Positions 1-64,000 of a stretch of 64,000 bases of DNA are shown in pieces. The translations under genes and the position numbers were made by a program. Source of the DNA: Coprinopsis marcescibilis (Eukaryota; Basidiomycota; Agaricomycetes; Agaricales; Psathyrellaceae); assembly GCA_004369085.1 (NCBI GenBank), contig ML210255.1, forward strand, positions 1-64,000, written 5' to 3'. Under the pieces are notes generated by a model. It made no database searches. It was not told where the DNA came from and saw nothing but the letters and a program-made list of their open reading frames with translations. How positions within the stretch are numbered: position 1 is the first letter of the stretch; every line of letters begins with the position of its first letter.

Positions 1-1159
1 CGCCTTTCGCCCGCTTTCGCCCAGCTTGACTTCTTGGCTGTATAAAAGCTTCCTTTGTGGATCTTAAGCCTCTATTGTGCTTGCCAAGTGCACTCGAGTA
101 TACAACCTACCCGTGCTTTTCGCTCTTAGGCTCACCAATGCCTGCCCTCTCCTTCACAGAGATGTACCAACGGCTTATGGCTTACCCAAACATCTGCAAA
201 ATCCTCACCTTCGACCTCTTCTTGAAGTTTGTTCGCCTGTCTGCTACTGTAAAGTGCAGCATCATGCATTCGATGAAGCCCACCGAGAGCAGTGGTACTG
301 CGCCTGCTTCCTTACCACGCTTTGTGCTTGATTTCTTGTCCTCTGCACTGAAGCCGCAAGGCGCTGAGGTTCAGGGGCTTTGACATGCATTGCGGGACGG
401 TTTGGGTCTATGATCCCTCCAATCATAAATACTTCCTTCTCCGATACGGAATGATTTTCCCGCCAACTATTACATTGTAATAAAGTCCGCACCTATTACA
501 GTGATATCCCAGATATCGTTGAGGTTGATGGCAATGAGGGCTCGTAATCGGCGAAGGATACGACGGATGCCATAGTTCAATGGATCCTGCCATTCAAATT
601 GCTCACAGACACTCCGCTGCACAGTAGCATGTCAATCTCGGACACTCTGGTCATTCGACCACGTAGAAACATACACCGTCTCCCCGTGTTCTACTCTTCG
701 TGCACATCACTAGGTTTTAGTAGCCTGCCAACCGGTTGCTTGATTCAAGGTGTGAGATTGATAGGTGGCGGTGAGTCTGGCCCGGATTCGAAGAAATAAA
801 CACAAGGGATTCCAATGACAAGCATTCTTCACAGAGGAGGTATGCAGAAGCCTGGCAGTATTATATCACCTTGGTAACCTTGAGGAATCATAGTGGACTC
901 GGAATGTTGACGCTATAAAGTAGCTACATGGGTGCGAAAGCTCGTATTGTATACACAATATGGAGGAGTGTCATATCTACAGCATGATATTATAATAAAT
1001 AGTCTTACTAAATCGGATCTGTGAAGGCTACACAAAGGACATACAAGATCGAAGATTAAAGATACATCTGTGTGAACTGTAACGGTGTGCTGGAGTTTGG
1101 GGATACACACATCAAGGTCACATTCCAAGTCCAAAAATGACCAGTATATATGATTTCCA
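1..1159. other. Left edge, no gene recognised
   Basis: Only short overlapping open frames on both strands; none shows a recognisable domain, a signal peptide or a coherent exon chain. The last ~250 bases are probably the 3' untranslated region of the receptor gene that ends at 1160 on the minus strand. Confidence 0.5.
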
Positions 1160-3174
1160 TCAGCCAGGAAGACGCCCAAAATCATCGTTGTCATCATCTT
1201 CATCGGCACGAGATCCGCCAGTACGAGGTCTCGCACTCGTTGGGCTCCAGCCTTGGCCCGACGTTGTCGCAAATGTAGCAGTGGCAGTGGGTGAGTGAGG
1301 TGAAGTAGTCACCGAGGATCCAGAGTGTGGCAGTATCCTTTCAGCACCACGGGGAGACTGGTACAGTTGAGAGTCCAAGATAAGCTGACCCTTATACGCA
1401 GATGCAGTGGTGAACCCTTGTCCCAAGTCCCCATCGCTCGCCTGCTGTTCGAAGCGCTTATTACCGCCCGTGACGTTAGTGCCGATGGTATCGTTGGCCC
1501 TCTCTGTCCGGGGCAGATGGCCAAACTTGGCATGCGAGGGTGTATCATTGTCAATTGCGGGTGATGCTGGCTCTTGTCCTGGTCCAACGACGAGCTCTGG
1601 CCGAGTGATGAAGAACAGGATGACATTGAACATCCCGGAGAACGCGAACAAGGCACTCGCAAAGAGTGTGACTTGATAGGGAATAGTGTGTCCGCTGAAG
1701 GACATCCACCGCGCTATCGTGTTCGGGAACATACAAAAGATGTACACTGCCGGATAGCTATATATAAAGAAAGGTCATAGGAAAGCGGGAGTAGTCAGCG
1801 GGTGGATGTAGATGCAAGGATATGGAAAGGTGCTCACAAAAGGAGAAGGTTTGCAAGGTACCTGTTTTCTTCCTCTTCCTCGCTTTCCGCCTCGTCCAGT
1901 TCTTGCTTGATTCTGTCCCGAGAGCTCACCCAGGAGACGCGACCCTTTTCGATAACAACGAAACCCCTTATCACGAAGAACATGAACCCGTACAAGACGG
2001 CCATCAAGATGGCCGCCGTCCATACCCAGAGGTATTCCGATACAATCTGCTCAGTTCTCCTCTGGGAATAGATCCAGCACCCTATATTTTCAGAGTAAGG
2101 TTGAGATCGGAGTCATGTGCGCAGATTCGAAGATGATAAACTGCCCAAGCCAGATATTAACACTCACAGTATCCAGTAATACCATAATAAGGCTTGTTTC
2201 TATGGACAGCATAGGGGATAGACACCACCAAAGCTGTAAAGATCCATACACCGAGAACCAGGAGCTTTGATATACGCCGTGGTGCCCTCCAGCGAAGGAT
2301 AAGCACCGAGAAGGTTTGGACAGCAATGGCCTGAGATTAGAAGAGGGGGTTGGCGTCAAAAGCTTGATTATCAGGGTGGAGAGACGTAGGACTTACGAGT
2401 GACCTGCGTGTTCCAGCGACCACAGAAAGACAGGAGAGAAATGAGCAGCAAGGATCGTACATCAGCTTCCATTCTATGCGAGCTCGTCGACAGGAGAGTG
2501 AAAAGATTCTACGCACGTCAAGGCCACCCCATTGATGCCAATCTGTTTGATGACGGCTTGTGCGGTACAGAGAGGTCCTTCGGTAATGCGCTGGAAAAAC
2601 GGAAATATTCCATCAGAACAACTCGTTTATGAAGACACAGAAATTTCCGAATGGAAGAAAAAATTCGTCAGCTTGCCAGTATCAATGGCTCTTGACCAAA
2701 TGTCGACCATTGTACCGCAAGACACTTGCCGCCGCATGCCAGAAAGCAAGAATGGAACAGGAGTTAATCGGCAAACTCACCCCTTCCCTCATCCATCTAA
2801 TGCTCGGCATGCCCCCCAAAGCCTGCAGCAGGTCTGCAAGCATAAGATTGAGAAATAGACTTGAATCCGTAACGTCTGCCTGGACTCTCGACCCATCTCG
2901 TTTTAGGATCCGCATCCGTTTCAGCCATCGGTACTAAGCCGTTGTTCCATCTACGTTTAGCGAAGAATGGGATGAAACCAAAATATGAATCACCAAAGCG
3001 TAGACCAGCAGCACAGATACTGCAGCCGCAGACATGCTGTAGACGCACATAGGTCAAAATCACCTGGCAGGATGCACACCGATTCTCTGCAAAGACTACC
3101 ACTTACAAAGAAGACTGCACAACGAAGGAGATCCCCAACCTCTCTTCAAATGTAAAAACGGCGTCTGAATCCAT
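1160..3174 (-). CDS. Seven-helix G-protein-coupled receptor (Git3/cAMP-receptor-like)
   Basis: Plasma-membrane receptor expected to signal through a heterotrimeric G protein; ligand unknown. The chain reads from an ATG at 3174 (MDSDAVFTFEERLGISFVV) through at least six introns. Visible in order: helix 1 (SAAAVSVLLVYAL); helix 2 (SLFLNLMLADLLQALGG) followed by MPSIRWMREG; an extracellular-loop/helix 3 exon with the hallmark ITEGPLCTAQAVIKQIG; helix 4 (ISKLLVLGVWIFTALVVSIP); GITGYCWIYSQRRTEQIV before helix 5 (LWVWTAAILMAVLYGFMFFV); an acidic third loop (EEEEEN); helix 6 (YPAVYIFCMFPNTIARWMSF); and helix 7 (ALFAFSGMFNVILFFITRPE). The C-terminal tail of ~160 residues is hydrophilic and ends GRLPG. 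This layout matches the agaricomycete receptor family related to Git3 and Dictyostelium cAMP receptors. It is divergent to the gluconokinase gene, 730 bp away. The exon ends around helix 1 are the least certain part. Confidence 0.85.
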
Positions 3175-3907
3175 CGCTGCTCAAGGACCGAGGTCGGCTG
3201 TGGAAAAGGTGCTACGACCGAGAACTTGACAATGGCGGGTTAAAAGGTGATTCTCTCGCCTTCTTCAGCAACCTTATATCCCTTTGTATAATTCAGGAAC
3301 AAACTGTATTCCCCGTCAGGTTGGTACGCGTCTACTTCATTCAGTCAGCTACACAATGCACACAGCATCCACAATTATAGTCACTGACAGGGTGTGTGGA
3401 AAGCTGTGGAGCGAGAAAGCTGTAAAGTCCCTTAAAAGTACAGCCCAAATGGGCCTGAAGCTACCTGGCGATTGGCAGTATGACGGCCGATTATGAGAGT
3501 CAAGCAACTTTTTGACTCTGAATCCTTTCGGAATACAAGGACAATCGGAAAGGAGTGATTAGATCGGGAAAATTAATTAAAAGTCAAGTTTATAGCAAAA
3601 TTCCGTAGACGCGTCGAATACTACAACAGGGAGCACAAGGCTGGAGAGTGAAGAGAACGAGGGAACCTGGACATTCGCCAACAGGGGTTGAAGGCCCGCC
3701 ACGGTCCGTGCGTGCTCCTGCCGCTCCGTTCACAGGTCGATTAGATCCTTGTCCAGCGACCGCGACCGATAAGTGGGATGGTGACAGAAACTCATTCACA
3801 AATCGACAAGAGGGCCAGTGGTGTTGGGAAAGTCAAAGGGGAGCCAAAGGATGCCAGAAGCCCGGTCTTGATCGTCGTAATGGTCTGGTGATTACTTCCC
3901 TCCTGCA
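3175..3907. other. Shared upstream region of receptor and gluconokinase
   Basis: Divergent intergenic region of ~730 bp between two start codons. No further gene is visible; it presumably carries both promoters. Confidence 0.5.
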
Positions 3908-4522
3908 ATGTTCAAAATTATTAATGCGTTGATTTTGAAGGGAGTTTCTGGGACGGGAAAGTCGACTCTCGGATCGGCATTGTCCAAGGAGCTTCGCATT
4001 CCATTCGTCGAAGGCGATGACTTGCACCCAAAGTCCAACGTTGATAAGATGTCGGCTGGCATCCCGTTAAACGATACCGATCGTGAACCGTGGTTAAAGC
4101 TTATCAGGGCAACAGCGGAGCAGCTGATCGTCGAACAGCAAAACCAAAAAACACTCGAAGAGGCCGACGAAGATAATTTGCGGGGTGTTGTCGTTGGGTG
4201 TTCCGCATTAAAGCGCTACTACCGCGACATCCTGCGAGGCAAGGAAAATGCAGCATCGGACAAGGCCAGCCTCCCTGAGGAATTGAAACCAAATCTCGAG
4301 AACATTCCGACATTCTTCGTCTTCATTGACGGCCCACAGCCGCTGCTGTACGACAGAATGGAGAAGAGGCCAGGTCATTTTATGAAGGCGTCAATGTTGG
4401 ATAGTCAATTGGCGACATTGGAGAAGCCTATCGGCGAGGAGGGAGTTGTCGTTGTCTCCTTGGAAGATTCGACAGACATCCAAGTCCTTGAGGCAAAGGA
4501 GAGACTAATTACATTAATATAG
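3908..4522 (+). CDS. Gluconokinase
   Basis: Phosphorylates D-gluconate to 6-phosphogluconate with ATP (EC 2.7.1.12), feeding the pentose phosphate pathway; cytosolic. Intronless, 204 residues. The P-loop GVSGTGKST lies at about residues 13-21. It is followed by the family signature VEGDDLHPKSNVDKMSAG, then PLNDTDREPWL, VVGCSALKRYYRDILRG and RPGHFMKASMLDSQLATLE, all in the order and spacing usual for GntK proteins. The length is slightly above bacterial GntK (~175 aa) because of a short insert before the FVFIDGP strand. The ATG at 3908 places the P-loop at the normal distance from the N-terminus, so this start is preferred. Confidence 0.93.
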   Translation: MFKIINALILKGVSGTGKSTLGSALSKELRIPFVEGDDLHPKSNVDKMSAGIPLNDTDREPWLKLIRATAEQLIVEQQNQKTLEEADEDNLRGVVVGCSALKRYYRDILRGKENAASDKASLPEELKPNLENIPTFFVFIDGPQPLLYDRMEKRPGHFMKASMLDSQLATLEKPIGEEGVVVVSLEDSTDIQVLEAKERLITLI

Positions 4523-5322
4523 TTAAGATAGAGATGGTACACAGATTGCGCACATACCAATGCAAATGCAAGGAAGAAAGCAATATTGCCAGAGGATCGA
4601 CTCGCATTTCCAACCTCCGGCATTATCCATTACCCGGCACCGTTTCCCATACTCGGCAAACGCCGAACCTCGGCCGAAATGTTCAAATTGTTCATATAGA
4701 GCGAAGCAGATCTTGAGGTAGACCAGTCTCGGGAACACCGTGACGCCCCGTTGGTTTGAACTTTGTGGGAGTTCCTGTGTTACCGTAGCCGTAAAACGGA
4801 ACTTGGTCCAAACAGGGCCCATAGGGACGGGCAGTGGACAGTGCATGGTATGATTAGGACGATGAAGCTGAAAGAAAGCTGGAACAACGCTGAACGGTGA
4901 ACATCAATATCAGTGACATCCGAGCGATGCTTCATAAGCTCCAATAGCACATGGCGGGCTCACTCTCACTGCGACGTGGTCCGTGTCCAGTTAACGCTGA
5001 ACGATCACTGACGGCGCGGGCGCTAAATTAATTCAGACTTCAGCATGCGATAGGCTGAACTCTGGAAGTGCTAATTATAAGTTAATCAACGGCCCTTCGG
5101 CCGTTCGACCCTGACCACTTGCGCACCATCGGGAACGGGCACTGGAATTGTTCTCACACGATCCTGGGTTAGTACCACCACTTAGTCCATTGATTGTCTT
5201 GAATACGTAAGGCCTCCATCTACACCCTCACTCTGTAATTCGTAATACTCGAACGTTTTCCTCACCTTATCTCTCAAGATCCTCTGCTGGGCAATCAAAC
5301 AAAGTCATACTGCCTAAGAACT
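4523..5322. other. Intergenic; left part of the tandem duplication
   Basis: No gene seen. From roughly 4985 onward the sequence resembles the region upstream of the second copy (around 6990-7470). Shared landmarks are a GGCGCTAAA-like block and the stretch CTCACCTTATCTCTCAAGATC shortly before each start codon. Confidence 0.5.
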
Positions 5323-6440
5323 ATGGAGATGACAAAGCGGAGCAGGATCAAGCCAGAGAGGTCTCTTCTCGCAGAATCGCCTGACTCTGGGAGTGTTTTG
5401 CCTGGAGAGCCTGACAAGCAAGTGAGTATACTACCAGAGCCGATGACATCGATGATATAATCATTGTACTCAGACTGTGGATGGGAGTGCCATGGAGTTC
5501 GTAGAAGGACTCCACGTTCGATCCAACCCGTATCGGGCCAGAATCATTTTAGCGCTATGTTTCACCATCCAGTCTGATGTACAGTGTATGGCTACCGAGC
5601 TCGCAAGCGTTCCAGAAGCCCTCCTTGATGTATGCGATCACAGCCCTGCCCTGCTCTCTGCGGCACTTCGAACGAAATTTATCGAAGGACGTACCCCGGT
5701 CGGATGGCTGTTCGACCATCTTCCCGACTCTTTCGTTAACTCGGAGCGGAATTCGCAGAATATCCATTCACTACTTGCAGCAGCCACTCTAGGGCTTCTT
5801 GAGTCATACTGCCCCTCAGATACCACCGCTGAAAAGGACTTGCTGGAGTCGTACTGCAGAAGGAATTCCAACTGGTTTTTCCAGAGAGAACTCAACGAAT
5901 TTAAGAAGTCAAGCATACGCGACACAAGCTATAGAGCTAAAAGCTCCTATGCCGGCGAACTGGAGCGAGATGGTACCGTGGAATTTACAGTCCCGCACTT
6001 CCGACGGAGGATGCTATCGGACGGATTTGTCGACATACGCTTCGTTTTCTGGTGTGAGTTACTGTTGTCTTTGTACGGGTCAAGCGACAGCATCCTAATC
6101 GTTTCTAAAAAAGGTTGTGTATGGTCATACTGTATAGAATGTAACGAAACAGGGGCGTGGTACATGAAGCACACCATTGTCGAAGACCCGCTGAACACAG
6201 ACATACCAAGCAGATCAACAAATCCACCGGGACAATATCGATGCGTTACACTTTGGCTCGGAAGCAGTAAGCTTTACATACATTATCAGTTTATCCTGCT
6301 CAACAACTTTAGATACAGCAAGTGATACAGCAATTGGACGGTTACTATTCCCTCAGACTGACGGTGGAAAAGTACTTCCGGACAATAGCTTCAGACTAAA
6401 CTACGCTTCTATCTCACTTGAATTGCTGCAGCAGGCGTAA
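5323..6440 (+). CDS. Unrecognised protein, tandem copy 1
   Basis: I do not recognise the family. Four exons fit: MEMTKRSRIKPERSLLAESP... ending at EPDKQ, then a GTGAGT intron, the main exon from TVDGSAMEF to VDIRFVFW, a third exon (WSYCIECNETGAWYMKH...) and a last exon ending ISLELLQQA with a stop at 6438-6440. The predicted protein is soluble with no signal peptide or helix. The segments best kept between the two copies are SNPYR-x-RIILALC, R-TP-x-GWLFD-x-LPDS, FFQRELNEFKKSS, GTVEFT-x-P-x-FR-x-RML, DGFVDIRF-x-FW and W-x-C-x-WSY. Intron phases agree in both copies. The C-terminal half could be a beta-rich domain, but I cannot name it. Confidence 0.7.
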
Positions 6441-6839
6441 GATTCAGACCCTTATCCGCCAATAACCAACGCTGACAAACGTGCAAATGGCAACGATCCA
6501 ACAGCAACCAATATATCGACTCAGACGGAACTCTCAGAGGTCAACTCCGTTTCAGCCCGGGTACAACCAAAAATGATATAGAGCTGAATAAGTATGAGTA
6601 ACAAAGCCAATTGCACGCTTGTAGCTTCGACGACTTGACCTATACATGGAGTGCAGTATGATGTAATGCAACCAGAACGATGACAATGTCATCGAGTTAT
6701 CATTCGCCCGAGTCCAACATTTACGTCCCTTTAGCTATTGAAAAGATCGCATGTATTACTTCACAATAGCCCATTGTGTGCACGCATACTCTATAGATGG
6801 CTTAGTAGTATTAATCAATGACCTAACCTCTCTTCTACG

Positions 6840-6950
6840 CCTAGGCCTCGCACTACAAGAAACTCAAGAACGCAGTCGTAAGTTCCCCTGTCCCACAGGC
6901 TACATCGCTCGAATTACCCGAACCATACAGAGCAGCTATGGCTCCCTGTG
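6840..6950 (-). pseudogene. Stray 3' fragment of the sphingosine-1-phosphate lyase gene
   Basis: Read on the minus strand, this stretch encodes ALYGSGNSSDV and GELTTAFL, which match [11 protein letters not shown] and GELATAFL at the very C-terminus of the intact lyase (stop at 9066). Flanking sequence past the stop is also shared (TAGTATTAATCAATG near 6807 and 9029). Only the last ~35 codons are present, with no upstream exon, so it is a non-functional remnant left by the tandem duplication. Confidence 0.85.
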
Positions 6951-7475
6951 TGAGACCACAGGGCCCCCAGTCACACAATATAAATCGTGTTGAACGTTCA
7001 GATCACGGACTCTGGCGCCGGGCCGCCGGCGCTAAACTAATAATGAGCACTGAAGACAGGCACAAGTCTCAGACTCATACAAGTGAAAGCTCATGTCTCA
7101 TAGCACTGGAGAGATTGGGACGCTAGCATGTACACTGGAACTGGATTTGGAAATGATAAAGATTAACGGCGTTGTGGACACGTTGTGGCCGACCGACCAC
7201 CGACCCCGGCCACTTGCCACACTTCGCGAGGCTAATCGAATGTGGATATTCTCGCACCAGATGTTAGTTCCAGCCTGTGCATCATCATATTGAACTTTGA
7301 GCTCATATTACATCCTCCATCTTCACTCTCATCCTCTAAATCATAGTTGTCAATCAAGGCAAGTCCTAAAACTTGAGAGTTGAACGACTTATACTCACCT
7401 TATCTCTCAAGATCATCCGCGGAGTATTCAAACAGAGATCTTGAGAGTCTACAGCAAGTCTAGCCAGTAGCAAGT

Positions 7476-8700
7476 ATGGAGATTGGAAGCCAGACACGGA
7501 TGAAGCCAGAGAGGTCTCCACTCGCAGTACCGCCCGACTCCGGGAGAGTTTTGCCCGGAGAACCTGACAAAGTGGGTATATTACTGGTTTCCGTACCGTT
7601 CAGAGCTACGATGACATTGGTAAAATAGCAGCACGCTCAGATTGGGGACGACAATTCCACAGAGTTTGCTCAAGGACTCCACATTACATCCAACCCTTAT
7701 CGGTCCAGAATCATTTTGGCGCTTTGTGCTGTCGTCGACGCTGATAAAAAAGATATGGATGCCAAACTCACAGTCATCCCGGAAAAGCTTCTTCGTGCAT
7801 GCGATTGCGGCTCGACGCTACTCTCTGTAGCACTCCAAACAAAATTTGTCGATAAACGTACCCCGCTCGGATGGCTGTTTGACAATCTTCCCGACTCCAT
7901 CGTTCACTCGGATCCCGAGGAGGTCAGCTACCAAGTACTCGCAGCAGCCACTCAAGGGCTGCTCGCGTCATACTGGAACGGGGAGTATACTGCCGCAAAG
8001 GACTTAATACAATCGTGCTGCAGAAGGAATATCAACATGTTTTTCCAACGAGAACTGAATGAATTTAAAAAGTCAAGCACATGCGAAACAACCTATCAAG
8101 TTGACCTTAAAAAGAAAGTTCACGCTATCAATGGTCCCGGGCTGCAACAAAATGGTACCGTGGAATTCACAATACCGAACTTCCGACAAAGAATGCTATT
8201 GGATGGATTTGTTGACATACGCTTTATTTTCTGGCGTGAGTTATCTTTGCACCGGCTATTTTTAAGACTATATCGTCTTAATCATTTATCACACAGAATG
8301 TTTATGGTCATACCGTATACACTCTAGCGGAGGAGAGGCTTGGCACGTGAAGTGCACCATTGTCGACGACCCGCTGAACATCAACCTACCAAGAGAAATG
8401 CCAAAGTTACTAGAATTATATAACACAGCGACGGGAGAAGTAGAGCTTGAGTCTTGCTATCGATGCGCCACACTGAAACTCAAAACCAAGCAATTGACGG
8501 GTAAGCTCTCCATCTCTCATCCGAGCTCGGAATATCGCTCAACGGCCCAATTGACAGATATAGCAGCCGGAAGGTTACTATTCCCGCCCCCGGCCATGCA
8601 GCATAAGGTTTCCTCCGATGGCCATGTTTTCCGGGACACCACCAAGGCCTTTGAACGAAGGTACACTTCTATCTCACTTGGATTTCTGCAACAGGCGTAA
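7476..8700 (+). CDS. Unrecognised protein, tandem copy 2
   Basis: Paralog of the gene at 5323-6440. Exon 1 (MEIGSQTRMKPERSPLAVPP...) ends at EPDK before a GTGGGT donor. Exon 2 runs from IGDDNSTEF to VDIRFIFW, and exon 3 from CLWSYRIHSSGGEAWHVKC to the stop at 8698-8700 (ISLGFLQQA). In this copy the last part is open without the final intron used in copy 1, so the two copies differ in gene structure. It carries a short insert (KKKVHAINGPGLQQ) before GTVEFTIP that copy 1 lacks. Function unknown. Keeping both reading frames open despite clear divergence suggests both are or were recently functional. Confidence 0.7.
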
Positions 8701-9065
8701 GCTATATATCCTTACATCCCCGAATAATCGACGCTGATAAACGGGAACGATCCAACAGAAACCAATACACAGAATCGGACGGAATTCTCAGAGGGATAAT
8801 CCATTTTAGCAGGGATACAGCCAAGAAAGACATAGAGACCAATAATTACGAGTAACAAAATAAGGTAGTTAGTTACAGACTTGTATACGTAGCCTCGACG
8901 ACTTGACTTATCCATGGAGTGCAGTATGTAATGGGATGAGAGCGACCAAACAATGGATTGGGTATCGTTAGCCCAAGTCTATCATTTTCCTTGCCTGTTG
9001 GAAACATTGAGCTGCATGCACACAAAGGACTTAGTATTAATCAATGGGTTGACTTCTCCGCACAC
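8701..9065. other. Convergent spacer between copy 2 and the lyase
   Basis: 365 bp holding two facing 3' ends. The whole spacer is duplicated around 6441-6840. No other feature seen. Confidence 0.5.
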
Positions 9066-11241
9066 CTAGGCCTTGTACAAAGAGTCCAAAAACGCAGTCG
9101 CCAGCTCCCCCACCATCTCGGGTCCCACAGCACTCGAGTTGCCCAAACCATACAGCGCAACCATGGTTCCCTCTCCCGACGGTGCCAATTTAGCCTCCTT
9201 CACCGCATCCTTCAAATCTGCAATAAACTGGTCAACGACCGGCACCGTCAAACGCGTCACAGCAATATGCACAGCCGCAGGATCAGCAAGCCCATTCAAG
9301 TGCCACCCGCGTTTGCTCATGGCATCTCCCACCTCCAGCACGTTCACGTTGGGATGCTTGCTTCCAAAGGCGACGACACTGGCGGGTGGGTCTCCGAGCA
9401 CGTAAAGCTCGGGTATTGAGCTCCTGATGGTGTCGGCGATGATTCGTGCGGTGAGGACGATGCTGCGGCATGACTCCAGGTACCCCCTGCGAACATGGTC
9501 AGTGTTAGAATGATGTGGAATGACGTTGAGACGGTGAATACGTACTTGGAACCAATAGCTTGCATCACTGCCCATGTGCCGGCAATAAGGGCACCGGGAC
9601 TGGTCTTGTCAGGATGCATGTGTCTTGGGAGTGTAGAGCGACTTACCGAGAACCTGCGAGACCAGGGCTTGCATAGACACCGCCGGTCCAGCTGGGATTG
9701 ACATAGTATTGGTGGGCGCGCAGCTCGGCATTGCGATACATTAGAACTGAGGTTCCCTGACACGTCGCGTAAATGAGGATGATCTAGAAGTAGAGGTGAA
9801 ATCTGGGTACCTTGGGAGCAAAGCCATACTAAAGCGACGTCAGCACGCAATCCAGCTGAGGAAAGGAACGTCTTACTTTGTGAGTGTCGCAGCTGATACT
9901 CGTCACGCCAGGGAGTCTAAAGTCGAATGGGGCCAGTTTATACTTGCCTTTGCCATCACCCCCTGACAGACCAGCGGGCTCCAAGAACGGTACAATAAAG
10001 CTTCCCAAACAGCAGTCCACGTGCAACCCAATCTTATACTTGAGTGCGAGCTCTGATAGACCCGCGATATCATCTTGATTTCCGTCTGGGAAATTGATGC
10101 AGGAGCCGACGAGCTAGAACACGATGAGCAATAGTCGGTGAAATGGGGGATAAACGGCACCCACGAGAATGGTGTTTGGATTGCTGAGGGGAAGGGTGTG
10201 AATTATTTGAAGATAGACAGGAGATTCGGAGCACTCACATCGCCCGACGAACACGCTTTAGATCGACTTTCCGCGTGTATGGGTCCACAGGTAATGTGTG
10301 TACCTTGATGCCCATGTAAGCCGCGCCCTTGTCGAATGCTGCATGTGCAGAGGCAGGAATGATCCTGTACACGTCGTTAGCGATAGAAAATGCGCGCAAG
10401 AGAGCGGTCCGTACATCTCAGGCTCGGTTATACCCTTGACTTTGCGCGCCCAGTCACGATATGTCTTGACGGACATGACTATAGACTCCGTTCCACCTGA
10501 GGTCATTACACCGGCACCATCTTGCGCGTGATAAAGCTTGAGGCACATTGCCACAATTTCGGCCTCCATCTTGCGGATGGCGGGGAAGACATCTGGGTGC
10601 AGGGGATTTGAGACGCAGTAGCGGTCGTAGGCAGCCACAATGATCTTTTGCAAGTCAACGCCTCCGTCTGCCCGAATTGTGAGATTCCGTCTGAACCTCG
10701 AAAAGAGCATGACGACGTACGATATACTGCGCCGGACAATTTCCCGTCCTTCCAGACGCCAGTTTTACCATTGAGCTCGCTGTCCATCTTGTCCATCTCT
10801 TCGAGTATCCATTCGATAGACTTGCCCTCATCCGGAAGCGCAAGGTGCCGGGTAACGTCCGGACCCTTGGGTACAAGTTTGTTCTCGACATCAAGCTTTG
10901 CCTTGCCCATCTGGGCTTCGACCTTCTTCCTTGTCGACGGCAGCTTCAAGATAAGGCGAATGACAAACTGTATCCAACAGATTCAGCGATTGAAACGGAG
11001 GAAACACCAACCGACATACCTGAGAGACATATGTGTAGACCTCCTTCCCCGTCGTCACCACACCCCGCGCCCGTAGATGACGGTATGCCTTGAGAGAGTA
11101 GATGCCAACGACATAGTAGAACAGAGCAGACTTTGCGATGTCCAGCTTTGCCAAAATGGCCAACAATGGACCCAACACTTCCTTCACGTACGGTGTGGCC
11201 AGGATGAGCGACAATGGCTTCGAGTTTGCTGGAACGGCCAT
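9066..11241 (-). CDS. DPL1: Sphingosine-1-phosphate lyase
   Basis: PLP-dependent lyase of the endoplasmic reticulum. It splits phosphorylated long-chain bases into a fatty aldehyde and phosphoethanolamine, the exit step of sphingolipid breakdown. The ATG at 11241 begins [19 protein letters not shown]; a membrane-anchor region (about residues 20-60, [20 protein letters not shown]) precedes the catalytic part. Recognisable blocks are [20 protein letters not shown], the exon with [39 protein letters not shown], and SISCDTHK, where the last Lys should form the PLP Schiff base and an intron follows immediately. The C-terminal block contains [20 protein letters not shown] and ends LDSLYKA. About eight exons. 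Order and motifs agree with yeast Dpl1 (589 aa). Its last ~35 codons were copied into the upstream tandem duplication. Confidence 0.92.
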
Positions 11242-12098
11242 GGTAGAAGTCACTAGGAGAGTTAAGTAGTTGGCCTGGGTGTTTGCGACCTTACAAAGGT
11301 CAGGTAGAGCATACGATTCTTTTAAACAAGCGAATCGCGGTTACCCGGCAGAAACAAGAGGTGCGTGTGTGCGTACCAAAAATGGACGTCATGGGCCGTC
11401 ACTCGGGAGCAGGCGCGGGAATCAAGCCTCCCTTTTTAGGAAGGTCCACGCGTAAACAGAATTGTGTCATTTCCACCGACAATCCTCCTGCAAATGGTCA
11501 TCAACGACATGTAATACTATCGACGCCCAGACTCTTGTTTTGCTACGGGCAACATGGCGACGGTATTCTTCGACCCCTCGACCTCAGTCATCAGCACCGC
11601 GCGCGTGCTGCGGTTGCAACGAAACGGAACTTCTAGGAACTGCCACCAGTCAGGGACCCGCTTTCTGAGGCCACTGTGAACCCCGCGGCTGATATACTAA
11701 ATATTAGTACGGGCCTATGGTACTGGTACTTCACGGGCCTCGTCATACGACTTGGAAAGCTGGAGCTTTTGAGCCATTATCTTCCACAATTCATTCTCGA
11801 GTGTCATGGGCGCTGGCTCGGAAGGTCGGAACATAGGTATGCACCTGGTTCCAGTTGTTTCGTAACACATTGGCGACACGAGCGCTGATTCTCCCAAAGC
11901 GGCTGTTCCATCATACCAAACATAGTACCGGCAATATTTCCGCCATACCCGCGGTTCTTTGAAGGCTGTTTCAAAGAAGAGTCTGGCAACGCCGCTTGGC
12001 GTAATTTCAGGTATATATTGACTTTTCTCGTTCGTCGCAAGGACGTACTAATATCAGCCCTCCCCCTAGCTTGACTTGTCCAGTTTGAAGTTTACGCC
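11242..12098. other. Upstream region of lyase and protease
   Basis: ~860 bp divergent intergenic region. Open frames here are short and lack any recognisable motif. A TATA-like TATATATT lies at about 12011-12018, ~85 bp before the protease ATG. Confidence 0.4.
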
Positions 12099-13682
12099 AT
12101 GTCGCGACAAAGTACCCTCATCCTGTTTGTTATGCTGGCTCTGAACGCTGCCTCTCTCGCATTGGCTGTTCCAAGCCTTCCAGGCTCATGGAAATACAGA
12201 CCTTCCTCCCAGCAGAAGCCGTCTCATAGCTCAAACTCTGGAAATCACCAAGGATCGCATCGTGGCTCGTCGGACATGAGCTCGAATGGTCGTCACCGCG
12301 GGTCATCCTCTCATTCGAGCTCGTCGAATGGTCACAACCGCGGGTCTTCATCTCACTCAGATGATTACAAACATGGCTCGCATCCCTACTCGAACAACCA
12401 CCGTGGGTCGTCTTCGCAATCGAAGGAGCACCACTACGGATCTACTTCCCAATCAAATGGCCGACACCACGCGTCCTCTCACCGGGCGTCGAGCGCTCAT
12501 CACGGCTCCCATGAGATGACAGCTGCTGGCGGGTACGCTGAGAGTTCAAACAACCTGATCTTCTTTGAAGCTAACCTACACCTTAGTTATTGCGGCTTTG
12601 TGGTGACTCCAGATGAAGTTAACTCATCAGAACGAAAGTTTGCTCGCATGAGGCGCACGCAACGCGCCGCGGGAGATGATCTCGACCCCATTACCATTCC
12701 GGTTCACTTCCACGTTATTGCCGCCAATGAAACCATGGAGGGTGGTTGGGTTCAGTACGTCGACGTTCAGTCAATCTATTCAGTATCCAACATATTCACC
12801 ATTTCCCGTTTACCAGTGACTCTCAACTCCAACTCTCAATTGACATCCTCAACCGTGACTATGCAACTGCGATGATCACCTGGGAACTGGCAGAGATTAC
12901 TAGAACCATCAACGAAGAATGGTTTACGTCTGCCAACATCTGGCCTCAGTGAGTGCGGTCTTCTAGTTTGACGAGATCCCACTAACCCTTCAACCAACCA
13001 GGGCTCAAATCGACCTTGCGCAGGAAATGAAGTCAGAACTCAGGGCTGGAGATGAAGGAGACCTGAACGTCTACACAGTAGGGTACGAGAATATCCTTAT
13101 CCACTCCGCTCTAGGCTTTCTTAACCGTTTGTTCCAGGTTTGTCAAAGAAGCAAAAGAAGTCGAAGGTCTACTGGGAGTAGCAACATTCCCTAGCAACTA
13201 TACCGAGACCCCCATGGAAGACGGTATCATGATGAAGTACAGCACGCTCCCAGGAGGAGTAAACCCGACGTACAACCGGGGCTTCGTCCTGACACACGAG
13301 GCGGGTCATTGGGTCGGCCTATATCATACTTTCCAGGTAACTTCATTCTTTTCGTATCCTCACAGGTCTTCAACTAACAAAACTATCAGGGTGGCTGCGA
13401 AGGAGATGGTGATCTCGTAGACGATACGCCTGCCCAAGGCGGGCCTTCGCGCGTAACGTTCCAAGGCGGATGCGTCCCGACTGATACTTGTGAAAACCTT
13501 CCTGGTGTGGACCTCATCTGTGAGTACATTCTTGGCTCCCATTTTGTCGTAAGCTCATACCAATGCTATTTCTAGCCAATTTCATGGACTACTCCGAAGA
13601 GTTGTGCAAGTCTACCACCTTTACGGATGGTCAGATTCGGAGAATGAGAGACGAGTTGAGTGCGTTTAGGGGCTACGACTGA
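12099..13682 (+). CDS. Secreted metalloprotease, M43B (pappalysin-like)
   Basis: Extracellular zinc endopeptidase of the metzincin clan. The N-terminus (LILFVMLALNAASLALAV) is a clear signal peptide with likely cleavage after residues 23-26. About 105 residues of Ser/His/Gly-rich low complexity follow, with degenerate units such as NGRHRGSSSHSSS. The family N-terminal Cys block follows the first intron (YCGFVVTPDEVNSSER), then ITIPVHFHVIAANE, the NRDYATAMITWEL exon, GVATFPSNY, and the catalytic HEAGHWVGLYH (three His ligands, Glu base). GGCEGDGDLVDDTPAQ, the Cys-rich CVPTDTCENLPG and the Met-turn exon NFMDYSEELC come next, and the protein ends at FRGYD. Seven exons; every active-site residue is present. 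The His/Ser-rich insert is unusual for the family, whose members normally go from a short propeptide straight to the RxCGT-like block. Confidence 0.92.
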
Positions 13683-14134
13683 GGGGGGTCTAAGGGTGTG
13701 ATTTTTATTTATTTTCTCTTATGCATTGCGTGTTGGACAATTAGAAGCAGAGGCACAGTTGAGGCTTACAGAGGCCAGTCGTCATGTCGTTTCCTGGTAG
13801 TGACTTCGAGAGAGCAGGGATACCCCGTAAAGTAGATACAGCTCTGTATAGAAGAGTAACTTGAAACCTCTGGTTGTGGCTAATTTTGACCTTCGGAAGG
13901 ATTGGGCGCTTGTCCTCATCAGTCTCGGCGTCTTTGACATTCGTGGCGATGCATTTATTTGATCGCCGAGAGCAGGCACGTGTCTCGTTTTTTCAGAAAT
14001 TCCGAATTTCTTAGGGTTATTCCCCCTTCTCGATTCTACAACCTCCTCGGATTCTGTTCCTTTGATAACGTAGTAAGCTTGCTTAGACAGTAAGCCGCTC
14101 CCAAAACAGCCCACAAGCAAGCTATACCCTCAAA
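13683..14134. other. Intergenic, protease to LYAR-like gene
   Basis: No supported feature; a 112-codon minus-strand frame here has no recognisable content. Confidence 0.4.
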
Positions 14135-15368
14135 ATGGTCTCATTTAAGTACGTTTTCACTGTGCTTCAATAGCACTGTTCTTGGTGTTGAGAAAAAGCT
14201 AATCGAGTGGTCTTTTAGCTGCCATGGTGCGATTATCTCACCACAGAGACACGTATAGTTCAAAAACTAATTTTGCCAGTGATTACTTCCAACAGTTTGC
14301 GGTGACGTTGTGAAAAAGCCCAAGCTCGATCAACATGGTGCTCGATGCCATGGAGGTTTTGACTGCATCGACTGCTCGAAGACTTTCAACAGCCCAGCTG
14401 AATGGAAAGGGCACACGTCATGCATCAGTGAGGCGGAGAAGTACCAAAAGACGCTGTACAAAGGACCTCAGGTGCGTTAATTCTTTCAATCGCCCGATAA
14501 CCCTTGCTGGGCAATTATGTTCCCTTGTTGACGGTATTCCTCCCTTTCTTGTTGGGATTACAGAAAGGCGAGGGTAACCAAGGTTATCAGAGGAACAACG
14601 CACGGGGTGGATTTGGTGGAAGAGGCGGCCGTGGTGGATTTGGTGGACGGGGTGGGCAACAGAATGCGTTTGTTCCTCCGCGGCCCAGAGGAACTGGTGC
14701 CAACGAGACACCACTGGGCAGCACCCACCGTATGTCGCCTGTGGATCCTATACCAGTAATTCCTACAGTTGCGTCCACACCTGCTGCATCATCCTCGGAG
14801 AAGACCAAGGAGAAGTCGAAGGATAAAAAGCGCAAGTCTCCTGATGGGGAGGTGAGTGGGTTCTAGATTGTGATTTTTGGATATGTACGGATGAACGTTA
14901 TTGTCGAAGACCTCCGCAGAGCCCACATCGAAAAAATCCAAGTTGGAGAATGGCGACGAGTCGAAAAAGGAGAAGAAGGAGAAGAAAGAGAAGAAGGATA
15001 AAAAAGAGAAGAAGTCCGCCGTCGACGCGACATCCAACGCAGACCCTGCCGCCTCAATAGAGGCGGAAGGCAAGAAGGAGAAGAAAGATAAGAAGAAGAA
15101 CTTGTCGGACGAATCCTCAACCAAAATGGACGTAGATTCCAACCCACCGACGGCGGACGGCTCGTCGGATAAGAAAAAGAAGAAGGAGAAGAAGAAAAAC
15201 GGCGATTCGATGGATGTCGATACAGCAGCACCTTCAAAGTTGGAGAGTTCTGCAACAGACAAACCGAAAAAGTCGAAGAGCAAGAAATCCAATGACCAGG
15301 GCGAGGCTATATCGGAGTCGAAGAAGGAGAAGAAGAGCAAAAAGGAAAAGGTTTCCTCGTCTTCATGA
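14135..15368 (+). CDS. LYAR-type C2HC zinc-finger protein with RGG and lysine-rich tail
   Basis: Likely nucleolar RNA/rRNA-processing factor, homologous to LYAR and the yeast YCR087C-A group. A 14-nt first exon (MVSF plus two bases) joins CHV and then CGDVVKKPKLDQHGARCHG. The paired fingers are Cys-x2-Cys...His-x3-Cys and FDCIDCSKTFNSPAEWKGH...C, followed by the diagnostic SCISEAEKYQKTLYKGPQ. Next comes a glycine-arginine region (RGGFGGRGGRGGFGGRGG), then a long basic/acidic tail with repeated KKEKKEKK and a final KKSKKEKVSSSS. The two early introns are very short but have good GT/AG ends. Family assignment rests on the N-terminal ~70 residues, which are essentially canonical. Confidence 0.9.
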
Positions 15369-15712
15369 TACCTTTCTTTTCTCGTCCTGTGCTATCTCTT
15401 TTGCTTTCGCTCTTTTTGCTTCCGCCTTCATTCTTGCTCCCTCTCCAGCTGCTATGTAACGCGGATCAAGCTCGCGTCTGGATTTCCTCTACCTGTGATC
15501 TATAGTAAATCTCGTATATACATTTACCCGTGCTACGCGACTATCCTGTAGCTATCGTTAACGAGAATAACAGTAGGATAAAGCAGGTATTTGCCGCTGT
15601 TGTCCAGATTTAGGGGTATACAAACGGGCACGTGGCTGGTGCCTGCTAATTAAATCGATGTCCTACTTGGGAGATAGAGCCCAGCCTTACAACCACCACT
15701 ACAACCCAAATA
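15369..15712. other. Intergenic, LYAR-like gene to ATG3
   Basis: 344 bp, 3' and 5' untranslated sequence of flanking genes; nothing else seen. Confidence 0.5.
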
Positions 15713-17258
15713 ATGCAAGCTCTCCAGGTAATTTCCTTCTTTTTCTACACATCTTGTCTCTCTGACGATAGCAGTCCCATCTGTTCGCTGTACGCGAGTA
15801 TCTCAGCCCAGTAAGTATCCTCGTGGTCGGTTGCGACGATAGATGGTGGAGCTGATCAGGGTGCTGTGTAGGTTTTGAAGGAGAGCAAGTTCAAAGAACA
15901 TGGTCGAATTACTCCAGGTACGCGGTACGCTCGCTTAGTGCTGGTCAATGCTGATATTGACCCGGGATTTCAGAGGAGTTTGTCGCGGCTGGAGACTTTT
16001 TGGTGTACAAATTCCCTGTGTGGTCGTGGTGAGTCTTGCCTTTTCCTGTGCATGTGGTGCCACTCGACCTCCCTATCGAGTTGTAGAGAGGTACCACGCG
16101 CGAATGAGAACGATCTTGTACTTATTCCACGTTTCCAATCCACGACAACAGGGAGAAAGGTGACCCCAGCAAAGCTCGAGATTTCCTACCCGCCGATCGA
16201 CAGTATCTCGTCACACGAGGCGTGCCCTGCCTGCGCCGTGCCCAGTCTCTAGCCTATACCGACGCTGACGAGGATGCTGAGCGACTCCTGTCCTTTGGCG
16301 ATGGTGGAACGTCTGCAGGAGAGGGCGAAGAGTGGGTGGAGACGCATGCAGGCCGCAAGGTCTCACAGAACCAGAGCAACGCGGTGTTGGAAGAGATCCC
16401 AGATGTTGATGATGGAGGAGATGACCTGGCTCGTGGTGTAGCAGGGCTGTCACTCGGTGGAGGCGTAGGCAAGGGTGCGCAGGAGACTCCGGATCTCGCT
16501 GATCTTGATGATATCCCGGACATGGAAGAGGATTTGGAAGAGGCGGACGAGGCTACGGCAAAGCCCAAGCCTGCGGCGGTCGTTAGCTCCGCTTCTGCTG
16601 CCGGAGCTGCATCTAGGTGAGTGGAGACCTCCTTAACCCATGGAATTACGTTGCTGATTGTATGACCCTTGCAGTCCAGCCGAGCCCGCAAAGACCAACT
16701 TGCTTCAGGTCCGGACGTATGATGTTATGATCACTTACGACAAGTACTATCAGACACCGCGTCTTTGGTTGATTGGATACGATGAGGTGCGTGTCCTTGC
16801 CTTGGTTATCGATCTGTCTCATTGATGCTACGCGTCCCCTGTAGAACCGCACTCCATTGAACCCTCAGCAGATCTTCCAAGACATCTCCGCAGACCATGC
16901 CCAGAAGACGGTCACCATCGAGCAATTCATCCACTCCAGCTCCCTTCAAGCCGCCTCCGTGCACCCGTGCAAGCATTCAAGCGTCATGAAGAAGATCATT
17001 GAACGCATGAATAACAGCGTCGTCGCCGAGCAGTTGGCACAGCACGCCAAGGCCGGGTCCTCCGCAGGTGCCGCTGCGAGCAAGGATACTGGAAAGAAGA
17101 AATGGTTTGGGAGAAAGTCGAACTCGTCAGTGAAGGAGCCAGTGAATGAAGATGAGGAGGTAGAGGGCATGCGGGTCGATTTCTACCTCGTTGTGTTCCT
17201 CAAGTTCATCGCGTCGATTGTGCCTACCATTGAGGTGGATTCTACGACTTCATTCTAG
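15713..17258 (+). CDS. ATG3: Autophagy E2-like enzyme Atg3
   Basis: Conjugates Atg8 to phosphatidylethanolamine, taking Atg8 from Atg7; cytosolic, acts at the forming autophagosome membrane. The first exon encodes only MQALQ. Downstream pieces read [56 protein letters not shown] and YLVTRGVPC. An acidic flexible insert follows (about 130 residues rich in Asp, Glu, Gly and Ala). The E2 core comes next: [20 protein letters not shown], then [17 protein letters not shown] and [12 protein letters not shown], with the catalytic Cys in [11 protein letters not shown] Ser/Lys-rich insert precedes the last strand ([20 protein letters not shown]) and the protein ends DSTTSF. The N-terminal amphipathic helix, the flexible region and the catalytic motif are all in place. 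Confidence 0.96.
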
Positions 17259-17669
17259 GTCGATGCAGATTGGACTCGCGTCCTATCAATACCCCCCTTC
17301 GCTTCCTCCCATGCATCATCTCTAATAATTCTGGTGTTACAGTACCTCACCAATCATGTCGACTTTCACCTACTACTATGTCCTGTGCCCGAATTTCCCT
17401 TTCTTCCCCTCATCGAACACATAACCTCAATATCGTTGTATTACTACCTACCGCTATCTCAAACTACTAACCTAGAAGAAACAGGGTTTTTAGCACTTAC
17501 TGTCGGAATGAATGACCGCGTATCCTGGTGTACGCATCGCCAATGGATCCCATTTATTGATATCAGTGATTCAGCGAGTGATATTGGCCGTAGATATTGG
17601 TACAGTATTCCGTATTCAAGACTTTCCTGTTAGGTTGTGTATCTAGTTGTTCCATTAATTGTTCCACGA
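17259..17669. other. Convergent spacer, ATG3 and MVD1
   Basis: Two facing 3' ends; no further feature. Confidence 0.5.
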
Positions 17670-19015
17670 TTATGCAAGGGTGATAGGGAAACCGGTGGAG
17701 GCGAGCAAGGTCTCCGAGCTGTCGAGTTTGCGAGGGCCATCCCCAACCTTGGTGTGGATAAGGCCCTTGACGGCACCGACTTCATGAACTAGAGCGACGT
17801 TGCGGTTGAAGCCCTCAGGGACCTTGGCCTGCGCGTTGATGTTGCCCGCGAGCTGCTCGCCGAATACGCCAAGGTTATCCTTGAATTCACCCTCCTTCTG
17901 GGGGAAGAAGGACACGATGAGTTGGATGATGTCCTTGATATCCTTATCCAATGTGTATATGACGGCGTTGGGTCCAGCATCATAGGTGTACGCCGCACGG
18001 TACCCCTTTCCTTGTTCCAAACTGATCCTGTTGAGCTCGACGATCACAGCGATAATCGCCCTGCTGACGTCATTCATGTAAAAGATGGGAGGCTCAGTGT
18101 CGAGCGCGACGGCATGGAAAGAGTTTGAATCGGCCATCGTGACGCGGGCAAAGGTGTCGAAATCGCGCTCCTGGATGGCCTTTTCCATGAGGGCCATGCG
18201 TTCGGGGACGACGTGTTTGATGCGGTGTTGGAGGAGGGTGGAGGTTTCGACTGTGCGTTGCATTCCGGAGGTGCTGCTGGTGCCCTTCTTGTCGTCGCTG
18301 ACGACGCAGATGAGGGCGTGCATATTGGGCCAGTGGGAAGCGGGGGCGACTTCGACGGCGAGGGAGTCGGAGCCGTCTGGGGAGGAGCCTTTGTTCCAGG
18401 CGACGAATCCGCCATAGAGAGAGCGGCAAGCTGAGCCTGAGCCTTGTCGGGCGATGAGGGAGAGTACCGAGGGGGAGACAAGCGGTGGGGTGAGGTTATA
18501 AAGGTGGGCCAGGGATGATACAAGTGCTGCGAAACCAGAAGCACTAGATGCGAGACCTGCAGCAGTGGGGAAGTTATTGTATGATGCGATGTGGACATAG
18601 TATTGCGAGATCTGCGCAGATGTTAGCTGGTGAAGGTGATCTCAATCGCCTTGGACGCACTTTGGGCTGGCTGGCGTCTTTCTCTTCGATGAGTTCCCTG
18701 CGAAGCTTCTTCACCTCCCTGATACAGGTCTCGAGCCTCGATCCTGGCTTGATTTCATCTTCTTTGCCGTTGAGCCATAGGCGATCTCGCTCAAACGAGG
18801 GATCGGCGCGAGACGTCGTCGTCGACCGCAGATGGTCCTGTGAGAGGGTCACAGACAGCGACGAGTTGGTGGGCAAGATCAGCTTGGTGTCGCGTTTGCC
18901 CCAGTATCTAGACCAATTTCACGTAAATCAGTTGGCCATCGTTGAGCACGATGCAGACGCACTTGATCACGGCGATGTTCACCGGTGCAGAAGAAGTTGC
19001 CTCGTATAGCGCCAT
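17670..19015 (-). CDS. MVD1: Diphosphomevalonate decarboxylase
   Basis: ATP-dependent decarboxylation of mevalonate 5-diphosphate to isopentenyl diphosphate (EC 4.1.1.33), the last step of the mevalonate pathway feeding ergosterol. A short first exon from the ATG at 19015 (MALYEATSSAPVNIAVIK) splices into YWGKRDTKLILPTNSSLSVT, the substrate-binding loop. Later blocks are SQYYVHIASYNNFPTAAGLA followed by SSASGFAALV (the GHMP phosphate-binding loop), then RQGSGSACRSLYGGFVAW, KKGTSSTSGMQRTVETS, MADSNSFHAVALDTEPPIFY and AAYTYDAGPNAVIYTL, ending TGFPITLA. Catalytic Asp and Ser/Lys positions of the family are present. Three exons; length about 400 residues, as in yeast Erg19 (396). Confidence 0.95.
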
Positions 19016-19615
19016 GATATTATCTATAATTCATCGACATTAATGGAATACAGAGCAGCACAGGAGAATTACAACGTACCTGGGTCAGGGGGATGGTAAT
19101 GGAGGAAGACCAAGCTGGGTTGGGTGCTTGGGCTTAAATATTTTATGTCATGGCCAGGCCATGGTACGATGTCATCGCTAGTACTAGTCGCCGGTGTTGC
19201 TCGCTAAGCCAGTCCGTTATTTTACTCGTTATACAGGTGGTTATGATACGGATAAAGGCAGTTAACGTTGATATCTATCCCGAGTTTTCTCTCTGGATTG
19301 AAAGATCAGAAAGAGGTGAATAATATCTTACGCTGGTTCTGTATCGAACCCGGGACCGCTTCGGTGCGTGATCGTCGCGGTCGCGTCGCGTTGTCAGTTC
19401 CGACTCCCGAGGCTTGGCAGACACCTCGGAGGTCTATCGAACGGGAAACTAGGCCTAACTTGAGAAATCAGCAGCTCTTATTCGTTAGTTGAACCTCACT
19501 TAGGAATATGACATTCATTCCGGAATGTTAAGGTCTTGCGTCGAGGCTGAGTCGAACGCGGGACCTGGGAATGATCCAGTCGCGTCGCGTCAGAGGCGGA
19601 ATCCGTACCACCATC
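19016..19615. other. Divergent upstream region with two similar GC-rich blocks
   Basis: 600 bp between MVD1 and the HAUS3-like gene. Two blocks resemble each other: around 19349-19405 (CGAACCCGGGACC ... GTCGCGTCGCGT) and 19552-19592 (CGAACGCGGGACC ... GTCGCGTCGCGT). On the minus strand each contains a tRNA B-box-like GTTCGA core, but neither folds into a tRNA. They may be decayed SINE or tRNA-derived pieces. Confidence 0.35.
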
Positions 19616-21619
19616 ATGGACGAATTGCACTCCATTTCTTTGGGAGTATCGAGCTTTGGAGGGCCTTCAATCAATACCAATGACTTGACCTGGGCTCTTG
19701 ACGATCCCGCAGGAATGAAGCTTGTCTCCTGGCTGTCGAACCAAATGAGAAGAACCCTAGATGACGACGACTCGGAAATCAAGGTAGAGAAAGTTAGAGC
19801 GGTGCTGCATGATATTACACTGGAGAATGAAGAGGTGAAAAGGTATGTTGACCCTGCATGTGTACGAAGCAAAGATACTGACTCAACGAATCTAGACTCG
19901 AGGAAATCGGCCAGAAAGGCCCTCTGATAAAAGAATCTCGACACGACAGCTTGGGTGATTATTGCACGCCGTCTGAGCTAAGGCACGACCCATTTCTCTC
20001 TGCAATTAGCTCAGATGCAGTGAGTAACCTCTCAAAAGACGTCAGATAGCGAACAATCACGCAGAGATCGATCTTCGAAATGAGCAATTGGAGTATCTGA
20101 AGCGTAGGTTGGATCTTACACGGTAAGTATTTCCGACATGTGTTGCAAGCTTGCCCTTGTTTTACATTCTCATGCTAGGCGGGCTTCAGAAGAACTCGAA
20201 GAAACAATACATTGGTTAAAACATACCGTGAAATCGCTTGATACCAGTATTTCAGACAGAAGTGAGCGGCTGGAGAACCTATCGTTGGAAGTACGTGCAG
20301 GGGCATTTTTGCAGCTGTTGCGTACGACTTGAATCATGAAAAGGTGGATAATACCATTGCATCGACGCGAGAATTCGCTGTGCACTTGCTGCTACCCCTG
20401 GGCTCCCAAGTCACAGACGAAAAGCAAGGTACGTAGCCACAATCCCATTTTTTTTACGGTGTGGAGCCCTTTCTATTAGAGATTCCACAAACGAGAGAGG
20501 AAAAACTTCTGGAAGAAATCTCTGCAGCACGCATGATGCTTCTCTCCCCTCTGGACTCTTTAAAACCAGGATTTACACCGGACCCGTACACCTACTTGGT
20601 GGAATCGGATGTCGAGGAACTGCATAGGCGCATTGAAGATTTCGACATTGAAGATCTCAAGAGAGGTGCATTCCTCATCAGGCTTGAAAAGCTCTGCGAA
20701 GCATTGGAGAATGGAGAGGACCAATCCGGTTTACTTACGGACAGGAGCGACGAGGTGTCTCCGGAACTGACACCTGGGCTGGTCGACTGCCGTGAAGAAA
20801 TTCGCAATGCGTGGAATGTAGACCAGATGGCGACTTTGAAATCGAATGAGAGTTTGTTAGACCAGGTTCGTGGGCTACTCTGGAACTCTGATTGTGGGTG
20901 CTTGTGGCTTATTTTACGTGTTGACAGACGTTGGAAGCCCTCCCCGAGCAAATCATTTCACCTTTGGAGGCGCTTCACGCTCATTTGTTAAGAGAGGTAG
21001 CTCATACCAGAGAGGCTGAGGTTTTGATTCGCGTTTTTGGCGAAGAACTCTGTGATTTGAAAGAGGATACCAAGTTTGGGAAGCAGAAAATCACGAGCGA
21101 ACCGGATAGCGATTCCAACGACGCGACATTGGAGCAGGAACTAAGAGAGTTGTTAGTCCAATTGAAAAGTTTGTTTTTGTAACACTCTTCCATCGGACAC
21201 GTTAACCTTCAATGAATGTAGGGAAGCGACCTGCAAGTTTTGGACCTCTCATATTATTGGACCGAGACGACATTGTCAAGGAAATCCATTCCCTCGTCAC
21301 TCATGCCCGAAGTCACCAGCAAGATCCGCTTCGAGATTGGCAACAAACTGCTACGTCCACACTCAAGCAATCCAAATCACACATCCACGGTTTCCTAGGT
21401 GATGTGGTGTACGCCAATTCCGCAGTGAACACGTCTCCTCCATTCAGGTACTCGACGGAAGGAGAGGATGTGTGCAGGAAGGCCAAGGAAACTGCGAGAT
21501 TCTTGGACGGCGAGGGGGTAAGGTTTAAGAAAGCTCTGGATGGGTTCTGGGGGAATGAGAAGCATGTCAAAAAGCTGGACGTATTCGTGAAGAGTGTAAT
21601 GTCATCCGTTAAAATCTGA
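19616..21619 (+). CDS. Coiled-coil protein resembling augmin subunit HAUS3
   Basis: The N-terminus (MDELHSISLGVSSFGG, then NDLTWALDDPAGMKLVSWL) follows the pattern of the HAUS3 N-terminal domain, where a short helix is followed by a D-x-x-W...G-x-x-L-x-WL block. The rest is almost all heptad-rich coiled coil over several exons (for example LEEIGQKGPLIKE, EIDLRNEQLEYLKRRLD, ASEELEETIHWLKHTVKSLD, EEKLLEEISAARMMLLSPLD), ending FVKSVMSSVKI. If correct, it would be part of the microtubule-branching augmin complex that recruits gamma-tubulin to spindle microtubules. The start at 19616 is preferred to an in-frame ATG 45 bp upstream because homology begins there. Coiled coils give weak identity, so another spindle or tethering protein remains possible. 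Confidence 0.6.
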
Positions 21620-21897
21620 GGAAACCCTGTCGTTCAAGAGGTATGAGCTCCTGTACCGGTTATAATGGTTTTTGAAACTGTGACGATGTAATTGTCGGAT
21701 TTCTTTGCACTATCATATTTTCAAGTTTCCGGCATCGTGGAGGGTCTGTGCGCCGGATCGACTCCGAGTCTAAGTGCCCCACGACGCGTCTCTGCACTCA
21801 TCATATCGCCGTTTTTGACAGCGGCACATTTGGTCAATGGATGCTGTGCCCAGCGCTTTCTTCTCTTTTACCGTCCACTGATCTCAGAAAGGGTTGG
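21620..21897. other. Spacer upstream of TPR gene 1
   Basis: Short intergenic stretch. The frame upstream of 21898 stays open for about 50 codons, so the start of the next gene could lie at 21841 instead. Confidence 0.4.
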
Positions 21898-24180
21898 ATG
21901 GCGTTACAGTCTGAGCCCCGCGTGCCAGATCTGAGTAGCAAGGCGCCAGCTGGGGAGGCTGGAATCGCACTCGTCGAGGCAAATGAGCCTGATCCATGCG
22001 CTAACCCTGGTGCGTAGCGTCCTTACCTGGACCCTGGTACAATACCGACGAGTTACCGATGCTTAGACTCGGAAGCGAGTACTCAGGAAGGGTTTGAGGT
22101 CAATGGGGAACCTTCGAGCAGCACAATAGATGGAACCGAGGTTTCCAGCGACCTCGTGCCCAACAACCCAGAAACGCAAGGCATACCGCCTCCCCAACAG
22201 TCACACTCTCAAATACCGTACGATCTCATCGGAAACTGCAGAAAAGTCGAAGAATACGATGTCGCGGCGGGATGGAAGCTCAAAGACGCTATCGACGCCT
22301 TGCGGCCGCTTATGGAACACGATCCCAACGCACACGAGCCAGTCATGTCGAACCTCCTCCTGCGCTACGCCGCCCATTTCATTCTCATAGACCGGAACGC
22401 GGATGCGCTGGAGCCAGGCAATGAATCTGCATCCATTCTTCATCGGCTGGCGCAGAAGGATCCAGAACTCTACGAACCAAGCCTTGCCATGCTGCTCGAC
22501 AACCTGACGGTCTCCTACGAATCGCTTGGGGAACTAGAGGAAGCCATCCGGACAATTTCCAAGTCCATCGATGTTCGGAGAAGGCTGGCAAAGAGGGACC
22601 CGCAGGCGTTCCGACCGTTGTTGGCGAATTCGCTAGCCCAGCATGCCGTTCTCCTCTCGAATTTCGATAGAGTGATGGAGAGTTTTGTGCCGGGTCTTGA
22701 GGCGTTGGTTATACGCCGGGGACTGTCCAGGAGCTATCCTAGCAGCGAGTCTGCGGCAGCCGCCTATGCGACCTCGCTGGAGAGTGTAGCGTATGATCTC
22801 AGCTACTGTGGTCGTACGGAGGAGGTCAAGTTGTTGGAAACTCTCATCCTATATTCATGCAGGGGTATGGCGGCGAAGGAGCCAAAGGTCTTTGAACCTA
22901 CTCTCGCGCAATGTCTGGACCAGCGGGTTATGTCGCTGTCTGTAGCAGGACAATACTATGGTGCATTGGAGACTGGGAGGGAGGCGTTGGCTGTGCGGAG
23001 GAAACTTGCGGAGAAGGATGCCGAGAAGTACAAGGCCCTGTTGGCAGGCACGTTATATCAATATGCGCAGGACTTGGGGAAGGTGGGGAGGTATGAGGAT
23101 GCCCTGAAGTATGGTCGGGAAGCGCTGGATATACGACGGAGCTTGGCTGTCGGTGAACCGGGGAAACACGATGATCATATTGCATGGTCGCTTTACAACA
23201 TTGCCCAACACTTAGTTTATTCTCGAAGGGACGACGACGCTGTCGAGTATTACAAGGAAGCGGCCGAGATATGGCGGCGGATTACGCCAAAGATGGACCA
23301 GCAAGAACCACGAGAACAGGAACCAAAGGTCGCTGACAATGTGCTTGGAGGTCAGTCCGTCTTCAGACAGGCATTGGAAAGCTATGCGGTATGCTTGTCA
23401 AATGTCTGCAAGTACGAGGTCGCAGTGGCGGTTGGGCGGGAGGCGGTGGCTGTGTGCCGGGCGCTGGCTCAAGCGATGGTTGCACCGCAACATGAAGAGC
23501 TGCTGGCCATGCACCTGCATATGTTGGCATATGACCTCAATTGCTGTGGGAAGAACGAAGAGGCTGTCGATGCTGTCGCAGAAGCCATCGCGATCAGGCG
23601 GCGGCTCGCAGAGGGCAACGCGTTCAAGTACGAACATTCCCTCTCAAGCTCGCTCAACCAGCATGCGTGGTACTTGATGCATTGTCCTGGGAGGGAGCGA
23701 GAAGCATTGGAGCCGGCACAAGAGTCTGTCGCTATCTATCATCGACTACGTGAGGGCAATTGGCGGTGGCACAGATTCACAGAGGCCCTGGCGAATTCGA
23801 TGGATACTGTTTCGCAGGTGTTTTATAAGCTTGGGGAATACGAAGAGGCGATGAGATGGATCAAGGACGCAATACAAGTATTTGGGACACTAATGGATGC
23901 AGGATGGGCCAATATAGAGGACTATGATCATGTAGGGGGGGTTTTGAAGTACACTTATGCGAGAGTGCTTTGGAAGGTCGGGAGGGCGGAGGAAGCGGTC
24001 AAAGCGGGCGAGGGGGCAGTTGTAATTTACAGAAGGTTGGTCGAACGCTCACATGCAGGACGGTATGATCGTGATCTGGCGGACTGCGTTGCGTTGCTGG
24101 AAATGATGTCAAGCGATGAACAGGCGTACCTGTCCAAACCTCCTGCTTCATCAGAGCCTGTGGAGGGGGAAGTAAAGTGA
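21898..24180 (+). CDS. Tetratricopeptide-repeat protein, paralog 1
   Basis: Protein of about 730 residues. A short exon (MALQSEPRVPDLSSKAPAGE...) joins after a 57-nt intron (22010-22066) to one long exon. From about residue 75 on it is built of tandem TPR-like helix pairs of ~40-45 residues, e.g. EEAIRTISKSIDVRRRLAKR, GREALDIRRSLAVGEPGKHD and NEEAVDAVAEAIAIRRRLAE. The repeat core is [EA]-A-[IV]-x-[IV]-RR-x-LA-x-x-[DE]-P-x-x-[FY]-x-P-x-LA-x-[SC]-L, the kinesin-light-chain-like TPR type common in agaricomycetes. There it is often attached to STAND NTPase or CHAT domains, but no such domain is visible here. Probable scaffold or sensor; partner unknown. The C-terminus ends PASSEPVEGEVK. Start uncertain (21898 or 21841). 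Confidence 0.8.
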
Positions 24181-24531
24181 ATGGCTTCTGTGTCTCTTTC
24201 TCGGTCTTCAGATTGTACACTAGATGAATGTATGTATCATATTGTAAAAATATCAAAACGTATTCCCCGAAATGTTGCGTGCAATTGCCTTGGAGGCCCG
24301 GTCGCACTGTTAGTTCAGTAGCGGTGTCGCTGCCTTCAAGTCCTGCCGCCCAGTGGTGCCCTCAATCTTCTCTTCTTGTATTGCGTTCATCGCAAACATG
24401 TGCCACCTTCCCGATATCCCTCATTCTCGGAATTCTCCGGTGTCCTTACGCGACAGTGAAGTTTGGGTCTGTCTCGTTGAATTGTGCCACACTGCTCGAC
24501 CTCACTCTTTCAACTCATTGCGTGCTCACAT
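24181..24531. other. Spacer between TPR genes 1 and 2
   Basis: 351 bp with 3' and 5' untranslated sequence; no other feature seen. Confidence 0.4.
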
Positions 24532-25973
24532 ATGCAATTGGAGTTAACTCCTTTGGTCTCTGCTGGTCCAGGACCACACGGGACTTGGCATGATTGCGAC
24601 AGGAACTGTGAGTTTGGTTCTCAGGAATTATAGGCATATACACAGTGCTGTCTGACAGTTTCTTGTTCGTGTATACAGGCAGCCTTAGGGTCGAAAAAGC
24701 GTACGGAGGGTCTGATGAATCACTCGCATGGTCCCTGTATCAACATTTTGTCTCTTGCCGACATACTGGGGATAATCACCTCGCCTTTCTGATAGAAGCA
24801 ATTGGATTGTTTCGTCGGCTGGCAGCAGTTGAGGACCCTGTAGAATACGGACCACCTCTATCTGACCTTCTCAGCGTCTACGCACTCAATCTTTGCCATA
24901 TTAGAGGCTCTGATAACGCATTGGAGCCAGCAGGAGAAGCAGTGTCCATACAGCGTCGATTGGCAGAGCAGAACCCGAAGTACCAGCCCTCACTCGCATC
25001 GTCGCTCGACAATCTATCCTGTTACCTGGCCGAATGCGAAATGGTAGAGGACGCTGTTCAGCACTTGTCCGACGCCCTCACAATTCGCCGCAAGCTCCTT
25101 GTCAAACATCCCATAATGCAGGAGCCTTTGTACGCCAGATCGTTTCGCCATTACGCCTACTTCCTTTCTTTGATCAACCACGACGACAGTCTGGGCGCAT
25201 TGATCAACGCTGTCCACTTTGATCAGCGATTGGCAGAGGAGGACATGGCAGCGTACGGACATTATCTCGCGTGGTCGCTTTATCGTTTGGTGGCGGTTTA
25301 CGAGGAAAGAGGCAGGTACAACGATGGGTTGTCCCCGAGCCTCCGATGCATGGAGGTATGCAGGAAGCTGGTGGAGCTCGCTCAGGATGACGGTAACGAT
25401 GCAAAAGACCGCCTTGCACATGCGTTGGTCGTCCGCTCAAAAGTGTTGGATGGGATGGGTCTGTACAGGCTGGCACTCGAGCCGGTCATCGAGGCGATGC
25501 TGATTTTCCGAAAACTGGCAGCCAAGCAGCAAAGGTTTACGGCCTACTTTGCCAAGTCACTTTCAGCAGTGTCTGTGGTTCTAACTCATCATGGACGCGA
25601 TGACCCCGTGGTGGTGGTTATGGAAACCCTCGTCCTACGGTCCTGTCGCAGGCTATCTGCCACGGACCCAGACAGATATGAAGGTGATCTTGTCCAGTGC
25701 CTCCGCCAGCGTGTGGCTTCGCTTCTCCAAGAAGGCATGCATGCTGAGGCCGCAGAAACTGGACGGGCGGCACTTGGGATTTTACAAAGGCGGGCAGCGA
25801 AGGATCCTCACAGCCATGAGGTACCTTTATCGATTTTCCCTTACGGGTGTTCCAGGAGTTTGATGGAGCCGAACGAGGAAGAAGACGAGTTTGGCCTGAA
25901 AGCGGCGACTATTCACAGGCAGAACATAATCCCAGTAGTAAAGCTCCCACTACCTACGCTACTGGTCACATAA
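24532..25973 (+). CDS. Tetratricopeptide-repeat protein, paralog 2 (C-terminally truncated)
   Basis: The first exon 24532-24607 (MQLELTPLVSAGPGPHGTWH...) joins in phase 1 after a 71-nt intron to the exon starting at 24679. Repeats are as in paralogs 1 and 3 (EAVSIQRRLAEQNPKYQPSL, DALTIRRKLLVKHP, TLVLRSCRRLSATDPDRY). After ILQRRAAKDPHSHE the homology stops. The frame then continues through about 55 unrelated residues to a stop at 25971-25973, or a 36-nt GTACCT...TTCCAG stretch could be a further intron, giving another short tail. Either way about 300 residues of repeats present in the other two paralogs are missing. It could be a short functional scaffold or a gene truncated by deletion. Confidence 0.7.
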
Positions 25974-26498
25974 TCTTCCCTGAAACCCGCATAGAAAAAT
26001 ATAAACCATAAAACCCTCACCCTGCGACTTTCCCTAAGTTAACTGGACGAGAGGAAGAATCAATCGCCTTGGAGTTGCTGTGGCTGGAGAGGTATACGCC
26101 CTGACGGCACCTGCTTTCTTAGCTCTCCCACCTCACTTTTTTGAAAGTCTCCGTAACGAATCCATTGCAAACGCACCACACGAATGGCTTATCGGGCGCC
26201 TAAACCATCTGGTCCCGCAGTACCCAGAGCAAAACCCCAGAGGCGACCTCGGCGTAGGATGGTGTGGTTGTGGCTTGAGAATGTCTGGGAACATTGTAGG
26301 GTAGACCATATGGCGCCGCAGCGTCAGGATCCGCAGGACAGTGATCGTAAAATCCTAGGGACAGACAAAGTCGATCAAGAACCTCATTAGCACATCGAAA
26401 TAAAGATAAAGGCGCTAGAACCACAGCGTTTCAAAGTACTCACTATCTCAAATTAAACCTAGTATGCCCCTTTGCCCCAGGATTTGTCGGTTTACCAC
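25974..26498. other. Convergent spacer, TPR gene 2 and RPR2
   Basis: 525 bp. No repeat units matching the missing end of TPR paralog 2 were found, so the lost sequence is not lying downstream. No other gene recognised. Confidence 0.45.
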
Positions 26499-27505
26499 TC
26501 AACTGACCAACCCACAACTCTCATCCACAACCTTCTCCCCTCCGCAGAACACCACATGCCCAGCATCCAATCTCGCAAACAGGGGAGGAACGCGAGGTGG
26601 GCGAGCGCGTTTACCACCACCCTCCTTGCCCACCACCACAACAGGTGTAGAACCGGAAGGTGAACTGGAAGCAGGGACTCGACCACCCGCTGTCGAGTCA
26701 GACATCACCACATCCGGGTCCAAAGCCACCTTTTCCTGAACGGCAGCAGCAGGACGCTCGGCAATGTCACTGTCACTGTCGACATTCTCCCCAGAGCTAG
26801 CACGCGGGAGCACGAACGTCGGGCTGGGAGGGGCAGGGACCCGCTTCGCACTTCCACACCCTAAACACCTGTAGATGACCGCACGCCCATGCGACGGCAG
26901 TTCTACAAAAACGTTCAGCAAGAGTATTATTTATTATCGCACAACTCGCATCTAGAAAGAGCGAACAAAATACACGGAAATAGAGAAAGACATAACCAGA
27001 AACACTCACTCCTCACCCGACACGAAGCCGACACACCAAGAACAAGAGCAGCCCCACACCCCCCACACAACGCCCGCTTCATTCCCGGATCCCTAGCGCC
27101 ACACAGTCGTCAGCACAGACACACGGGGACGAGGAGGACGGGGGATGGGGGTACGTACATCTTTACGGTAGTCTTTGCGCCGACCTCTTGCATAGATTTT
27201 GAATACAAGACCGAGAGGTCGTTCAATCCCTTCTTCACCGTCACCTTTGCCTTCCTGTTCCTCTTCCCTTTCCCGCGCCGCCCTTTACCTCCATTTTTCT
27301 CAGCAGCAGCAGCAGAATCATCTAGGACAACACCCGCCAACGGCACCGACAGAGCCCGAGAACCCTCTCCCGCTCCCAAACTTCCCAAACAAACTCCAGC
27401 TTGGTACATAAAATTCAACCGCTGCAGGATCTCTCGATTCGGCACATTGTTAGCATTCGGCATCACTTCTTTTTCCTTCTTCGAGTCGGTCTTTGCCTTT
27501 GCCAT
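26499..27505 (-). CDS. RPR2: RNase P protein subunit Rpr2/Rpp21
   Basis: Zinc-ribbon subunit of nuclear RNase P, which removes 5' leaders from tRNA precursors. Exon 1 begins MAKAKTDSKKEKEVMPNANN and contains REILQRLNFMYQAGVCLGSL (the family helix) and LSVLYSKSMQEVGAKTTVK. The second exon makes sense only with the acceptor at GAATGAAG, which gives the sequence G-RCVGCGAALVLG, then VSASCRVR. The third exon supplies LPSHGRAVIYRCLGCGSAKR. The ribbon is thus Cys-x2-Cys and Cys-x2-Cys. A basic KNGGKGRRGKGKRNRKAKV insert sits in exon 1, and the C-terminal ~110 residues are low complexity (Ser, Pro, Val, Gly). A nearer AG at the intron end would read ALCGVWGC and run into a stop, which decides the splice site. 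Confidence 0.82.
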
Positions 27506-28659
27506 CGTTTGACCGCGTACGAGCAAATGAAACGTAATCTTGTTTACGACGAGATAAGACGGGTGGGTGAAGAGGTGATGGCAGTCGGAAAGAAGGACGG
27601 ACGCGCGCGCCGTCCAGAGTTTATTCCAACCCACGGTCTTTGCATTCCTCGCAGTTCACAATCACATTCAATAGAGCAAAAACATAATATCATTCATCAA
27701 TCAACTATCCAAATCCACAAAGTAGTAATTACAAAAAACCCAACCACACTCACGCCCTCAAGAACGATGTATATCAAGGAAATCGGATAACCCCTCCCAA
27801 GAATCCCTCCCAATTCAGAAAACAACAACTCCCCCAGCTACCACCACATACCCCCTAAACCCAGCGGAAAAGGCAGAACAGAGAGAATACCCAAAGAGGT
27901 CGCCGACAGCACAGTTAAGAAAAACATCCCCAGACGCAGCAAAGGTTAAAGCTACTGCTCGAACCCCAAAGGGGAGCAGCCGCCAACCCGGCTTCCGGAA
28001 AGTTCATTCTATGCGCATGTCGTCTCGCTTCTAGGCTCTCATCAGTCCAGCTCCCTCCCTAGGCGTCGAAAAGTACGCGATGGTGGTGGAAAGTGTCGTC
28101 GTCCCTTCGTTGGTCCGGTTTCCAGTCGGCGGATGGACGGTGAATGACGGTGATGATGTGTCGGGCGTGCCGCAGTCGACCAGACGGACAGTCGACTGCA
28201 CAAGTATGGTGGTGGTGGTACTACTCCTGTGGAAAGAAGAAGAAAAGACAAACAATAAAAAAGTCTATGCTCTGCAAAAAAAACCGAGACGAGAGATAAA
28301 TAGAGAGAGATGCCGATGCGATGAAGATGAGATGAGAAATGGAAAGAAACATATGACCGAGGCGAATTACGAAGATGATAAAACTATTGAGATAAAATAA
28401 ACGATGCCAGATGAGATGGAATGAAACTGATGTACATGTTCGTCGAGAACTTGAGCTGTATCCGTTTTGATTCGACCCGTTGGTAAAGAACCCCGATATT
28501 GTCGAACGTCGAATGCTGATTCGGTAGACCCTCTTGAGGCTCTCCCACACCTTTTTGCACACAGAACGATTGGTGCAATTCTACAAAGGGTGGGAAAACG
28601 GGTCTTGCGCGAAATGATGCGATGACAACCAACCACACACGAAGAGGCGAGCGAGATGT
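27506..28659. other. Spacer between RPR2 and the bZIP gene
   Basis: ~1.15 kb. It holds the RPR2 promoter and probably several hundred bases of bZIP 3' untranslated region. Short low-complexity frames only. Confidence 0.45.
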
Positions 28660-30101
28660 TTAGAAAACACCCGCCATGTTCGTGGTCGGCCACAGTCCAA
28701 AGTCCATGGGCATGTCCGTGGAGACGTTGCCCATGTCAAGACCGAGTTCGTTGGGGAACTGCAACATCGACATGTTCGATACGTCGAGCTGATCCAACAT
28801 CTGCTGCATCTCCTCAGAGGTGAGTGGAGCGACTGCAGAGTTGGTAGAGGGCGAGATCGGGTTCGTCCAGTCGAATCCAAAGTCAAGTCCAGTGTTGATA
28901 TTCATTCCATCTCCGGCGAGTCGTCCAGTGTCAATCTTCTTCGTCACTGCCTGTTGAGCTTCTTCCCCATCCTCCTGCCTCTTCCTCTTACCCAAACTCT
29001 CCCCTTGTCCCTCTGTCTTTACTTCCGTCGAGGAGGAAGCGGCCGACGCAGCAGTATAACGTGCTGCTTCTTGTACATTCCGGCCAGCAAGTTCGCTCGC
29101 TGAGAGACCGTTCGCCGTTGACGACGAGTCGTCGACAAGGATCTCGCGGAACAAGTCTTCCATCTTTGCATCATCGTCTGCTGCAACGTCATCGGTGTCG
29201 TCGATGAAGGTGTTGGCAGGAGAAGGGTACACACTGACGCCTTGGCTGCCTGAGAGGATGAGACCGCCCGCTGCAGGGCCATCGAGCTAGGCTCAAATGT
29301 CGCCACCCGTGCTGAGTGGCGAGCGGTAACATCATCAGACTGCTTTCGGTGAGAGGTGACCGGTGTTGATGGTGATGGAGAAGATGTTTCGAAAAAGTCG
29401 GAAGAATGCGAGGGGGCAGGGGAAGGGAAACCGGTGACGAAATTGGTAGCTGTCACGGTTGGTGGCGGTGTAACTGTTGATGAAGAGGAAACGGGAGAAG
29501 GTTTTGATGTGGAGATTTGGGCCTGCTGCGGTGGTGGGTTGGCAGGGGCAGTGGCGGTCGAGGTTGATGTTAGACCTGTTGGGAGACCTTGGGCGGCAAG
29601 GGCCTTGACGACAGCGTCCCAGCCCTGCTCCAGAGTCTTGATGCGTTGCTTGAGCTCCTCATTCTCGCGCTCCCTCTCTCGGTCCCGCGATATGCGATGG
29701 TCCTCCTCCTGACTGTGAATTGGGATTATTTGAGAGGGCAACAGGGCAGAAACGACGTTTGAGAGAACAGGAATGTGGAGACCTGGTGGTGGAGGTGCGA
29801 CAGCTGAAGGTGATGTCGATGGGAGGCCAGCGCGGAGACGCCTGTTCTCCTCCTCGAGCTCAGCTACCCGGCGTTCCAGCCATGAGAACTGGGCCTTTCG
29901 GCGGTCTCGACTGTGCTGAGCAGCGATGCGATTTCTGTGTGCTCGAGCCTCCTTGCGCTCTTCTGACGACATTTCTGAACGAGAACGCTTGCGAGGTGGT
30001 TGTCCTGATGAGCTCGTTGATGGAAGAGCTATTGAGGACGTTGAAGGCGATGGTGAGGGTGAATTGTAGGACGGTGATGGTGAATCCGTGACAAAAGACA
30101 T
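28660..30101 (-). CDS. HAC1: HAC1/XBP1-type bZIP factor of the unfolded protein response
   Basis: Nuclear transcription factor for ER-stress genes. The ATG at 30101 opens a Ser/Pro-rich N-terminus, then the basic region (residues ~36-75: PPRKRSRSEMSSEERKEAR, HRNRIAAQHSRDRRKAQFSW) and leucine zipper (LERRVAELEEENRRLRAGL). NRIAAQxSRDRRKAxF is the signature of basidiomycete Hac1-like factors (Cib1 of Ustilago, Hxl1 of Cryptococcus). A second heptad stretch lies near residues 145-180. The first frame runs to a stop at 29019 (360 aa, basic unrelated tail). A second frame, entered only by removing 29274-29311, encodes AGGLILSGSQGVSVYPSPAN and an acidic C-terminus (DDTDDVAADDDAKMEDLF ... GLWPTTNMAGVF) that looks like an activation domain. 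The joined product would be 467 aa. Unspliced and spliced mRNAs would therefore give different tails, as in HAC1 and XBP1. Splicing is inferred. Confidence 0.9.
29274..29311 (-). other. Candidate Ire1-spliced 38-nt unconventional intron
   Basis: On the minus strand the segment starts CACGGG and ends GCCCTG, so it is not GT-AG and is too short for the spliceosome. The 5' junction TCAG|CACG sits in a 7-nt loop CAGCACG closed by a 7-bp stem (CGCCACT pairing with GGTGGCG, one T-G wobble; 29301-29321). The 3' junction CTG|CAGC lies in CTGCAGC, the core of Ire1 substrates, in a weaker GCCC/GGGC hairpin. Removing 38 nt shifts the frame as needed to reach the acidic C-terminus: TCA-G joined to CA-GCG-GGC gives S-A-A-G. 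Confidence 0.72.
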
Positions 30102-33100
30102 AATAATGTGGCCTGTACAGGGGTTAGCATGAATACAAGACTTGAATGTGAAGACGTACGATTTGTTATAGTTCCTATGGTCGGAAGCAAAGAAAGATTG
30201 GAGGAAGAAGGAATGATATGGCGGAGGAGATACTGCGCGGGGCAGGACGGCTACGTGGAGGTCGTGAGGAAAGCAGAAACTGTGACGTGGAAGTTATATG
30301 CCCTGCATTCTGCCAACGTAAGCAACAAACACTCATCAATATTCGCTATCGGCACAGCCTCGGCGCAATCTCGTCGAGACAGAATTTGTCCAAGTCCCTT
30401 TCACATGCGGAGGATCGACAATTCTACCCACCCAAGCTCGGTTGAAGTTCGCAAATCCCAGGAGACTGTCTCTGTCTCCCCCACACTCCGGCACTTTTCA
30501 ATAATTTCCTCTTGTGATTGCCCTTCTCTCTCACAATCCAGGTTCTACCGACATCCCTCACGCTTTCTTCTATTCTCGGCTTGACCTATACCTCTGTCCG
30601 AGCGCTAGTCATGTTACTGGTATCTCCGAATTTTCCTCGCAACAGCCTGCCAAAATTCCGTATTCACTGTCTACCGTTTGCTTGCTGAAACGGCCTCGTC
30701 CCTTTCCTTGCCGTTGAGTACGGAGAGTAACCACCGACAACGGTCATCATCCACCGTTTCACTCAGAAATGAATGCGGCAGTTGACTGCTTACTAGCTGC
30801 CGTTGCACTCGAAACACAGTCCAACTCCATCAGTGAGTTTTGTTTTCAAATCTCTCGGGCTTCTCAACTATATCCTCCACTCCGCGTGGCTAACTGATCC
30901 CTGCGCTCGCTTCTATACACATCTTGTAATTTTCGTCTCGTACGCTTACTGTCGGAAGGCACATCCCGGCGTGTGCATCACCGATGCCTACCAGCGCCCC
31001 TCACGACAGTGCGGCCTAGCGCATTCAGGGCCAACGAGAGTACTACGCTTTACCTCACTCTCATTTCCCTCAGCACGGAAAGCCCAACGTCGAATACAAA
31101 CCTCGAACCGAGGTGATGGCAGAAACCAGACCCGGGATTCAACCTCGGAACCAACTCGAACCTATTCTGCTTCCACTCTCATCAACCAATGGCTGGAACC
31201 TTCCTAAAGCCCCCTCAGGGTAGTACGAACATACCCTATGACATGCACCTACCCAAAAGCCCCGGTACATACCCTTAAAACTCCGTCCCACAAACTATCT
31301 CGAACATGCGGGGAAAGCACAACTCGGATGTATCACAGATTCCCCGCACATCCAAGACCTTCGATGTGGATTCCCATGTATGTGTAGAGTTCTCATGTGT
31401 TCTCTCGCGTGCGACGTCGTTCTCAGACTTTTCCTCGGTTGAAAAGTCTACCGGTACCGGCTTGCTTCTTTCTGACTTCCGAACAACGAGACAAGGTTTT
31501 AGTGGCTCATTATTATATTGCAGTGCGGACTTGCTGCGGCTGTTTCGAGGCATCGGGTTAGACAAGCAACTCTGCATAGACTGATCCTTGTAGTGTGACT
31601 GGTGGTGAGCTTCGGGAAGTAGCGTATACTGGCATTTCGTGAGCTTGGGGTACTTTGAGCTCGAATCCAAACTCTGGTGAGCAAATGAAACAGAGCAAAG
31701 TAGCTCAAAGAATTCAACTCGTGCCGAAGTAGACTAGCCATGTCCTGTGAACACTATAGGAATTCATACGTACGGGTCTACGGAACAATACGCAAGCATC
31801 TCGTCAGCCAGCCCGAGCAGCTTTATAACGCAACTGGCACTAAATTAATCTACGCAGTCGTACTAAAGATCCCCTTCTTTCTCTCGTACCAAGTGTTCAA
31901 ATGTAGCCTTAGCGTGCACCAGCTGCTCCTTGTTCGATACATGCCAGCATCGATGGTTAGCACTACGATCCTTTACCTCTACTGTACATTCGATCCACGC
32001 AGCAGGGAGGAAAGGCTAAGCGTCAATTATGTTTTCTCGCTTTGCACTAATACTCGCCCTCTGGCCCTCCACTGAACGGGAGAATCGCATCCATTGGCCA
32101 ACCGTTCGCCAAGAACACAGTTAACAGTATCAGTCCATCGGAACTCTGTGGGTCCTTCCAATGGTACCGGATCGAGCCCATTCAGACGATACAAAAGTAC
32201 GAGGTGCGTGAGGTTCAGGCCGCGTCTTTTGCTCGTAAAATGGACGAAGCGAGTGGAAGATCCGAGCCGAGTGTACCACAGGGTACTACGCATGCAACCT
32301 TTCACAAAAGAAGCTGAATGTGGACTAAAGAATACGGCTAGTTTAGTGAGCGTCAAGAGGTGTCGTGCATCAAAGTCTTCGCCCGTCTATTAACTACGCG
32401 TGCGACTGTAACGTGCGCACATATATCTAGAGTCGATGTGCTTGAAAGAGCAGATATCGTCGACGTCGTCGACTACTCTCAGGTATAGTCTGCATTCACA
32501 ATCAATCATGAGTTCATACTACATAGCGAAGCCTAAAGCGCGCGTTCAAGATCACATCGTATAACTCGATCTTGAGGAGATGGTGTAAATTTTTGATGGG
32601 GAGATTAAGACGGACAAGCCACGGCCGCTGGCATCCTCTTTTGTTGGCAACCAATCTTATCTATCCTAGTACATACCTACACTCTTCATCTGGACTCAAA
32701 CGTGACCAAGGGGCTTATCCATGAGATCTGAGGAACGTAGACAATTTAAACTGTCAGCTGCGCCCAAAGTTTAGGACTTTTCCGACGAGTCGCGAACGAG
32801 TCACAACAGATGGTTATCACGCAGCTCACCTACATGATTAGCAATGACGTCCCAAATTTAGTGGTAGTAGATAAGTGCTAATCGCCATGAGTCAGCCCAG
32901 GTCAGAGAATAAGCACGCGCGGGGGGCTGCTATTACTTAGTACGCAAACCTTGAGTCATATACTTGGGCTACTGGCCACGCGACGAGGATCATAGCGGAT
33001 TAGAATGCCTGCTCGGACAGACATCGCAGCGCTAGAGTATTTAGGTGCAGCACGCCTGTCCGTACCTACAGCGAATACATCTAGAATAAGTTATTGTTGA

Positions 33101-35506
33101 CTCAGTCGTTCGGGACATCTTTGGGTAGGCTGCCGCCTGCGCGCCACGGTCGCGCAGCACGCAGTACTCAATCATTGGCGGAGCGACCAGAAGAGACATG
33201 GCGAAACGTCACCAATCTAAGCGACTTGCGTGCCCTCCAGCACAACAAGATAGCCTGTCAGACCGCAGCCAAATTGATAGAAGGATTGCGTAGAATGTTT
33301 TCTTGCTTTGATTCATTATGGGTATCAATACAGTATCTCGCGATAGACGCTCACAAGTCCCAATGTGCGAAAGATCAAGCTTGCGTGGGCTCCAGCATAA
33401 CAATATAGCTGTCAGGCTGCAGCCAGAAGGACTGCATAGAAGGTTTAATTGAGATTTCATGATTCAACCTATTAAGATTAGTATCGTCCAGTATTTCACG
33501 ACAGACGGTCACAAGACCCATGCAAAAGACCAGGCTGAAAGTTCATGTATAGTATGTATAGTATGTAAATACTCATTCCAGTAAGAATGTGGGAGGGAAA
33601 CAGATGAAAAACGCTCACTTTCGAGGGGCATACGACTTTTAAGTTTTGTCATTCCCGAACACGCGAACATTAAAGCTGTCGATTAATACTTAGTAAGTTA
33701 TCGCAACGATCATGATTACGGTTGTATTGTACCAGTGATAGCACCATTCTTACGGCGCATTTGGGGATGCATATTGTTCTGGGGCACTAGGGAGTGTAAC
33801 GAGGGCCCTGGGTAGCTGTGAGCATAAGCGCCCGACGGCAGATGTAAATCGCCGACCTTGAAAGGCGGCACGGTCACAGCACGCGCACAAGCTACAGGTC
33901 ATCCTATGTAACACCATATGCAAATTAGCCTCTACAAGTATATACCAAGTTCTTTTGATTTCCGTTGTTATCGACTACGACTTCCGAGTATACAGATTAA
34001 CACATAGGATGTAAGAAAAGGAGCCCAGGGAGTACGACAATATCGAATGAGGGAACGTAATATCAGTCAACGCGAAACTTCTTCCGACTTGGTTCAAAAG
34101 ATTATGATTAGGCTAATTTGATTTAATGGTGCGTAGATATCTTTTCCAATGTGTCGCATCGGTCTGAGACTGTTAGAGATGCCTCCGCCAAGTCAGTGGT
34201 CCAAGTGTTCCGACCAGTCGCATGCGCCAATCTGGTGGAGAACTTTGACGTAGCCGTTTACATCGAGAGCAATAAATGTCTTTGATATTCGGCTGATAAA
34301 CTCCTACTGTCATGAAAGCAAAAAGTCCGAGAATGCATACAGTATACATGTACGCCTTATCATGGTGTCATGCCACCGTTAAGGCCAACACCAGTAATAT
34401 TATTGAAAGATTACCAAACACCGCCTTACCTTCAAAGCATTCGGATACGTCTTGTGCTGTAAATTCCCACTTTCACTCCACTTCTTTTTTTTCAAACCTT
34501 TGCAGAATTTTGTCACTTCTATCACATTGATCACCGCTCAGCGGGCATTTCGGGATGGGGCGAGGGTCCACGGGCGTTTAAAGCCTAGAACATGGCGCAT
34601 ATATTTCTCGGAGTAAACGTCATTGGGTGACATTAGATAGGGCATCTGGACACCCAATTTGGAGGACTCTCGCTTGACAGATATGGCAGCATGATTTGAA
34701 AAGAACAAGGCTGTGCATGGGTGGCCCTGAGGCGGTGGATATTTCCACCCGGACAATTCCCGAGTAGCGGAATACTAGTATTTCGCATAAATTTGCTGGG
34801 TATACGGCCACGAGGTCTCAAAGGCTACTATTCTTTTGTACGGTTTACGTCGCGCCCCTTGGTAGACTTTGGGTTGGCGCGATCATTTATCGGAGCTTTA
34901 CATCTTTCTCTCCACAACCTACCACATCCTGGGAGTGCACCGTCAGACCCGGCTTGGGACTACTAACCTAGGGCAATGTATCCCTCTCAAACCCAGCGAG
35001 AAGTCCGTCAGAGGACCAGAGTCTTGCGAAAGCAGGTGTCTTCTAGTTGACTCACAGCCTCGGCTCTCCTATTCTGGGCGGCGGGCGCCTATTGCGTCAG
35101 CGTCAGTGCCGTTTAGGCATCTCCAAAAGGGGATATCACAGTCCCGCAATACCCCTCGAGGAGCCTCGAGGCTTGACTCAAACCGACAAGAACGCATGAC
35201 TCGTTCAAGCGTGGGTTGACGGAGGCTATAAAAACAAACATTTGTCTGCCGTTCCCAACAGCCTGTAAACAGTGCCATCTGTTTCCAAGTTATCACCTGC
35301 AGGGGTGGCGGCGTATAAATACCTGGCTCGCGCTCACGTTATCGTCTCACAAATCTTGCCTCCTCTTGTTACCGACTCCACCCGACCTCCCAGTCCAGCA
35401 TCAAACATTCTCCGAGTCATTAACTAGGACTTGACGCTCGCCGCTTATCAACTGCTAACATCTCGACTGCTCGGGCGTTTATCTCGGTCTCGGTCTCGTT
35501 CCCGCT
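30102..35506. other. Gene-poor region
   Basis: 5.4 kb with no coherent gene. The first ~600 bp are pyrimidine-rich and likely contain the bZIP promoter and leader. The remainder has only short frames with no recognisable domain on either strand. The only structure seen is the imperfect tandem repeat at 33225-33530. It may be decayed transposon sequence. Confidence 0.5.
33225..33530 (+). repeat. Imperfect two-copy tandem repeat, ~155-bp unit
   Basis: Unit A starts CTTGCGTGCCCTCCAGCA at 33225 and unit B starts CTTGCGTGGGCTCCAGCA at 33380. Both continue with an ACAA-ATAG-CTGTCAG-GCAGCC series and end with a GA-AGACG-TCACAAG block (about 33345 and 33500). Many substitutions separate them, so the duplication is old. 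No coding content. Confidence 0.7.
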
Positions 35507-36239
35507 ATGTCTTGGAGTCCCTGGTATCCTCAAAATGGCGGTGGCGGCTTCGTGCCAAATCATGCCCCCCCAGTACACGGCTTCATTCCGCCGCATAATC
35601 AACCATACCCTCAATGGGGAGGGCAGGCCTACACAGACGCCTACGGAGGTCAACCACCGAGTACGCTCCATTCACTTATCCAAATGGTTCCGTCCGGAGC
35701 TCACCACGCCCACTAATACAGTTGCTGCCCAATACTCCGCAAAATTCCCCACCCTCCACCCAATACTCGCCAACGACACCACCAAGCTCCGGTTTGACCT
35801 CAAACGGAATCCGCAATCAGAGATCCTGGCCTCGACTTACTACTCAAACCGTAATCTCCCCGCCAAAGCCACGCCAACCAACAAATTCCGGATAATCAGC
35901 AAGAGCTTTCCATGGTCGATTGATATTAGTCCGCCAGGGGTGAACGTGACTGTAGGGATGGTGTGGGACGCCCTCTACGCCTGCCTTCAAGAGCCTATTC
36001 AAGACTCGGAATGGGGGCTGATCATCCTGGATAAGAAGGCCAAGGAAAGGATTGAAGCTGCTGCCAAGAAGAGGACTGAGGCTGATCCGTCGTCGGACAA
36101 ACGAATCAAGAGGATCGACTATCTGGGAGATGTGACGTTGTTCAAAGGATTGGAAAAGGACGACGATTATGCAAAGACGAGATTAATGCCAACCACACAG
36201 GCGTGGCATGATACATGGCTCGTCAAACTGACTTCGTAA
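35507..36239 (+). CDS. DUF6699 domain protein
   Basis: The first exon (MSWSPWYPQNGGGGFVPNHA, then PPHNQPYPQWGGQAYTD) is a Pro/Gly-rich leader. It ends at GGQPP plus one base, and a 61-nt GTACGC...TACAG intron (35661-35721) leads to IAAQYSAKFPTLHPILAND. The domain follows: LRFDLKRNP, then FRIISKSFPWSIDISPPGVN, VTVGMVWDALYACLQEPIQD, RIKRIDYLGDVTLFKGLEKD and W-HDTWLVKL near the end. This is the DUF6699 pattern (HPxL...W-x-I-x-V...VTVxDVxxALxxxL...RxDxLxGxTxFxGL...WxLxL), found mainly in agaricomycetes and of unknown function. The length of ~223 residues is typical. Reading straight through without the intron would give a different, implausible N-terminus. Confidence 0.85.
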
Positions 36240-36695
36240 ACCTCGTCTTACTGGGATACTGTCTTGTACCACCACTCTCGGGTCGTTAAGGTTGTAATGT
36301 ATGATATTTGTCGAATAAACGAATGTACAACAGGAGTCCTCATTATAGAGCTGATAAGAAAAGCACACAGTGCCTCGATTTCGTATAGAGTCGTAGGGTC
36401 GTGATCATGAATGAACGTGAAAGGGGGTGTCCGATGGAAGACAGATAAAAATACACACAACGAAAACGAAGCCGTTTACGGCACAGGGAGATACATACGT
36501 CGTCCAAAATTCCAAATAGATAACAGTCTAGAAGCGCCGCTTTGCACCCGGAGAGTCAATCTCCGTTCGAAAGAGTTTGAAAAAGAATGAGTAATCGTCT
36601 AAAAATAGAACGAAATTTAGCATCAAGCTCGACTTTGATTCAAAGGTTGATAGTAAGCAACTCACGTTAGTGTTATAGCCGAGCTGATGCATCAT
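36240..36695. other. Convergent spacer
   Basis: 456 bp between two facing 3' ends; no feature recognised. Confidence 0.4.
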
Positions 36696-37343
36696 CTACC
36701 AACGCGGTTGATAGCTATGTGCATAATAGCTCGAAGTGCCACTGGCACTAGCCATCTGAGCCTGAGCCTGTCGCTGCTTCTGCTCCCGCTCTTGTTGCAT
36801 CCTCCTATGCCATTGAGCCTGCTCGACGGCCTTCTGCATCTCATAAGCTCGCACAGCAGGATGATCATAGTAGTCATCCTCCGAAAGGGGCGTAATCGTC
36901 GCCCTTGCGCCTTGATAACTATGATTACTTGATGATCGAGCCATAGGTGTGATGGTATACCCGAGGGTTGATGATCCCGTCGAGGGACCGGAAGGGTATT
37001 GGCGATATGCATGATCACGAGGTGGTGAGCCATGAGATGGTGGGTGCTGAGAGATATGTGTGGTACGGGGTGGCGACGAAGATGCGAATTTAGGGCTACG
37101 GTTGCTCGCAGGTATTGACCTTGACCTCGATTGGAGCGCGGGGGCGATGGGAACAGCGGTGCGATGTGAGGGCGGCGACACATTGACAGGGGGTTGCATC
37201 CGAGGCGGAAGAAGTATGATAACCTTGTGTTTAGGAGGCGAGGAGCTGGTTCCGGAACCACTCGAGCTGCGGTGGTGGGAGTGCTTGGACTTGCCATGAG
37301 ACGGTGACGAGTGACTGGATTGTTTCGTGGACGACGTAGGCAT
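36696..37343 (-). CDS. Ser/Pro/His-rich hypothetical protein
   Basis: Intronless, 215 residues, unrecognised. The N-terminal ~140 residues are disordered and rich in Ser, Pro, His and basic residues (MPTSSTKQSSHSSPSHGKSK; HHRSSSGSGTSSSPP). One short hydrophobic strand (KVIILLPPRM) lies at ~39-48. The C-terminal part has a single predicted helix (YYDHPAVRAYEMQKAVEQAQ, then WHRRMQQEREQKQRQAQAQM) and ends SYYAHSYQPRW. No signal peptide. The strongly biased but continuous composition over 215 codons supports a real gene more than chance. Function unknown. Confidence 0.5.
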   Translation of the reverse strand: MPTSSTKQSSHSSPSHGKSKHSHHRSSSGSGTSSSPPKHKVIILLPPRMQPPVNVSPPSHRTAVPIAPALQSRSRSIPASNRSPKFASSSPPRTTHISQHPPSHGSPPRDHAYRQYPSGPSTGSSTLGYTITPMARSSSNHSYQGARATITPLSEDDYYDHPAVRAYEMQKAVEQAQWHRRMQQEREQKQRQAQAQMASASGTSSYYAHSYQPRW

Positions 37344-39875
37344 GATTAACGGTCAACGCTGGTGGTGCGAATTAGAATGTACGACGGAGCGAGGTTGGTA
37401 GGAGAGGGTGCTTGTAAGGTGGTTGAAAAGTGAGTTCATAGTATCGTTTTCGACTAGTCTTTATAGGACGAGCACGACAGTCAAATGGAGCATGGCAGCA
37501 AAGCTTGAGAGTGTTCAACAGCTGCGTCATCTCCTCAGCGCCATATGGCCATGCCATTTAGAGCATCCCATCCCGATCCAGAAATGAGCATGCAGCATGT
37601 CAGCGGGACCATGGAACTCTCCGTGCCCGAGTCCGAAGATATAGGCCGCGTTGCACTGAGTCACCACCAAGTTGCGTTCCATTGTCCGGGCAGTCCAGCT
37701 GAATTACGTCAAAAGGTCCCTAGAGATAAGATAAAAAGCAAACAGGATATGTTAAGGTTGATGAAATCAAAGTTGGGAGTAGGAGCAGAACTTATCTTAA
37801 ACAATGTCTTCGCAGAAGGTGCCTTCGCCGGTTATTGTGCTGTGGCTTGTCTGCATATGCACAGTCGAGCACCACATCTTTACAGCCCAGTGGATAATCT
37901 GGGGGCATCATATTCCAAGACACGCGTTTGCCTCGTGTTCCTGACACTGTTTATCCAAGCTTCTGAGCTCCATATCTATTATACGCATAGCTCCAGTGGA
38001 TTCGCTGGTAGACACTTCGGAATGTTGGTGGATTGTGATCACGCGGCGCCTAGAACTCCTAGAGAACTGACGTGTCCGCGTGTAGGACGAAAGCGAGAAC
38101 GAGATTCTTTGTTTTACAGGCGAAAGGGAAACGGTGAGCGCATAATACAGTCGCGATGCTTAGTCTTCGGACCCACCGATGCTCCCGACACTCTTCCGAG
38201 CAAGTGGATCCATAGTTACGTCATCGACCAGCAGTATCGTAGACCCTCTCTCCAGAACCCTACGTCGTCGATCGAAACCGGGCGAGTCCGCGAACGCGTT
38301 AACCCCTAATCTCGCTCCTCTCTGCAGGACAACCGTCAGGATGTGGTAGGTAGCCATCTGTTCCGACGGGAAGGGAAATCAAAAAGTATCGTGACATGTC
38401 GGACCTTGGTCTATGCACTTGAGCGTTTCTAGCTCTGGCCGGTAGAATAAACAGCAACACAGAGGCATTAGGCGCTTACTTCCATCGTTCTAGAATTTTC
38501 GTGGAGTAACCTGAGAATCATGAAACGAGGCAAAGACAGGAGTAGCAGTTGCAGGCTGTGTTTGTCATTAGGCTTGGAGCAATAAAGAACTTCACTGTCT
38601 GTTTAGGAAGAACACGAACCTGTGGATATCGACATGCTGTCGAGTCATAGGATCGGTCTTCTATAAAGGATTGGGGTACGAACTGGGATGATCAGGGTCA
38701 GAAGATGTAAAAGATTAATTAGTTTTGAAACGTACACTCGATCTGAGGTTCATGCCATTCGTCTGGATAGCGATAAATAAGGTTCAATAGCGAAGCCCAA
38801 AGGCAGAGCCAATCATTTTGGTCAGAACCGATAGCGTCATTAACTTTCCAGGCGGGTACCGGCTAACTTCGGGATTTCTCTCCCAAGGCATTTCGAGCGA
38901 TTCCCTCCAGCCGCCGACGGGAAGAACAGCCGAGAATTTTGAACAACAAGTTCACCGTGCCCCCAACGCTGGTTGAGTGGGAGTGTACGGGATCATCTGC
39001 GAGGGGTCAAGGCCATGCCTAGCGTATCTTCTGCATTTCGCTGGGCCCAGGTCGGAAATGAGACTCCAGTCCCAAGTATACGTCTCTGTTGATGTTCATG
39101 GGGCTAAGACCTCATCTGGAGAGATGAAACCACTCTGGGACCGACCAGCTCTCGAGCGCCGAGGACCAGGTAATTCGGTCGGACCAATAGGAGGCGGGTA
39201 GTTAAATAGTGCACGGGTTCTCCTTGGAGCTAATCGCGGTTAGACCGAGAGCAGTGAAGGTGAAGGCATATCGTGTTGCGGGCCCCCGTTCATGGTCAGT
39301 CGATCGTCACGGTATTGTTATGCTTTGCTGTCATTTAATGCAGTAGGTCAAAAACGAGAAGCTGTTTTGCCTCCCAGAGACTCCTGAGGATAACTAGACG
39401 CTTAAAAGGTGCGTTAAAATCGGTGAACTACCAGCCGTCGGAGATCCAGATAGCCAGGCTCTGCACCACACAGGTAGTATAAAACAACCCTCGAATCTTG
39501 ACAGCATGTTTCATCGCCAAAGAACTGGGGCCATTTCCGAGACCGAGTGTTCGAAGATAGATGTGTAGGAACGAGGCGCGTAACTCCTCGAATGTGGTCG
39601 TCTAAGAGGCTAAGCAAGGCGAGGAGTATGTTCGAATAGGTCAGCCGCGTGTTGTCCAGGAAATTCGGCCGCCAGTAGGACAAACACACAGATTACGCTA
39701 GGAGGTGCAAATCCTTTCTGGTGGATATGGTCGCAAACCAGAGATGGTAAAGAAGCAGATGTGTAGCGTGAAGACAGCGTGAAGAAAGGAGAAATGAAGT
39801 TGCTGTTCTTCGGAAGTTGCCGAACTGTGAGAATAGATGTCCGTTCTGAGCGATGGCTCCTGAGCCTCGCCAAAC
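37344..39875. other. Gene-poor region
   Basis: 2.5 kb. One 254-codon plus-strand frame (37545-38309) is listed separately. Otherwise nothing recognisable. Confidence 0.45.
37545..38309 (+). CDS. Doubtful orphan open frame
   Basis: 254 codons without a stop. The translation shows no domain, no low-complexity pattern and no consistent hydrophobic layout, and codons look unselected. It starts ~200 bp upstream of the divergent Ser/Pro gene. It is long for chance but otherwise unsupported, so I treat it as a possible orphan or a random frame. Confidence 0.2.
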   Translation: MAMPFRASHPDPEMSMQHVSGTMELSVPESEDIGRVALSHHQVAFHCPGSPAELRQKVPRDKIKSKQDMLRLMKSKLGVGAELILNNVFAEGAFAGYCAVACLHMHSRAPHLYSPVDNLGASYSKTRVCLVFLTLFIQASELHIYYTHSSSGFAGRHFGMLVDCDHAAPRTPRELTCPRVGRKRERDSLFYRRKGNGERIIQSRCLVFGPTDAPDTLPSKWIHSYVIDQQYRRPSLQNPTSSIETGRVRERVNP

Positions 39876-40989
39876 ATGTTTCCTCTCGAACTCACATCTC
39901 GACCATTACTACGCGGGGTTTGTTTTCAATATAATCCTACCCAACTGTCCAAATCGATTCAGTATGCATTGCGAAACCCGTCAACTGCCACGTTCTCCGT
40001 GCAGTCAAGCAGAAGGCCATTCACCAGCGTAACGCTTCCTCGTCACCAATTGGGTGCTGAGCTCAAGTCTGGTACTGTTGCTAGCTCGGGTTCAACGAGT
40101 TCCTCCAAAAATTCAGGTGCATTGAAACTGCCATGGTCAGAGCGTATGAATGTTGTTAATCTGTCTGTGGGTCATGTTGTTTGTTCTGTTTAACCTGCCG
40201 GTTAGCTCATTAGCTCTGGACGGAAACAGTCAACACCACACTTGGAAAACCTGCTCGCTTTGTACCGCCTTGCTCAGGACCCTGCCAAAACGAAGTGTCC
40301 TGAACTGCCGACACTTCCCCCACGGGCAAAGGGATATCCAACACCGTGCTTGACGCGCCCGGAAATCCAGGAACTACTGATCCCAGTTGTCGAGCACGGC
40401 TGGACCGTCGAATTCAAACTACCGGAGGACAAGACCACACAGTCGGAGAACGACGAACCCGATTGTGGATGCGGACACTCTTCGGTAAGAAAACGGCCTG
40501 TGATCCTGTGTGTTTCTCCCTGACAACCATTGCCTACATGAACAGGCCGACACACCGCACGTTCGCGAGCTACCGTTCCTCGTGCGACGCTACCGCTTCA
40601 ATTCGCCTACCGGAATACAGGAGTACCTGTCAGATGTTCGCAATATCTCCAATATCGGAGAGAATGTGAGTCCCTTGGAAATAGGCTCAGAGAAATAAAC
40701 GGTGCTTACATTCGGTGGGTTACTGTAGCACCACTACGATTCGTACACAATAACCTCGAATGAATTGGCGTTGTTCGTGCAAACACACAGCGCGAAGAAA
40801 CCACGTCACTTTGTAGGCGGTTCAACAACTGAGTGGGTCCCCACTGTGGGCATCACAGTCCGTGATATTCGATATGCCATCCTCCTGGAACATCTCTACC
40901 GGCTCCAAGACACTAATGCTGTCACCGACCCCCCACATACGCCATACACGGACCAGTTAATGATCGACCGCCTCCTTGGAACGCCTTGA
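39876..40989 (+). CDS. Pterin-4a-carbinolamine dehydratase-like protein, probably mitochondrial
   Basis: The dehydratase family recycles tetrahydropterin cofactor. The N-terminus (MFPLELTSRPLLRGVCF ... QSSRRPFTSVTLPRHQ) is Arg/Ser/Thr-rich with almost no acidic residues, like a mitochondrial presequence. The domain follows: LTRPEIQELLIPVVEHGWTV, the exon ADTPHVRELPFLVRRYRFNS, and the exon opening HHYDSYTITSNELALFVQTH, then VGITVRDIRYAILLEHLY. This mirrors the family pattern (HGW...L-x-R-x-F-x-F...HHP-x-x...TH...GLT-x-x-D-x-x-xA). The usual HHP is HHY here, and an insert of ~20 residues (SAKKPRHFVGGSTTEWVPTV) separates TH from GIT. The first splice junction near 40140-40210 is uncertain. Four or more exons. 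Divergence at HHP leaves catalytic activity open. Confidence 0.72.
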
Positions 40990-41536
40990 ACATCCGACAC
41001 GAGGAATTCGCCTTCCGAAAATCCTGCTCCCGTGGTCCCCGGTTTCTCACCTGACAAGCGCGAAATTATCAGGTGGTTAGCAAAAGAGGTGTGGTGCACA
41101 TGGTAGCTGTCGATCCTGGGTATCCGACACTTGCTCAAGCCTACATTCCATCTCTGTTTACAATGCACTACTACGTTAACACACACATAGTTCTGTCGCT
41201 TTGACACATGTACCACATCGTATTCATCAATTTGAAGAGGATAGTACCAGATTCTATCCATAGTTGTTCAGTATTCATGCTCCAGGACTCGGTTATTCGG
41301 TGGAAAGGATGATTTGTGACAAAGAAGCATCACTGCCATCATTCCATCTCACAGTGAGAGAGCTTCCGCCGGTGTGTGGGCCTTACTGCCCCCATAATCA
41401 AGCGACCATGCGTCCCCATACCATCTTCACCACCCCCTCGTCTCTGCCATAACCCGTTGCCTGTGTCAGCTACGCTCCCGATAGACACTTATATACATCC
41501 TTACTGTTACTTGGGAGCAAACATACCACAGCGACC
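40990..41536. other. Intergenic
   Basis: 547 bp between two plus-strand genes; no feature recognised. Confidence 0.4.
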
Positions 41537-43429
41537 ATGGCAGAAAGCTTCACCCGCCCACGCAAGCCCATCCCTTCGCCCGAATTCGGCGGGCGAGAGC
41601 GTCTGGCCCCCCTAGAAATCGCACCGAGCATGCTCCCGCTCGATCTCTCGCTCTTCCCCCCTCTGCGGCTCGCAGCACTCGACAGCTGCACCACGCACGA
41701 TGTAAGCCTGCACTGGACGCCCGCTGCCTACCCGCGGTGCATCTCGACGCCCGGCCAGGTGGTTGTGCCCCAAAACCTCAGCGGGAAGGAGAGGAAGAAG
41801 TGGCTGTATGCGACTGCAGAGCAGTTGGTCAAGGAGAAGCGGGCGGTGGAGGATGGCCTGACCAAGTTCAAGGGGAAGGTTGAGGAGAGGGAGGATAGGG
41901 TGTTTAAGAAAGTTGGTTTGTGGAATTCGGTGTTTAGGGTTAAGAGGAGGAAGGTGGAAGGCGAGAGGTTGGATCCGAATGTGAAGAGTATTACAGTCGT
42001 TGCTACGCACCCCGTTGGGTTGCATAAGGAGGTTGGTGGTCGGTTGTATCTAATACGAACAGTATCTGAATGATTTGGGTTATAGACGTACGAAGTTCTG
42101 TTCAGGCATTTGATAGACCTGACTGAGCAACCTGGATCCCTTATTCGTTTCGAAGAGCTTTGGTCACTGGAGAGTGTTGACCATGGCGACTCATCCCTCG
42201 TGAACGGCTCCAATGTCCCCAAGATCGGTATGTCCTCCCTGTCTTCATGTGCACACTCGTTCGTTAAACCAGTCCAGGCGACTGCTCTGACTATGCAAGA
42301 GACCTAGCCAACTTTTGCCTCAACTACCTTCCCCAGCCCTCCACCAGCCAGGTCCCACCCGCGCTCGAGCGCGTCAGCCCCTCCGTCTCCCAGACCCGCA
42401 AGAACGACGGGTTCCTCGGGGAAGGGCGCATCCTCATCTCACTGGGACACTCATTGGGCAGTGTCGCTGGGTAAGGGCTCACTGCTTACCCCCTTGCGTA
42501 TTTCTGACATCCATTTGCGGCTAACAAGTGTGCTCTGCGCCATCAGCTACCCCAGGATCTTTTCGGCCCTCATCCAGAGCGAGACGACCTTCTTCCCAAG
42601 GGTTATAAAGCCGAAGATCGAGGCGGCGGGAGGGGCTGTGCCCTTTATCATGAGTGCGCTTGGAAGGAAGGCCGTTTGGCCGTCAAGGTAACTTGTCCGA
42701 AGTGCATACTACCCCCATCCATCTCTGACGGACGTCTTCACTCTCACAGGGAGGAAGCGAAGGCCAACCTTGCTAAATCCCCTCTCTTCTTGTCATTCCA
42801 TCCATCCGTGTTCCAATCCTACATCGACCATGCGCTATGGGAAGATAAGGCGAACAACTGCGTTCGGTTGAAGTGCACGCCAGTCGGGGTGAGCTTGCTC
42901 CTTTCTTGCTATGCTAACGTTCGACCCCCCAGCTGATCAAATTCCTCTCGATCTGCAGGAAGCGCGTAAATGGAACGAGCTGCTTTGCTTGAACGAAGGG
43001 TGGCAGCTGTTGCCCACATTGGACGAGAAAATCCCCCTCTACTGGATCATGGGGAGCACGGAGAATGCCAGCTTCATGTGAGCGTCACTTTGATCTTGAG
43101 TTTGAACAGGAGCTAATGGTGACAATTTAGCGTCGGAGGAAGCGAGGTCGCTAGAGACACAGTGTGGAGAAGGCCAAAGAATACTAGCAATATCAAATTG
43201 CCTGGTGCTGGGCATTTAGTGCGTAGTGGCTCTGATATCGTCTGTAGGCCAGTTGTTGACGTTGCGTACAGCTGATCCAAGAGATGCCCGATACATATGG
43301 TGAGCGTCCCGGCTGAACACATCTGAGGATGTCACCCTGACCACACACGTCTTTTATGTAGCGAAAGCGATGCTGGATTACCTGAACAAGCTGTACGTGG
43401 AGCAAGAACACCACAAGGCAAAGCTGTAA
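41537..43429 (+). CDS. Alpha/beta hydrolase with peroxisomal targeting signal (Lpx1-like)
   Basis: Serine hydrolase, probably lipase or esterase. Exons in order: MAESFTRPRKPIPSPEFGGR ... SITVVATHPVGLHKE; TYEVLFRHLIDLTEQPG; GDCSDYARDLANFCLNYLPQ; ILISLGHSLGSVAG, with the nucleophile elbow G-H-S-L-G; YPRIFSALIQSETTFFPR; SPLFLSFHPSVFQSYIDHAL; ENASFIVGGSEVARDT; LPGAGHL, carrying the likely catalytic His; and LIQEMPDTYAKAMLDYLNKL. The last residues are HHKAKL; the terminal AKL is a PTS1 variant, so import into peroxisomes is likely. The layout is that of the fungal group including yeast Lpx1 and Akt2-like hydrolases. The stop is at 43427-43429. Substrate unknown. Confidence 0.82.
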
Positions 43430-43708
43430 GCTTCAAAATGAGGCAGAAATGGAAATAGCGGGGATGATAGTATTGCGTAGATTTCCTATATATTAAAATG
43501 TCTTGTAGAAAATATTATATGGACTTTACTGGGATAGCAGCATCTAGCGGTTGCTGAATATGATCCATCGTAGCATTTCGACAATGTTTGGGATGTTGTA
43601 GTCGGTGGTAGTTTCCTTGGGTCGCCGGGTATGACCTGTCGGTACGGACGGGTGCGCGTACAGACGATGAGCAAGCGTGTGTTGAAGCAGTTGTGGTAGT
43701 ATCAAGCA

Positions 43709-44350
43709 CTAACTGAGGGCAGGTGTTGGCGCTGCTTGTAGGGTCGGCTGTTGCGTCGCTTGCTTTTTGGCTTGGAGTGCACGTTCGAATTCTTCAAACG
43801 CGTTGAGAACTTGACTTTGTCGTGGTGGAGAAGCAGAGGTTGCGCCATTTACAGGCGCTATCGACGCAGGCCATTCGGATGTCGGCACACCCATCGTTTG
43901 GAGAGAGTTACGAAGCTCGGTGACAGAATCCTCGTATGCGGAGAGACTCTCTTCGTACAGATCGTAGACGCATATCGCGCAGCCGGACATGCAGCATTCT
44001 GCAGCACTAGACTGAGCACAAGTGTGGTCAGGACGGAATGAGTACTCACCATCGTCCGCGGGTGGATCCGGTTTACGGGGAACTGTCAGACCTCGAAATG
44101 TCTGGACTGCAGGGACCCCAGGTTGGCGAGAAATGGTCTCGACAGAGTGGGTGCCACGTTCCAAGGTATCGACCTCGTGTATACGAGCTTCCTTTCCTCG
44201 TAAAGACCGCTCCAGTCGCCGGTATCGTTGGCTGAGATTCTGGCCGCCTCGGAGTGGGAGCTTCTTGAGTTCAAAGACTTTTGGTGGTATTTGGCTGCTA
44301 CTAATAGAGCGAACCAGGCTCATCCAGCGTCTCTGGATCATGGATGCCAT
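43709..44350 (-). CDS. Oxidoreductase-like domain protein (OXLD1 type), mitochondrial
   Basis: Begins MASMIQRRWMSLVRSISSSQ, a basic presequence-like N-terminus. After ~90 residues the short domain appears: TFRGLTVPRKPDPPADD, then ECCMSGCAICVYDLYEESLS, matching the K-P-x-x-P...CC-x-SGC-x-x-CV-x-D-x-Y-x-E-x-L signature of the oxidoreductase-like family. A 51-nt intron (44049-43999, GTGAGT...TGCAG) must be removed to put DD next to ECC; it is in frame, so an unspliced reading also stays open but breaks the motif. The C-terminal ~70 residues are Ala/Gln/Pro-rich. Molecular role is not well established in the family. It is divergent to cytochrome c peroxidase, also mitochondrial. Confidence 0.82.
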   Translation of the reverse strand: MASMIQRRWMSLVRSISSSQIPPKVFELKKLPLRGGQNLSQRYRRLERSLRGKEARIHEVDTLERGTHSVETISRQPGVPAVQTFRGLTVPRKPDPPADDGEYSFRPDHTCAQSSAAECCMSGCAICVYDLYEESLSAYEDSVTELRNSLQTMGVPTSEWPASIAPVNGATSASPPRQSQVLNAFEEFERALQAKKQATQQPTLQAAPTPALS

Positions 44351-45151
44351 CCCGAGTCATTGCATTCGTCGTCGTCGTGCGGGTGAAGGAGCCAAGATGG
44401 CCCGTGCGCTGCCAATGGCCAGAGGCATAGACTTCCCACGGTTTAAAATAGAGAAATACATGTAGCCCCTATCGCTCTACCACCGCCTCCTCGTCATCCT
44501 CGTAACGTCGTTGGACATTGTCAAAGAGTCACAGGACAATATCATCGTTTTCTCGAGGGCTGATTCAGACAGTGGAGGCTCACGTGTCTTGACTTTCTAT
44601 TACTCAGGATCCTAGCTACTCCTCTGCCATATGCTTGTTACGGAGACTACACTCGACCTTGAACATTCATCCGAGTCCGAGTCGAGGATCACGACATCCC
44701 GCTTCCCAAACATGGTTTGAACTATCATTAGACGTGAGAGGGATTCTGTCTGATCTGAGACCTTCGCCGCTTCTTTGACATAAGACTATATAAGCGCTAT
44801 GTTTCCAATTGAATGGGTGATTTGCTGACTCTTTCCCCCATCGTCATTGCTCGTCGCACGCAGAGGATCAAAATGGCCCATGCAACTCCTTCCAAACGGA
44901 GACATTCTGCTATCGTCAGCAGAGCCAAGGAGTGCGTGACACAAAATGTAAGCACCCTGATTGGCTTATCAGCCGAAGATATGCGGAAATAAAATGCAAA
45001 ATAATTGACAAATTCTAGATTATTCCGCCCGGCGCCCAAGGATCCAGCTAAGACAGATGTCAGCTCGTGTTTATTAATCTCATAACCTTTATCTCCTACC
45101 ACCACCTCGCCCTCGTCGTCGTTCTTTATCCCTTTCGTCGTCGTTTTCACC
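44351..45151. other. Divergent upstream region of two mitochondrial genes
   Basis: 800 bp between the start codons of the OXLD1-like gene and CCP1. Pyrimidine-rich just upstream of CCP1 (TCGTCGTCG repeats near 45113-45148). No third gene. Confidence 0.45.
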
Positions 45152-46885
45152 ATGTCTTTCAACGTTCTGCGCGCCTCTTTGCGCAACGCCAACCCCCTTC
45201 GTCGGGCTGGCCCTGTTGGCAAGGCCCCTAAGGCCGTTCCCGCACCATTCCGCTCTGGTGCTCGCGGTCGCCAGTACTCGACCGCCCCCCCTCCACCGCA
45301 GCCCAAGGGCTCTAGCACCAGCCTCTGGCTCGGTCTAGGTGCTGCTGGTGCTGCTGGTGCCGCTTACTACTTCTTCACCCAGTCAGAACAAGGCCAGAAT
45401 GCCCTCAAGTCCGGCGTTCAGCAGGCAAAGGTTGCGACCAACTTTGTTCCCACCAAGGAAGACTATATCAAGGTACAACTCTATCTACACTGTCTGTTGG
45501 GCTTGAAAGACTGACGCGTATTCTACCAGGTCTACAACCGTATCGCTGAGCTCGTTGCTGATGCTGGTGACTACGAAGGTGAGTCAGCGTACCCGACTTA
45601 CCCGCCTTACGGTTTCCATCTAACCACCGTTTTGCTCGGTTTCCCAGACGGTTCATATGGACCCGTGCTTCTCCGTTTGGCCTGGCACTCATCTGGAACT
45701 TATGATAAGGATACCAAGACCGGTGGAAGGTACGTTGTTCGCATCGCTTATCTCGCTACCCGCAGTTTGACTGAAACACGTTCGCAGCAACTATGCTACG
45801 ATGCGATTCGAACCCGAGTCTCTTCACGGTGCCAATGCTGGCCTTGATCTTGCTCGTGGCTTGACGCAAAAGATTAAGGAGGAGTTCTCTTGGATCAGCT
45901 ACGGCGATCTTTGGACTCTTGCTGGTGTCGCTGCCATCCAGGTGTGTTCGACTTGCTACAAGCATATGTCTTTTCCGTTTACACCTTTATAAGGAACTGG
46001 CCGGCCCCAAGATCCCCTGGCGCCCAGGCCGTGTTGACGGTGTTGCTACTCAGGCCACTCCCGATGGTCGTCTCCCAGACGCTTCCCAGGGTTCTGACCA
46101 CCTGCGAAACGTAAGCATTGCTCATTTTCATGTCTTATCGCAACGTGTCTGACAACCTTGAGTAGATCTTTTACCGCATGGGGTATGTTTTATGTTTCTC
46201 CGATCATAGGGTTAATACATTCGTTGCGACAGTCCACTGACGTTGAGTTTTCAGTTTCAACGACCAAGAAATCGTTGCCCTCTCTGGCGCTCACGCCCTT
46301 GGACGATGCCATCGTAACCGGTATGTTCAAAACGTCGTTATTTTTCGATAATGCGGGCTAATCCACTTTAGATCCGGCTTTGAAGGCCCATGGACTTTCT
46401 CTCCCACCACTGTGACGAACGACTACTTCCGCCTCTTGTTTGACGAAAAGTGAGTTTATTGTGGCACTCCGCATCATCTGGCTCTCTGTCTGACATTAGT
46501 CTAGGTGGAACTGGAAGAAGTGGGACGGACCCAAGCAGCTCGAGGACAAGAAGTCCAAGTCGCTCATGATGTTGCCGTATGTCTTTATCTGCTCGTGTAT
46601 GCTGTGGTTCCTGGCTCACGATAACCCTTAGCACCGATTATGTCCTCACCCAGGACAAGTCCTTCAAGAAGCACGCCAAGGCTTATGCTGAGAGCCAGGA
46701 CCTCTGGTTCAAGGAGTGCGTACCTCCGCAGTCCTCGTTAAACACACTATTTTAATAACTGCCTCTCTAGTTTCTCGAGCGCTGTTTCCCGCCTCTTTGA
46801 ACTCGGTGTGCCCACTGAACAGTTCGTGACCAGTGAACCTTGGATCATGCCCACTGTCGATGAGCAGCAAGAGAAGAAACAGTAA
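45152..46885 (+). CDS. CCP1: Cytochrome c peroxidase, mitochondrial
   Basis: Haem peroxidase of the intermembrane space that reduces hydrogen peroxide with electrons from cytochrome c. The N-terminus is bipartite: a basic presequence ([20 protein letters not shown]) and then a hydrophobic anchor ([18 protein letters not shown]), as in yeast Ccp1. The mature part has the distal Arg/Trp/His block ([20 protein letters not shown]) and [11 protein letters not shown] across an intron. [30 protein letters not shown], and the proximal His motif [14 protein letters not shown] follow, and the radical-site Trp lies in [17 protein letters not shown]. It closes with [20 protein letters not shown] and [15 protein letters not shown]. 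About ten exons separated by ~50-60 nt introns. All haem and radical residues are present, and the length is close to yeast Ccp1 (361 aa). Confidence 0.96.
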
Positions 46886-47363
46886 ACGATGCCTTTCTAC
46901 TTCTCACCTTTAATTAGCATGCGCATACCTTCATTTTAAATTGCTCTCCTAATTCTTTCATTTGAAAGCCTTCCTAAACCTTTTTTTTACATATACACCT
47001 ATGGTCTCCCTTTTCGCAAAACACGAAGACGAGGATTTACTGAAAATTGACCGAGTGGTGGTAGATGTTGTAGATGTAGAGAATAGATGTCTGTTTTTTT
47101 TATGTGTGTAGGATCGAGCTGGGAAGTTGGGTATAGGAGAGGAATATGGCGCGGCGTGGGCGCTTCTATTGGCCGGTGGGGCGAGAGTTATTGCGTGCGG
47201 TTGCGTGTTCGGGGCCTCTTCCGGGCGCCTATTGAGTTGTTTTTGATGGACGCAAATAGAATTTTTTTCGTTACTGGTGGTCCTTGACGATGTGCGGAAT
47301 CCTTTGGTCGTTCGTTCTCTTCTGCTGTCGCCATTGGTTGTCGATGTCGGAGCCGAGCGATGA
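46886..47363. other. Intergenic up to the transposon
   Basis: CCP1 3' untranslated sequence and spacer with T-runs; no feature. Confidence 0.4.
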
Positions 47364-47371
47364 GGCTAACA
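47364..47371 (+). repeat. Target-site duplication, left
   Basis: GGCTAACA immediately outside the left inverted repeat; identical to 48535-48542. Confidence 0.9.
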
Positions 47372-47405
47372 AGGACCCCCGACAACCCACCAAAATGCTA
47401 GTTCC
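47372..47405 (+). repeat. Terminal inverted repeat, left
   Basis: 34 bp, exact reverse complement of 48501-48534. Confidence 0.92.
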
Positions 47406-47629
47406 AAAATCGCCGTTTTGGGCGATTTTTATCCGGTCGATTTTGGCTGATTTTTACCCGGACATCGGAAGAGGCCTCCCAAACACCAAATTTTTATCCG
47501 GACAACGGAAATGGCCTTAAAATGCCAATTTTCTCGCTCGTTGCGCGTTTTGAAGTGCATTTTTGCGCTCCCCGGGCCTCTTAGCATCTGTGTACAAGAT
47601 ATCTAAGCGAACGAACAAAAACTACGTGC

Positions 47630-48114
47630 TCAATCCCCTGCATCGTCCCCAGCTCCTCCCGCTCCCGCAGCCGCGCCTCGCTTTTTCTTGGTAAGCCCTG
47701 CTGCAAACTTACGAACGGCCGGAAGCATCGCCTTGAGTGTATTGAAGCACTTGGAATCGCCTTCGGTAATTGAAAAGTCGAGGTTACCAAGTTCACGAGG
47801 TGCGGTGTGAAGCACATGGAGGATGTGCGGAGAGAGGAGGAGCGCGAAAAGGGCCGGGGGCTGAAAAGTCTCTCGCCATCCGTGGGGCGAACACAGAAGC
47901 TGCGTCCGTGCATGTGCTCGAGCACCTGACAGTAAACGTTCGCAACGCCCGCGATGTTGTCGTGCGACGGTACATAACCCAGCTTCCCGGCTTTTCCGCC
48001 GCTCCGTGAGTGTAGTTGCAAGACTAGACAACAATTAGCATTTGCTGTCAGAGAAGTTGATAGACAGCGGCGCTGCCGTGAAGTGCTTTCTGCTGGTTCT
48101 CTTGCTTTCAACAA
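47630..48114 (-). pseudogene. Frame-broken coding fragment carried by the transposon
   Basis: Two minus-strand frames appear to be halves of one protein. The upstream half (from ~48114) includes GKLGYVPSHDNIAGVANVYC and QVLEHMHGRSFCVRPTDG. The downstream half, in another frame, includes PALFALLLSPHILHVLHTAP and LGNLDFSITEGDSKCFNTLK, ending GDDAGD at 47630. I do not recognise the family. It may be the end of the ancestral transposase or a captured host gene piece. Confidence 0.4.
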
Positions 48115-48500
48115 TGGTGTTAATGTTTCCTACAAGCGCCCCAACCAATAAATTCTAGATGATTTCTAAGCAAAAATCTCTTGATCCCCCCATAAAACAG
48201 CTCGAAGGAGCCCAATCCGTGTCCTGTGCATACCACCTGTCCCACCACTTTGCTGGCGGGCGCAACAAGGGCGGCCTTGGGCGGCCCAGCCGCCTGTGTG
48301 GGCGCCTCGTCCGGCGGTCTCCCTTTCCTGGAAAAATCCCGCCGTGACCCCCATTTTTCATCCGGCCAGGGAAAAGCCCAACGGGGGACCCCCTAATTTT
48401 TATCCGGACATTCGGATTTGGCATGGGTGTTTCAAATCTGGATTTTTATCCGGACAGGTATATGGGAGATCGCCCATTTGAGACGATTTTTATCCGGACT

Positions 48501-48534
48501 GGAACTAGCATTTTGGTGGGTTGTCGGGGGTCCT
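48501..48534 (-). repeat. Terminal inverted repeat, right
   Basis: 34 bp, exact reverse complement of 47372-47405. Confidence 0.92.
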
Positions 48535-48542
48535 GGCTAACA
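48535..48542 (+). repeat. Target-site duplication, right
   Basis: GGCTAACA, identical to 47364-47371. Confidence 0.9.
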
Positions 48543-49763
48543 CTACTGGTCACGGGGCTTCAGCCCGGCCATCTCGCAGAAACGCAAGTAAAAAAGCCTA
48601 TCAGCACGAACTTGTCGAATTCGTATATAAAATCGTCGGAGCCGATTATTGGAAGATGGTCGGAGAGCGATGTCTTTTGGGAGCCGCAATTGACGATGCC
48701 CATCGAGTACTTGGTCGGAGCCGATAGGCGTCGGTACCACTACTAGGCCGCTTTTTAACTTGGGCTAGGAGTAAGTAAGAGCAGAGCAGAGCATCTGTGA
48801 CTGTGATGGTGGCGATGTGCATGTCAGACCCGTTCGTGTTCGCTCATACAAAATGACGTGTCGAGACGCTGGGAAGCTGTCCACAGCATAGTACTTACGG
48901 ATCGGTCAATAACAGGTCTTGCGGCGTACGGGAGTGTTGGAACGCCGTGGCCCCTTTCAAGTGGGTGGCAAGGTACTGCTGGGGCGCTATCCACATTTAA
49001 TTTACCTACTATCTCTAATCCTTCATCCTTCTTCAACTTGTGATCGCTGATATGTATCAGGCTATACATAGTACAGATCTTTGAGCTGAGGGAGCGCATC
49101 GCGTCCAGCCAGAGCAAAGAATCCGACAGCCACTATATCGGGCTTGGGCTGTTATTTTAGTGGTGTGGTTCGCTTCAAACACTTTGGGATCATCATTTTC
49201 ATTTTGCGCCACTGGTTAATTGAGGGCGTAGAAGCGTTGGTGTTGTAAGGCCGGAGAGTGCGCTGGAGCTTGGAGCGCGTCGACGCGTTGGTTCTGAGGC
49301 GTGAGGCGTGAGGAGTAAGGGGGTAGAGCGGGGATGTTGGGTGTTGGTTGGTTTGCGGGGTGACCCATGGGGGTCGGGTTGCAGTCGCAGCGGTGTTGAG
49401 TGATGGTGTTCAAATTTTGGAGGGCTAGCAAGACGGGGCATCGGCTCATCATGTACTTTATGAGTCGCTCGGTCGGAGCAAGCCAACCTCCGAGTTAGCT
49501 ATAGTAGGTAGCATGAGGCTCAAGGACAAGGCGAGTGCAAGGTCACTCCAATTTCTCGAACAATTAAAAGTCATTATGTACTGTATGTAAGTGGTAATCT
49601 AGATTTAGGTAAAAATGTCGAGATGATATACCTCCCATTGGGTTGAGATAACACAGAAGCCCAAATACTCAGTCATCGATCTCTCTCCGTCGAGAGTAGG
49701 TGAGGGCTGTCGTGCTACCAGGCAGAGAAGCCGGCGCCTTTTTAAACGACAGGCGTAAAATCT
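48543..49763. other. Intergenic, right of the transposon
   Basis: 1.2 kb with short low-complexity frames only; no gene recognised. The right end is probably the 3' untranslated region of the DUF6534 gene. Confidence 0.4.
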
Positions 49764-51379
49764 TCAGAACGTTGGTGGGTCTCCGGGATTGTGGCTTCCG
49801 TGCAGGTTCGCGCTTGACCTTGACCTCGAAGAATGTTCTTGAACAATCTCAGGCTTTCCCTGGGGTTCCTCCAGGGCGTCGAGACCGAGAGGCTGATCGA
49901 ACTCGGACGAATGGTCATCGCCTGTCCCGTAGGCGAATCTGATGGTCTGGTGCTCGGGCATGGTGCTCGAGGCCATCGCACGCATGCTTTGGCGATTGTT
50001 CAATGAGGCGAGAATGGCGTTTGCATAGCTACCGGAAGATCGCTCGTTAGCCTGGGGGTATTTGATCCAGTCGAGGGTCACTTACATTCGACCTAGTGCC
50101 CAATGGCTGATAATAAAATGTGGGTGCGAAATATGACGCTGAGGTCGGATGACTTACAAAACATGGTGAATCGAGTCATGTGGGCGAACTAGGAAGAAGA
50201 TGAGGTTGAGGAGGGCGAAAGTGGTGATTAGGAATCCGGTTTCAAGTGTCATCAGGATGAGGCATGCCAGCATCGACTTGGTTGCACTGAATATGGTCAG
50301 CGCCTTGTACCTTGAGAGCTGTTGAGATGTTTGATTCGTGAATGGCAAAGCAGCGAACAAGATGGAAGGGCGTACCAACGAGATCATGACTGCAGTTACG
50401 AGGCCGTCACATGCGAGGGACCCTCCGAGATGCAGTGCAATTATTGGGCCAAAGTCGACTGTCTTCCATTGGTCGTTGCCTATCATAAAAAACTGGACAA
50501 TCGCTGTGAGCGTTCAGAGGTGCAGAAGTGAAGTGGAGAGTCACCATGATTGCGGCAGCCAGTGCCGATGCCAGCTGGTTTATAGAGAGCTGTATAAAAG
50601 GGATGTCAATAAGACAGAACTTAGAGGAAGGAAGCAGATATGTTTTCACCAAAACAACCAACACCGCGGCCACAACGTCCCATCTGGTTGTTCTCAATGA
50701 ATATATTCTCCTGCACTTTACCAATGAGTTTTCCGTTTCGCTGCGAGCATAAAAGCTGAAGCGTACGAACCATGCAAACAACCCATGCATGCATGTGCCC
50801 ACTAAAAATTCGCAACAACTTTAGCGAATTCGCGAACCACTGAAGACGATAGGAACAACACACTGATAGCACCGACAATAGTTGACCCAGCAAACGAAAA
50901 AGGAACCGTTCGACCGACTCCCTCAAGGGGGCCACGTACGAGCCTAAACCACCCCGCGTCCGATATCATGACTATCCCAATCAACTCGACGATCGTGACC
51001 GCAGTTACTGCCAATGGAGTAAGATGGGGGGGGTGCAAATGTGGACAAAAATCAGATTGTACCGAACATCTTTAATGACATTCTGTCATTCCCCGCAGAC
51101 GTTGCGTAGTGGGCTACATCCTGGTATGTCACAAAGCGCCCGCTGTATGTGAAAAAAAGAAAGACGAACAGAGTTGTACCACAAAAGCACCGAGGAGGAA
51201 ATATGACATATGGACTCCGACGAGCTGACGTAGAATGATCATGGCCTGGCCGGGTCAGATTCTTGCTTGTAGAACGTACAATGGGTCCAGTCCTTGAATG
51301 TCGTCAGAAAATAGTATGCTATGGTGGCAAGCGAAGCAACTAACCGAAGAACATGGTCTATTACTGAAGGGTCCGACAT
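49764..51379 (-). CDS. DUF6534 multi-pass membrane protein
   Basis: Agaricomycete-specific membrane family of unknown function, probably seven helices. The ATG at 51379 opens MSDPSVIDHVLR. Helix-bearing exons then read QLVGVHMSYFLLGAFVVQL, VTAVTIVELIGIVMIS, WDVVAAVLVVLVKTYLLP, LSINQLASALAAAIM, and AIVQFFMIGNDQWKTVDFG followed by PIIALHLGGSLACDGLVTAV. LSRYKALTIFSATKSMLACL and ETGFLITTFALLNLIFFLV come next. A 21-nt micro-exon then links HHVF to HWALGRI-YANAILASLNNRQ, the diagnostic L-G-x-x-Y-x-N-x-x-LA-x-LN-x-R of DUF6534. A hydrophilic tail of ~75 residues ends PGDPPTF. Several exon ends in the N-terminal half are uncertain. The usual RTGF-x-x-T-D block is degenerate (LSRYKAL). Confidence 0.75.
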
Positions 51380-54300
51380 TGTGAGCCTGTGACGCGCAAC
51401 GCGCGAAGAGTGTTAGATGTAGAAACCAAAGGAGGGTGAATGTGAGTCGTCAGCGGAAAGGAGAGTGAGAGGGTGGAAGGTAAGAGGCAACTGACCACTG
51501 GGTCACAATCAGAGCCACATATCCAGGTTTACGGGATTGTCGGTACCCATCGAGTGGAGACTATTGGAGAGGTTTTCAGGAACTGAATTGCAGGATTGGC
51601 TTGGTGCTTGATGACACACTAACGAAGGCCGCCGTCCGTGAAGCCGAGTTTTCGGAAAGGTTATGCCTTGGCGATGCGATGCCCAAAGTGAACATACATC
51701 AATGCACCACCGTAGAGCGCGTTCGGATGAATCAATATCAAAGTGGATCCGCCTCATTTGAGCCCTGGGCGCATGAGTTGTGATTTCTTATCCTTCATTG
51801 AGTCTACTTGTGCCTCGAAAACTTATAGAATCTAGAATTTATCCGGGGAAATGAGTTGGAGTTGGTGTTGAGGATAGGAGGACTAGGTTTAGAGGTTTGG
51901 GAGTTGCGAGAGGAGTGGTGGTCTCTTGCTATCTCCGTAAACGTTCTACTAACCTGTAAGTATTGTGAAGTCTGACAGACGAGTCACGATAGGGCACATA
52001 ATAGATCTCGGGAAGTGTGTTACCGGTGCTGCTGCAATTTAGGCTGTCTGGGTTACTGCGGGTGTATACAGTCTGTGCTGGTTGGATCTCTGGAGATGTC
52101 GAGTGGTGCATAGTGCTTAGTGTAGTCGTTTTCTGTCGTTGTCAAAAACTTACCCAAGATTAATTTCATAATAACTAGGGGTAAGCGCCAACTTGTTGAG
52201 ATTATTCTACCGAAAGTGGCGGCGTCTCGGGAACCTCTCTCTGAAAACCGCTGCTTCAACAATCCTCATCTCGCTACTCAGAGCTCCGGGACGACCTTTT
52301 CCCAGTCATCATCATCAAGGGCCACCCACACTCCAGGCGCTATTTCTCAGGCTATTGAGACGCAGGTGTAAATTAATAACGTCACCAATCCGCCAGCAGT
52401 CTGCGTGGTAAAACGCTATTTGGCAGTGCGCTGATAGCCGACGCTTGGTTGAATGGACGGTGCCATGAGCAGCCACCAGCCGATTTATCACCCTCGAGGC
52501 AAAACGTAAGTGGTTGGGCACCGGTGTTCTCGAGGTCAAAATCTTCTGCATCCCTTCTTTCTCGAGTTGGAGCCGGGAATTAACCTATTTTTGGACCCTC
52601 AGATCTCATTCGCTGCCGGATGAAAAGAACTCCTGCTCTGACAGTGTGCGGTGCATGGCTCGGAGAGCTTTACCTCTCTGCACCGCGTTTCGGTCGCGGA
52701 TGTGCGGGAGATAGTTCTCATTCCCATTCTACTCGTACTCTGCAATGGAAACGGTATGGTAATCAACCCATTCTCAGACCGGTGCTTACTACCTTACTGG
52801 ACCGTTCGGCGTCTTAACGGGTTATCATTCCTTCCCCTCATCAGCGCAGTGGCATTCTGCACCACCATCCATCCTCGTCGACTCAGATCCCGGGGTCAAA
52901 CTTTCAAAAAAGGAAAGGTGGAAGCGACATTTTAAGTAAAATCCAGATTGAAACCTGAAGATGGGCAGCTAGCATGGGCCATAGGTGGTAGTGCGATAGC
53001 CCTAGGGAATCTGCTGCGCCAGCGCCGGACCCCCCAGTCTCCCAGATCCACCCGCCTAAGTAATTAGAGGTACGTACATGCTACATGTGGATTGGTGCTT
53101 ATCAGCGCTAGTGATTGAAAAAGGTCTTTAATTTTGGCAGGTCTGCCTGGCTGGCAAGTACATACCTGTGATGGTTGCTACGCATCTCTAACAGTCGTGG
53201 CTTGTTGACATGGGTGGGTACTGCAAAAGAGGTACGCCCGTGCATATGGGTGACGCGCTTGACTTTCGACATCATTTGTGAGGTTTGTCGTCGACGTCGG
53301 TGCGGTGGCTATGGAGGGTAAGTCATGTATCTCTTGAGCAGTCTCCCATGCTTTTGCTAATAATGGTAGTGCTCAGAATCAGATATTGCCACAGTACGCC
53401 GCCCAACATGTGAATTGCCAATCGCGACGTTTGCTAACATTGACGCTCGGATCGCAGAACAGCGGCCGCGGAACGACCGAAAGCGGGGTTGCAGCACTTA
53501 CCGGGAATGATGCTGGCGGAGACGAGCTTGTCCAGACCGTACACTGTCTATGGCAACTGGTGGTGTTGCTGGTGCGCGGTTTACTTTTTTGGAGGCCGGC
53601 AGGCTCGATGCCGTAGCCCTGTTGCTGTCAGTTGACGCGTGTGCCTCCAGGCTTCTTCCAGGTCCTCATCTGCCCCTTCCTTCTTTTAAAACTCTGTGTT
53701 TCAACCCCTACTTCGCAAGGGGCGGTAACTTAGGCAATGGGAAGCCTTCTTTTCTCAAGGACAACCGAGCCATGACGAGGACGAGTATTAATATTAATCG
53801 GCATTAATAATGATTTGTGAAATTATAAATTTAATTAGTGGATCGTATCGTCTTGGATTCGCACCATGCTCGCCTGTTGTACATAGCTGTGGACGTTGAT
53901 TGACAGTTCGACAGCATCGCGGGATATCCAGGATGGATGGGTACCTGTTCGTTTTCCTCTTTGCAAGTTGTCACGACGATTTGCATTTCTCATTTCTTTC
54001 TTACAGATCGTCGGGATGAGCGCTGAAATGTGTTGCGGTGGACAGAGATGGTTTTTGAATGCTAAACATCGCTGGATGTATTGGTGTATATAGCCCTCCT
54101 TCTACGAGCTCGACACTGGTTTTGGAATTTTAATGGGGATGTCGAGCGGTAGCTAAACTGGCGGGTGTGATATATGATAGGTGACGCCTGCGGGAATTTT
54201 GAGTGACGTATTCTAGATTTTGGTTGAATCCCGCACTGGCGTTTACTCAAACATGCTCATACATGTAGAGTGTTCAGTTTTTTGTACATTTGTCACCCGA

Positions 54301-56971
54301 GTCCGCTGGGGCCAAGGTGCGTTCTGACCATCGCGAGGCTTGAATATCATTCATAGCTGCATTTCTCCACTACAGTTAAGCGACTGTAGCAACTACAGCA
54401 TCCACGAGCCTTGACGCCGCCAATAGCCCCCGCCGAGTGTTCCGTCCTTACCCCACACTTTGGTGGCGATTACATGAGTGATTCTCATCTTGAAAGCGTC
54501 CACATTCTCGGACGCTGTCCATACACACCATGACGCGACTCGACTCGGAGTCGGTTAGTTGTACTGGTAAGCACGGGGATCTGTCGGTGTTACACATCAG
54601 TTTCAGGTTTCGATATTTGGACTAATCATAGACTCGAGCTGACTCTCTGTACAGAAACCGAGGCTGTTTGACGTATGGACGGGTGTCCCTCACGGGACGA
54701 TGTCAGCCCTGAAAGTTAGACTTGGTACTCCAGTCCCTTCTCGGGTTGTGGCTGGGGCAAAGGCCTAGAATCGCTGCCGTACATTATACTTAACGCTCTC
54801 CCTTGCCCTTGAGCGTGTCTTAAAGTCGGGCCGCGGTGTACATTGGCGGTGACCGCTGAGGCTCGACACTTATCGATTACGGTATGTGCCTTGTGAGATT
54901 TCGAAGTTAGTCAACAGCGTGTGGGATAGATCACCGAAGCAAACAACTATATCTCGGGGTACCACCGCATTCCCTCGATAACAGGCTCCTTCGGGAGATG
55001 CCGTTGTTGATTCAAACATCAAACCTCGTACCGGACGAATTTCGGGGGCTTGGTTTCTTATCAAACTTTTCTGCTTACAGGTGGATGTTATCATGAACCA
55101 CGTTTGTAGTTGCTGGAATATACACGGAGAGTTCTTTGAGGGTGCTGAGCTGCAAAAGGCTGTACATCCATATGCAGGATTGAGGAGAAGATCTGTTTTA
55201 TTTTGATTGAAAGGGGTATTGGAAAGGTTGTTTGCCAGTGGCGCTAATTAAGGCGCTTATTGTGCGGCAATCGCCAAGATCGGTGCCGTAACATGGACTG
55301 TGGGCACACGACACATCCAACGCACCTAAGCAGCTCCTTAGCCTACCAACATTTCAAATAGAATTTTGAGGCGTAAATGAATTTCGTTGTGTGACTCAAA
55401 GCCCGCTTCTTCTCATTTTCTAGAATACATTCCAAAGTGCGAGCTTGAAGCCTGTGTTAATGTCACTTCTTTGACCGGCCAAGACGCCGTTTACATCATC
55501 GGATTAGTGCTCTTCCTGAAGAGCCTGACATTCTGAGTTCCAGAATTCTGAAGGTAACAGGGAGAACTTGGGGAAGTAGACTATTGACGAATGCGGACTT
55601 GACATCCGAAGGACCGACCCGACTGTGTACTATCAAGGTTGTACCCCAAATTCCAGACCACATGGAATATGGCGATTGAATGTGTTTTAGACTACCGAAT
55701 ATCACTGGAAAGCCGACGGTATTGGTATATTTGCTCGCATGGGAACTGTTGCCGGGATGGAAGCGCGAAGAATCACGGAAACAGTGGTTCGCGTCGACAG
55801 GGGTATTTATAACGAGGACCCTCGTTCTATTATTGTGGAGACTGACTTCTCTTTCGCATATTCAGATGTGTTCTGGAGAGAAACGTGAGCTTGGGCTGGG
55901 GAGAAGCGGAAGAGCTTGTGAAGTCCAGCACTCTTTTGGAGTCTCAGACTAGAAATAATGATGTAATAAGGGTATGCGTATAGAGAAGTTGGATACCTTG
56001 CGGTACTCAGTGTCCTTCGGTGATTTCTTTACCGGGTTATTTTTTTTGCTAGGTTTTGTATAAACCGTGATGGAACGAGCCGGGGTGCTTCGAAATTTGA
56101 GCTGAGAAGATGCCTTCAATTCACAGTATGAAATGCAAGACTGACGAAAAATGAAGTGGTTCGCAGACAAATGAGCACCACGGTACATCCCAAGCACAAG
56201 CACCGCTGCTTCGATCCAATATCATATCTGTGCTAGTGCTCTCGCACATAATGATGATGTGGTGGTGCAGTGATTGACACTGTTTTCGCGCAATCTCAGT
56301 CGAAAGAATCAGGATACTAGGACAGGCAGCCGCATGTACGTGTTAGCTCTAGCCGTCGAGCCATCAGGAAGCACTCCGGGGGCGCTAGTAACAGCTCCGG
56401 TTCTCTGTCAACAACTCCTAAGGTACAGTTGTGACTGGCAACCACAGCTGTTGACGACACATATATGGTCGCCAGTTGACGCAATTCCTGGGCTGCGCTA
56501 TGAGGATAAATATCTAGTAAGTATAATGGGCGAAGTGTTGACACCAAGGGCATTTCCCAGCCGGACTAGTAAGCGCCGCTACATTGAGGTTAGAAGCGAC
56601 AGTGACCAGCGACATTTGGAGCATCGAGAGGAGAATGGGAATAGGACTGCTTGCAGAAAACCAAGCAAGAAAGAAGGTGATCTGCGCAGGTTTGTCAGTG
56701 TTGCCCTGATCTTGCGAAGGAGACGAGATAGATCTGGGGAGATGCCGATCTGCCAGATCGGGATGGACGACTTCCGGATTTGGACAGGGAGAAGGGGCGA
56801 TAGAGAGTTTTAATTTCCTCGGAGTCAGAGCTCACAATTTAGCAGACGGAATAGGCCATCCACATATTTAGCGCTCGCGTTCTGTCTCCCCTCCGGATGG
56901 TCTTTCCCCGCCTTTCCTTCTTTCCTTCTCCTTCTTCTTCCCTCGTCCTCGCCGTCGACCACAGCGCCGAC
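51380..56971. other. Gene-poor region
   Basis: 5.6 kb. Frames are short and unrelated to any family I recognise on either strand. A 179-codon plus-strand frame ending at 56813 lacks an ATG near its start and has no motif. A short stretch at 53552-53640 (GGVAGARFTFLEAGRLDAVA) looks coding-like but is isolated and could be a gene relic. No terminal repeats were found by eye. Confidence 0.45.
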
Positions 56972-59900
56972 ATGGCGTCCACCACCGTCCCCACCGTCCT
57001 CCAGGCAATTTCTCCAGCCCTCACGTTCCTTGTTCCCCTCTTTGCTCTAGTTCTGCTCGTTTTGACGGTTTCACATCAGCCTGCACATGTCCGGGATGGT
57101 TTTATTGGCGGTGGACGAAGGAAGCAGGCGATGGTAGCATACATCGCCATTGCCGTTTTGGCGGTTCTCTCAACGCTGTACGGCGCATTTGGGCTCAGAA
57201 CGGCGTTAGGTGACTCCAGTAACGGCCTGGGAATGCGAGGTGTGGGCGAATTGGTCGTTGAAGCCATGATCTTTCTCCAAGGTGAGTCAACTGGATGCAT
57301 ATACCCACTGAATCACTCGTGACACACCTACAGTGGGTGGTTCCGTGCTTTACCTCGCGAACGAGTACGCTGCAGTTGCCTTCCAGGCCTACTGGATGAC
57401 GGCGCTCGTAATCGAGCTCGTATGCGGTGAGTTCTCGCTGTAATGTCCGCCCATTAGGCTTTGGAGACTAATTTTTGGCTCAGCCACCCTCATTTGCCTG
57501 GTCTTCTCGGCGGTTTCGCGAGAATTTCTCTCTGCGAGTGTTCCTCCAGCACTTTGCCTTCTGTTTATTGCCTCCGCTATCCCCCTTCTCGTTTTGGCCC
57601 TTCGCGTCCACGGAGCCAAACAGGAACCAAACAACGCGCAGCATGTGATCCCGGAGGGAATTCGCACGCCTTCCTTTAGCGGAACTCGACTTTCGATAGC
57701 GCAGAGCATCGAGCCTCATTCACCTGTCTCTTCTTTGGCATCTCTACCGTCGTCTGAATATTGTCATGATGGAACTACTCAAAAGCTCCCCAGAGTTCCC
57801 TCGCTGACATCGGATTTCACGATCGTCAACCAGCTAAATGCACTCCGAAATCCCCGTGTGGATTCCAATGCGTTGGAAGCTGGTACCGCCCAGGGAAGCC
57901 CTAGCGCATCAGCTTTAGGCATCAGGATCTTTCAAAGTCGATCGAAGAGCCTTTTGGTCTTTCTCATTGCTTCCCAATTCGCGGCATTGGTGGCGTTCGC
58001 CCTCGAAATCACAGCCGTCAACGTCGCTGGCTCGGGCAGTCGCAATTCGGCACCTTCTCCTCCCAACGTCTCAATGGCATATGCGGTCCTTCAGATCCTG
58101 CGGACAGTTCTGATGGTACTATGCATTATCGGCGTAATGGCAGCGTTTCTGAGTAAGTCATTTTCCCGGATTCAGCAGGCCTCGCATTGATTAAAAGCAT
58201 TCAAGTCCACGCTTATAATGCTTATCTGCGCGCTCCAGCCACAATACGTCAACCCACCTGCGACGCTGTACTCCCACCCACAGTCGATCTATCTAGGATG
58301 CCCGCGATCACAGTGTCACTGTCTAGGACCACGACGACGGCCACAGCTCTGGCGGCGAACAAGCGGTCCAAACAGTACACTTCTTCAATGTTCGACAAAT
58401 CGGGACATTTTGCGGACGTCGCTATTACGGGGGTCCACAACCAGATGGTACTTACGGATGGCAATATCGATCGGTTTGATGGATCAATGGGCCCTGAAGT
58501 TTATCCCAATGACTTGGGTTCTCAATCGTCTCACCGTCTTTCTACATCCTCGTATTCTTCCCTGTCCTTCAAGTGCCCCGACGACACACTGCCAACTACC
58601 GCTGCTCCGATGACTCGCCGGCAGCCAGAAATACGCACCTTCTCATCGATCCGAGACTCCAGGTTTGAAGAAGATAACGAAGGCAGTGAGCCTGGATATG
58701 TCTACATCTTCAAACCAGCACCCACCAGTTCGCAACAAGATGGTCAAGCTGTTACTGATCCTTTGGATGTTGGCCTACCGATCCCATTTAGGTCGCCTGC
58801 TTTCTCGGCCTTCACCCCCAAGATGTGTTTGCCCAACTTGCGGATAAACCACTCCCACAACAGTTCAGCATACACCAACGAAGCTGTCGAGAACTGCTTC
58901 TCCTCGCGACTCTCTTCCCCTTGTACTCCAACCACCACCATGGACATTCCTCTCAGCAAGCCCTTTGCGAACCCGTACCCCACCCCACGATCCACGCCAA
59001 CCTCTGGTTCATTCACGGATCGTTTACCTATGATATTTGGGACTAGCTCTCCAATCCGGGAGCTACCTGAAACACCTTCAAGGCCAACCACTTCAAGCAG
59101 CAGGCCGAGTATTCTCCAATCCTCAGGGTGTTCCGGCTTTCCTAGCCCCGACCTCGATCTCGAATTCTACTCTCGTTGCACTACTCCAACACCTAGTCAG
59201 AACTCCACGCCCACCCCAACCCCCACAAGAGCCCCTACACCCGGTCTTGGCCTGACGCCATTCATCGGGCCTCATGTTCGTAAACACGAGTCTTCTGCTT
59301 CCATTCGACCGCGTTCACCGCCTAGCCCCTCGTACAACTTCATGGCGAACCTGAAGGGCAAAGCCAAGACTCTTTCATCGAAGCAAGAGTCCCTCAGCGG
59401 AAGCTTTGCTCAGAGTTTGGAAGGGATTCGAAATGGACTTGGCAGCAATGGGAAGACCAAGTATCCACTTCGATCGTCGATCTCCAATGCAAGCCTCGGG
59501 AGCTCGAATATTGGTCTTGGGATCAGCAGCGGGTTTAGGTTTCCTCTGTCGAGACGGCCTTCAGTGGTCGATAAAGGGAAACGTAATGCTTCTTCCTCGA
59601 CCTTGGGCTGTTCCGGGGAGGGAACTGCCGTGGATGACGGAGATTTTATGGATTTGAGGGACCCATTCGCGACTCCCACTATCGCTGAAGGTTGTGCTTT
59701 GCGAATGGTTCCTTCTTCGGAGTTGAACAAGCGAAGCGGGAGAGAGAGTAGGAGTGGAAGAGAGAGTCGGATTGGGTATCGGGAGGATGATGTGTTTGAA
59801 GTGGATCAAGAAGGGCGATCTGGAAGTTGCGGCCGGTCTCGAGGTCAAAGGATGAGCGCGTGGGGCAAGCTCCAGCTCAGCAACTCGACCCCAAACAGCC

Positions 59901-60142
59901 CTGCACGACCTTGCAGCCCTTCGGCAGCCAAGCTTTTGGGCCTGAAATCGTCCTCGAAGCATCGCGGAGATAAAGGGAAGGGGAAGGTGAAACCCAAATC
60001 CGCGAGTACCAGCAAATCGGAGGGTAGCAGCCCGGTTCGGCTCGAACATCCGCGGTTGAGTGTTGGTGAGGATGTTGGGTTTGTCTTCGAGGAGGCGTTG
60101 TTGGCGCAACAGTTGCTGAAGAGGCTTGATGAGAGTGTTTAG
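56972..60142 (+). CDS. Seven-helix-like membrane protein with long Ser/Pro/Thr-rich tail
   Basis: Family not recognised. The ATG at 56972 gives MASTTVPTVLQAISPALTFL. Hydrophobic segments: ALTFLVPLFALVLLVLTV, MVAYIAIAVLAVLSTLYGAF, GGSVLYLANEYAAVAF, YWMTALVIELVC joined to ATLICLVFSAVS, VPPALCLLFIASAIPLLVLA, LLVFLIASQFAALVAFALEI, and AYAVLQILRTVLMVLCIIGV. About seven helices with a ~125-residue loop between the fifth and sixth. An intron after MAAFL joins in phase 1 to TIRQPTCDAVLPPTVDLS and a tail of ~630 residues rich in Ser, Pro and Thr (TPTPSQNSTPTPTPTRAPTP; SGRESRSGRESR), ending EEALLAQQLLKRLDESV. The layout recalls a GPCR with a phosphorylatable cytoplasmic tail, but no receptor motif is present. 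Four exons. Confidence 0.75.
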
Positions 60143-61361
60143 ATGTAAGTCACTTAGCTTTCTGTTCCCCTTCCTTGTGCTGATGTTGTATACCAGATCA
60201 AGCGTACACCACACTGGTCACCATTCCTCGTTCCTCTCGATGCGTCGGCATCAATCAGGTCCCTCGCCTGCAACATTCTTTCAATCACCACCGCCTTTCC
60301 AAATTCTGATATTCGCAAAACCAAACTGTACCTTGTGTAATGTTTATTCTTACTTATCATTCTGTTCTTATTCCTTAATTTATTTCGGTGACGGTTCCTT
60401 CACGACCGTTTGTATTATTAGCGCCCCTTTTCTATCGACCATCCGATTCTGCTCTACTTCGCCTTTTTGGATTGTTTAGCATTCCCCAGTTACTAGTTTC
60501 TTCTCTCTCTACTCTTTACTTGCGGTTTTTCTACGTTTCTCTTCTATGGCCGGGCGATTTAACATTTTCAAAAATGCGGATTAATTTTATTTGTTTGCTA
60601 GTACTATTTTTTCGATTAGACATTTCGGCTCCAGCTCTTACTATTGCTGAATTATCAGTCCATTCTTTTTCGTTTCAAACACTCGGCGTCTTCCTTCCCT
60701 CCTTTCCCGCCTACAACGCCCCCTTCGTTAATCTTTCCACCCGACGACTCGTACATTCTTTCACGAATCCTTCACGGCATTCTTTATTCTGCACTTTACT
60801 CCACCACGGGTTACGCCTTGACGTGCCTATACGCTCTTTATGGCTTCGTGCTTGCATTGTTCCCGACAGAAAGAATTCTTCCTTCATGTTCACTCATTAT
60901 CCATTCATTCACTAATCACTTGTACTATCGAACGTCAACAAATTTGAAATAGCGCTTTTCTTCTAGGTTTATTAGTAGCGACTGTCGGTTAGTTGCGCGT
61001 AGTTCAACTCGAATATAATCCTGAGTTGAAAGAACTTTCCGGACCAGGTACCAGCTAAATCGTGGGAGAGTCGTGAGGTAGGGCCAATGCTGATGCTTAG
61101 TCTTTCCTGAACCACAATTCATTCACTTGTCATCAAATGACTGTGATATTGCTTCTCTGGCCTGAATCTGTGCGGTGCAGAGGATGTAGGTCCAAATATC
61201 ACGTTTCTAGTGAGGTACCGTTACTAACTGCGACAGAAATCGTGAAGCGACAAGTGGCACTCCTACTACCGGTGCAGCGAATGCTGTGCGCGCTATTGTG
61301 CTTCGTTCGCCCTTATTTGACTTTCTCATTGGAACACGCTTGCCCATAACCAGACACAAGG
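60143..61361. other. Intergenic
   Basis: 1.2 kb, strongly T/C-rich on the plus strand between 60200 and 60900; open frames there are an effect of composition. No gene recognised. Confidence 0.45.
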
Positions 61362-63732
61362 ATGCAGTATCGCGGAGTGCACGAAACGACCTTGCAGGTT
61401 ACCCCCTTTGCTGGGCGGGGACCTCGAGACAATGGTCCAGCCGGTTATTGCGACGGACGCTGTGAGTTCTCATCTTTTGTGAGTTGGTCTTCTTATCTGT
61501 TCTAAACTAATTGGTTCCACCTCAGGCACGAGCAGACTGGAATTGCAGGACAGTGGGGTGGGAGATATCACTTCGGACGTGGATGAAGAAAGTCGAGGAT
61601 GGGCCCTGTATGATCACCTCTCCAATGCTCACCCTATCCTGGATCGGAATGAAATCGCGTCTGTCGCTGCAGAGGCAGTTCGGATATTTCTTCGGCTGGC
61701 AGACAAGGACCCTACAACATATGAACCGCCGCTATCCGATGTACTCAACCGTTATGCCATTTACTGCTCGGCACTCGGGGAAGACGATGAAGCTCTGAGG
61801 ATTGGGGGACAGGCGGTTGATATCGGTCGTCGTTTGATGTCCAGGAACTCCCACAACCTCAAACTCTCCGGCCATTTATCCTCTTTGCTCTACAATCTCG
61901 CGCGCTACTTTGCGCAATTACAGCGTTTTCAAGAAGCCCTCCCGCCTATAGCAGAGGCATTCAGAGTTCTCCATCACCTGGCCAACAAAGACCCCGGATA
62001 CGAGCCACGTTTGGCAGATTCCACGCACCACTATGCAATCTATCTGTTTCACGCCAAGGAATACCAAAGAGCAATGGTGCACGCACACGAAGCCGTTGAA
62101 ATTCGTTCCCGCCTTGCAGGACAAGATCCTGCAAACTTTGAACACCACCTTGCATGGTCGCTACTCCGCCTTTCAGAGTGTTATTACTCTCTCGAACGCT
62201 ACGACGAGGCCCTCACGATCGTAGCTCAATCCATAGAGCTGCAAAGGCACTTAATAAGCCACAGCTTCGAGCCGGTTGCGTTTAAGCGTCTCCTTGCGGA
62301 CTCGCTGATCCACCACGCGTGTTGCCTGTCCGAGTCAAACATGAAATCGAATGCTCTTGGATCGGGAACGGAGGCGATGGTCATCCTCCGGGGTCTCGCA
62401 GCCTTATGGCCAAAGGAGTTCACTCGTCCCTACGTCGCCTCCATAACCAGATTGGCTTATGACCTCAGCTTTTGTGGTCGCTCAGCAGGGGTTGAGCTAC
62501 TGGAAAGCCTTTTAATATTTGCGTGTCGCAGATTGTCAAAACAGGATCCCGACGTACACGACCCCGCCCTTGCACATTGCCTTCACCAGCGTGCTCTTTC
62601 TCTATCGGCGAGAGGGTGGCACCACGATGCCCTTGAGCCGCAGGAGGAAGCGATACGCATACGCCAGCGATTCGCCAGGGTGAATCCCGCTGCTTACGAG
62701 CCCTTCCTCGCCGACTCACTCCATCAATACGCCCTCGACCTATCCCGAGTTGCGAGGTACAGCGACGCAGTTGAACCGGCGACCCGAGCTCTCGAAATTC
62801 GCATCCGACTTGCGTCGGTCGACATGGCCAAATACGAGGACGACCTTGCGTGGTCGTACTATAACCTTGCGTGCTACCTCAGCTCTTGCGACCGCTACGC
62901 AGAGGCGATTCCTCATTCAGAAGGTGTTGTTGAAATCCGACGCCAGATCGTGCAACGAAATCCACAGGACGAGACAGCTCTCTCATCGCTGCGGAACGCG
63001 ATCGAGAACTATGGGATGTACCTTTCTCAGATTGGGAGGTACAATGACGCGGTCGAGCCGGAGAAGGAGGCTGTTGACATTTGCCGCACGTTGGTCGCAT
63101 TGGATCCGGACCAGTTTGAGGGGACTCTTGCCACGACACTCTACATGCTGGCATTTGACCTCAATTACTGTGATCGAAACGAGGAGGCAGCAGACGCTGT
63201 GAAGGAAGCGATCGATATTCGTCGGCGTCTGGTGGCGAAAGACCGATATAGGTACATTGAGCACCTTGCCGACTCGCTCAACCAATATGCATGGTACCTC
63301 ATCCATTGCCCAAAACGTGTACATCAGGCATTCGGACCTGCGCACGAATCCGTTGCGATCTATCGAGAGATGCTGGAGAAGTTTCCCGATACTAATCGTC
63401 TAGAAGATTTGGCCAACAGTTTGGACACGGAGGCTCAGTCACTTTTCTTCCAGGAGAGGTACGAGGAGGCCTTGCCGCTGATAGAGGAGGCTCTTGAGAT
63501 ATACCCAAAGATGGTGAGCGGCGGTAATATCGAGAACTTTGATCATGTTGGGAGTGCGTTGTACCAGACGTATGGCAGGGTGCTCTGGAAATTGGGGAGG
63601 GAAGCTGAAGCAGTTGAACCACTGCGGGAGGCAGTCGTTATTTATTGTCGGCTGATCAAGGTGTCGCATCCTGGGCGGTATGAACGCCGGTTGGAAGACT
63701 GTGTTACCTTGTTGGAGGCTTTGACGAGTTGA
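61362..63732 (+). CDS. Tetratricopeptide-repeat protein, paralog 3
   Basis: Exon 1 61362-61461 (MQYRGVHETTLQVTPFAGRG...) joins in phase 1 after a 64-nt intron (61462-61525) to one long exon ending at 63732; total ~768 residues. From about residue 60 it consists of kinesin-light-chain-like TPR units, e.g. RIGGQAVDIGRRLMSRNS, HAHEAVEIRSRLAGQDPANF, ATRALEIRIRLASVDMAKYE, VKEAIDIRRRLVAKDRYRYI and LIEEALEIYPKM. The exon structure and the GPAGYCDGRC segment of exon 1 parallel paralog 2 (GPHGTWHDCDRNC), and the C-terminal half parallels paralog 1 (LNQYAWYLIHCP versus LNQHAWYLMHCP; TYGRVLWKLGREAEAVEP versus TYARVLWKVGRAEEAVKA). No NTPase, CHAT or kinase domain is attached. Role unknown; likely protein-interaction scaffold. 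Confidence 0.85.
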
Positions 63733-64000
63733 TTTCCAGTTGCTGAACGGTTGAACGAGTGGCGGGGCTTTTATGATGTGTATGTTTCATTCCTGTTGTC
63801 ATGCATGTACTTTTCCCGTCTTGTTAGAATGTAAAATGTATGTGTTTTAGTTACAAAAGGCCAATAATACCACAGTAATACCCGTCAACTGACAGCCAAA
63901 CTTTGCTATACCGGGTGGACGCGACCATTAGTATGGCAAACTGGCAAGAGCTTTTCTTCCACTTTCTTACTGCAACTTTTCCTCAAGCCTAGGCTTCTGC
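63733..64000. other. Right edge
   Basis: 3' flank of TPR gene 3; nothing else visible. Confidence 0.4.

Follow-up and report, generated by a model that had tools for sequence, protein, structure and literature searches.

A candidate Ire1-spliced gene of the HAC1/XBP1/HXL1 type in Coprinopsis marcescibilis, with a predicted 38-nt intron and off-consensus hairpin loops

Described systems and the C. marcescibilis locus

Two basidiomycete regulators of the unfolded protein response (UPR) offer the nearest comparisons for the locus described here: HXL1 of Cryptococcus neoformans, which has a 56-nt unconventional intron downstream of its bZIP region and an ordinary intron upstream (PMC3154848), and Cib1 of Ustilago maydis, a Hac1-type regulator (PMC4836707). 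The corresponding intron of S. cerevisiae HAC1 is 252 nt (PMC3154848). Genes of this type can be hard to find in basidiomycetes, since the account of the Pycnoporus cinnabarinus genome reports no clear HAC1 ortholog although Ire1 and Trl1 are present (PMC4101180), and HXL1 is described as having emerged only from BLAST searches of low stringency (PMC3154848). In the open-licence literature no title among the matches listed describes such an intron in a mushroom-forming fungus, and an earlier prediction in a related species is possible. A broad survey of HAC1/XBP1-type introns was reportedly made by Hooks and Griffiths-Jones in 2011.

The 5' loop of S. cerevisiae HAC1 carries CAG↓C (arrows mark the cut). 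The S. cerevisiae enzyme is reported to require a 7-nt loop with C1, G3 and G6, along with a G that opens the 3' leg (PMC549064), and to cut CNG↓(C/A)NGN when loops are tested singly (PMC8104961); a published site pattern is YCNGNNGNG (PMC549064). The Ire1 of S. pombe accepts other loops than the S. cerevisiae rule (PMC6037481).

Here we describe a minus-strand bZIP gene in a 64 kb stretch of the C. marcescibilis genome (the window) which, with a probability of roughly 0.9, is a HAC1/XBP1/HXL1-type gene whose mRNA would serve as an Ire1-spliced UPR switch through the loss of a 38-nt insert (Table 1). The kind of gene is ordinary, and its placement as an added member of the Ire1-spliced HAC1/XBP1/HXL1 group, with predicted off-consensus loops, is well supported at the sequence level. 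With gene, insert and junction defined, the UPR switch of this fungus becomes directly testable, and the off-consensus loops offer a way to probe the stringency of Ire1 recognition beyond S. cerevisiae.

Table 1. Positions of the features of the candidate bZIP gene in the window
Feature	Position	Strand	Basis
Exon 1, coding part, 790 nt, bZIP at residues 46-91	29312..30101	-	translation, Pfam
Predicted Ire1 intron, 38 nt	29274..29311	-	removal gives 467 codons; frame switch in codon usage
Exon 2, coding part and stop, 203-aa acidic tail	28660..29273	-	translation, codon scores
Alternative basic tail (96 aa) and stop, unspliced form	29019..29311	-	translation
5' hairpin, loop CAG↓CACG, 8-9 bp stem	29299..29322	-	stem count; fold -15.4 kcal/mol, z -3.05, 200 shuffles
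3' hairpin, CUG↓CAGC core	29262..29283	-	fold -12.6 kcal/mol, z -2.26, 200 shuffles
Predicted ordinary spliceosomal leader intron, 47 nt, GTACGT...TGCTAAC...ACAG	30113..30159	-	sequence only
Two UPRE-like sites upstream of the bZIP gene, TACGTGG at 30252 and TGACGTGG at 30283; promoter or leader	30252..30290	+	pattern match

Reading frames and hairpins at the 38-nt insert

From its ATG at 30101 the bZIP frame reads through 360 codons to a stop that ends at 29019. Omission of the 38 nt (CACGGG...GCCCTG) fuses it to the acidic frame, giving 467 codons and a stop that ends at 28660. An earlier reading of this DNA, made from sequence only, had proposed that the two frames are out of register and are joined by exactly this removal, and translation confirmed both the coordinates and the lengths. 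The two predicted forms have 264 residues in common and then diverge in charge, the tail of the spliced form having 33 D+E against 12 K+R and that of the unspliced form 1 D+E against 18 K+R. A hydrophobic stretch like that of XBP1u was sought in the unspliced tail, where the best 19-aa hydropathy (0.84) was not convincing.

Exon 1 matches Pfam bZIP_2 (E 1.8e-10) and bZIP_1 (E 6.6e-10), both over the cut-off, and the C-terminal acidic frame has no Pfam match. Against solved structures, the bZIP region was closest to CREB and C/EBP, with E values no better than 0.009, and XBP1 was not among the best matches. At least seven bZIP matches were found genome-wide, and among those seven only this gene has NRxAAQxSRDR, which we take to be an XBP1/HAC1-like signature. 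A search of the assembly for a second copy of the gene found none, and a scan with exon 1 of bacterial/archaeal and viral contigs returned 46 and 3 pattern stretches, respectively, none of them a relative. The bZIP domain upstream of the insert, together with the frame change to a new C-terminus, gives this gene the organization of HAC1/XBP1/HXL1 mRNAs.

Behind the short zipper and past a proline-rich loop, the protein has another charged and probably coiled stretch, RERERENEELKQRIKTLEQGWDAVVKAL (29560-29760, minus strand). Elsewhere in the window, the bZIP gene is flanked on both sides by large open frames rich in tetratricopeptide repeats, which may belong to related genes (22018-25970 and 61483-63729, plus strand), and there are genes for mevalonate diphosphate decarboxylase (17673-18641, minus strand; MDD_C, E 1.2e-70) and a DUF6699-domain protein (35424-36236, plus strand; E 2.5e-25). 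A promoter/terminator scan of 28400-28700 returned nothing, its models being bacterial and of no bearing on a fungus.

The position of the frame change was also approached by codon usage, with a log-odds score trained on 4478 codons from 11 further long ORFs in the window and applied in 30-codon segments, a scan that uses no hairpin information. The bZIP frame scored best in five successive segments, from 29411-29321 to 29291-29201, and the acidic frame, which is open only from 29286 onward, in 18 of 18 successive segments from 29261-29171 to 28751-28661; its scores reached 11.9, and the final one, at -1.3, was negative yet still the highest. Within exon 1 another frame outscored the bZIP frame in 12 segments (five N-terminal, one at 29831-29741 and six within 29591-29351). 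The stop preceding the acidic frame was scored -5, which pulls that frame down in every segment containing it. Codon usage independently places the frame change at the 38-nt insert, with a switch point precise to no better than some tens of bases because the stop penalty contributes to it.

The 5' border of the insert lies in a hairpin, CGCCACU-CAGCACG-GGUGGCG, that with one outer pair has eight contiguous pairs, one of them G-U, and a 7-nt loop; the loop size given in the sequence-only reading stands, and its 7-bp stem is one pair too short. In the minimum-energy fold, C1 of the loop pairs with G7, which extends the stem to 9 bp and leaves a 5-nt loop. The CTGCAGC core that the same reading had placed at the 3' border is present, beginning 38 nt past the start of the 5' loop, and it is predicted to fold as a 6-nt loop (UGCAGC) on a broken stem of 4 bp, a mismatch and 3 bp; forced into a 7-nt loop it retains a stem of 2 bp only. 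By sequence the exact cut is ambiguous, with G-C-A repeated at both borders, and by folding each border has a predicted hairpin whose loop contains the cut position.

Set against the S. cerevisiae rule, the 5' loop has C1, G3, the right size and the flanking G but lacks G6, having C6 and a G at position 7, and the C noted there earlier is a true deviation from the yeast rule. The letters of the 3' site, CUG↓CAGC, fit the rule, and its predicted departure lies in the favoured 6-nt loop. Each site is thus predicted to depart from one requirement of S. cerevisiae Ire1.

Among 33 CNGC places in 30101-28600, the 5' hairpin alone has a 7-nt loop with a stem longer than 5 bp. Across the window, with both strands counted, no other CNGC 7-nt loop has a stem of at least 7 bp, and those with stems of at least 6 bp number three. 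A 146-nt region folds at -57.4 kcal/mol, compared with -47.09 +/- 3.84 in 200 shuffles (z -2.68, 2 of 200 as good), into a predicted three-hairpin junction closed by exon-exon pairing. When synonymous codons were resampled with the unspliced protein kept, 0.87% of 1500 sequences folded as well (z -2.47). A double motif, consisting of a CNGC loop with a stem of at least 8 bp and a CNGCNG in the right frame, was defined post hoc, after the site had been seen. Dinucleotide shuffling of a 200-nt zone produced it 3 times in 20000, shuffling of the full 1502-nt transcript 4 times in 2000, and resampling of synonymous codons over 150 nt 22 times in 50000. Rfam gave no valid match in 28600-30200, where five matches fell far below the gathering scores (best E 1.5).

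Other explanations of the two frames fit these observations less well. Ire1 might cut at other borders, and an intron of 41 nt (CAG↓CGGG, three bases on, last base 29271) or of 131 nt (3' site CAG↓CAGA at 29181) would also be in frame, giving 466 and 436 codons, respectively. Drawn with 7 nt, the loop at 29183 even has a stem of 5 bp, compared with 2 bp for CTGCAGC. We nevertheless consider these borders unlikely, as CUG↓CAGC with its neighbours matches the pattern YCNGNNGNG (PMC549064; comparison made here) and CAG↓CGGG does not, and the 131-nt version would delete 29261-29181, a stretch in which the scores of the acidic frame are already high. An ordinary spliceosomal intron joining the frames is less probable again. 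The claim that nearby GT-AG pairs are too short or in the wrong frame was too strong, since 12 such pairs, spanning 44-170 nt, bring the two frames into register. A fused frame of at least 420 codons is obtained with 47 GT/GC-AG pairs; 40 of these were inspected, the 12 being those that begin with GT, and the sort order places no GT among the other seven. However, none of the 12 has a GTRNGT donor, and in all of them CTRAY lies at least 48 nt from the acceptor, in contrast to the predicted leader intron. With neither a donor consensus nor a close branch site among the enumerated pairs, we rejected this explanation, and the earlier conclusion that they include no credible spliceosomal intron stands.

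A small assembly error interrupting one continuous frame, with no splicing at all, is compatible with the sequence alone and with the single copy in the assembly; it would leave unexplained why two Ire1-type hairpins coincide with the break, and we rate it as improbable as the spliceosomal intron. Least probable of all is that the hairpins arose by chance, that only the 360-aa bZIP protein is made and that the downstream frame is unused. The 4 of 2000 transcript shuffles with the double motif and the open unspliced tail speak for chance, and against it stands the stronger coding signal of the downstream frame. That openness, which had also been considered as a sign of selection and was rejected as one, is unremarkable, being matched by 27-31% of synonymous reshuffles.

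Ire1, tRNA ligase and candidate targets in the genome

A search for the Ire1 RNase family identified one gene, with two exons (contig C4, 359800-365800), in which luminal, membrane and kinase stretches could also be recognized by eye. The RNase piece matches Pfam Ribonuc_2-5A at E 1.3e-40, and the luminal piece matches a Pfam propeller family only, under the cut-off. The RNase aligns at E about 1e-30 to solved IRE1 chains, including 3fbv, the S. cerevisiae structure (PMC8104961), and we counted yeast residue numbers from H1061 and Y1059 as in that paper. At yeast positions 1043, 1056, 1057 and 1061 the residues are Y, R, N and H, the same as in yeast. We take these four to have a catalytic role. 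The C. marcescibilis enzyme has E at yeast K992 and K at yeast Y1059, the latter read across a predicted intron.

D/E at 992 with K/R at 1059 is described as the S. pombe-like pattern, found in 175 of 230 orthologs, human included, and S. cerevisiae Ire1 becomes relaxed when both residues are changed accordingly (PMC8104961, Li et al.). On HAC1-type loops the relaxed mutant still needed G6, cutting CNG↓NNGN, and on the BIP1 loop G↓C sufficed (PMC8104961). The E/K interface makes cleavage of the imperfect loops plausible without proving it and, given this interface, the enzyme may have a role in mRNA decay as well. A tentative extension, in our view somewhat less likely than not, is that the Ire1 rule has shifted in this lineage, with C1/G7 in place of C1/G6 at the 5' site (a 5-nt loop AGCAC, cut AG↓C) and a 6-nt loop at the 3' site, both cut by an Ire1 relaxed through its S. 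pombe-like dimer interface (E992/K1059 in yeast numbering). If so, one enzyme would precisely splice non-standard loops and possibly also carry out mRNA decay. The genome codes for the joining enzyme as well as for Ire1, with ligase, kinase and phosphodiesterase domains all present at the fungal tRNA ligase locus.

Both UPRE-like sites of the bZIP gene lie less than 190 nt ahead of its start codon. The two strands of the window together contain two occurrences of TGACGTGG, four of TACGTGG and five of TGACGTG[GTA]. Sites of the TGACGTG/TACGTGG type are presumably Hac1/Xbp1-type sites. The KAR2 gene (contig C199), whose product has a signal peptide and an HDEL end, has TGACGTGG at about 375 nt and TGACGTGT (reverse strand) at about 84 nt upstream of its ATG; UPRE2 is given as CTACGTGTCT (PMC4836707). 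TGACGTG[GTA] was absent from the ERO1 locus and, among six other Hsp70 loci, present in three and absent from three. TACGTG is not specific, because it also lies upstream of other Hsp70 genes (loci L046 and L049). The UPRE-like sites lend weak support to a UPR role for the bZIP gene. In the KAR2 promoter, three ACGTG-type motifs, TCACGTGG, GACACGTC and TTGACACGTCAA, lie close together (about 1505-1560 within 42000-46800 of contig C199), and this promoter is a good candidate for a UPR reporter.

Proposed switch and comparison with known systems

This genome contains the two frames, the hairpins and the contrasting tails, together with Ire1, the tRNA ligase and a KAR2 gene preceded by UPRE-like sites. 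The frame change, the hairpin cores, the tails, the Ire1 RNase, the tRNA ligase and the UPRE-like sites argue for the proposal, already made in the sequence-only reading, that the bZIP gene is the UPR switch of this fungus. In the mechanism that we infer, the mRNA of unstressed cells would keep the 38-nt insert and encode the 360-aa bZIP protein with its short basic tail. Unfolded proteins would activate Ire1 in the ER membrane, and its RNase would cleave each of the two loops on the 3' side of a G (CAG↓CACG and CUG↓CAGC). The tRNA ligase would then join the exons, shifting the reading frame onto the 203-aa acidic tail, an expected activation domain. The outcome would be a 467-aa UPR activator, whose expression would depend on stress and which may regulate its own gene.

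Compared with S. cerevisiae HAC1, the locus has a similar 5' hairpin, with a CAG↓C loop and a G that opens the 3' leg, in a genome with both Ire1 and tRNA ligase, but its intron is much shorter, position 6 is not G, and its Ire1 has E/K rather than K/Y at yeast 992/1059. Pairing between intron and leader, as in the translational block of yeast HAC1, was sought and rejected: the longest run was 9, compared with a shuffle mean of 9.4, and so showed no excess over shuffles. The basic region of the bZIP domain resembles, we assume, that of XBP1. Further likenesses to metazoan XBP1 are the CUG↓CAG core of the 3' site (the human motif in PMC6037481) and the shortness of the intron. However, at 38 nt it is longer than the introns of XBP1 and of some fungi, for which 19-29 nt is given (PMC3154848), the 5' loop here is without G6 and the 3' loop is no clean 7-mer.

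Among basidiomycetes, U. maydis Cib1 is likewise a Hac1-type regulator, a likeness drawn by description only (PMC4836707). C. neoformans HXL1, also compared by description only, differs in the length of its unconventional intron (56 nt rather than 38) and in that the ordinary intron is here predicted in the leader, but like the C. marcescibilis gene it is a basidiomycete bZIP gene with CAG at the borders and a frame change to a new C-terminus (PMC3154848).
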